DNA of 33,585 nucleotides. Origin: a virus. Made by a program: the position numbers and the translations under genes. The DNA is taken from positions 1 through 33,585 of IMG/VR virus record IMGVR_UViG_3300020469_000140. The stretch is one strand, 5' to 3'. This document shows, piece after piece, positions 1 to 33,585 of the stretch (within the stretch, counting starts at the first letter, position 1; every line of letters begins with the position of its first letter). The notes beneath the pieces were generated by a model, which saw only the letters and a program-made list of their open reading frames with translations, was not told the DNA's origin and did no database searches.

Positions 1-353
1 ATTATTATAGTTTGCTGTCCACCATTGGAGTTACCATTAGCACCATTTTCTGTTTCTTTCTTTTTCTTCTTTGCTCCCTGTGCTGCGTTAACAGAAACAC
101 CCATTCCAGCTAAAATATTTCCTAAGAGTCCAGCTGCAAAGGTAGAATCCACGCGGGGCTGGTCTGGTATATCAATTCCAAATAGTTTGTTAGGCAGCTT
201 TATATATCCAAGAGACAAGACGACTAAACACCATGCAAGAATAAATCCTTGAGCAACAGTAGAAATTAAGAAAGTAATTTTCTCCTGATAATCAGGTTTC
301 TCATCTTCTATTGCTTCTGTTTTTTGTTCTAGAATTTTTACTTTTTCTGTCAT
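1..353 (-). CDS. Holin-like small membrane protein (partial at window edge)
   Basis: Read by hand on the minus strand from ATG at 353-351; 117 codons are open to the left edge, so the 3' end is missing. The N-terminus is charged (MTEKVKILEQ). A hydrophobic helix follows at about residues 26-50 (ITFLISTVAQ, FILAWCLVVL). A second Gly/Ala-rich helix lies at about 70-92 (FAAGLLGNILAGMGVSVNAA). The tail is AKKKKKET followed by a Gly/Asn-rich stretch. Two helices with a lysine-rich C-terminus is a common phage holin plan, and a position beside the fibre gene (if the contig is circular) would suit lysis, but no family match is certain. If the two ends of the window join, the frame would end four codons later at TAA with ...IKIT. 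The opposing plus-strand ORF over 25-252 is its shadow. Confidence 0.7.
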   Translation of the reverse strand, partial: MTEKVKILEQKTEAIEDEKPDYQEKITFLISTVAQGFILAWCLVVLSLGYIKLPNKLFGIDIPDQPRVDSTFAAGLLGNILAGMGVSVNAAQGAKKKKKETENGANGNSNGGQQTII

Positions 354-399
354 AACAGAGATTTATTAGTCATACTAGGCATAATTATAACTTAAAGCA

Positions 400-561
400 A
401 TGACTGAGGTACAAGCAGCGTTAATAGGAGCAGCAGCTACAGCTTTTGTCATGGTGCTATCTAACATGAGCAACCGAAGAGAAAAAACAATAATAGATAT
501 ATATACCAGACTAAATAAACTATCACAGGCGGTCAGTAGGATAGAAGGCAAACTTCAATAA
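400..561 (+). CDS. Small membrane-anchored protein, 53 aa
   Basis: ATG at 400 to TAA at 559-561. The N-terminal half is one hydrophobic segment (AALIGAAATAFVMVLS, about residues 6-21). The rest is a charged, helical tail (REKTIIDIYTRLNKLSQAVSRIEGKL) with a coiled-coil-like spacing of I/L. It diverges from the holin-like gene with 46 bases between start codons. An N-terminal anchor plus soluble helix resembles i-spanins and other lysis accessories, but there is no lipoprotein partner nearby, so function is unknown. Confidence 0.6.
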   Translation: MTEVQAALIGAAATAFVMVLSNMSNRREKTIIDIYTRLNKLSQAVSRIEGKLQ

Positions 562-592
562 TCAGTGCTATGTTTGGGAAAACACACAAATT

Positions 593-754
593 ATGTCTAA
601 ATTTCTAATCGGTCTGTTTATTAAATTTGGCAAGTCTGAATCTTTGCGTAAAGCTGCTGTTTCACTTTTGAAAGATTTGGCTGCAAAATCAGACAATGAC
701 GTTGATGATGCCATTGTCAATATGATTGAAGAAAAACTTTTTCCAGTAAAATGA
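593..754 (+). CDS. Small hypothetical protein, 53 aa
   Basis: ATG at 593 to TGA at 752-754, overlapping the next start as ATGA, which supports both genes. The protein starts MSKFLIGLFIKFGKS and then has mixed helices (LRKAAVSLLKDLAAKSD, DDAIVNMIEEKLF). No family recognised. The first 12 residues form an amphipathic or weak membrane-binding helix. The 76-aa minus-strand ORF at 568-798 is its shadow. Confidence 0.55.
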   Translation: MSKFLIGLFIKFGKSESLRKAAVSLLKDLAAKSDNDVDDAIVNMIEEKLFPVK

Positions 755-1032
755 AAGATATTATGAAAGTTTTGACTACTGGTGTGAGCCTTGAACAAGA
801 ATTTGAGGTTAAGAAATCTATTACCGCCATAAAAGAATTGACTAATATAGAAGATTTAAAACCATACACAATACATTTACTAAAAACTAATTCAAATCAA
901 GCAAATTTCATAGCTAGTGCTTTAGAAATAATATGCCAGCAGCAAGAACAGATATTTAATTTAAGAGAAAAATCCAAAAAAAAAGCGCCTCTAATGAAGC
1001 GCCTAAAGTATATTTTGTTTGGGAAAAATTGA
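751..1032 (+). CDS. Hypothetical helical protein, 93 aa
   Basis: Starts inside the stop codon of the upstream gene (ATGA at 751), so it is probably translationally coupled. It is predicted to be all helical, with a Gln-rich stretch (ICQQQEQIFNLREK) near residues 67-80. The C-terminus is very basic (KSKKKAPLMKRLKYILFGKN), as in small proteins that bind membrane or nucleic acid. No catalytic motif or known family was seen. It is the last gene before the convergent minus-strand operon. Confidence 0.6.
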   Translation: MKDIMKVLTTGVSLEQEFEVKKSITAIKELTNIEDLKPYTIHLLKTNSNQANFIASALEIICQQQEQIFNLREKSKKKAPLMKRLKYILFGKN

Positions 1033-1167
1033 GGACTTATATACATATTTGCCAGACCTCATATCTACTCTGTGTTTGAAACGTGTTCCGACTACGCCCA
1101 CAGACTTACAAATTTAATACAGTGCAACCCGCGATCAACTGAATTGCTGTAACTGTAATGCCTCAAA
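1033..1167. other. Convergent intergenic region, no gene
   Basis: This stretch of about 135 bases lies between the ends of two converging gene groups. I see no ORF with a reasonable start and no tRNA cloverleaf. On the minus strand an imperfect hairpin can be drawn at about 1115-1155 (TACAG-CAA pairing with TTG-CTGTA), but it has no clear U-run, so I do not call it a terminator. Confidence 0.4.
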
Positions 1168-1365
1168 TTAACGATCAGACAAAGAATTAAAAGTGTAATT
1201 TTCTCCATCTTCTGTAATATCGCACCAGACATAATGTGCAAGGTGCTTATTAATCATTCGGTCTAAAGGATCTCGAAACTGACATTCAAAAGTTCTTTCC
1301 GTATCAGGGTCGTAAAATATTTGACCCTCATAAGGATTGTAAGGAAAGCTAGAAGGGGAAGTCAT
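1168..1365 (-). CDS. Small hypothetical protein, 65 aa
   Basis: Last gene of the minus-strand recombination operon; its start overlaps the end of the SSB-like gene by 17 bases. The sequence reads NPYEGQIFYDPDTERTFEC near the N-terminus and VWCDITEDGENY near the C-terminus, and is acidic overall. The pattern NPYEGQ..YD...R.FEC suggests a small beta-rich domain, but I do not recognise a family. Co-transcription suggests a recombination or replication accessory role. Confidence 0.6.
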   Translation of the reverse strand: MTSPSSFPYNPYEGQIFYDPDTERTFECQFRDPLDRMINKHLAHYVWCDITEDGENYTFNSLSDR

Positions 1366-1675
1366 CTTTAGACTCTACATTGCCCTGAGATGCGTCTTTT
1401 GGTGGTAAAGGCTGAAGTCTGCCACTATTTCCCCACATACCGCCCCAAAGGGAGAATCCAGACTGTTCAGTGAACTCTTTCTTGTCTGTATAGATTCTTA
1501 TTGTAGTTCCTTCCATTTCAGCCTCTTCACATTTTTTGACAAGAAAAGTTGCTGCTTTCATTGCCTCTTCGCAAGTGAAATCCATAATCATGTTTCTTTC
1601 TGGTGCGTTGTCTCTATCGCTGTTATTATCAACGATTCTGAATTTAGCGTTAAATGCTGGTTGTAATCTAGCCAT
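1349..1675 (-). CDS. Putative single-stranded DNA-binding protein with acidic tip
   Basis: 108 aa. The C-terminus is ESKDDFPF. An acidic run ending in Pro-Phe is the hallmark of bacterial and phage SSB tails (E. coli SSB ends DDDIPF), which recruit partner proteins. Before it comes a flexible Pro/Gln/Gly linker (RLQPLPPKDASQGNVE). The N-terminal 80 residues have alternating beta-like segments (NAKFRIVDNN, GTTIRIYTDKK) that could form an OB or similar fold, but I could not match a named SSB family. It sits downstream of the exonuclease and annealing protein genes, where phage SSBs are often found. A generic acidic tail is the alternative reading. Confidence 0.55.
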   Translation of the reverse strand: MARLQPAFNAKFRIVDNNSDRDNAPERNMIMDFTCEEAMKAATFLVKKCEEAEMEGTTIRIYTDKKEFTEQSGFSLWGGMWGNSGRLQPLPPKDASQGNVESKDDFPF

Positions 1676-1677
1676 AA

Positions 1678-1902
1678 TTAAAAAGGGTTTTTAGGTGTAA
1701 TTTTGTTTGCTTGTTCCCAAGCAAGGACTTCTTTAAGTTCGTATCGAACCTTAGCCGAACCCGATGAAATTGCATATTTTGGAAGTGTGTAGTATTCGGG
1801 TCCACGATCTTTTCTTCGCCAATCAACAATAGTTGCAGGGCTTAACCCATATCTTTCAGCTAACTGGTCAGATGTTAAAAATTGTTGTTCGATTTGATTC
1901 AT
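1678..1902 (-). CDS. Small helix-turn-helix DNA-binding protein (AlpA/excisionase-like)
   Basis: 74 aa. Residues 7-32 read FLTSDQLAERYGLSPATIVDWRRKD (in two overlapping parts: LTSDQLAERYGLS and PATIVDWRRKDRGP), a typical MerR/excisionase-type winged HTH with the recognition helix around TIVDWRRK. The rest (YYTLPKYAISS, KVRYELKEVLAWEQ) fits the following wing and helix. Its ATG overlaps the annealing-protein stop codon as ATGA, so it is translated from the same message. No integrase is visible, so an excisionase role is unlikely; transcriptional control or help in DNA binding is more plausible. Confidence 0.75.
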   Translation of the reverse strand: MNQIEQQFLTSDQLAERYGLSPATIVDWRRKDRGPEYYTLPKYAISSGSAKVRYELKEVLAWEQANKITPKNPF

Positions 1903-2522
1903 GCTGTTAATGCTTTCCTCCTAGCGTTGATAAGGTCAATAAGTTGATTATATTGGATTTCAGTTATTTTCCCTTCAGAATACCTATTTTTCAAAGTTTC
2001 TGTATGTTTGTCTAACTGAGATTCTTCTGTTGATTTAACAATGGCATCACGAGCTAATACAGCTATATTTGTTCTTGGCTCAATAGCTGCTTGACGTTTA
2101 GATGATGTTACTGGTTCTGAGGCTTTTACAATCTCATTACCTGTCCATAATTCACTACCTAGATTAAATTCTTTTGCTGCACAAAAACAAAAGCCGCGTC
2201 TATGAGAGTCGGTTATGTCTCTTGCAGAAATTTTATCTAGTTTCATAGGGTTGTTTCTCATATCCATAATTGAATAAGGATAGATAGCACCTTTCCTACC
2301 TTCTGGATCTGTAAAATAGCCCATAAGATAACCTGTGCCATCAGGTGCAGCCCAAACTACACCAGTTGTTTCATAAGTTGGTGGCATTTCTAAATGAAAG
2401 TCCCAACCTGTTGCTAGTTCATTGAGATACTCAGATGTCCTAGCCCAAGACACATAACTGTATTTACCTTTTTTGTAAATATCTTGTGGCTGTATAGTAC
2501 CTTTTAAATTAGGCTTTTTCAT
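1899..2522 (-). CDS. Single-strand annealing protein, Sak3/DUF1071-like
   Basis: 207 aa. Residues 9-32 include GTIQPQDIYKKGKYSYVSWA, close in pattern to the start of DUF1071 (Sak3-type) annealing proteins, where a conserved YLSWA-like motif follows a short basic lead. A beta-rich core follows (GVVWAAPDGTGYLMGYF, GRKGAIYPYSIMD), then ITDSHRRGFCFCAAKEFNLGS, at the place where the family has its conserved helix and G-L-G-like end. The C-terminal 60 residues are a charged linker and coiled helix. Such proteins anneal complementary single strands coated by SSB, working with a 5'-3' exonuclease; a RecE-like exonuclease lies two genes upstream. The start overlaps the preceding stop as TAATG. Family assignment is by motif only. 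Confidence 0.65.
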   Translation of the reverse strand: MKKPNLKGTIQPQDIYKKGKYSYVSWARTSEYLNELATGWDFHLEMPPTYETTGVVWAAPDGTGYLMGYFTDPEGRKGAIYPYSIMDMRNNPMKLDKISARDITDSHRRGFCFCAAKEFNLGSELWTGNEIVKASEPVTSSKRQAAIEPRTNIAVLARDAIVKSTEESQLDKHTETLKNRYSEGKITEIQYNQLIDLINARRKALTA

Positions 2523-3385
2523 TAAATACTTACCTCCCTTTGGTCTAGTGTTGGATTTTGGATTGTTAAAACATCTGCTAAGTCAGATGGTGGTGCCATA
2601 AATCTAGTTTTTTTAACTCCATTAACATAAAAATTAAATAATCTAATGAAAGCATTTAACTGATATCTTTGATAAAAAGAACCTCTAACTCTAAACCCTT
2701 TCTGCATCATCTGATTTCTAAAAGACAATATTGGATTATCTATCTCTAGATTTGTTCCCTCTGAAAACTGAGTGAAAAATTCATGTAAAATTTTTACAGA
2801 ATAGTTTTTTTCAAGTACTAATTTGTAAAGAGGTACACCAACACTTAAGTTAAAACAATGGAATTTTCTGTGGTAGATAGCCATTTGATCCATAACTTTG
2901 TCCCAAAGTTCTTTTTGTCTTTCATACTCATCGTGAATTTCAACATGAGTTGGAACTACTACATTTCGCCAAGTACCTCTTGGGTATGCATGGTACAAAA
3001 GATATACTTTAATACCAGCCGCCAAATGTTTTGATTTGGCACTACCTTTTATGAAAAGTCCGTCAGCGGCAGTTCTTGCTGAACCTGTATCAATACAGTT
3101 AAATATTTTAGGGTTCATATTTCTAGCAACCATAATTGGTAATGTTTTACCAGTTTTGATAATTGCTAAAAGTCTGTGCTGTCCGTCTAGTAAATTACCT
3201 TCTTTGTCGAAGGCAATACCCTGATTTGTTATAGTCCACTCTCCATTGTCGATAGAACTAATCAATCTTTTTAAATTAGCTGGTTTAAAAGATCTATTTT
3301 TTGTGTTTTTTGTTTCCAAAACATGTTCAGCAAAATCAGGGGTAATCTGCTCAACTTGGAAAGTAGGTGATAAAGTTTCAGTCAT
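2522..3385 (-). CDS. ParB/Srx-fold DGQHR-type protein
   Basis: Start chosen at ATG 3385 (MTETLSPTF), which overlaps the exonuclease stop codon by eight bases; a longer reading from 3526 would lie deep inside the exonuclease gene. This gives 287 aa. The N-terminal domain has the ParB-like pattern: NLKRLISSIDNGEW, then GIAFDKEGNLLDGQHRLLAI, then a short strand and NMNPKIFNCIDTGSAR. The DGQHR box is the nucleotide- or nuclease-site loop of this fold. The remaining ~170 residues are helical and unassigned. Such proteins are common in phages, but their function is rarely known; some are proposed to bind or nick DNA. Its place between exonuclease and annealing protein suggests work at recombination or replication ends. 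Confidence 0.7.
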   Translation of the reverse strand: MTETLSPTFQVEQITPDFAEHVLETKNTKNRSFKPANLKRLISSIDNGEWTITNQGIAFDKEGNLLDGQHRLLAIIKTGKTLPIMVARNMNPKIFNCIDTGSARTAADGLFIKGSAKSKHLAAGIKVYLLYHAYPRGTWRNVVVPTHVEIHDEYERQKELWDKVMDQMAIYHRKFHCFNLSVGVPLYKLVLEKNYSVKILHEFFTQFSEGTNLEIDNPILSFRNQMMQKGFRVRGSFYQRYQLNAFIRLFNFYVNGVKKTRFMAPPSDLADVLTIQNPTLDQREVSI

Positions 3386-4193
3386 GGTTGGAGTTAAGCC
3401 AATAGGGTTTGTCGAGAGTCTGGATTCCGTTTGGTTCGGAGTCGGTATATCCGAGCCATTTTCCAGTTTGATTAGCTTCAGATATTTTAAGAAGCGCTTG
3501 CTCTTGGAGTTCATAACCTGTGTCAATAAATTCGTTATCTAATTCGTAGATCCCTATGTTGTAAGGAAACACTTTTTCAATCGCTACAAAAATGAAGCGT
3601 TTTGCACCAGTACCTTGTAGGTAATGTGCGGCTTGAAGGTGGTAAGAAAAATTAGTAATTGTTCTTGTAAAACTTTCTGGGGAAGCCCCACCCTCACCTG
3701 TAGTTTTCAGATCTACAACTGTATCGCCATTAATTTTGTCACAGCGACATTTGAGGTCTAATTTCGTTGCACTATGTGACCACCAGAAACTTTGTTCTGA
3801 TTTTCCTTTATCTAGTAATTCATAAGCTACTTCATTAGCCATTATTGATGACAACATATTGTCAGCTAATGCAGCATCTTGTGGTGTAATTACTGTTATG
3901 CCTTTTGCCTCATATTCGAGAGCTAGTTCTTTGCCTTTTTTAGTGCGCTTATCTTCTACAACTTTATACTGTCCGTAAAAAGAGTCGTTTTCTAAACACA
4001 TAGTATGGAACAAAGTGCCAAACTTCATAGCGGGAGTCGGAAGTTTTGGAGGTGCAAGTTCATTAAATTTTGAATGCCACAATGCTTTTAAGTTTTGCTT
4101 AGTAACTATTTTCAAATCACTAGCGCTGTAAGCAGGGTCAGCCCGATAACTTGCAAAGTCGACTGATAATGGCTCGATTTCGTGAATAATCAT
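3378..4193 (-). CDS. RecE-like PD-(D/E)XK exonuclease
   Basis: 271 aa. Motifs of the PDDEXK nuclease fold used by RecE/exonuclease VIII-type enzymes are visible: YSASDLK near residue 22, GTLFHTMCLE at 59-68 with His63, KLDLKCRCDKI at 144-154, VVDLKTT at 159-165 (catalytic Asp161 and Lys163), and the helix YHLQAAHYL at 184-192 matching the QxxxY motif. These bind the metal and DNA end. The enzyme should resect double-stranded DNA 5'-3' to expose strands for annealing. It is the first gene of the recombination operon, behind a 148-base leader that contains a terminator-like hairpin. Catalytic residues look intact. Confidence 0.82.
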   Translation of the reverse strand: MIIHEIEPLSVDFASYRADPAYSASDLKIVTKQNLKALWHSKFNELAPPKLPTPAMKFGTLFHTMCLENDSFYGQYKVVEDKRTKKGKELALEYEAKGITVITPQDAALADNMLSSIMANEVAYELLDKGKSEQSFWWSHSATKLDLKCRCDKINGDTVVDLKTTGEGGASPESFTRTITNFSYHLQAAHYLQGTGAKRFIFVAIEKVFPYNIGIYELDNEFIDTGYELQEQALLKISEANQTGKWLGYTDSEPNGIQTLDKPYWLNSNHD

Positions 4194-4340
4194 GGTTATA
4201 ATTAATTTGACCGCTTTCTGGTGCGGTTGATAGGGTTAAAACTGGTATGGGAGTTGTAAGGGTCTCCTCTGCCAGTTTTTTTTATTGTCAGCAACAAATT
4301 AGTGTATGCTGCTACGACCAATAGAGTTAAACAGATAGCG
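4194..4340 (-). promoter_or_regulatory. Leader of the recombination operon
   Basis: About 147 bases with no supported gene between the small-protein operon and the exonuclease. It holds the hairpin at 4238-4279 and a second small hairpin near the exonuclease start (ACCGC/GCGGT on the minus strand, about 4220-4236). The spacing suggests that the exonuclease operon either has its own promoter or depends on reading through the first hairpin. I could not find a convincing -35/-10 pair. Confidence 0.4.
4238..4283. terminator. Rho-independent terminator-like hairpin, stronger on plus strand
   Basis: AAAACTGG at 4238-4245 pairs with CCAGTTTT at 4272-4279, and GGAG at 4250-4253 pairs with CTCC at 4264-4267, with a small internal loop. 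On the plus strand it is followed by eight T (4276-4283). On the minus strand the T-run is only four. It lies between two co-directional minus-strand gene groups, so partial termination or attenuation there, plus a block to antisense plus-strand transcription, are both possible. Confidence 0.65.
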
Positions 4341-4727
4341 TTATACACCTGTTTTCTCTGCCTCGATCATTGCCTTCAACTGTCTAATTATTGCTCTCCT
4401 TTCTTTATAAATTGCTGAAGACCTTTCTTCTAATTGAATTAATTTAACTGGATTTTTTTCTTTTACTTCTGCAATAATTAATTTTTTGTATTGTTGATCT
4501 AATAATTCGTATCTTTCTTCTAATATTTCGGTTTTTTTCTTAAGTGATAATCCAAAGTATTGAAAATTTAATGCACATTCTGCAATAGGAATTTCAACGA
4601 TTAGTGAAACTTCTTTTTTTTGTACAGGTTTCGTACTATAAACCATTTGTTCTATATTTCTTACTTTAAATGGACACGACTTTAACCATTGCTGAAGTTT
4701 TGGGCTTGTGAAATCTAACTGGTTCAT
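4341..4727 (-). CDS. Hypothetical coiled-coil protein, 128 aa
   Basis: The N-terminus reads LDFTSPKLQQWLKSCPFKVRN, followed by a beta-like segment (EVSLIVEIPIA). From about residue 60 it is a long charged helix (KKTEILEERYELLDQQYKKL...EERSSAIYKERRAIIRQLKA) with heptad-like Leu/Ile spacing. Its ATG overlaps the upstream stop codon (ATGA at 4724-4727). No family is recognised. A dimeric accessory protein is the most that can be said. Confidence 0.6.
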   Translation of the reverse strand: MNQLDFTSPKLQQWLKSCPFKVRNIEQMVYSTKPVQKKEVSLIVEIPIAECALNFQYFGLSLKKKTEILEERYELLDQQYKKLIIAEVKEKNPVKLIQLEERSSAIYKERRAIIRQLKAMIEAEKTGV

Positions 4728-5191
4728 TGTTCTACCTCCTTAATAGCTTTTTGATCTTTAAAAAATTGTGTTCTGAATTGTTTTCTGAGTTCATCTTCTA
4801 ATGTTTCTATACAGCCAGTCATAAGATTAATGTCTTCGATTAACTTATAAATCTGTTTTGCTAAGTTTCCTATTGCAACAGCACAACTTAGTTGCCCGTC
4901 GAATACAACTTCTTCTGCTGCTTGCCACTCACCTTCCCAGCACTCTGAACATTGGCCTGTAATATTTTCAAGTATCTCGTCAGCTTCACTACCAGCAGGT
5001 TCATATTGAAATTTATCAATCACAGCATTTTTGGCTAAATACAAGCCGTGCATTTTACAAATGTGACTACGAGCAGAATTTTTTAAACTCTCAATTTTTT
5101 TGCGTGAGTGTATTCTTCTCTCCCGAAGTTTTGCTACTTCTGGATCAGCAGTAACATAGTCATTCATTTTCTGATAATCAAAATCAGCCAT
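4724..5191 (-). CDS. Hypothetical protein with Cys/His cluster, 155 aa
   Basis: Helical, with a possible metal site: HICKMHG near residue 43 and QCSECWEGEW near residue 80 give two Cys/His pairs separated by about 35 residues. The C-terminal part (QIYKLIEDINLMTGCIETLEDELRK) is amphipathic helix. It overlaps the upstream 73-aa gene by eight bases and the downstream gene by four. No family recognised. Confidence 0.6.
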   Translation of the reverse strand: MADFDYQKMNDYVTADPEVAKLRERRIHSRKKIESLKNSARSHICKMHGLYLAKNAVIDKFQYEPAGSEADEILENITGQCSECWEGEWQAAEEVVFDGQLSCAVAIGNLAKQIYKLIEDINLMTGCIETLEDELRKQFRTQFFKDQKAIKEVEQ

Positions 5192-5405
5192 TAAAAGTTG
5201 CCTCCAATTTTTTTTCGTTTAAGTGAGCAGTAACTGCTCTTTCACACGCTTGCTGCGCGTGTTCTTTAGTAATTTCAGAATCCATTAGCATTATGCAAAT
5301 CATTCTGCTAACTTCATCTCGGTCTTTTACTGTAGGACATCCAAATAAAAGATAGAAACCTTGAAAAAGTGTTTCAAACTTGTCTCCAGTTTTGTCAAAT
5401 TTCAT
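5184..5405 (-). CDS. Small hypothetical protein, 73 aa
   Basis: The start is set at ATG 5405 (MKFDKTGDKFET) rather than the upstream MQGD at 5423. This ATG overlaps the stop of the 43-aa gene as ATGA and has AAGGAG about nine bases upstream, one of the few good Shine-Dalgarno sites here. The protein is acidic and helical (VSRMICIMLMDSEITKEHAQQACERAVTAHL in its second half). No family recognised. Confidence 0.65.
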   Translation of the reverse strand: MKFDKTGDKFETLFQGFYLLFGCPTVKDRDEVSRMICIMLMDSEITKEHAQQACERAVTAHLNEKKLEATFNG

Positions 5406-5533
5406 TGTGAAATCTCCTTGCAAGCTGCTTCAACACCAGCATTGCAATCTGCAACAGTCATGTCGTGTAAAGTGCCAGATAAGGTCGTATAGAACAAACC
5501 TGACACCGCAATCATTAATAATAAATTTCTCAT
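5402..5533 (-). CDS. Small protein with N-terminal membrane or signal segment, 43 aa
   Basis: ATG at 5533-5531 to TGA at 5404-5402, linked on both sides by ATGA overlaps, which makes it a real member of the operon. It begins MRNLLLMIAVSGLFYTTLSG, a typical short signal or anchor helix after one Arg. The rest carries two Cys (ADCNAGVEAACKEI) that could form a disulfide in the periplasm. It could be a small exported or membrane peptide acting early in infection. Confidence 0.6.
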   Translation of the reverse strand: MRNLLLMIAVSGLFYTTLSGTLHDMTVADCNAGVEAACKEISQ

Positions 5534-5775
5534 TTGTTGTAAGCCTGTAAAAAATTTGCTATTACATCCATAGTTTCCTGAGAAACTTTCTTAACCTTTG
5601 CAGCTTTTTCTGCACCACCGAAAAATTCATTAATCTGGCGGGTAGTAGTTTTGCTGTAATGCTGAGAAGTAACCATATATTCAGCAGCGGTAGGTTTGAT
5701 TGCTACAAAGGTGTCGTAAGACTTCAATATGGTTCCCTCTGGATATGTAGTTAAAGTAATATTCTTAGACATCAC
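5530..5775 (-). CDS. Small hypothetical protein, 81 aa
   Basis: Overlaps the upstream stop by one base (TAATG-type junction at 5775) and the downstream ATG by ATGA. Residues 1-35 are beta-like (NITLTTYPEGTILKSYDTFV). The middle, YSKTTTRQINEFFGG, resembles a short helix-turn-helix or nucleic-acid-binding stretch. The C-terminal helix is SQETMDVIANFLQAY. No family recognised. Confidence 0.6.
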   Translation of the reverse strand: MMSKNITLTTYPEGTILKSYDTFVAIKPTAAEYMVTSQHYSKTTTRQINEFFGGAEKAAKVKKVSQETMDVIANFLQAYNK

Positions 5776-5993
5776 TAAACCTCACAGTTCATGTAGTCAG
5801 AAGTTGCATAACCTCTGTTTGTCTGTTTAGCCATCTGTTCTAATAGCTCTCGAATAGTCCCAGCAGGGCTATCTTCATGAGCATCTTGAAACTCTTCTTC
5901 ATCATCTGGAAGGCTGTGTTTAGCCTCTAGCAGTATGTTTTCAAAGTTCTCAAGCTGTTCATCATTGAGAGAAAATGTGATTGTCTGTTCCAT
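5775..5993 (-). CDS. Small acidic protein, first gene of minus-strand early operon
   Basis: I choose ATG 5993 (MEQTITFSLN), giving 72 aa, rather than GTG 6032. The longer form would start inside the predicted promoter/hairpin leader, and the leader element TCTCGC lies seven bases upstream of this ATG. The protein is strongly acidic (LPDDEEEFQDAHEDSP) with a helix ending RELLEQMAKQTNRG. Acidic, very early phage proteins can mimic DNA or bind host polymerase, but that is only a guess here. Confidence 0.6.
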   Translation of the reverse strand: MEQTITFSLNDEQLENFENILLEAKHSLPDDEEEFQDAHEDSPAGTIRELLEQMAKQTNRGYATSDYMNCEV

Positions 5994-6006
5994 AAAATTG
6001 GCGAGA

Positions 6007-6029
6007 TAAAAAAGCGGGTACTGACCGCT
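6007..6029 (-). promoter_or_regulatory. Hairpin with U-run at 5' end of minus-strand early transcript
   Basis: On the minus strand AGCGG (6029-6025) and CCGCT (6017-6013) form a five-base stem with a seven-base loop, followed by six T (6013-6008). This has the shape of a small terminator but lies between the predicted start site and the first ATG, so it would be an attenuator or a stabilising 5' hairpin. Confidence 0.45.
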
Positions 6030-6034
6030 CACTC

Positions 6035-6063
6035 ATTATGACGCATCAATACACATATGTAAA
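6035..6063 (-). promoter_or_regulatory. Sigma70-type promoter for minus-strand early operon
   Basis: Minus strand: -35 TTTACA (6063-6058), 17-base spacer, -10 CATAAT (6040-6035). Each box matches the consensus at five of six positions and the spacing is ideal. The predicted start is near 6028, immediately before the hairpin and about 35 bases before ATG 5993. Confidence 0.65.
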
Positions 6064-6154
6064 CCCTGTTAGATTAAAAGTTACGATAATTAAATATTAC
6101 TTAGTTCTACTGATGTTTATAGTTGCGGTTTTACTATTAATGGGTCATAATTAA
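6038..6154 (+). CDS. Possible 38-aa single-helix membrane peptide
   Basis: ATG 6038-6040 to TAA 6152-6154. Ten-odd polar and basic residues (MTHQYTYVNPVRLKVTIIK) are followed by one hydrophobic helix (YYLVLLMFIVAVLLLMG). That is a convincing membrane topology, but the frame lies exactly across the two divergent promoters, so it cannot be expressed from the plus promoter at 6123. A chance ORF in AT-rich promoter DNA is a real alternative. Confidence 0.3.
   Translation: MTHQYTYVNPVRLKVTIIKYYLVLLMFIVAVLLLMGHN
6123..6151 (+). promoter_or_regulatory. Sigma70-type promoter for plus-strand early genes
   Basis: -35 TTGCGG (6123-6128), 17-base spacer, -10 CATAAT (6146-6151, five of six matches). The predicted start near 6158 places the hairpin GGGCGG...CACCC (6160-6177) at the very 5' end of the message for the 335-aa gene. 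Confidence 0.6.
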
Positions 6155-6157
6155 TTC

Positions 6158-6195
6158 ATGGGCGGAAGCGCTCACCCTTTTACAAATTCTCGCAA
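6158..6195 (+). promoter_or_regulatory. Leader with 5' hairpin, 12-mer repeat and TCTCGC box
   Basis: GGG 6160-6162 pairs with CCC 6175-6177, around a GC-rich interior containing AGCGCT. CTTTTACAAATT follows at 6177-6188, then TCTCGC at 6188-6193, two bases before ATG 6196. There is no Shine-Dalgarno sequence. The 12-mer recurs at 7239-7250. A 13-codon frame from ATG 6158 ends at a TGA overlapping the ATG of the 335-aa gene. Confidence 0.5.
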
Positions 6196-7203
6196 ATGAC
6201 TACTTTCAAACTCGATACAAAACTTGCTGACCACTTAGAGCAAGAAATCTATGAAAAACTTACTAGCGCTGTTGAGCTAGGTGCTAAAGAATACAACGGA
6301 GACTGGAAAGCTAGAGAAGCTAGAGGCGAAAAGTTCGAGACTTACGAAAAGATCGTAGGCTACGGCAAAACAAAAACAAGAAAAGTTTGTTACCACAATG
6401 CCCCAAGACTTGAGTTTATGAATGTTACTTTTGCTCTTACTGAGCCAGAGCATGAGTGGGACGAGGCTTACACTGATTACTACAGACCACTTAGCTGCAC
6501 AGTTAATTATGAAGCTTGTAAAGCTAATGCTAAAGCACAAAGAAATCACAGCGTAGGTCTTTTAGAGAGCAGAATCAACGGCCATCTTGCAGTTACCGAT
6601 GTTGTTTACGACACTAATTTAGAGCTTGGTAAAGCAAACCTTATCGTTGGTAATGTTACTGGCCACACAAAAGACAATGAAGATTTCCAGATTCATACTC
6701 AGATGATGTGGAACTACCGCTACGGAGCAAATTCAGCTAATGGCTACTTAACACAGTATGTTCAGTTCAGAAGTGACAGACGCGGTGCTAGACAAGAAGG
6801 TAAAACAGTTCTTCAAAGACTTACTGAGCTAGAAAAGCAAGCTAAAGCAGATGCTAAGAAAGCTGAAGCTGTTGCTAAAAATGAGACTAAATGGGAAAGA
6901 TTCAGAGTTTTACCTGACCAGATCGACAGATGGGCTACTAGAGAAATCAAGAAGCACGAAAAAATGCTTACTGAAGCTGGTATCAAAAAAGCTGAAGATG
7001 AGTTCTTCAATCATTACTACAACAAAGGTAGAGAGTTTGATCTTGAGCATCACAACACTTGGGTAAACAGAGAGCTTACAGAGGTTAAAACATACAAGGA
7101 AAGAGTTCAAAAGTTTTTAAACAATGAGCCAGCAGTCAGAGAAGTATTTGGCCTTGAGTGCAACACAAGAGATGATTTCAAATATGTAGTTTGGAAAAGC
7201 TGA
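6196..7203 (+). CDS. Orphan early protein, 335 aa
   Basis: Starts at ATG 6196 behind a sigma70-like promoter and hairpin leader. No family recognised. Three parts can be seen: an N-terminal helical and aromatic region (residues 1-110), a beta-rich middle (VTDVVYDTNLELGKANLIVG, MMWNYRYGANSANGYLTQYV), and from about residue 210 a long Lys/Ala/Glu coiled-coil (LTELEKQAKADAKKAEAVAK) followed by more charged helices. There is no membrane segment. Codons are less AT-biased and more uniform than in the neighbouring genes (many CTT, GAG, GCT, AGA), as in a strongly expressed gene. First position after a strong promoter suggests an early host-takeover or abundant DNA-binding role, which is inference. 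Confidence 0.75.
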   Translation: MTTFKLDTKLADHLEQEIYEKLTSAVELGAKEYNGDWKAREARGEKFETYEKIVGYGKTKTRKVCYHNAPRLEFMNVTFALTEPEHEWDEAYTDYYRPLSCTVNYEACKANAKAQRNHSVGLLESRINGHLAVTDVVYDTNLELGKANLIVGNVTGHTKDNEDFQIHTQMMWNYRYGANSANGYLTQYVQFRSDRRGARQEGKTVLQRLTELEKQAKADAKKAEAVAKNETKWERFRVLPDQIDRWATREIKKHEKMLTEAGIKKAEDEFFNHYYNKGREFDLEHHNTWVNRELTEVKTYKERVQKFLNNEPAVREVFGLECNTRDDFKYVVWKS

Positions 7204-7207
7204 ACGA

Positions 7208-7265
7208 TATACAGGGAGTCTTTCATAGACTCCTTTTACTTTTACAAATTTATTTACTTAAAACA
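7208..7265 (+). promoter_or_regulatory. Intergenic hairpin and leader before the 55-aa gene
   Basis: GGAGTCT (7215-7221) and AGACTCC (7227-7233) form a perfect seven-base stem with loop TTCAT, followed by TTTTACTTTT. It could terminate the 335-aa transcript. It also resembles the neighbouring leaders: a -10-like TATACA at 7208-7213 sits just upstream and CTTTTACAAATT (7239-7250) just downstream. Partial terminator and leader are both possible. Confidence 0.55.
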
Positions 7266-7433
7266 ATGACAAAAGCACAAGCACTTCAAGATTTCAGATA
7301 CTATATCAAACCTTTCATAAAAAGAGGCGATGCTATCGCAGCAAGAGAGGCTTGGAATAACTGGACAGACGCACTTTGCAAAGAAGGCGCAATTACTCTT
7401 AACCAAAACGAAAACTGGGGGCAACCTTTCTAA
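7266..7433 (+). CDS. Small hypothetical protein, 55 aa
   Basis: Start set at ATG 7266 (MTKAQALQDFRYY); a longer reading from 7191 would run back through the hairpin and into the 335-aa gene. The sequence is helical with aromatic residues (IKPFIKRGDAIAAREAWNNW) and ends NENWGQPF. The stop overlaps the next ATG (TAATG). No family recognised. Confidence 0.6.
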   Translation: MTKAQALQDFRYYIKPFIKRGDAIAAREAWNNWTDALCKEGAITLNQNENWGQPF

Positions 7434-7732
7434 TGACAAAATCACAAATTATTTCACAGGAAAAAGCTGATAGATTTATCAGAATGTTTGGTCCAAGAAT
7501 TAAACAGCTTGATAAACAAATTCAATTAGTACAAAACTGTTCTAGAAAAGATGGCTATGAATGGGGTTTTACTAATGCTGTTCCTATTGCTTTTATTGTA
7601 CTTTTCAGAAATCTTACAGTATGTGCTAAAAAGTTTGGCTTAGATGTTGATGTCAAAGTTGAAGGGCGCAATATTGAAGATGTCTATGAAGATGCTAATG
7701 ACAAATTTCAAAACAATCTAAATGAAAGCTGA
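7433..7732 (+). CDS. Hypothetical protein, 99 aa
   Basis: Starts in the preceding stop codon (TAATG). Basic N-terminal half (QEKADRFIRMFGPRIKQLDK), hydrophobic middle (FTNAVPIAFIVLFRNLTVCAKKFG) and acidic end (GRNIEDVYEDANDKF). The middle segment is too short and interrupted to be a clear membrane helix. No family recognised. Confidence 0.6.
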   Translation: MTKSQIISQEKADRFIRMFGPRIKQLDKQIQLVQNCSRKDGYEWGFTNAVPIAFIVLFRNLTVCAKKFGLDVDVKVEGRNIEDVYEDANDKFQNNLNES

Positions 7733-7934
7733 ACAAACACTAGCTTATGAAGCTAAAGTAGAGTTCTGCTACAGAGAGCTTGAAAAGTGGAAAAAATATC
7801 TGCTCGATAAAAGAACTATGGAAGAAGTGGAGGCGGCTTTAATTGCAATCACTTCTCTCTATGTAGACTTAACTTCCTTGAAAGATAAAATTTATAATTT
7901 GAATATCCCTGAATACGATGATCCGCTGATTTAG
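7722..7934 (+). CDS. Small helical protein, 70 aa
   Basis: Overlaps the end of the 99-aa gene by 11 bases. It is almost all helix with heptad-like pattern (EAKVEFCYRELEKWKKYLLDK, MEEVEAALIAITSLYVDLTS) and an acidic end. Probably a small coiled-coil partner; no family recognised. Confidence 0.55.
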   Translation: MKAEQTLAYEAKVEFCYRELEKWKKYLLDKRTMEEVEAALIAITSLYVDLTSLKDKIYNLNIPEYDDPLI

Positions 7935-7937
7935 TTG

Positions 7938-7986
7938 TATGATCGGCTTGTAAGAACTTACATTCTCTCGCTATCCAAACACCTAC
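7938..7986 (+). promoter_or_regulatory. Leader with -10-like box, 5' hairpin and TCTCGC box
   Basis: TATGAT at 7938-7943 matches a -10 box at five of six positions, with no clear -35. Next comes a perfect inverted repeat TGTAAG-AA-CTTACA (7949-7962) and TCTCGC at 7966-7971, 15 bases before ATG 7987. The layout copies the leaders at 6158 and 6029. Confidence 0.45.
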
Positions 7987-8148
7987 ATGAACATTTTTAT
8001 GTATCTCAGAGCGGAAGATGGAGTAGCTCTGCGAGATTTTCTTAAGAAGAACCCAAGCGTTAAAGGTATGAAAGAAAAAGAATTTTTAGATAGTGGATTG
8101 ATTGCCCGCGTTTGCTACTCTTTGGAAGTAGAACTAAATAAACTTTAG
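7987..8148 (+). CDS. Small hypothetical protein, 53 aa
   Basis: ATG 7987 to TAG 8146-8148. Reads MNIFMYLRAEDGVALRDFLK, then KNPSVKGMKEKEFLDSGL and IARVCYSLEVELNKL. Mixed charge, probably helical. It has its own leader with hairpin. Its stop codon is part of the 5' strand of the RNA stem at 8147-8154. No family recognised. Confidence 0.55.
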   Translation: MNIFMYLRAEDGVALRDFLKKNPSVKGMKEKEFLDSGLIARVCYSLEVELNKL

Positions 8149-8279
8149 TCGGGGAGCCTGATGACTTGATGCGAAGCGAGTCTGAAAGTCCTAACAACAT
8201 TGTAGTTTGCAAAGCGCTACAAAAGACAGGGAGACTATTTTCTTATGCGAGAGTTAAATAGTTTACTTATCCCCCGACT
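8147..8279 (+). ncRNA. Candidate structured RNA between convergent genes
   Basis: Four nested or ordered stems can be drawn on the plus strand. Closing stem: AGTCGGGG (8147-8154) with CCCCGACT (8272-8279), eight perfect pairs. Inside it: GACTTG (8163-8168) with CGAGTC (8177-8182), one wobble; TTGTAG (8200-8205) with CTACAA (8217-8222); and ACTATTT (8234-8240) with AAATAGT (8256-8262). Together they form a closed multibranch structure of about 133 bases. The region is not coding on the plus strand. The closing stem overlaps the 53-aa stop codon on one side and the RusA tail on the other. It could be a non-coding RNA, an unusual two-way terminator or a replication signal; I do not match a named RNA family. 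Confidence 0.45.
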
Positions 8280-8727
8280 CATCACAAATTGTTTGAATTG
8301 TAATCATAGTGTGTGGCTCTGTTTTATAATTTTTGTCGCAATAATATTTTCGGGCTTGCAAACTTACCACTTGCGAATCGTCAGCAATCGCAGATAATGT
8401 TAAAGCATCTAAAGTGCTGCGACATAATTTGTCAATATCTCCTATATTCATTTTCGTTGGATATTTAGGTTCCGATGGTAATACTTTGCCCTTTGAATCG
8501 AAATGAGATTTAGGCCTCTTGAACCAAAACTCTACTTCTATGTGTACTGGTTCTTTAATTATTTTACTAACTACTTTTTTTGCTTCACCCCTAACTGCAT
8601 TCCTAAATGGCTTTACCCTCTTACACGATTCAATCATCATACCTCTGCCCAGTTTATTTTTGCCGATATATGATTTACTTCCTTGTGGAGCAGCGTCAAT
8701 TCCTTCAACAGTAATTACATATTTCAT
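8263..8727 (-). CDS. rusA: RusA-like Holliday junction resolvase
   Basis: 154 aa, the usual RusA size. Typical order of motifs: PQGSKSY near residue 14, WFKRPKSH at 68-75, GDIDKLCRSTLDALT at 96-110 with the acidic D97, D99, D107 and Lys100, and AIADDSQV at 113-120. These acidic residues bind the metal that cuts four-way junctions during recombination or before packaging. It is a single minus-strand gene facing the plus-strand operons. Its start codon is only five bases from that of the divergent HTH gene, and no Shine-Dalgarno site is visible. Confidence 0.88.
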   Translation of the reverse strand: MKYVITVEGIDAAPQGSKSYIGKNKLGRGMMIESCKRVKPFRNAVRGEAKKVVSKIIKEPVHIEVEFWFKRPKSHFDSKGKVLPSEPKYPTKMNIGDIDKLCRSTLDALTLSAIADDSQVVSLQARKYYCDKNYKTEPHTMITIQTICDESGDK

Positions 8728-8732
8728 AAAAA

Positions 8733-9500
8733 ATGAGTTTTATTCCAGAAAATACTCCTTTCGTATCTTTGCCGACTGCCTTAAAAGGAAGAATTAACCC
8801 ACATCAACTGGCAGTATTGTGGGTATTGCAAAGCTACTATCCGAATATATGGCCTAGTTATAGCACAATCGCAAATGATGCTGGTATGTGCAGAACTAAG
8901 GTTATTCATACTGTTGAACAACTTTGTTCATTAGGCTGGCTGCAAAAAGTTAGCAGAACCGATGAGCATGGCCAAAAGACTAACGCATATCGAGTTACAG
9001 TTTGGCATGAATGCAAAGTTCCTAGCCCTCAACTTTCCAGTAATGAACCGCAGTCTGTCTCAGCAACTAGTACACCTGATGAACTAGGGTGGTGTACCAC
9101 ACAAACTAGGGGTGGTGTATCTCATGAACCCGAAGTAAAACAAGTTAAACTAAAACAAAAAACTAAAAAGAAAACATATACAAAAGATTTTGAAATTTTT
9201 TGGAAGCTTTATTCAGAAATGAATGCTGAAAAAAGTATTAGCCAGTCAAAGAAACCAGCTTTTACTGAATGGCAAAAACTTGATAAGCAAACTAGAGATA
9301 AATTACCTGATTGTTTAAAGGCAGATATTGAAGCAAGAATTAAGAAAATTAGAAACGCTGAATGGTGTCCTATGTTCCCCGACTGTTTCCGTTGGATTAA
9401 AAATGGACAATATGAGCAGTTTTTAGAGTTGCGCAAACGTAAATCTCAGTCAAAATTGAATCCTATGCTTGCAAATAAAGCAAGTAATCAACCCTTTTAA
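8733..9500 (+). CDS. Replication-type helix-turn-helix protein (HTH_36-like)
   Basis: 255 aa. Residues 12-80 are a winged helix: LPTALKGRINPHQLAVLWVLQ, then IWPSYSTIANDAGMCRTKVI and HTVEQLCSLGWLQKV with the wing after it. This matches the domain found at the N-terminus of phage replication initiators and DnaD-like proteins. A polar linker (residues 95-135) with repeated Thr/Gln/Gly follows. The C-terminal half (DFEIFWKLYSEMN, FTEWQKLD, and CPMFPDCFRWIKNGQYEQF near residue 220) resembles C-terminal regions of phage replication proteins, where a W-x-x-x-x-P pattern is common. Likely role: origin binding or primosome loading, though no helicase is seen in the window. Confidence 0.7.
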   Translation: MSFIPENTPFVSLPTALKGRINPHQLAVLWVLQSYYPNIWPSYSTIANDAGMCRTKVIHTVEQLCSLGWLQKVSRTDEHGQKTNAYRVTVWHECKVPSPQLSSNEPQSVSATSTPDELGWCTTQTRGGVSHEPEVKQVKLKQKTKKKTYTKDFEIFWKLYSEMNAEKSISQSKKPAFTEWQKLDKQTRDKLPDCLKADIEARIKKIRNAEWCPMFPDCFRWIKNGQYEQFLELRKRKSQSKLNPMLANKASNQPF

Positions 9501-9505
9501 ACCCT

Positions 9506-9979
9506 ATGAAACCCTATAAAAGATCTGCAATAGATCGTGATGTTACCTTCAGGCCACCTTTTCACAACTGTTATGCCTGTAATGATACTGGTATTGTTAA
9601 TAATTCAGATGGTTTGATTAACGATTACCTACCAGACTATGATGTGACAGATACTGGAAAGCGCTGTGCTGGTGCTGATCTAGCTATTGTTTGTTATTGT
9701 GAAGCCGTCTACCCTAAATATAATGATGACGCAAAATTAGTTGCACATGGTTTTAGAGATGGTGAAGGAAAAATAAGAAATAGTGTAGGAATTGATGTTG
9801 ATAAAAATATAATTAGAGAGCTACATAATAAACGAAAAAAGAGTTGGAATGATACTGCTACACTAATGAGTCGACTTATTCAAAATAACTTAAAAAATAA
9901 AAAACAAGAATTACCCTTAGAAATCCAACAAGTAAAAGATCAATTAAAAAATGCAAGGACTATCTTACCGAACCTCTAG
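9506..9979 (+). CDS. Hypothetical protein with DnaJ-like Cys motif, 157 aa
   Basis: ATG 9506, five bases after the upstream stop. Residues 22-31 read CYACNDTGIV, like one zinc-binding CxxCxxxG unit of DnaJ-type proteins, and residues 63-65 are CYC, so four or five Cys could hold one zinc. The C-terminal 60 residues are basic helix with many Lys and Asn (KNIIRELHNKRKKSW, QVKDQLKNARTI). It follows the replication protein, so a replication accessory role is plausible; no family recognised. Confidence 0.6.
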   Translation: MKPYKRSAIDRDVTFRPPFHNCYACNDTGIVNNSDGLINDYLPDYDVTDTGKRCAGADLAIVCYCEAVYPKYNDDAKLVAHGFRDGEGKIRNSVGIDVDKNIIRELHNKRKKSWNDTATLMSRLIQNNLKNKKQELPLEIQQVKDQLKNARTILPNL

Positions 9980-10121
9980 AGACTTTTTAGCCTACGACCC
10001 ATTACAGAAATGTCATTACAGAATCGTTAATGGTAAGCGGCTATGGCTACAGCCAAGACCTCAAGAATACTATCAGCGCAAAAAAGAGCTACACTCAGGT
10101 CAGTTACCTCTCGCTTTATGA
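9951..10121 (+). CDS. Small basic protein overlapping both neighbours, 56 aa
   Basis: Found by hand: ATG 9951 to TGA 10119-10121. It overlaps the end of the preceding gene by 29 bases and the start of the ParB-like gene as ATGA (ATG 10118), which sets the true start of that gene. Sequence features: SYRTSRDFLAYDPLQKCHYR, then NGKRLWLQPRPQEYYQRKKE. It is basic and aromatic, a plausible nucleic-acid binder. No family recognised. Confidence 0.55.
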   Translation: MQGLSYRTSRDFLAYDPLQKCHYRIVNGKRLWLQPRPQEYYQRKKELHSGQLPLAL

Positions 10122-10735
10122 CTCAAACTCCAAATTATCCTGTAGTAGCACCAGAACATATAAATCAATCAAGGATTATAGATCTAACACTATACAAAGG
10201 TAATCCAAGAGTACATAGCGAAATCCAAATAGAAAGATTAGTTAATTCTCTAAAAGAATTTGGTTTTACTAATCCTGTGCTAGTTGATGACACAGGTAAT
10301 GTAATAGCTGGACATGGTCGTATTGCTGCTGCAAAAAAATTAGGGTTAGATGAAGTTCCTACAATAACTCTTTCTCATCTTTCAGAAGATCAGCGCAAAG
10401 CTTACATTATTGCTGATAATCAATTAGCACTAAATTCTAGCTGGGACGATGACTTATTAAAAATTGAATTAGAGAAACTTACAGAAAATGGTTTTGACCT
10501 ATCTGTTCTCGGCTGGGGTGATGATGTACCAACTTTTGCAGACGAACCTGATTATGGTTCTTTAGATGATTTTGACGACCCTACAGACGGACTTGCTAAT
10601 GATGTAATGAAAGCAATCCAAATAGAGTTTAGACCAGAAGATTATGAAGAGGCTAAAGAAGTAGTGGCAGAAGCTAGAAAAAAAGGAGTTTATGTGGGTC
10701 AGGAATTAGTAAATGCATTAAAAGCATTAAGCTAA
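10118..10735 (+). CDS. ParB-like nuclease-domain protein
   Basis: Start set at ATG 10118 (MTQTPNYPVV), coupled to the upstream TGA; a longer frame from 10043 would overlap the 56-aa gene. 205 aa. The ParB/Spo0J N-terminal fold is clear: LTLYKGNPRVHS, IERLVNSLKEFGF, NPVLVDDTGNVIAGHGRIAA with GHGR at 65-68, then KAYIIADNQLAL. This variant is usually the N-terminal domain of phage DNA adenine or cytosine methyltransferases. Here the methylase part is missing; the acidic C-terminus (PDYGSLDDFDDPTDG) precedes a short helical end. The next two genes encode an FkbM-type methyltransferase and a TET/JBP-like oxygenase. It may guide those enzymes to DNA, which is inference. Confidence 0.8.
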   Translation: MTQTPNYPVVAPEHINQSRIIDLTLYKGNPRVHSEIQIERLVNSLKEFGFTNPVLVDDTGNVIAGHGRIAAAKKLGLDEVPTITLSHLSEDQRKAYIIADNQLALNSSWDDDLLKIELEKLTENGFDLSVLGWGDDVPTFADEPDYGSLDDFDDPTDGLANDVMKAIQIEFRPEDYEEAKEVVAEARKKGVYVGQELVNALKALS

Positions 10736-11436
10736 TGAAGTTAACTAAAACTTCAATAGGAGGGATTGAGTTCTTCTATAGAGAAGGCTATTCCGATATT
10801 AAAACTTTCATAGAGGTCTTATCGAACCAATCGTACCTAAAAAAAGGTATGGAAGTTCTCAATAATGAAAGCTGGCTAGATTGTGGCGGTAATGTTGGTG
10901 CTTTCTCTTTACTTGCAGCTTCTAAAGGTGCATCTGTAATTACTTATGAGCCTGACCCTTTTAACTGCGAATTAATTGAAAAAAATGCTAAATTAAATGG
11001 CTTTCAAAATGCTATAAAGGTCAAACAAGCTGCCTTAGTGCATGATTTTAGGAAAGAAACAACACTATCTATAGCTCAAAATGGCAATGTATGGCGCAAT
11101 ACCATTATGAAAAAGAAGAGTAATAAAGCTATTAAAGTACCTTGTCTTAACTTTGACGAGCAAGCTGTAAAAGCAGATAATTGCAAGATGGATATAGAAG
11201 GTGCAGAGATACCAATTCTTACCCATACAAAAAGCGATTTTAATAAACTCGTATATGAGTGGAGTTTCGATATCGACCCAAGTTTGCCTAGGATTTGGAA
11301 AGTATTAGAAAAACAAAAACTAAGATATAAAGTAGAAGCACCATATAAAACAATTCACTACGAAGAAAGAGACGTAAATATGTGGGGCGAAAGCTGGTTC
11401 CCGCCATGCATAATGGTTTATTGTTTTAAAAAATGA
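10735..11436 (+). CDS. FkbM-family SAM-dependent methyltransferase
   Basis: 233 aa, starting in the ParB stop codon (TAATG). SAM-binding motif I is WLDCGGNVGAFSLLAA at 47-62, the acidic end of strand 2 is ITYEPDPFN at 69-77 (Glu72), and the FkbM signature CKMDIEGAEIP is at 150-160. FkbM enzymes normally O-methylate sugars or polyketides. Here it lies between a ParB-fold protein and a TET/JBP-like oxygenase, so its substrate may be a modified base rather than a cell-surface glycan. The second half (YEWSFDIDP, WGESWFPPCIM) has no known target-recognition domain. No DNA-methylase motif such as DPPY is present. Confidence 0.78.
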   Translation: MKLTKTSIGGIEFFYREGYSDIKTFIEVLSNQSYLKKGMEVLNNESWLDCGGNVGAFSLLAASKGASVITYEPDPFNCELIEKNAKLNGFQNAIKVKQAALVHDFRKETTLSIAQNGNVWRNTIMKKKSNKAIKVPCLNFDEQAVKADNCKMDIEGAEIPILTHTKSDFNKLVYEWSFDIDPSLPRIWKVLEKQKLRYKVEAPYKTIHYEERDVNMWGESWFPPCIMVYCFKK

Positions 11437-12218
11437 AACTACCTGAACTAATCCTGAAGCCTGTAACTTCTCCTTTGAAAATTGGAGATAGTGTAGGCGG
11501 TTATGAGCCGAATATTCACGAAGATTGCATTCTTATAGACCCAGATGGTATTCCTGTGGGTTTGTTTATAAAAACTTTGCCAGATGAGTTACAGAACCTT
11601 GTGAACATAGCTGATAGGGAAATTCATACGAAGCGTGTACCAAAGTCTGAAATGAAAAGGTCTAGCGGTCTACATAATAAAAAAGCTGAAGTATTGCAAT
11701 ATTCAACTATTTGCGGGTCATGTCCACCTAAACCACATATGCGAAGGCCATACGCTAGTAGATCTTCTGTTCATGCTGTAAAAAGTGCTAATACTTTTGT
11801 TAAAGCTATGTATGCGGCTGGAATAAAATCTTTTGAAATAGTTAAAAAATATATTCCTACTGTTGCTGATGCTCACTTAATGAAAATACGGCAAAGAATA
11901 CCTGAGAACTGGCGATTTGCTAATAATTTTAGTTCTACTATCTCTAATTGCAATATCTCTGCTCCTGTTCATCAAGACCACGCTAATGTAAAAGGTGCTA
12001 TAAATATGATAATTACTAAAAGACGAAATAGTAAGGGAGGTAACTTACACGTACCAGACTATAACGCTACATTTGACCAAACTGATAACTCATTATTGGT
12101 ATATCCAGCTTGGCGCAATAGGCATGGAGTTACACCAATTATTCCAACACATCAGGGAGGCTATAGAAACTCTCACGTTTGGTACGCTCTTGACTCATTC
12201 AACAAACTAGAAAAATAG
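11433..12218 (+). CDS. TET/JBP-like 2-oxoglutarate/Fe(II) dioxygenase
   Basis: 261 aa; starts four bases before the methyltransferase stop. The double-stranded beta-helix core is in the C-terminal half. APVHQDHANV at 177-186 gives the iron-binding His180-x-Asp182. GGNLHVPDY at 202-210 is the Gly-Gly-x-Leu strand. LLVYPAWRNRHGVTPI at 221-236 carries the distal iron ligand His231. RNSHVWYAL at 245-253 supplies Arg245 to bind 2-oxoglutarate. This order and the H-G-V and R-x-S-x-x-Y spacing match the TET/JBP family that oxidises 5-methyl pyrimidines in DNA. A prolyl-hydroxylase-type enzyme is the main alternative. The N-terminal 100 residues hold GIPVGLFIKTLPDEL, like the capping region of phage JBP homologues. 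All catalytic residues are present. Confidence 0.72.
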   Translation: MKLPELILKPVTSPLKIGDSVGGYEPNIHEDCILIDPDGIPVGLFIKTLPDELQNLVNIADREIHTKRVPKSEMKRSSGLHNKKAEVLQYSTICGSCPPKPHMRRPYASRSSVHAVKSANTFVKAMYAAGIKSFEIVKKYIPTVADAHLMKIRQRIPENWRFANNFSSTISNCNISAPVHQDHANVKGAINMIITKRRNSKGGNLHVPDYNATFDQTDNSLLVYPAWRNRHGVTPIIPTHQGGYRNSHVWYALDSFNKLEK

Positions 12219-12541
12219 TGGCAAAAAAAAAGGCGACTCAATCAGAAAAAGAATATAGAACTTACAGAATTGCTGGCCTATTATCTCGTGGTGTAACGCG
12301 GTCAGAAATCATAAAATATACCGCGGCTGAGTGGGGGGTGAAGCTTAGACAAACAGAACAATATATCCAAGATGCCCGTATAGTTCTCAAGAAAGATTTT
12401 GACATCGACAGAAGGCAGTTTACCGCGGATATGTTAAGCCAGCTTTCTACACTACAAAAAGAGGCTAGAAATACTGGTCAATTACACGTTGCTTTAGGGT
12501 GTATAAATGCAATGGCTAAGATTGCCCAAGTATCAACATGA
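12218..12541 (+). CDS. Terminase small subunit
   Basis: 107 aa; the GTG start overlaps the upstream TAG (TAGTG). The basic N-terminus (AKKKATQSEKEYR) leads into a helix-turn-helix (RIAGLLSRGVTRSEIIKYTA, GVKLRQTEQYIQDAR) and then a long helix for oligomerisation (FTADMLSQLSTLQKEARNTG). This is the usual small-terminase plan: DNA recognition followed by ring assembly. It ends with ATGA overlap into the large subunit. Confidence 0.8.
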   Translation: MAKKKATQSEKEYRTYRIAGLLSRGVTRSEIIKYTAAEWGVKLRQTEQYIQDARIVLKKDFDIDRRQFTADMLSQLSTLQKEARNTGQLHVALGCINAMAKIAQVST

Positions 12542-13881
12542 GTATTTTATCTAGAGAAGGATCAGTACTAGATGTAAGAGGTAGTAGCGCAATTTCTTTA
12601 GATGTTGATGAACTTTTAGAAAAAATAAGAAATGATCTCCATGAACCTCAAAGAGAATTTTTTGATAATAGCAATACTGAAATACTGGGATTGTCTGCTG
12701 GTTATGGTGCAGGGAAAACTAGAGCGCTATGTGCTGTTTGTGTGAAACTTGCAGCACTTAATGTAGGATTTACTGGTGCAGTTATGGAGCCAACTGGACC
12801 ATTAATTAGAGATATATGGCAAGCTGATTTTGAGCAGTTCTTGGAATATTACGAAATACCTTACACGTTTAGAGCTAGTCCGTTACCTGAGTACGTATTG
12901 CATCTTCCAAAAGGTGATACGAAAATACTATGTAGAAGTTTTGAAAACTGGTCTAGGATAATTGGTCTAAATCTGGCTTTTGTGTTAGCTGATGAAATCG
13001 ATACAGTAGCGCCATCTGTTTGTGATAGAGCCTTTCCTAAGATACTAGGTAGGCTCAGATCTGGAAATGTAAGACAGTTTTGTGCAGCAAGTACACCAGA
13101 GGGTTTCAGATGGATGTGGAATACCTTTGGTTCTGAAGCTGCTCAGGAAAGGGGCGACAGAAAACTAATACGCATGAGAACGCAAGATAACCCACATTTA
13201 CCAGATGACTTTATTGAACGTATGCAAGCAAACTATGACCCTAGTATGTTGCAAGCCTACCTCAACGGAGAGTTCGTCAATCTCACAACAGGGCAAGTTT
13301 ACGATAGGTTCAAAAGAGAAAATAATGTAATAACTGCAAAACCTGATATTGGACTTGACCCATTGCGTATAGGTTTAGATTTCAACATTGGAAACATGAA
13401 CGCTGTAATAGGCATTGTTCAAGATCAAAAATTGTTAATATTTGATGAGATTAGTGGCTCTCACGATACAGACTCTATTGCTCAAGAGATCAAATCCAGA
13501 TACCCTATGAACAAGATTTACATTTACCCAGATGCTAGTGGAGGCAACAGAAGTACTAATGCAAGTCAAACAGACATTCAAATTCTTGAAAGCTATGGGT
13601 TCAGCAATCAAAGCCCGCGTTCAAACCCGCCAGTTAGAGACAGGATCTCTGCCGTACAGGCTTTACTATGTAACGGCAAAGGGGAAAGCCGTTTTCAAAT
13701 CCATGCCAGTTGCAGAAAGCTAATTGAATCTATGGAACTTCAGTCATATACAGAAAAAGGAGAGCCAGATAAAGAGTCTGGTTATGACCATATGGCTGAC
13801 GCTGTAGGGTATTTAATATGGCGAGAGTTTAACCCATTATTTGCTCGTGCGGGCAGACCTACAGGGATTAGAATATATTAA
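12538..13881 (+). CDS. Terminase large subunit
   Basis: 447 aa. The ATPase domain has Walker A SAGYGAGKTR at 53-62 and Walker B LAFVLADEID at 146-155. CAASTPEGFRWMW at 182-194 is the coupling motif. The RNase H-like nuclease domain has GLDFNIGNMNAVIG at 279-292 (Asp281), IYPDASGG at 329-336 and YDHMADAVGYLIW at 416-428. This enzyme cuts concatemers and pumps DNA into the prohead through the portal. It lies directly after the small subunit and before the portal gene. The 63-aa frame inside it at 13532 is a shadow. Confidence 0.92.
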   Translation: MSILSREGSVLDVRGSSAISLDVDELLEKIRNDLHEPQREFFDNSNTEILGLSAGYGAGKTRALCAVCVKLAALNVGFTGAVMEPTGPLIRDIWQADFEQFLEYYEIPYTFRASPLPEYVLHLPKGDTKILCRSFENWSRIIGLNLAFVLADEIDTVAPSVCDRAFPKILGRLRSGNVRQFCAASTPEGFRWMWNTFGSEAAQERGDRKLIRMRTQDNPHLPDDFIERMQANYDPSMLQAYLNGEFVNLTTGQVYDRFKRENNVITAKPDIGLDPLRIGLDFNIGNMNAVIGIVQDQKLLIFDEISGSHDTDSIAQEIKSRYPMNKIYIYPDASGGNRSTNASQTDIQILESYGFSNQSPRSNPPVRDRISAVQALLCNGKGESRFQIHASCRKLIESMELQSYTEKGEPDKESGYDHMADAVGYLIWREFNPLFARAGRPTGIRIY

Positions 13882-13907
13882 GAACATGGTACTATTGAGG
13901 CAAAACT

Positions 13908-15332
13908 GTGTATAGCTCACTAAATATCTACAATCAACCGATAACTGTAGCTCCTACAACAGTAGCTAGTCCTAATGCGGCATATCAAAGAATGTCTCAA
14001 TTTTGGGATTTGATTATAGATTTAAAAGAAGGTACATACAAAATTAGAAGCGAACATAGAAAATATTTACCACAGGAAGCAAGAGAAACAGACGATAGTT
14101 ATGACGTAAGACTTAGTAGGTCAACAGTAGTACCATATTTACAGCGTATAGAAAAAATGTTATCAGGAATGCTGGTAAGAAAGCCAGTAAGACTTGATGA
14201 CGTATCTGACTTAGTAAGAGAGCAACTATTCGATGTAGATTTAGAGGGTAATGATCTCAATGTTTGGCTTTATCAAACTGCAAGAGCAGCTATTAGCTTT
14301 GGTCATGTAGGAATATTAGTAGATGCTCCGAAAGATGGCGATAAAACAAGGCCATATTGGGTAACTTATACACCGAAAGATATATTAGGTTTTAGGTCTG
14401 AGATTATAGATGGCTCAAGACAGCTTACACAGGTAAGACTAATAGAACAAGTTGTTGAACCTGATGGCAAATATGGTGACAAGATTATAAAACAGATCAG
14501 GGTACTAGAAAGAGGTAGGTACGAAATTCATAGAAAAGATGAAAAAAAAGGAGATTATAAGTTATTTGATGAAGGTGAAATGAGTCTTAAGGATAAGATT
14601 CCTTTTGCTATTGCCTATTCAAATAGAGTTGGTTACTACGAAAGCCGCAGCCCGCTGTATGACATTGCAGAACTAAATCTCAAGCACTACCAGATACAGA
14701 GTGATCTTTTTAATATTTTACACATAAGTGCAGTGCCTAATTTAGTTGTTTATGGTTATCCAAATGCAGACGAAATAACAACAGGCCCTAATGAAGCGTT
14801 GTCATTACCACCTGAGTCAAGGATGGAATATGTATCGCCAGCAGCCGATAGCTATGATGCACAATTCAAACTACTAGATGAATTAAAAGAACAAATAAAC
14901 ACACTATCATTAGCCGCAGTACTTGGACAAAAGTTAGTAGGAGAAACAGCAGAGGCTAAAAGGATAGATAGATCACAGAATGACAGCACAATGATGGTGA
15001 TAGCACAGCAGATGCAAGATTTAATTGATAACTGCCTTAAATTTCATAGTGAATATTTGAATGAACCTAATGCTGGCAGTAGTTTTGTTAATAGAGATTT
15101 TGTAAGTGCAAGATTAGAACCACAGGAAATATCAAGTTTACTTACATTGTTTACTGCTGGAACTATTAGTCAGGAAACATTGTTAAATCAATTATCTGCT
15201 GGTGAAATTCTTGGTGATGACTTTGACGTAGAAGAGGAAATAGAAAGTACACAGAAGGGAGGGCTAACAGAAATTGATCCACCGATGGAACCAGAGCCAG
15301 AAGATGAGGAGGAGAAAGAGGGGGAAGAATGA
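13908..15332 (+). CDS. Portal protein (DUF4055-like)
   Basis: 474 aa with a GTG start at 13908 and GAGG about ten bases upstream. Core features: an N-terminal helix region, the PYLQRIEKMLSGMLVRKPV motif, a beta-rich wing (PYWVTYTPKDILGF, IKQIRVLERGRYEIH) and SPLYDIAELNLKHYQIQSD, then the long crown helix and a very acidic C-terminus (PMEPEPEDEEEKEGEE). It forms the dodecameric DNA channel at one capsid vertex. Position between TerL and the MuF protein is standard. Confidence 0.87.
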   Translation: MYSSLNIYNQPITVAPTTVASPNAAYQRMSQFWDLIIDLKEGTYKIRSEHRKYLPQEARETDDSYDVRLSRSTVVPYLQRIEKMLSGMLVRKPVRLDDVSDLVREQLFDVDLEGNDLNVWLYQTARAAISFGHVGILVDAPKDGDKTRPYWVTYTPKDILGFRSEIIDGSRQLTQVRLIEQVVEPDGKYGDKIIKQIRVLERGRYEIHRKDEKKGDYKLFDEGEMSLKDKIPFAIAYSNRVGYYESRSPLYDIAELNLKHYQIQSDLFNILHISAVPNLVVYGYPNADEITTGPNEALSLPPESRMEYVSPAADSYDAQFKLLDELKEQINTLSLAAVLGQKLVGETAEAKRIDRSQNDSTMMVIAQQMQDLIDNCLKFHSEYLNEPNAGSSFVNRDFVSARLEPQEISSLLTLFTAGTISQETLLNQLSAGEILGDDFDVEEEIESTQKGGLTEIDPPMEPEPEDEEEKEGEE

Positions 15333-15335
15333 TAA

Positions 15336-17612
15336 ATGAGTATTCCAGAGGTATTTTTTAGGGAAACTATTGACCTAAATAGATATAGTAATGCTGTTGC
15401 TAATAAATTTGTAGAAAACTATGTTCAAGTAATTTATGATGCTGCCGAGCAACTAGTTAAATTAGATATAAGACAAAAAGCAGCCCCAGCGGGTGTAGTT
15501 ATAGCACCACAGACAAGAAATAGACTGAGATCAATAATTGCACAATCGAAAGCAAGTATGGATAGATGGTCTAAAGATACTACCAAGCAGATGATAAAGG
15601 AGTTAGAAGGTTTAGCAAAAATTCAAACAGGATTTATAGAGGGTGAATTACAAAAGGCTGTTAAATCTGGCAATATCCCGATTAATTCAGTAGCTGTTAA
15701 CCAAAGGTATGCAACTTCTTTTGTTAAGACAGATCCCACGAAGGTCAACATATTTACCAGTAAACAATTCACTGAAGATGATTTTATTAAGTTTGGTTCG
15801 GGTAAGTTTGAGCTAACTGCAAGGCAAGGTGCAATGATGACATTGCCTAATGGAGATACAGTACAAAAAGCTTTTAGAGGTATAGCGGCAAGAAACCAAG
15901 AATTATTAGCAAGAACTATTAGGGCTGGTGTTTTTAGTGGAGAATCAACAAGTCAAATAGCAAGAAAATTAGTAGGAAAATTAAATTTCGAAGATACTCT
16001 TAAAGCTGGCGGCCAAGCCAAATTAGCAACACATCAAATAAAAACAATCGTAAGAACTTCTGTTAATCAAGTACAGAACCAAGCTTCACAATCTGTATAT
16101 GCAGCAAATAGTAAAGTAGCACCTAAATATGAATATGTTGCAACCCTAGATAGTAAAACAAGTTCAATTTGTCAAAGGTTAGACGGCCAAAAGTTCACGT
16201 ACAACAAAGGTCCAACACCACCACAGCATTTCAACTGCAGATCTACAACTGTTCCTGTTGTTGATTACGAAGGCTTGAGTAAACGTCAAGGTTTTGAAGG
16301 TTTAACAGAACCGCCAGTAGGAAAGGTAGTTAGCAGACCTAGTGCAACTGGTAGAGTCCCACAGGGAACACAATATGGTGATTGGTTACTGCAACAAGAT
16401 AAAAAACTACAAATTAAGACTCTAGGTACTGACAGAAAAGTTAATGCCTTTAAGAAATTAGCTAAAAAGGAAGGTTCAGGGCATTCAGCGTTAAGAAAGA
16501 TGATACGGAATGACGGAACAGAACTACCACTCGATAAGTTAGAAAAATTATATAGCAAGCCTAGTGCTGTTAAGAAAGTAGCAACAAAAGTAGCCGCACC
16601 TGTGACGAAATCACCGAAGATTAAGACATCACCAGCTTTTTCAACTGAAGGTGTCGATACATGGCTTACTAAAAACAAATTTGGCAATATTCAAGAGTTT
16701 ACAGAGGACAGCTTAGACAGTATGGAAAGTTTAGGCGGTTTGACAGAGAAAAATATCAAGAAGATGAGAACATTTATGAAAAAAGGTAATGTTGTTAATC
16801 AATTCAATATGAAATACGAAAAAACTAAGAATTTTAGTGATTTAAGACAGAGATTCTTGACAGGAGAAAATTTAAAAGCTTTTGAAAAATCAAATGAAAC
16901 TGTTGTGAAAAGATTCCAATACATTAATAAACTAGATTCTAAAGATTTATCTTCTAACACCAAAGATTGGAAAGTAATTTGGAATGGTAGGGGCAATATG
17001 GGAATGGGTTCTCAAAAAGATTTATTTGAAAGAAATATAAATTTGCTAAAACAAGGCAAAATGCTAGATTCAGGTTTCCAGAAAAGAGTAGTAAATAATT
17101 TATTTGGTAATGCTAGTGGCAGTGCTAATGGATATACGATTATGAACTCTGGAATGGTTCATACAAGATTAAGAGATGGTGCAAGAAAAATTACTGTCTC
17201 ATCTGCAAAAAAAATAAAGAAGAGTGCAGCTCAAACTTTAGAAACTAACTTCAAATTTAGCAAATTTAAAGGTACAGCTTACGAAAGATACAGGCAAGGA
17301 ATTAAGGAAGGTGTAAGTGAGGTATGGTCAAACTCACACCCTATGGATGCCAGTATTGATTGGTTCTCTACATTAGTGCATGAAATGGGTCATCAAGTTC
17401 ATTACCAAGCAGGTGCAGGTAATTTAGGAAGACAGTTTATGAAGCTAAAAGGTATGAAATTCCCTACTGAATACAGTCGTAAAAATGCTTTGGAACAATT
17501 TGCAGAATCTTTCACTCAGTATATTTTTAACCCAGAAGGGTTGCAAAAAAATGCTCCTCGTCTGTATAACTGGGTAGAACAAACATTAGATCAAGCAATT
17601 AAAAACACATGA
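15336..17612 (+). CDS. MuF-type head morphogenesis protein fused to a zinc metallopeptidase
   Basis: 758 aa, much longer than a plain SPP1 gp7/Mu F protein. The N-terminal 170 residues are helical. The MuF domain is at about 235-305: IVRTSVNQVQNQASQSVY, then YEYVATLDSKTSSICQRLDG and PPQHFNCRSTTVPV. A Lys/Ser linker spans about 310-440. The C-terminal domain holds LVHEMGHQVHYQ at 680-691, with His682, Glu683 and His686 as an HExxH zinc site, and LEQFAESFTQY at 719-729, whose acidic residues could give the third ligand. MuF proteins are carried in the capsid, and fusions to enzymes or toxins are known. This one may be an injected or maturation protease. No scaffold or coat cleavage site was identified. 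Confidence 0.82.
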   Translation: MSIPEVFFRETIDLNRYSNAVANKFVENYVQVIYDAAEQLVKLDIRQKAAPAGVVIAPQTRNRLRSIIAQSKASMDRWSKDTTKQMIKELEGLAKIQTGFIEGELQKAVKSGNIPINSVAVNQRYATSFVKTDPTKVNIFTSKQFTEDDFIKFGSGKFELTARQGAMMTLPNGDTVQKAFRGIAARNQELLARTIRAGVFSGESTSQIARKLVGKLNFEDTLKAGGQAKLATHQIKTIVRTSVNQVQNQASQSVYAANSKVAPKYEYVATLDSKTSSICQRLDGQKFTYNKGPTPPQHFNCRSTTVPVVDYEGLSKRQGFEGLTEPPVGKVVSRPSATGRVPQGTQYGDWLLQQDKKLQIKTLGTDRKVNAFKKLAKKEGSGHSALRKMIRNDGTELPLDKLEKLYSKPSAVKKVATKVAAPVTKSPKIKTSPAFSTEGVDTWLTKNKFGNIQEFTEDSLDSMESLGGLTEKNIKKMRTFMKKGNVVNQFNMKYEKTKNFSDLRQRFLTGENLKAFEKSNETVVKRFQYINKLDSKDLSSNTKDWKVIWNGRGNMGMGSQKDLFERNINLLKQGKMLDSGFQKRVVNNLFGNASGSANGYTIMNSGMVHTRLRDGARKITVSSAKKIKKSAAQTLETNFKFSKFKGTAYERYRQGIKEGVSEVWSNSHPMDASIDWFSTLVHEMGHQVHYQAGAGNLGRQFMKLKGMKFPTEYSRKNALEQFAESFTQYIFNPEGLQKNAPRLYNWVEQTLDQAIKNT

Positions 17613-17803
17613 CACCAACAGAAGCACTAATACTATCAAGAGAGTTTCCTAAAAACAGAACAGTACCAAAGCGTATCTTTGAATCTATGGAAAAGGCTAG
17701 AGGAGACAATAGGAAAAAGTTTGAACAGATTGTTGAAGGTTTATTTATTGACTGCAAGGCAGACGAAGATTTTATTTTGCTAAACAAATATTTTGGAGAA
17801 TAA
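17609..17803 (+). CDS. Small hypothetical protein, 64 aa
   Basis: Starts inside the MuF stop (ATGA). Basic first half (REFPKNRTVPKRIFESMEK), helical and acidic second half (EQIVEGLFIDCKADEDF). Stop overlaps the next ATG (TAATG). No family recognised. It begins a run of very small genes between the MuF and Mom-like genes. Confidence 0.55.
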   Translation: MTPTEALILSREFPKNRTVPKRIFESMEKARGDNRKKFEQIVEGLFIDCKADEDFILLNKYFGE

Positions 17804-17934
17804 TGCCAATAAAAAAAGGTAAATCACAAAAAATTATCTCTGCTAACATTAGTATGTTGATGAAAGAAGGCAAAACATTAAAGCAAGCACAGGCAATAGC
17901 TTTAACAACTGCTAAAAAACGTAAAAGGAAGTAA
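17803..17934 (+). CDS. Small lysine-rich protein, 43 aa
   Basis: Found by hand: ATG 17803 to TAA 17932-17934. Sequence blocks: MPIKKGKSQKIISANISMLM, then KEGKTLKQAQAIALTTAKKR. The pattern KGKSQK..S.NI...M..G...KQA.AIAL..A recalls a small protein seen in many phage head regions, probably a DNA binder. About a quarter of the residues are Lys. TAATG coupling to the upstream gene supports expression. Confidence 0.6.
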   Translation: MPIKKGKSQKIISANISMLMKEGKTLKQAQAIALTTAKKRKRK

Positions 17935-17959
17935 GATATATTCAGCTACTTATTTTCCT

Positions 17960-18013
17960 ATGTACGGCACACCTAAGAAAAAAAAGAAAGTTAAGAAAGG
18001 AGGAAAAAAATAG
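17960..18013 (+). CDS. Possible 17-aa lysine-rich peptide
   Basis: ATG 17960 to TAG 18011-18013; sequence MYGTPKKKKKVKKGGKK. Nine of seventeen residues are Lys, and the stop overlaps the next start (TAGTG), which argues for real translation. It may bind packaged DNA. It is short enough that chance cannot be excluded. Confidence 0.4.
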   Translation: MYGTPKKKKKVKKGGKK

Positions 18014-18120
18014 TGGGTTATACATTTAAAGTTCAGACTTATGATGAGTCGAAACCAAAGGCTGAAAACTGTGAAGTAAAGCCAAAAACTTCTAAGAAAA
18101 AAACTAAAAACTTAAAATGA
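18013..18120 (+). CDS. Small basic protein, 35 aa
   Basis: GTG 18013 to TGA 18118-18120, coupled on both sides (TAGTG and ATGA). Reads GYTFKVQTYDESKPKAENCE followed by a Lys/Thr tail (KPKTSKKKTKNLK). The first half could be one beta-hairpin. No family recognised. Confidence 0.5.
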   Translation: MGYTFKVQTYDESKPKAENCEVKPKTSKKKTKNLK

Positions 18121-18347
18121 AAAAAGGTTCTAGAGTCAGTTGGGTTTACGCTGGTAAACGTACTTTTGGTAAAGTTGTTAGCGCAAATGCTGGAACTAGA
18201 GCCAAGATAAAAACAGCTAGTGGCGGACAAGTCACAAGAGTAGGAAGTAAAGATGACCCTATTGTTAAGATAATTTCTGACTCTACTGGCAATGCAGTAT
18301 TAAAGAAAAGATCTGAATTAAGAGCAGCACCTCCAAAGAAAAAGTGA
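18117..18347 (+). CDS. Small Tudor/SH3-like protein (HVA1/DUF2945-like)
   Basis: 76 aa. RVSWVYAGKRTFGKVVSANA and AKIKTASGGQVTRVGSKDDP have the strand pattern of the hypervirulence-associated (HVA1) Tudor-like domain, in which a G-x-x-V-x-W core binds peptides or nucleic acid. The end is basic (AAPPKKK). ATGA start overlap. Assignment is tentative because the domain is short. Confidence 0.55.
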   Translation: MKKGSRVSWVYAGKRTFGKVVSANAGTRAKIKTASGGQVTRVGSKDDPIVKIISDSTGNAVLKKRSELRAAPPKKK

Positions 18348-18499
18348 AGCTAACTACCAGACAGAAGAATACACTTGCAAAACATCAAAAGGCTCATGGT
18401 CATAGCAAGACTCATATGGATTTTATGAAACGCAAGATGAGAGAAGGAGTTTCATTTACTGAAGCACACAATATGGCAATGAAGAGGAAGGGGAAATAG
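18344..18499 (+). CDS. Small basic protein, 51 aa
   Basis: Found by hand: GTG 18344 (inside the upstream TGA as GTGA) to TAG 18497-18499. Sequence blocks: KLTTRQKNTLAKHQKAHGHS, then KTHMDFMKRKMREGVSFTEA and HNMAMKRKGK. The pattern KLT.RQ..TL.KH...H.K.HM..M...M..G.SF..AH..AM is one I recognise from many marine phage head operons. Seven His and many Lys suggest a DNA- or metal-binding role in the capsid. Confidence 0.65.
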   Translation: MKLTTRQKNTLAKHQKAHGHSKTHMDFMKRKMREGVSFTEAHNMAMKRKGK

Positions 18500-18500
18500 T

Positions 18501-19193
18501 ATGCAAAAAGCTTTATTTGATTTAACAGAAAAAGATATTGACCTTAAAAAAGTTGATATAAATGAGTTTGTTGTTAAACCTGTAACAATTCAACAAGTAA
18601 AAAGTTTTGTTGAGAAATGGCACTATTCAAAAAATATAAATGGGCTAAATATTTCTCATGTTTTTGGACTTTTCTATAAAGAGTATTTAATAGGTGCAAT
18701 TATTTATGGCTCTTTGTCTATGGCTAATACATGGCAAAAGTATGGAACAGATGAAACAGAAGTAGTTGAACTTAAAAGGTTATGTTGTATTGATGCAACA
18801 AAGAAAAACACAGAGAGTTTTTTTATTGCAAAAACAATTAAATTTTTAAAAAAATATAGCAATTACAAAACTATTGTTTCTTACGCAGACCCGTATTTCA
18901 ATCATCAAGGGACAATTTATAAAGCTTCAAATTTTACACATGAAGGATTTACAGCAAAAAGCAAAGTAATTTTGTATAAAAATAAAATCTACCATGATAA
19001 AACAATTAGATCAGTTGATGACCAAAAAAGATTAAAGCCTTTTACCTATCAAATCAAAGAAGCTTTGCAGTTAGGACAAGCAACTTACATTAATAAGCCA
19101 CCTAAACACATATATTGCTATGAGATAAAAAGAAGAAACAATGATTTACCGCAAGCAAAAAGTCGAGAATATAATCAAATGAGCTTAGTTTGA
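18501..19193 (+). CDS. Mom-like GNAT-fold DNA modification protein
   Basis: 230 aa. VKSFVEKWHYSK at 33-44 (His41-Tyr42), VFGLFYKEYLIGAIIYG at 54-70, VVELKRLCCIDATKKNTESF at 88-107 and VSYADPYFNHQGTIYKASNF at 126-145 follow the order of Mu Mom-type proteins. In Mu, Mom turns adenine into N6-(carbamoylmethyl)adenine and protects DNA from restriction. The WHYS and S-x-A-D-P...H-x-G-x-I-Y-x-A-x-N-F boxes are the most telling. The gene is one base after the upstream stop, sits between small head genes, and is visibly more AT-rich than its neighbours (long A/T runs), as expected for an acquired cargo gene. A plain acetyltransferase is the alternative. Confidence 0.66.
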   Translation: MQKALFDLTEKDIDLKKVDINEFVVKPVTIQQVKSFVEKWHYSKNINGLNISHVFGLFYKEYLIGAIIYGSLSMANTWQKYGTDETEVVELKRLCCIDATKKNTESFFIAKTIKFLKKYSNYKTIVSYADPYFNHQGTIYKASNFTHEGFTAKSKVILYKNKIYHDKTIRSVDDQKRLKPFTYQIKEALQLGQATYINKPPKHIYCYEIKRRNNDLPQAKSREYNQMSLV

Positions 19194-19194
19194 T

Positions 19195-19473
19195 ATGAGC
19201 ATAAAAAAAGGTGGCCATACTTTTGAAGGTCTTAATAAACCAATAAAAACACCAAGTCATAAGTCTGGTAAAGCTGGTGCTGTTGTTGTCAAAATCAATG
19301 GAAGAGAAAAGCTTATAAGGTTTGGTATGCAGGGAGCAAGTACTAAGCCACCAAGAAAGGGAGAGTCAGAGGCAGACAAGGCAAAAAGGCGATCATTTAA
19401 GGCTCGTCATGCTAAAAATATTGCAAGAGGCAAAGTAAGTGCGGCATACTGGGCTGACAAAACTCGTTGGTAG
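19195..19473 (+). CDS. Small basic phage head-region protein, 92 aa
   Basis: ATG 19195, one base after the Mom-like stop. N-terminal half is beta-like (GAVVVKINGREKLIRFGMQG). The C-terminal half is AKRRSFKARHAKNIARGKVS and AAYWADKTRW. The S-F-K-x-R-H-x-K-N-I-x-x-G-K-x-S-A-A-Y-W-x-x-K ending is common in phage genomes, usually annotated only as conserved phage protein. Its basic, aromatic end suggests DNA or capsid binding. Confidence 0.65.
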   Translation: MSIKKGGHTFEGLNKPIKTPSHKSGKAGAVVVKINGREKLIRFGMQGASTKPPRKGESEADKAKRRSFKARHAKNIARGKVSAAYWADKTRW

Positions 19474-19509
19474 GTTATTATTTATATTAATTATTGTTAA
19501 AATTTATTT

Positions 19510-20181
19510 ATGGCTGACGAACCAATCAAACCAAATTCACCTGTTGATACAGCAGCGTTAATGGCAGAAGTTGAATCACTCAGGAAAAGTAAAGCTGAAT
19601 TATTAGATGATTACAAAAAAGCTAAAGAAGCTGCAAAGGCAGTACCACCTAATGTTGACGTAGACGCATTGATTGCATATAAACAAAAGAAAGAACAAGA
19701 AGAGCTAGAGGCAAAGGGCAGATATGATGAGGCGATAGCAAAACAGGCTCAACAATACAGAGATGCAGAAGAAGCAAAAAACAAAAAGATACTAGAACTA
19801 GAAGCTAAACAAAGACAGTTAGAAGTTGAAGCCCCAGCAGTAACAGCCCTTGCTGATGTTGTTCACGATCCCCAATATGTATTGAGTCGCATTAGCAAGG
19901 ATCAATTATCTAGAGAACCAAACGGAACTGTAGTTGTAGTTGATGGCTATAACAGAACACCTGTGAAAGATTGGGCTATGTCAAATATGCCTCAATGGGT
20001 ACAAAAAAACCCAAGACCTCAAGGCGGTGGAGCTACTACTACAAAAGTACAGACTGAAACAGTAATAGCTGGAGACAAAAACCCATTTGCACCTGATTCA
20101 TTCAACCTTACAGAGCAGAGTAGATTATTTAGAACAGATATAAATAAATATAATATGCTCAAAAACGCAGTTAGCGGTTAA
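19510..20181 (+). CDS. Scaffolding protein
   Basis: 223 aa. Most of the N-terminal two thirds is coiled-coil (VESLRKSKAELLDDYKKAKE, KKEQEELEAKGRYDEAIAKQ, ILELEAKQRQLEVEAPA). A Pro/Gly/Thr linker (NPRPQGGGATTTKVQ) leads to a short end (FNLTEQSRLFRTD). Position directly before the major capsid gene and the long helical rod are the classic scaffold features. The upstream 36 bases are almost pure A/T with no Shine-Dalgarno site. Confidence 0.8.
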   Translation: MADEPIKPNSPVDTAALMAEVESLRKSKAELLDDYKKAKEAAKAVPPNVDVDALIAYKQKKEQEELEAKGRYDEAIAKQAQQYRDAEEAKNKKILELEAKQRQLEVEAPAVTALADVVHDPQYVLSRISKDQLSREPNGTVVVVDGYNRTPVKDWAMSNMPQWVQKNPRPQGGGATTTKVQTETVIAGDKNPFAPDSFNLTEQSRLFRTDINKYNMLKNAVSG

Positions 20182-20249
20182 TATAGAAGCAACGTGGTTG
20201 TGCTACGTCAGGGGTTGTGCCTCGAAGTGAACATATTTATTAAATTTTC
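20182..20249 (+). promoter_or_regulatory. Leader of the capsid gene
   Basis: 68 bases with an eight-base direct repeat GGTTGTGC (20196-20203 and 20213-20220), then an AT-rich stretch ATATTTATTAAATTTTC reaching the ATG at 20250. There is no Shine-Dalgarno sequence. TTGTGC (20215-20220) with TATTAA (20238-20243) at 17-base spacing is a weak promoter-like pair. Role is unproven. Confidence 0.35.
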
Positions 20250-21287
20250 ATGGCGACATTACGCAGTGATTTAATAATTCCTGAGGTGTTCACACCATAC
20301 TTGATCGAAGAAACTACTAACAGAGATTCTTTCCTTCAGAGTGGTGTAGTACAACCTTTGGCCGAATTAAATCTATCCGCAGAAAGAGGCGGAGACTTTG
20401 TAAAAATACCTTTTTATAAAGCAAACTTGAGTGGAGATTTTGAAGTCTTAACAGATTCAACATCATTAACACCATCAAAGATTACAGCAGATAATCAAAT
20501 TGCTGCTGTTCTTCACAGAGGTAGAGCTTTCAGTTCTAGAGATTTAGCTTCTTTAGCTGTTGGCGGTAGTCTTGATCCAATGGCTGCTATTGCTCAGAAG
20601 ATGGCCGCTTATGTAAACAACCAGAAACAGAAGGATTTATATTCTTGCTTAACTGGTGCATTTGGTTCTATGACTGCAAATGATAGTAGCTCAGCTTTGT
20701 TTGATCTTTGTATAGATTCAGAATCAGGTGATACTCCTACAGTTTTAAGTCCTAGACACGTTGCTAAAGCACAAGCTTTACTTGGTGATCAAGGCGGTAA
20801 GATTACAGCTATTGCAATGCATTCGAAGGTTTTTTATGACCTTGTTGAGCGTAATGCTATAGACAGAATCTACGATAATACTGGCGCTCCTGATACAGCA
20901 GCAGCTTCTGGTAGTACAACTAGAGCATTTGATGGACCAAATACAGTTAACACTTTTATGGGTCTTAACGTGATTGTTTCTGACGATGTACCTACTGCAA
21001 ACAGTGGTTCTTCAACAGAGTATTCAACTTTCTTCTTTACACAAGGAGCAGTTGTAACTGGTGAACAATCTCCAATCAGAACTCAAACTGATAGAGACAT
21101 TCTTGCTTTAGAAGAAGCAATGGCTGTAGATCTTCATTACATCTACCACCCAGTAGGTCTTAAGTATGCAGTATCAACTGTAAACCCAACTCGTACAACT
21201 TTAGAGACTGTTGCCTCTTGGTCGAAAGTTTATGAGACAAAGAACATCGGTATTGTTCGTGCTACTGTCGCATCTAATCAGGATTAA
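20250..21287 (+). CDS. Major capsid protein (gp13-like, HK97 fold)
   Basis: 345 aa. Opening SDLIIPEVFTPYLIEETTNR, then QSGVVQPLAELN, DFVKIPFYKANLSGD and LHRGRAFSSRDLASLAVGGS match the major capsid family with an I-I-P-E-V-F start and a conserved ARG-ra-x-s-x-x-DLA box. The C-terminal half (TEYSTFFFTQGAVV, YHPVGLKYAVSTVN) fits the P-domain. It should build the icosahedral shell on the scaffold. No cleavage signal or delta domain is seen, in line with a separate scaffold gene. Confidence 0.87.
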   Translation: MATLRSDLIIPEVFTPYLIEETTNRDSFLQSGVVQPLAELNLSAERGGDFVKIPFYKANLSGDFEVLTDSTSLTPSKITADNQIAAVLHRGRAFSSRDLASLAVGGSLDPMAAIAQKMAAYVNNQKQKDLYSCLTGAFGSMTANDSSSALFDLCIDSESGDTPTVLSPRHVAKAQALLGDQGGKITAIAMHSKVFYDLVERNAIDRIYDNTGAPDTAAASGSTTRAFDGPNTVNTFMGLNVIVSDDVPTANSGSSTEYSTFFFTQGAVVTGEQSPIRTQTDRDILALEEAMAVDLHYIYHPVGLKYAVSTVNPTRTTLETVASWSKVYETKNIGIVRATVASNQD

Positions 21288-21289
21288 TC

Positions 21290-21655
21290 ATGCCATCATT
21301 ATTTGAAATCACTGCTGGATCTTTAGCTGGACCAACAGATGGTGGGACTGTAACTCAGGCCACAAACAAGGGAACTGCCGTAACTCTAAGTACAGAGTCA
21401 GGTCAGATCACTATGAACGGAGCAGCTTTAGCAGACGCAGCAGAGGTATCTTTTACAGTTACCAATACAAAAATTGCTGCTACTGATGTTGTAGTTGCTT
21501 GTCATGGATCTGCTGGAACAGCAGGGGCTTATATCGTAAGTGCTAACAGTATTGCTGCTGGTTCTTTCAAAATCACAGTCTCTAACGTATCTGGTGGTTC
21601 ATTAAGTGAAGCGATTGTTATTAACTTTGTTGCACTAAAAGGTGCGTCTAGCTAA
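21290..21655 (+). CDS. Head decoration-like beta protein, 121 aa
   Basis: Two bases after the capsid gene. Beta-rich and Ala/Gly/Ser/Thr-rich: TVTQATNKGTAVTLS, SGQITMNGAALADAAEVSFT, VVVACHGSAGTAGAYIVSAN, GSFKITVSNVSGGSLSEAI. This repeat-rich small protein is found after capsid genes in many phages and is usually taken to be a decoration or connector protein. A short Ig-like fold is likely. Confidence 0.65.
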   Translation: MPSLFEITAGSLAGPTDGGTVTQATNKGTAVTLSTESGQITMNGAALADAAEVSFTVTNTKIAATDVVVACHGSAGTAGAYIVSANSIAAGSFKITVSNVSGGSLSEAIVINFVALKGASS

Positions 21656-21786
21656 TGGCTCTATTTGCTTTTAAGCGAATGAGGGAACAAAATGAAGCTG
21701 CTCAAAAGGCGGCTTCTGTTTCCACATCAAAGCCAAAACCAAAATCCAAGCCTCAAAAGGTAAAAGTAAATGGCGATAACCCTTGA
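21655..21786 (+). CDS. Small basic protein, 43 aa
   Basis: Found by hand: ATG 21655 (TAATG with the upstream stop) to TGA 21784-21786, overlapping the next gene by 17 bases. Reads MALFAFKRMREQNEAAQKAA, then a Pro/Lys/Ser tail (KPKPKSKPQKVKVNGDNP). Small head-associated linker; no family recognised. Confidence 0.5.
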   Translation: MALFAFKRMREQNEAAQKAASVSTSKPKPKSKPQKVKVNGDNP

Positions 21787-22330
21787 TGCAACTGTTGGTG
21801 GGGCTAGTGCCAACACCTATATAACTCTTGCTGATGCAAACTCTTTCATTGAAGGTTTAATCCTCAGTGATGACAATGCAGCTTGGGACGGCTCTAGTAC
21901 TGATAATAAAAATCGTGCTTTATTTACAGCAGCCCAGAGGATTGACAGAGAAAAGTTTTTAGGAGCTAGAGTAGCTGATACTCAAGCTTTAGAATGGCCG
22001 AGGTCAGGAGTAAGAAAACCTGACACATACACTAACTTGTATGGGTTAAGCTTTCCAAACAGATTAGTTGCTGACTATTACACTGACACTGAAATACCAG
22101 ATCGGGTAAAACACGCACAAGTAATCTTGGCTGTATATCTAAACAACAATAGGAACGGATTAGAATTAAGCGGTTTAGAAGATTTTGCTGCTGTAAGTAT
22201 TGGTAATATAAATGTAACTCCTAGATTCTATGGAGCAGTCGGGGTTGATCGTATTCCACCAATCGTTGACCACTACTTAATGGGTATTAGAATAGGTGGA
22301 AGAGCAAACTTACAAATCAAGAGGTCTTAA
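21770..22330 (+). CDS. Head-tail connector (DnaT-like adaptor family)
   Basis: 186 aa. The opening ATVGGASANTYITLADANSF and the helix ALFTAAQRIDRE, followed by GARVADTQALEWPRSGV and IPDRVKHAQVILAVYLN, match the phage family often labelled DnaT-like single-strand binding protein, which in these gene orders acts as the head-completion adaptor below the portal. It follows the capsid and decoration genes as expected. The DnaT name should not be taken as function. Confidence 0.72.
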   Translation: MAITLDATVGGASANTYITLADANSFIEGLILSDDNAAWDGSSTDNKNRALFTAAQRIDREKFLGARVADTQALEWPRSGVRKPDTYTNLYGLSFPNRLVADYYTDTEIPDRVKHAQVILAVYLNNNRNGLELSGLEDFAAVSIGNINVTPRFYGAVGVDRIPPIVDHYLMGIRIGGRANLQIKRS

Positions 22331-22332
22331 CA

Positions 22333-22572
22333 ATGGGCTACGGCTACGACTATCCAGCAGCAATCATTATTACAAATACTGCTGCACATACAGGCAGATT
22401 TGGTAAGGTGCATTGTTTAACAGATGCAGAAGCAACTTTTGTAGCTGAGAATATTACAGAAAATGGATCTGCAACTATCAATGGCATAACAATGAAAGCA
22501 TCTTCTGAAGTATGCGGAGTTATAACAAGTATTACTTTAGCTAGTGGACAAGTAATAGCTTATAGATTATGA
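22333..22572 (+). CDS. Small beta-rich structural protein, 79 aa
   Basis: Reads AIIITNTAAHTGRFGKVHCL, then ENGSATINGITMKASSEVCG and ITSITLASGQVIAYRL. The pattern T-A-x-H-T-G-x-x-x-K-x-x-x-L-T-D...ATINGITM is common in small phage proteins near the neck genes. It probably decorates capsid or neck. No catalytic residues. Confidence 0.6.
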   Translation: MGYGYDYPAAIIITNTAAHTGRFGKVHCLTDAEATFVAENITENGSATINGITMKASSEVCGVITSITLASGQVIAYRL

Positions 22573-22922
22573 GTCTTGCTAATGCACTAAAAAAAGCTGC
22601 CAGCGCTTCACTCAAAAAGCTTGGTGGTGATGTAACTATCAGACAAGTAACAGCAGGGGCATACAATACCACTACTGGAGCTATAACAGAATCTACATCT
22701 GATACAACTATTAAAGGTGCGTTAAGTAATGTTACAAGAAATCAAGTCAATGATTTGATTGAATCTCAGGATAAATTGTTAACTATATCTGCTGGAGATC
22801 TGACTTTTGTACCGACAACAAAAGATAGAGTTGTTATTAGCAGCGTAGAATTTAAAATTATTCAAATAAATGTGAATGAGCAAAATAATATTCCTGTAAG
22901 TTTCGATCTTATCTTGAGGTAA
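22569..22922 (+). CDS. Head closure / head-tail stopper protein
   Basis: 117 aa, ATGA overlap with the preceding gene. N-terminal helix (LANALKKAASASLKKLG) followed by a beta-barrel pattern: GDVTIRQVTAGAYNTTTGAI, TIKGALSNVTRN, KLLTISAGDLTFVPTTKD and EFKIIQINVNEQNNIP. That is the stopper family plan (SPP1 gp16-like), which plugs the connector and joins it to the tail. Confidence 0.68.
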   Translation: MSLANALKKAASASLKKLGGDVTIRQVTAGAYNTTTGAITESTSDTTIKGALSNVTRNQVNDLIESQDKLLTISAGDLTFVPTTKDRVVISSVEFKIIQINVNEQNNIPVSFDLILR

Positions 22923-22924
22923 AT

Positions 22925-23302
22925 ATGGCAAGACAAATACATATTTTGCAGATACCTAAAGTGATGGAGGAATCTGTAGAAATTTTAGTACAAGCAACTA
23001 CTTTAGAATGGACAGCAAGAGTAAAAAAAGCAACACCAGTTTTTGAACCTAGAGAAAAAGAAAAAGGTGTAGGGGGATCATTGAGACTTGCATGGCAAAC
23101 CCAAATAAAAAAGTTTAGCGGTACTGTATCAAACAACTTACCTTATGCAGAGCCAGTTTGTTTCGGTGAAAACTTACCACCCTCTTGGGGTGATGTTTAC
23201 AGAACAAGGCAAAATACACAGGCTGGATTTCCAGAACTTATTGCAAAAGAGTTACAAACTTGGGCTGAAGGAGAATACAATAAGATCAAAGGGAAAATAT
23301 AA
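22925..23302 (+). CDS. Tail completion / neck protein, HK97 gp10-like
   Basis: 125 aa. N-terminal helix VMEESVEILVQATTLEWTAR, the strand GVGGSLRLAWQTQI with the G-x-L-R-x-S/A-W pattern, NNLPYAEPVCFGE, and a closing helix FPELIAKELQTWAEGEY. In the HK97 gp10 family this protein caps the tail end that meets the head. The frame at 23145 is a shadow. Confidence 0.68.
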   Translation: MARQIHILQIPKVMEESVEILVQATTLEWTARVKKATPVFEPREKEKGVGGSLRLAWQTQIKKFSGTVSNNLPYAEPVCFGENLPPSWGDVYRTRQNTQAGFPELIAKELQTWAEGEYNKIKGKI

Positions 23303-23724
23303 TGGCTGCTACAGACTTAAATACAGTTAGATCTACAATAGAGGCGAGATTAGCAACAGAGTTAGCTTCAAGCCCCGCCATTCCTCTTGTTTTTAATAAC
23401 ATGACGTTTGACTCTACTGCTGAAGATACCTTTGTTCAGTGCATTACTAGCTTTGGTGCAAACACATATTTAACTCAAGGTGGTGCAAGTAATTCTGATA
23501 ATTTGATAAGTGGTTTAGTTTTGATAAATATATTTACAGAGGAGGGTCTTGGAGCAGGGTCTAACTTTACAATTTGCAAAAGACTTAGGGACTTATACAA
23601 TAGAATTACAGTATCAAGTGTTATTTTTGATGCACCTATTGGACCTGAGATTCTTAACTCAAGTCCAGAAGGTAAGTTTCAAACACAATTAAGAATAACA
23701 TTTTCAATTTACGAGGATCTTTGA
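23302..23724 (+). CDS. Tail terminator protein
   Basis: 140 aa, TAATG junction. NTVRSTIEARLATELAS starts the first helix, followed by LVFNNMTFDSTAEDTFVQCI, GLVLINIFTEEGLGAG and a helix ICKRLRDLYNRI, ending in strand QTQLRITFSIYEDL. This fits the gpU/DUF4128-type tail terminator that stops tube growth and docks the tail to the neck. Position just before the tube gene agrees. Confidence 0.7.
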   Translation: MAATDLNTVRSTIEARLATELASSPAIPLVFNNMTFDSTAEDTFVQCITSFGANTYLTQGGASNSDNLISGLVLINIFTEEGLGAGSNFTICKRLRDLYNRITVSSVIFDAPIGPEILNSSPEGKFQTQLRITFSIYEDL

Positions 23725-23726
23725 TC

Positions 23727-23879
23727 ATGCCAAAACTTGAAATCACAGAAGAAATGCTTGACGCTATCGAAGCAGTCAAAGGTAGAAGAGATGGAAATTA
23801 TTGGGATCCAGAATGTAGAAAGTATATGGAGAGTCAACAAAATTTAGAAAAAGATGTAAAAAAGACTGAAAAGAGTTAA
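23727..23879 (+). CDS. Small hypothetical protein, 50 aa
   Basis: Found by hand: ATG 23727 to TAA 23877-23879, two bases after the terminator gene. Sequence blocks: KLEITEEMLDAIEAVKGRRD, then GNYWDPECRKYMESQQNLEK. Acidic, helical, no family recognised. Its position in a tight late operon supports it. Confidence 0.55.
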   Translation: MPKLEITEEMLDAIEAVKGRRDGNYWDPECRKYMESQQNLEKDVKKTEKS

Positions 23880-23885
23880 TATATT

Positions 23886-23893
23886 TATAAATA
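23886..23893 (+). promoter_or_regulatory. TATAAATA late-promoter-like box before tail tube gene
   Basis: TATAAATA is the octamer used by T4-type late promoters. Here it lies in the 29-base AT-rich gap before the tube gene, 15 bases from its ATG. A related ATATTTAT stretch lies before the capsid gene. AT-rich sequence makes chance matches likely. Confidence 0.3.
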
Positions 23894-23908
23894 TTTCTTT
23901 CTTTTGTT

Positions 23909-24328
23909 ATGGCTGCTGTAAAAGGTGACGTTGGTAAAGTTATGTTCCACAATGCGGCTGGTACTGAGGCCGAGATATCTGGAACAAGATCATGGTCTTT
24001 GTCAATTTCTAAAGACACACTAGAAACTACAGTTCAAGGTAATACTGCAAAAACCTTTATTGGAGGTTTGCTAAGTGCTGAAGGTTCAGCAGAACTTATT
24101 TATGACCCTGCTGGAAACTCAGATTATCAAGCTTTTATTGATGATGTATTAACAACAGGTGATGCTGGTGACGCATTATTTGAATTGTTCCCTGATAGTG
24201 CAACTTCAGCAAAAAAAATAAGTTTTTCTGGAATTATTACTAGCATGGAAGCTGCGGCAACACTTGGAGAAACACAGTTAATAAACATTTCGTTTATAAC
24301 AACTGGTGCAATTACTTCAGCTATATAG
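23909..24328 (+). CDS. Major tail tube protein
   Basis: 139 aa, beta-rich. AAVKGDVGKVMFHNAAGTEA, SGTRSWSLSISKDTLETTVQ, GNTAKTFIGGLLSAEGSAEL and FSGIITSMEAAATLGETQLI follow the tube family: two beta-sheets with a conserved W-S-x-S and E-T-T-x-x-G...G-L-x-x-x-x-G. It polymerises around the tape measure. It is first in the tail block, preceded by a small AT-rich gap with no Shine-Dalgarno site, and followed by the chaperones. Confidence 0.85.
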   Translation: MAAVKGDVGKVMFHNAAGTEAEISGTRSWSLSISKDTLETTVQGNTAKTFIGGLLSAEGSAELIYDPAGNSDYQAFIDDVLTTGDAGDALFELFPDSATSAKKISFSGIITSMEAAATLGETQLINISFITTGAITSAI

Positions 24329-24356
24329 TAAATTTAAGATACTTCGCACTTAATTT

Positions 24357-24710
24357 ATGGCAGAAAAAAGAACTCTCGACCTTTTAAAGGAATCATTTGA
24401 CCTCTCTAAAAGGCGAAAATTTGACGTTAAAGATGATGACGGCAAAACTGTAGTCAGTTTATATTTCAAGGCCATTACAAGGGCTGATAGAGCCAGAGCA
24501 ACGCAAAGGGCTGGCAGTGATGATCCATTAATTGTTTCTACTCATATGCTTTGTCAGTTGGCAGAGAATGAAGATGGTACAAAAGCATTTAGCCCAGCAG
24601 ATTTTGGTAATTTACATAATGAGTTACCAGAAAACGTATTGAATGAGATTGAATTGTTTTTATTTGGTGTAAATCAAAACGCAACTATTGATAACGCAAA
24701 GGAATCTTAA
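24357..24710 (+). CDS. Tail assembly chaperone, short form (gpG-like)
   Basis: 117 aa. LLKESFDLSKRRKFDVKDDD, then VVSLYFKAITRADRARATQ and STHMLCQLAENEDGTKAFSP; mixed alpha/beta, with the late helix PENVLNEIELFLFGVN. The location between tube and tape measure and a small downstream frame without its own start are the lambda G/GT arrangement. The zero frame ends at TAA 24708-24710. Confidence 0.78.
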   Translation: MAEKRTLDLLKESFDLSKRRKFDVKDDDGKTVVSLYFKAITRADRARATQRAGSDDPLIVSTHMLCQLAENEDGTKAFSPADFGNLHNELPENVLNEIELFLFGVNQNATIDNAKES

Positions 24711-24892
24711 GGGGGGATAACTGGTTAAATTTTGAGTTCTTCCTTGCAACAGAATTAGGTAAAACAATAAGTGAATTAAGAACACAGCTTACTGAAGAGG
24801 AGTTGATATTTTTTGCTGGTTATTATGAATTAAAGTATGATAGGGAAAAGAAAGAGGCAGATGCACTCAAGCGCAAATCAAAGTATAGTTAA
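24695..24892 (+). CDS. Frameshift extension of tail chaperone (gpT-like)
   Basis: In the -1 frame relative to gpG, codons are open from 24695 to TAA 24890-24892. The product reads DNWLNFEFFLATELGKTISE, then LRTQLTEEELIFFAGYYELK, the usual T-domain pattern of GT chaperones (F-E-F-F-L-A-x-E-L...L-T-x-E-E-L...Y-E-L-K). It has no start codon, so it should be made as a gpG-gpT fusion by slippage in AAC GCA AAG GAA TCT TAA. No canonical X-XXY-YYZ heptamer is present; AAG to AAA re-pairing at 24698-24701 is the best candidate. Fusion protein helps wrap the tape measure. Confidence 0.7.
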   Translation, partial: RKGILRGDNWLNFEFFLATELGKTISELRTQLTEEELIFFAGYYELKYDREKKEADALKRKSKYS

Positions 24893-24910
24893 AGGAGTTA
24901 TTGTTTAGTC

Positions 24911-27229
24911 GTGGCAGTTTCTAATGTAGAACTAAGAGTTAATGCCACACAAGCTGTCACAGCGTTAAAGAATGTTGATGGACAAGCTAAAAAATTTAAT
25001 ACGACAATAAGCGGTACAAGTGGAAAACTAAAGGCGACAACTGGAAGTTTAAAAGTATTACCAGCAGGGTTAATCGCAACAGGAGGTGGAGCTAAAGTTG
25101 CGGCTGGCGGTTTTGGTGCGTTAACGGCTGCGGCTGCACCCTTACTTGGACCTTTAATTGGAATATCTGCTGCTGTAGGTGCTTTAACAAAAGTTTTTGG
25201 AAATTTAAGTGTACAAGACTTTGCAAGTGCAAAAATTAAAACTCTTGGAGTAGATGCTGACGCTTTAAAACCAAAGCTTGCAACTTTATCTAATGAACTA
25301 AGTGGTCAAGCCTCATCTTTAGATTTATTAGCAGCTTCCTACGATATAGCATCTGCTGGCTTTGGTGAAACTGCTGAACTGACAGATGTATTAAAGGCAT
25401 CACAGTTAGGCGCAACTGGTGGATTTTCTGAATTAGCGACTGTTGCTGATGCAACAACCTCTGTTCTTAATGCTTATGGTCTAAGTTCAGATCAGGCGTC
25501 TAAGTTAGTTGATGGATTTATACAAACACAGAATGATGGTAAAATCGTTGTTGATCAATATGCACAACAGATAGGTCGACTTGCACCTATAGCGGCTGGT
25601 GCTGGTGTGGGAATAGATGAACTTAATGCGGCAATATCTACTGTCACTGCAACTGGTGTTCCTGTTGAATCTACCTTTGCTGGACTACGACAAGTTATTG
25701 CTGCGATACAAAAGCCGACCAGTGAAGCATCAAAAGCGGCTGAAAAATTAGGAATTGATTTTAGTGCTACTGCATTAAGTACAAAAGGATTAGGAGGAGT
25801 ATTAGAAGAACTTGTTGCAAAAGGTGGAGCTAGTGAAGAAACACTGGCTCAGTTCTTTGGATCTGTTGAAGCAAGGACAGCTTTATTACCCTTAGTAAAT
25901 GATCAACTTGTAAGCTTTAACAAAAATTTGGATAATCAAGCTAACGCACAAGGAAAAGCTGCTGAAGCGTCTGTTACATCTTCAAATACAATTAAAGGGC
26001 AACTTACAAGATTAGGGACTGCATTTACAAACTTAACGACTGATGGTTCAGAAATTGGGATAGTTATAAGGGAATCTCTTAAAATTGCTGCTGTTACAGT
26101 TGAAGCTTTGGCGGCAGCTTTTAAATTAGTATTAGCTCCTGTAAGAGCTATCTTTGCGGCTGTTGGAGAGATAGGAAAACAAATAGGTAAGGCAATAGGA
26201 ATAGATGCAACAAAAACTTTATTTAATCTTGAACAGGGTTGGATAGGTATAAAAGAAAGAGTTACAGAAGTTTCAGATAAAGTTATTTTTGCTGGAAAAG
26301 TTATAGGTGGTGTTTATGCAAATATATATAAAAAAATTTTTGGATTTTTAAAAGGTATTGCTGATGGTACAAAAAACATTTTTATTGGAATTATAGATAC
26401 TTTTAAAGGTGTTGTTCAAGGTATTGTTGATGCTATAAATGGCAATCCTATATTAAAAAGATTATTTGGTGGACTTGCAAACATAAAATTAGACTTTGAT
26501 ATTAGTGGTATAAAAAATTTTGGAAAAGACTTTTTAAAAGGTGCGCAAGAAAAAGCTGAAAAATTAAAAAATACTGTTATTGAATTTAGTGGTGTAGAAA
26601 AAGAAATTACAGAAGAAAATAACAAACAAATAGATGCAAAAAACAAAATACTTGATACAAATGGAAAAATAAAAAAAAGCGTTGATCAAATTACTGAAGC
26701 TGAAAAAAAAGCTAAAGAAGAGGCTGATAAATTAAAAGACAAGTTTATGAAAATAGGAGAGGATATAGAAAAAGGAATTGTTTCAAACCTTGCAGACGCT
26801 GTAGAAGGTACAAAAACTTTGGCTGAAGCTGCTGTAAGTGTTCTTAATGATTTAAAACGTAAGTTAATAGAGGTTGCTATACAACAAGCGGTCTCAGGTA
26901 TAGGAGGAAAAATTGGTGGATTTTTAGGTAAAATATTTTCTGGCAAAAAAGAAAGAGGAGGAAGAGTTAATGCTGGTGGTGCTTTCCTTGTAGGAGAGCG
27001 AGGGCCTGAGATTTTGCAGATGGGTTCTAAAGGTGGCAATATAATTCCAAATAGTCAAATTGGTGGAGGTGGTGATTCTGTAGTAAATAATATTTCGGTT
27101 AGTGTAGATGCCTCAGGATCGGCTGTTAGTGGCTCATCTGCTGGAGGTAACGAGTTAGGTCAGCAGATTGCAGTTGCTATCCAAACTGAACTAATTAAAC
27201 AAAAACGTGCTGGAGGTTTATTAGCATAA
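24911..27229 (+). CDS. Tail tape measure protein (TP901 core)
   Basis: 772 aa from GTG 24911, with AAAGGAG at 24891-24897. A Gly/Ala-rich hydrophobic stretch at about 50-100 (GLIATGGGAKVAAGGFGALT, PLLGPLIGISAAVGALTKVF) may insert into the host membrane. The TP901-type core spans about 110-420, for example GLSSDQASKLVDGFIQTQ and ELNAAISTVTATGVPVESTF. A second hydrophobic stretch is near 390-430. The C-terminus has coiled-coil (TEAEKKAKEEADKLKDKF) and a Gly-rich end with GGRVNAGGAFLVGERGPEIL. At about 1.5 angstrom per residue it implies a tail near 115 nm. Two minus-strand frames inside it are shadows. Confidence 0.9.
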   Translation: MAVSNVELRVNATQAVTALKNVDGQAKKFNTTISGTSGKLKATTGSLKVLPAGLIATGGGAKVAAGGFGALTAAAAPLLGPLIGISAAVGALTKVFGNLSVQDFASAKIKTLGVDADALKPKLATLSNELSGQASSLDLLAASYDIASAGFGETAELTDVLKASQLGATGGFSELATVADATTSVLNAYGLSSDQASKLVDGFIQTQNDGKIVVDQYAQQIGRLAPIAAGAGVGIDELNAAISTVTATGVPVESTFAGLRQVIAAIQKPTSEASKAAEKLGIDFSATALSTKGLGGVLEELVAKGGASEETLAQFFGSVEARTALLPLVNDQLVSFNKNLDNQANAQGKAAEASVTSSNTIKGQLTRLGTAFTNLTTDGSEIGIVIRESLKIAAVTVEALAAAFKLVLAPVRAIFAAVGEIGKQIGKAIGIDATKTLFNLEQGWIGIKERVTEVSDKVIFAGKVIGGVYANIYKKIFGFLKGIADGTKNIFIGIIDTFKGVVQGIVDAINGNPILKRLFGGLANIKLDFDISGIKNFGKDFLKGAQEKAEKLKNTVIEFSGVEKEITEENNKQIDAKNKILDTNGKIKKSVDQITEAEKKAKEEADKLKDKFMKIGEDIEKGIVSNLADAVEGTKTLAEAAVSVLNDLKRKLIEVAIQQAVSGIGGKIGGFLGKIFSGKKERGGRVNAGGAFLVGERGPEILQMGSKGGNIIPNSQIGGGGDSVVNNISVSVDASGSAVSGSSAGGNELGQQIAVAIQTELIKQKRAGGLLA

Positions 27230-27576
27230 TGGCAACTTTTCCAAGTATCACTCCACAATATTCGACACAAGAAACTGTAAATCAAGAAAATATTGTTGTA
27301 AAACTAGGTGACGGCTATCAACAGCGTTTTATTTCTGGTTTGCCAGCAAACAAAAGATTAATTACTTTAAATTTGACTTTTAATGTTTCCACCACAGACG
27401 CAACAACTATTGATACTTTTTTAGATGCAAGATTTGATGATCAGGCAAATTTTGATTTTACACCGCCACATCATTCTTCAGCCTTGAAATTTGTTTGCAC
27501 CAGAAGATCCAGAACAGCGATTTTGGATAATAGAGTTACTATGAATTTAACATTTGAAGAAGTAGCGGAACCATAA
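27229..27576 (+). CDS. Minor tail protein, gpM-like
   Basis: 115 aa, TAATG junction. VVKLGDGYQQRFISGLPANK near the N-terminus and ATTIDTFLDARFDDQANFDF, then TRRSRTAILDNRVTMNLTFE, match lambda gpM family features (strand, G-D-G-Y-x-Q-R, T-F-x-x-A-R). It is part of the tip assembly below the tape measure. First of the M-L-K-I-J series. Confidence 0.8.
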   Translation: MATFPSITPQYSTQETVNQENIVVKLGDGYQQRFISGLPANKRLITLNLTFNVSTTDATTIDTFLDARFDDQANFDFTPPHHSSALKFVCTRRSRTAILDNRVTMNLTFEEVAEP

Positions 27577-28193
27577 TGGCAATACCAGTTTCTGAACTGC
27601 AAAAACTGAATCCCAGTTCAAGAATAGAACTTTTTGTAATGGAACTTGTAGAAGGTTTGCATTATGCCACAGGAAACCCATCTAGTGTTCCCACTACATT
27701 CAGATTTCATGCTGGCTCTAGTATGAACTCAAATGCAGAAATAATCTGGCAAGGTAATTCTTATCAAAGATTTCCTATTACCTTTGAAGGTGCTGAGTTT
27801 ACTGGAAGAGGTCAAGTTCCAAGACCAACCTTAACTGTTGCAAATCTAGGAGGTATAACCAGAAGTGGGTCAGTTATTACTGTTACCGATTTAATGATAA
27901 TTGTTAATTTAACGACACCTCATAATGATTTGGCAGATGCAAAAATAACAAGAATTACAACGCTTGCAAGTGAACTTGATGCTGCTAATTTTCCTAGTAG
28001 TAGCAATCCATTTGGCACACCATCATCAAATGAATTACCGCAAGAAATATTTTTTATTGATAGAAAAACAAGTGAATCAAGAGAAATTGTTCAGTTTGAA
28101 CTTGTAGGAGCTTTAGATCAAGCAAATAAAAAACTACCAGCTAGACAAGTCACAAGAAATGAATTTGCAGGGGTAGGTACATTTGTAAATTAA
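27576..28193 (+). CDS. Minor tail protein, gpL-like, lacking C-terminal cysteines
   Basis: 205 aa, TAATG junction. ELQKLNPSSRIELFVMELVE, then STFRFHAG-type strand (TTFRFHAGSSMNSNAEIIWQ), RGQVPRPTLTVANLGGI and FFIDRKTSESREIVQFELVG follow gpL. In lambda gpL the C-terminal domain carries cysteines that hold an iron-sulfur cluster; here the protein ends ARQVTRNEFAGVGTFVN with no cysteine, so that domain is absent or trimmed. It joins the tape measure complex to the tip. Confidence 0.78.
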   Translation: MAIPVSELQKLNPSSRIELFVMELVEGLHYATGNPSSVPTTFRFHAGSSMNSNAEIIWQGNSYQRFPITFEGAEFTGRGQVPRPTLTVANLGGITRSGSVITVTDLMIIVNLTTPHNDLADAKITRITTLASELDAANFPSSSNPFGTPSSNELPQEIFFIDRKTSESREIVQFELVGALDQANKKLPARQVTRNEFAGVGTFVN

Positions 28194-28195
28194 TA

Positions 28196-28543
28196 ATGAA
28201 TTATTTATGGAAACAAGATGCAATAAAACACGCACAGCAATGTGATCCAGAAGAGTCATGTGGAATTGTTGGATTGAAAAATAAAGAAGAAAAATATTAT
28301 CCTTGTAAAAATATTGCAAGTGAGGCTAAATTAGAATCTTTTGTAATAGACCCTTTGGATTATGCAGATGTTGAAGATGATGTAGATGAAATAATTGGCA
28401 TTGTTCATAGTCATCCACAAGATATTTTAGAGTTTTCTGAGTCTGATAAATATAGTTGTAAATCAATAGATTTAACTTTTTATCTTGTTTCACCGAAATC
28501 GGATAAAATAGCAGTAATAAGACCTGATGAAATAGATGCTTAA
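28196..28543 (+). CDS. Tail tip protein, gpK-like, JAB/JAMM domain only
   Basis: 115 aa. The JAB/MPN metalloprotease motif is visible: PEESCGIVGL near residue 18 with Glu, and IVHSHPQDILEFSESDKYSC near residue 82, matching H-x-H-x7-S-x2-D. Lambda gpK joins this domain to an NlpC/P60 peptidase, which is missing here. It could process gpI or other tip proteins. The ATG is two bases after the L stop and the gene overlaps I by eight bases. Confidence 0.8.
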   Translation: MNYLWKQDAIKHAQQCDPEESCGIVGLKNKEEKYYPCKNIASEAKLESFVIDPLDYADVEDDVDEIIGIVHSHPQDILEFSESDKYSCKSIDLTFYLVSPKSDKIAVIRPDEIDA

Positions 28544-29111
28544 AAAAATAAAAGTTTACGGCACTTTAAGAAAATTTTTAGGTCAAGCTGAATTTGAAGT
28601 TGATCTTAATACACCTAGAGAAGCGATAAGTTTTCTGGTTTGTAATTTTAAAGGTATTGAGAAACATATGGCAAATCAGATATATACAATCCAAGTTGGA
28701 GCAAGAGTTATTACAGAAGATTTATTAAATTTCAATACACAAGAAGATATAAAAATTATTCCTATTGTTCATGGAAACTTTTTTAATTTTATTATCGGAG
28801 CAGCATTAAAATTTGTTGCACCAAAATTTATAGGTTCAAGTTTGATTGTCAATGCTTTAGGTGCGATAGGTACGAGTATGCTGATAGATGGGGTTACAAG
28901 TATGCTTGCACCACAACAAAACACTGTAAATCCAATAAGCGGTCAAGACAGTTTAGACCCAGCAGCTTTGGCTTCTAACTACTCTTTTACAGGGCTAACG
29001 AATATTAGTAATGCTGGTGTTCCTGTTAATTTAGTATATGGTGAAATCTTGGTTGGAAGTATTGTGGTTTCTAACGGTGTTGATACTGTACAGGTGGAGG
29101 GTAACAACTAA
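28536..29111 (+). CDS. Tail assembly protein, gpI-like
   Basis: 191 aa. Residues 1-85 are the ubiquitin-like lambda tail I domain (KIKVYGTLRKFLGQAEFEVD, EAISFLVCNFKGIEKHM, IKIIPIVHGN). A hydrophobic region follows (FFNFIIGAALKFVAPKFIGS, LGAIGTSMLIDGVTSML), then a beta end (GVPVNLVYGEILVGSIVV). In lambda gpI is needed to build the tip but is not kept in the virion. TAATG junction with J. Confidence 0.8.
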   Translation: MLKKIKVYGTLRKFLGQAEFEVDLNTPREAISFLVCNFKGIEKHMANQIYTIQVGARVITEDLLNFNTQEDIKIIPIVHGNFFNFIIGAALKFVAPKFIGSSLIVNALGAIGTSMLIDGVTSMLAPQQNTVNPISGQDSLDPAALASNYSFTGLTNISNAGVPVNLVYGEILVGSIVVSNGVDTVQVEGNN

Positions 29112-32100
29112 TGGCTATACAAGAGTTCGACCAGAATACAGTATTCAATAACCCTGATCTTCCTAGTGGTGCATTATCTTCTAAACAATTCAACACAATC
29201 GTGGAGTTGCTTGGGGAGGGAGAGCTAGAGGGATCAGCAACAGCGTCAAAGGCTGGTATTACAGATAAGACTTCTACTGCATATTTCAATGCTTTTAAAA
29301 AAGATATATTTCTAAATGGTACTCAAGTTTTACAGGAGGCTGCAAGCAATACAGCACCACAAGATAGTGACTTCAACTTCAAAGATGTAGGTTTTGACTT
29401 CAGACTTGGAACAGCTAGTCAGACATTTATTGAAGGAATATCGAATATTGAAACAGAAACAGTTATTGGTACAACTGTAACAACCTCAAGCCCTGTTACT
29501 CACACTGTTAGTTCAAGTGATATTAACGCTGTCAGAGTTACACTTAGATTTCCTTCAATGCAAAAGTTTGAAGATGATGGTGACATAAATGGAGTTGAAG
29601 TTAATTTATTAATCAAAACAATAGAGAATGATGGTACAACAACCACAGTAATTGATGACACAGTAAGCGGTAGATCAACAAACGCATATTTTAGGGATTA
29701 TATTGTCAAGCTTAAATCAACAACATCTTTTCCTGTTGCAATAAGAGTTGAAAGAGTAACAGCAGATAGTACAGATGCAAAATTAGTAAATGCTTTTCAG
29801 TTTCAACAGGCCACTAATATAATTTTTGAACAGAACGCATATGCAAATACTGCTCATGTTGCACTTAGGTTTAATGCTGAACAGTTTCCAAGAATACCAA
29901 AAAGAGTTTATAGGATAAGAGGTCGTAAGGTAAAAATTCCGCACAATGCAACTGTAGATTTGCAAACTGGTGCGATATCTTATGCTGGCACTTTTAACGG
30001 CACTTTTAAAACAGATAAAGAGTGGACAACAGACCCAGCTTGGATTTTATATGACCTACTTACAGAAACAAGGGCTGGCTGTGGAATTGCAGAAGCAAAT
30101 CTAGATAAATTTACCTTTAAAACAGTAAGTGAATATTGTGGAGCATCAGTAGATGCTGGTAATGGTGATGGGTCAACAGAACCTAGATTTAGCTGTAATG
30201 TAAACATCACGCAGCAACGAGAGGCATATTCATTGATAAATTCACTTTGTTCTGTAATGAGAGTAATGCCTTTTTATTCTGCTGGTGGTATAGCGATATC
30301 TCAAGATTCACCAAAAACAGCAAGTTATATTTTTACAAATGCAAACGTCACTGAAGCTGGTTTTTTATATGCTGGATCAAGTTTAAAAACTAGGCACACA
30401 GTGATAAATGTCAGTTATTTTGATATGACAACTCAAGAGGTTGATGTTGAAACTGTTGAAGCTGATTCTTCCACTCAGACAAAATATGGAATTGTCACAA
30501 AAAATATAAAAGCTTTTGCTACAACAAGCCGTAATCAAGCCAGAAGGTTAGGCAGATGGTTTTTATATAATGAACAAAATTCTGGGGAAACTTGTTCTTT
30601 TTCTACCACTGCGGCTGCTGGTGTATTGGTTCGCTGTGGTGATGTAATAGAAATATCTGACAGACTTAAGGCTGGTGTAAGGCGTGGAGGATTGCTTAAA
30701 AGTGTTACCAGTACAACAGTTGTTGTTTTAGATGATTCTACAAACACAGATATTCCAAGCTTAGGAGATAGTCCAACACTTTCAATTATTTTACCTGACG
30801 GGTCATTAGAAGAAAAAACAATAAGTGCTATCTCTTCAACAACTATTACTGTTTCTTCTGCATTTAGCACCGCACCAAATGAACACGCCCCTTATATTCT
30901 TGAGACTTCAAATTTACAAACCACAACTTGGCGTGTAATAAGTGTCAAAGAAAATGAAGATAAAACTTTCTCAATTACAGCTTTGTCACATGATTCTGGC
31001 AAATATGCCTTTGTTGAAGATGGCACAACAATGCCAACAAGAAATATAACAATCCTTACAACAGTTTTAAATCCAGTAGAAGGTTTACAAGTTAGTGAAA
31101 AAATTGTAACTATTAACAATAAAGCAATATCAAAACTTATTCTTGATTGGCAAACACAATCAGGAGCAAGTAAATATGAAGTTCAATACAGATTTGCTAA
31201 TGGTGATTTTAAAAAGATAGAAACATTATCAAGTGATGCTGAAATATTTAATAGTGATGCTGGTATTTATGAAATAAGAGTATTTAGTTTTAATGGTTTA
31301 GGGCAACCATCAAGACAGCCAGCAGAATTAACATTTACTGCTGTTGGTAAGACCGCACCGCCATCTGATATTACAAATCTTACTTATGAACCTATTTCTG
31401 ATAAAGAAATAAGGCTTAGATGGGATGCTGTAGCAGACCAAGATGTTAGAGCAGGGGGAAGAATCCATGTTAGGCATTCTCCAAAGACAGATGGGACTGG
31501 TACATTTTCAGATGCAACAGACCTTGTTTTTGCATTAAGCGGAGCATCTACAGAAAAAGTTGTTCCTTTATTAGAAGGAGAATATATTCTTAAAACACAA
31601 GATGATGGAGATAGATTCGGTACAGGAGAAACTTCACTTGTCATAGATTTACCAGAGGCACAGCCAAAATTATTAGTACAAACAAGAAGAGAAGATTTAG
31701 ATGATCCTAAATTTCAAGGATCAAAAACTAATATCGGTTTTGATTCTGGAACTGGTGCAATAAGTTTAGCTGGTACAGGAAATTTTGATAGTAGTACAGA
31801 TATTGATTCTGAAACCTCTATTGATGATATAGGTGGAGTATCTACAACTGGAACATATTTATTTAATGAAACTTTAGATTTGGGTGCTGTTTATAGTCTT
31901 GATTTAAGAAAATTAATTCAAACTGGGTCTGTATATTCTTCTGATTTAATTGATTCAATATCAGATTTTGATGCAAGACAAGATTTTGATGGTGCTTCCA
32001 GTGTTGATACTAATGCAGAAGTTTTTGTTCAGACTTCTCAAGATGCCAGTAGTTACTCAGGTTTTCAAAAGTTTGCGAATGGAACATTCAAAGGTAGAGC

Positions 32101-32461
32101 ATTTAAGTTTAAATGTGTGTTATCAACACAAGATACAAACCAAGATATAAGAGTTAGTCAACTTGGATATTTTGCTGAATTACAAAGAAGAACAGAACAA
32201 AGCACAACAACTATTGCATCTGGAGCAGGGGCAAAGGCAGTTACTTTTAATAGCCCATTCTTCACAGGCACAAGTGCTTTACTAGGTGCAAACTCTAACC
32301 CGCCAGCAATAGGAATTACAGCATTTAACATGGCATCAGGTGATTTCTTTGAATTAACAAGTATTGCTTCAACAGGTTTTACTGTTCACTTCAAAAATAG
32401 TTCTGGAAGTTCTGTTGATAGAAACTTTAACTTTACTGCTATTGGTTTTGGTAAAGGGTAA
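29111..32461 (+). CDS. Tip attachment / host specificity protein, gpJ-like
   Basis: 1116 aa, similar in size to lambda gpJ. N-terminal region has STIVELLGEGELEG-like FNTIVELLGEGELEGSATAS and TAYFNAFKKDIFLNGTQV; the central part holds RIPKRVYRIRGRKVKIP, DPAWILYDLLTETRAGCGI and EQREAYSLIN-like segments typical of J. Two fibronectin-III-like domains lie at about 656-745 (KLILDWQTQSGASKYEVQYR) and 750-850 (IRLRWDAVADQDVRAGGRIH). The C-terminus (about 870-1116) is beta-rich and Ser/Thr/Asp-rich and should carry the receptor-binding part. Frames within it on the other strand are shadows. Confidence 0.88.
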   Translation: MAIQEFDQNTVFNNPDLPSGALSSKQFNTIVELLGEGELEGSATASKAGITDKTSTAYFNAFKKDIFLNGTQVLQEAASNTAPQDSDFNFKDVGFDFRLGTASQTFIEGISNIETETVIGTTVTTSSPVTHTVSSSDINAVRVTLRFPSMQKFEDDGDINGVEVNLLIKTIENDGTTTTVIDDTVSGRSTNAYFRDYIVKLKSTTSFPVAIRVERVTADSTDAKLVNAFQFQQATNIIFEQNAYANTAHVALRFNAEQFPRIPKRVYRIRGRKVKIPHNATVDLQTGAISYAGTFNGTFKTDKEWTTDPAWILYDLLTETRAGCGIAEANLDKFTFKTVSEYCGASVDAGNGDGSTEPRFSCNVNITQQREAYSLINSLCSVMRVMPFYSAGGIAISQDSPKTASYIFTNANVTEAGFLYAGSSLKTRHTVINVSYFDMTTQEVDVETVEADSSTQTKYGIVTKNIKAFATTSRNQARRLGRWFLYNEQNSGETCSFSTTAAAGVLVRCGDVIEISDRLKAGVRRGGLLKSVTSTTVVVLDDSTNTDIPSLGDSPTLSIILPDGSLEEKTISAISSTTITVSSAFSTAPNEHAPYILETSNLQTTTWRVISVKENEDKTFSITALSHDSGKYAFVEDGTTMPTRNITILTTVLNPVEGLQVSEKIVTINNKAISKLILDWQTQSGASKYEVQYRFANGDFKKIETLSSDAEIFNSDAGIYEIRVFSFNGLGQPSRQPAELTFTAVGKTAPPSDITNLTYEPISDKEIRLRWDAVADQDVRAGGRIHVRHSPKTDGTGTFSDATDLVFALSGASTEKVVPLLEGEYILKTQDDGDRFGTGETSLVIDLPEAQPKLLVQTRREDLDDPKFQGSKTNIGFDSGTGAISLAGTGNFDSSTDIDSETSIDDIGGVSTTGTYLFNETLDLGAVYSLDLRKLIQTGSVYSSDLIDSISDFDARQDFDGASSVDTNAEVFVQTSQDASSYSGFQKFANGTFKGRAFKFKCVLSTQDTNQDIRVSQLGYFAELQRRTEQSTTTIASGAGAKAVTFNSPFFTGTSALLGANSNPPAIGITAFNMASGDFFELTSIASTGFTVHFKNSSGSSVDRNFNFTAIGFGKG

Positions 32462-32496
32462 AATTTAGGATATACTAAAAAAAACAGTAAAAGCTA

Positions 32497-33567
32497 ATGG
32501 CAAGAGTTGATAATACTGGGGGAAGTGGCTTTACAGTTGATAATGGTACTGGTCTTGTTGTTCGTACAAAGTTAAATCAAATAATTGCAGCGTTATCTAC
32601 ATTAAATCAAGGATCTGGCACACCTTCTATCGGTGTTGGTGCGTATTCTTATTTTGTTGATGGTAATACTTTAAAAATACAAAATGCAGCTAATAACGCA
32701 GCGATTACGTTAGGTGATGTAAGCCTTACAAACTTTGGTCATGCTTCTTTATCTGCCAGTAATACTTTTGCTGCGGCAACAATATTTAGTGAAGATGTAA
32801 CTTTAACAGGAGCAAGTGCAAATATTGTTTTTGATAAATCAGATAATCAACTTGAATTTGCTGATAATGCAAAAGCTGAATTTGGAACTGGCGGAGATTT
32901 AGAAATTTATCACGATGGCACAGATAATCACATTGTCAGTACTAATGGACAAATTAATATTCAAACAAGTTCAACTGAAAATTCTATTCAATGTATTCCA
33001 GATGCACAAGTAAAATTGTTTTATAATGGCGTTTTACAAGTAAGTACTTCATCAACAGGAATAATTTTTGCAGATGATAAAAAAGCTAATTTTGGAGGAG
33101 AATCGGATTTATCTATCTACCATGACGGATCAAATTCTTATATAGATGATTCTGGTACAGGTAATTTATTAGTTAGAGGTAATAATATAGAGCTACATAA
33201 ATATACTGGCGAAGATTATTTAAAATGTATTGCTAATGGAGCCGTAGAATTATATCACGATAATGTGAAAAAGATAGAAACAGCTTCGGGAGGAATATCA
33301 TTAACAGGAGGAGCCGCAGCTAATATTACAGCCCTTACTGATGGGTCAACAATAACAATAGACATGGCTACAGCCTGTCATCATTCAGTAACGCTTGCAG
33401 GGAACAGAACATTTGCCGCACCTTCAAACCAAGTTGTAGGTCAGGCGGGGAGTCTGTTCATAACGCAAGACGGTTCAGGATCTCGTACGGCTTCATTTAA
33501 CGCAGCATTTAAATTTGTAGGAGGAACAGCACCAACATTATCAACTGCTGCGGCTGCGGTTGATTGA
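32497..33567 (+). CDS. Tail fibre protein with repeated F-A-D/IYHDG units
   Basis: 356 aa. The N-terminus (about 1-110) is Gly/Ala/Asn-rich beta. Two similar units follow: FADNAKAEFG with DLEIYHDG (121-141) and FADDKKANFG with DLSIYHDG (191-211), each followed by a V-x-L-x-Y-x-x strand (172-178 and 250-256), repeat about 70-78 residues. The C-terminal part HHSVTLAGNRTFAAPSNQVV, VGQAGSLFITQDGSGSRTAS is typical of marine phage fibres. The frame ends abruptly at TGA in ...AAAVD; the next codons would read IDYVIL, which resembles the usual continuation, so an in-frame stop is suspected (see findings). It should bind the host surface. Confidence 0.78.
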   Translation: MARVDNTGGSGFTVDNGTGLVVRTKLNQIIAALSTLNQGSGTPSIGVGAYSYFVDGNTLKIQNAANNAAITLGDVSLTNFGHASLSASNTFAAATIFSEDVTLTGASANIVFDKSDNQLEFADNAKAEFGTGGDLEIYHDGTDNHIVSTNGQINIQTSSTENSIQCIPDAQVKLFYNGVLQVSTSSTGIIFADDKKANFGGESDLSIYHDGSNSYIDDSGTGNLLVRGNNIELHKYTGEDYLKCIANGAVELYHDNVKKIETASGGISLTGGAAANITALTDGSTITIDMATACHHSVTLAGNRTFAAPSNQVVGQAGSLFITQDGSGSRTASFNAAFKFVGGTAPTLSTAAAAVD

Positions 33568-33585
33568 ATAGATTATGTAATTTTA

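Follow-up and report, generated by a model that had tools for sequence, protein, structure and literature searches.

Upstream of the terminase genes of a viral contig of 33,585 bases (hereafter the window, meaning the whole stretch of DNA analyzed; 36% GC, without an exact terminal repeat) lie three coupled genes encoding a ParB-fold protein, an FkbM-family methyltransferase and a TET/JBP-family oxygenase (Table 1). An earlier note, made from the sequence alone, had described three coupled genes ahead of the terminase, and the open reading frames agree with that description, the run reaching the terminase large subunit by way of a 107-aa gene: ParB and FkbM meet at TAATG, FkbM and TET at ATGA, TET and the 107-aa gene at TAGTG, and the latter and the large subunit again at ATGA. 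The ParB start, ATG at 10118, shares an ATGA overlap with the stop codon of a 56-aa open reading frame and falls at the matching position in close relatives such as contig L016; an alternative upstream ATG at 10043 would give a 230-aa protein.

Table 1. Features of the cassette and of its surroundings in the window
Feature	Position	Strand	Evidence and assignment
ParB-fold protein, 205 aa	10118..10735	+	Pfam ParB_N, PHROG and Noc/ParB profile matches; putative DNA- or NTP-binding partner
FkbM-family (Methyltransf_21) SAM methyltransferase, 233 aa	10735..11436	+	Pfam, class I fold; predicted O-methyltransferase acting on the TET product
TET/JBP-family Fe(II)/2-oxoglutarate oxygenase, 261 aa	11433..12218	+	Residues, PDB profile, Foldseek; predicted 5-methylpyrimidine oxidation in DNA
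107-aa gene, terminase-small-subunit position	12218..12541	+	TAGTG coupling to cassette; phrog_34910, unknown function
Terminase large subunit, end of coupled run	12538..13881	+	Pfam Terminase_6N/6C
76-aa protein near the Mom gene	18117..18347		Hva1_TUDOR domain (E 1e-11)
Mom-family DNA-modification protein, accessory, outside cassette	18501..19193	+	Pfam Mom PF25680, 7.6e-36

Among cultured phages, the window is closest to the Prochlorococcus siphophages MED4-184/P-HS2 and MED4-117; three quarters of a 24-kb query align at approximately 82% DNA identity. Both MED4 phages carry the trio in the same order, with FkbM and TET proteins 94-95% identical to those of the window, under the public annotations ‘DNA methylase’, ‘hypothetical’ and ‘queuine tRNA-ribosyltransferase’. 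The trio genes are under strong purifying selection, with dN/dS values against MED4-184 of 0.055 for FkbM, 0.059 for TET and 0.098 for ParB, next to 0.103 for the terminase. Outside the cassette, the window further encodes a Mom-family protein that the earlier note had not listed and that occurs in 1 of 40 related records, namely the window alone and none of the 39 others; the phage may thus carry two independent DNA modifications.

Family assignments of the three proteins

The ParB-fold protein matches Pfam ParB_N (E=8e-7, 29.4 bits vs. a cut-off of 26.3) and a ParB-like PHROG (7e-49), and its family profile matches Noc/ParB structures, while the methyltransferase matches Pfam Methyltransf_21/FkbM (1.1e-11, 45.5 bits vs. 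a cut-off of 22.7); both families had been named beforehand, and both matches lie over the respective cut-offs. The ‘DNA methylase’ name of the ParB gene in MED4-184 and MED4-117 is rejected, as the protein is ParB only, and probably derives from ParB-methylase fusions (phrog_498).

For the 261-aa oxygenase the Pfam Tet_JBP match (E=8.5e-6, 25.5 bits) falls under the 34.9 cut-off, and the assignment was therefore checked by family profile, fold and residues. Tet_JBP matches the homolog from Pelagibacter phage HTVC112P with 103 bits, a profile built from 52 relatives matches human TET2 (1e-5), CMD1 and NgTet1 among PDB sequences, and the iron ligands H180-x-D182 and H231 (HxD...H), together with the 2-oxoglutarate-binding arginine R245, are invariant in those 52 relatives. 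In a Foldseek comparison of the AlphaFold model (pLDDT 93) with the PDB, ranks 1-26 are taken by the fungal CcTet, human TET2, CMD1 and NgTet1, followed by FTO and AlkB. Profile and fold rule out a prolyl-hydroxylase or AlkB-type oxygenase and uphold the TET/JBP identity, for which the earlier note had named a prolyl hydroxylase as the counter-case. The database name ‘queuine tRNA-ribosyltransferase’ is likewise a mislabel, with Pfam, PDB and fold evidence all pointing to TET; in records NC_020847 and NC_020857 it stands on the TET gene, the ParB gene being labeled DNA methylase, and mycobacteriophage records repeat this mislabel throughout (phrog_6059). A genome-wide search for cellular homologs of the window TET returned a single match, a phage-like locus with a glycosyltransferase in the slot between ParB and TET in a Flavobacteriaceae metagenome-assembled genome. 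This contig (L245, positions 289-2340) holds a ParB-like gene, a weak TAGT-like gene (TET-associated glycosyltransferase, PF20691) and TET ahead of a terminase; it probably comes from a phage and was binned together with bacterial contigs.

The FkbM protein shares with the wider Methyltransf_21 family not only the Pfam match but also the motif (KMDIEGAE in the window, K[ML]D[IC]EG[AS]E as a pattern) and a class I methyltransferase fold (model pLDDT 90), and its residues G51, G55, E72, D153, E155, G156 and E158 are invariant, with the SAM-binding motif present. The nearest solved folds are TYW2, TrmA and similar class I enzymes at TM ~0.5, and structure comparison returned no close match to any solved DNA methyltransferase, which counts against action on a DNA base. 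There is no cysteine conserved in all 40 FkbM sequences and no DPPY motif in the representatives checked, so the protein is unlike an amino- or C5-methyltransferase; on motifs (C5 catalytic Cys, [DNS]PP[YF]), a role as C5 or amino DNA methyltransferase is rejected. The window enzyme differs from the rest of its family in its proposed substrate, a DNA base, and in its phylogeny: TET-linked enzymes of both gene orders described below group in one phage clade (support 97) that excludes the other FkbM proteins from phages and bacteria, and separate recruitment of FkbM in the two orders is therefore unsupported.

Linkage of FkbM to TET and exchange of the slot gene

Scans of IMG/VR together with annotated phage loci yielded 138 non-redundant TET/FkbM combinations, of which 82 are arranged as ParB-FkbM-TET and 18 as ParB-TET-FkbM, nearly all with genes that overlap or lie within 10 bp of each other. 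The trio, which the earlier note had suggested looking for in other phage genomes, is accordingly found at ~100 non-redundant marine and freshwater viral loci, among them MED4-184, MED4-117 and HTVC112P, the last with the three families ordered ParB-TET-FkbM and its TET annotated ‘DnaJ/SNF2’. On contigs of sufficient length, every FkbM of the TET-linked clade adjoins a TET gene, and a wider FkbM scan found TET at 59 of 59 added loci (some from contigs already counted). No TET was found near the control FkbM genes at 56 more distant phage loci or at 30 bacterial loci; the former rule out TET linkage as a general trait of phage FkbM. Because the genes are under purifying selection and their order is kept in ~100 non-redundant loci, the trio is no chance array, and its reading as a conserved functional unit is supported.

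What the methyltransferase does within this unit is best approached through the slot that it occupies. In contigs L084, L089, L090 and L346-L356, TAGT sits between ParB and TET with the same overlaps, the ParB-TAGT-TET layout holding at 12 of the 12 loci listed, and in L044 and L060 nothing separates ParB from TET. These arrangements interleave on the TET tree, where the TAGT locus L084 pairs with the FkbM locus L057 (100/99), the empty-slot locus L060 with the FkbM locus L056 (100/100), and the empty-slot locus L044 with the window (98/85); the bootstrap of this tree stopped short of full convergence, making such pairings firmer than its deep branches. Among 44 records searched, TAGT is absent from all 30 trio records, the window included, and only L171 and L084 hold both TAGT and an FkbM, there of a sister type: this FkbM and TAGT exclude each other in close relatives.

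We propose that the slot exchange is the main argument for FkbM as the tailoring enzyme of the TET product, since it stands in place of enzymes that decorate the TET-made hydroxyl. That the oxygenase might create the hydroxyl on which FkbM acts had been put forward from the window alone, and with the slot swapped for TAGT in close relatives it has become the best reading, which we consider probable. The empty-slot relatives count against the overall model in that they make FkbM dispensable.

The slot also bears on the opposite sequence of events, in which FkbM, an unusual methyltransferase of DNA bases, would place a methyl group that TET would then oxidize. The ParB-FkbM-TET order of most loci and the presence of the RNA uracil-C5 methyltransferases TrmA and RumA among the nearest folds fit such a scheme, but it is highly improbable given the missing invariant cysteine and DPPY motif, the occurrence of TET without FkbM, and the replacement by a glycosyltransferase, which would be senseless if FkbM preceded TET in the pathway.

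The sister-type FkbM, found in phages that possess TAGT (L171, positions 1964-2590; L084, positions 326-964 on the minus strand), might have the TAGT-added sugar as its methylation target. In L290, L294, L295 and L303, a phage FkbM lies within ~2.5 kb of a TAGT-like gene, and no TET was found nearby. The best-known substrates of FkbM enzymes are small molecules and sugars. This background, together with the co-occurrence of sister or more distant FkbM proteins with TAGT in these six contigs, would suit a different target for the window enzyme as well, be it a protein, a small molecule or a sugar attached to the base, with TET associated only via a shared anti-defense operon. We regard this as unlikely: trio genomes are without TAGT and hence without any sugar-adding step found, wherever a contig allows a judgment this clade is always linked to TET, a linkage that other FkbM proteins lack, and the slot is exchanged with TAGT itself.

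Relation to described cassettes

A ParB gene and a TET/JBP gene before the terminase constitute a described DNA-modification cassette in actinophages (PMC9302106, PMC11955845), for which PMC9302106 cites Iyer et al. 2013, and the window shows this known layout, its ParB and TET genes adjoining a tailoring gene ahead of the terminase. The ParB-TET part is therefore already described, and the FkbM branch alone may be new; a full-text search, beyond whose reach lay Iyer 2013, Burke 2021 and Lee 2021, found no paper on FkbM with TET/JBP in phages.

Actinophages CaiB, Tonitrus, LilMcDreamy and JAMaL likewise have ParB followed by TET/JBP, mostly with overlapping starts, upstream of the terminase, and the actinophage TET is homologous to that of the window at ~25% identity. 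The tailoring genes that follow this pair encode ADDT (amino-acid:DNA transferase), aGPT-Pplase (a pyrophosphorylase) or kinases, whereas the window has FkbM; none of the known tailoring enzymes (TAGT, ADDT, aGPT-Pplase, kinase) occupies the window slot. In the base-J-like TET/JBP-TAGT route, represented by Arthrobacter phage Prairie and the marine contigs L084 and L346-L356, Prairie has ParB-TET before the terminase and a glycosyltransferase and a deacetylase elsewhere in its genome. The marine contigs share the ParB and TET genes, the slot and the overlaps with the window, but their slot gene encodes a GT-A glycosyltransferase, which would add a sugar where FkbM would add a methyl group. A ParB-domain protein is also frequent in the gene context of another cyanophage DNA-base pathway, the CmoX/CmoY carboxymethylcytosine route known from Synechococcus phage S-B43 (PMC12783734); this route starts, however, with a C5-carboxymethyltransferase, and PMC12783734 makes no mention of TET or FkbM.

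A proposed route to a methoxymethylated base

We propose that the trio functions as a cassette for post-replicative hypermodification of DNA. That it modifies DNA is very likely. TET-family enzymes are able to act on RNA in other systems, which would allow the cassette to act on RNA, or only to regulate host or phage genes; such a role is remote in view of the coupling to terminase genes in both the window and the actinophages, and of the ParB and TAGT partners, which point to DNA.

The identity of the base follows from what a TET enzyme would find to oxidize. TET/JBP enzymes require a 5-methylpyrimidine, and JBP uses thymine. The earlier note had seen neither a C5 nor a DPPY methylase in the window, and profile searches agree: the window, MED4-184, MED4-117 and HTVC112P all lack a match to C5-cytosine methyltransferases (PF00145), and the 9 records tested for an N4/N6 methylase (PF01555), the window included, gave none. 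In the 38 viral records covered, many of them fragments, no thymidylate-synthase-type pyrimidine hydroxymethylase (PF00303) is present, and PF00145 occurs in three contigs (L046, L052 and L140). Without PF00145 in the window and its cultured relatives, and without PF00303 in the 38 records, thymine is the 5-methylpyrimidine at hand, and we favor it, with some reserve, as the base modified.

The cytosine counterpart would have a host or phage C5-methyltransferase produce 5mC, TET convert it to 5hmC, and FkbM yield 5-methoxymethylcytosine. It retains some weight because many records are fragments and the three PF00145 contigs are trio contigs, and the structures closest to the TET model act on 5mC. 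We nevertheless hold it to be improbable, given the absence of PF00145 from the window and from MED4-184, MED4-117 and HTVC112P, and the annotation of related actinophage ParB-TET operons as thymine pathways (PMC11955845). The records corresponding to L046 and L052 (G003 and G004) contain a C5-cytosine methyltransferase in the trio contig, with a partial match in a third, G014, and the TET of the L046 and L052 phages could use 5-methylcytosine.

With thymine as the preferred substrate, TET/JBP would hydroxylate the 5-methyl group of the pyrimidine in phage DNA to give 5-hydroxymethyluracil, and the FkbM-clade enzyme would use SAM to O-methylate the new hydroxyl, giving 5-(methoxymethyl)uracil. 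ParB would bind DNA and/or NTP and, ahead of packaging, position the two enzymes on the phage DNA or license them there. The likely benefit would be escape from restriction or other DNA-sensing defense, and the methyl cap may also block host glycosylases or further oxidation. We put the probability of this full model, from thymine through 5hmU to 5-methoxymethyluracil with the aid of ParB and with its chemistry inferred, at roughly one half; for the more general statement, that a dedicated FkbM clade O-methylates a TET-made hydroxymethylpyrimidine in phage DNA to 5-methoxymethyluracil or -cytosine, we judge the odds to be about even. Since P-HS2 and HTVC112P are cultured phages, the model is directly testable.

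If the model is true, phages of Prochlorococcus and Pelagibacter, two of the most abundant bacteria in the ocean, cap an oxidized base with a methyl ether, a small and chemically inert modification that would lengthen the list of known DNA bases. Methoxymethylated bases would then add a new class to the natural modifications of DNA, one that is widespread among phages of the sea and of fresh water. The swap of a methyltransferase for a glycosyltransferase behind the same TET enzyme shows the system to be modular, and the FkbM-clade protein is a possible enzyme with which users of TET could protect hydroxymethyl bases.
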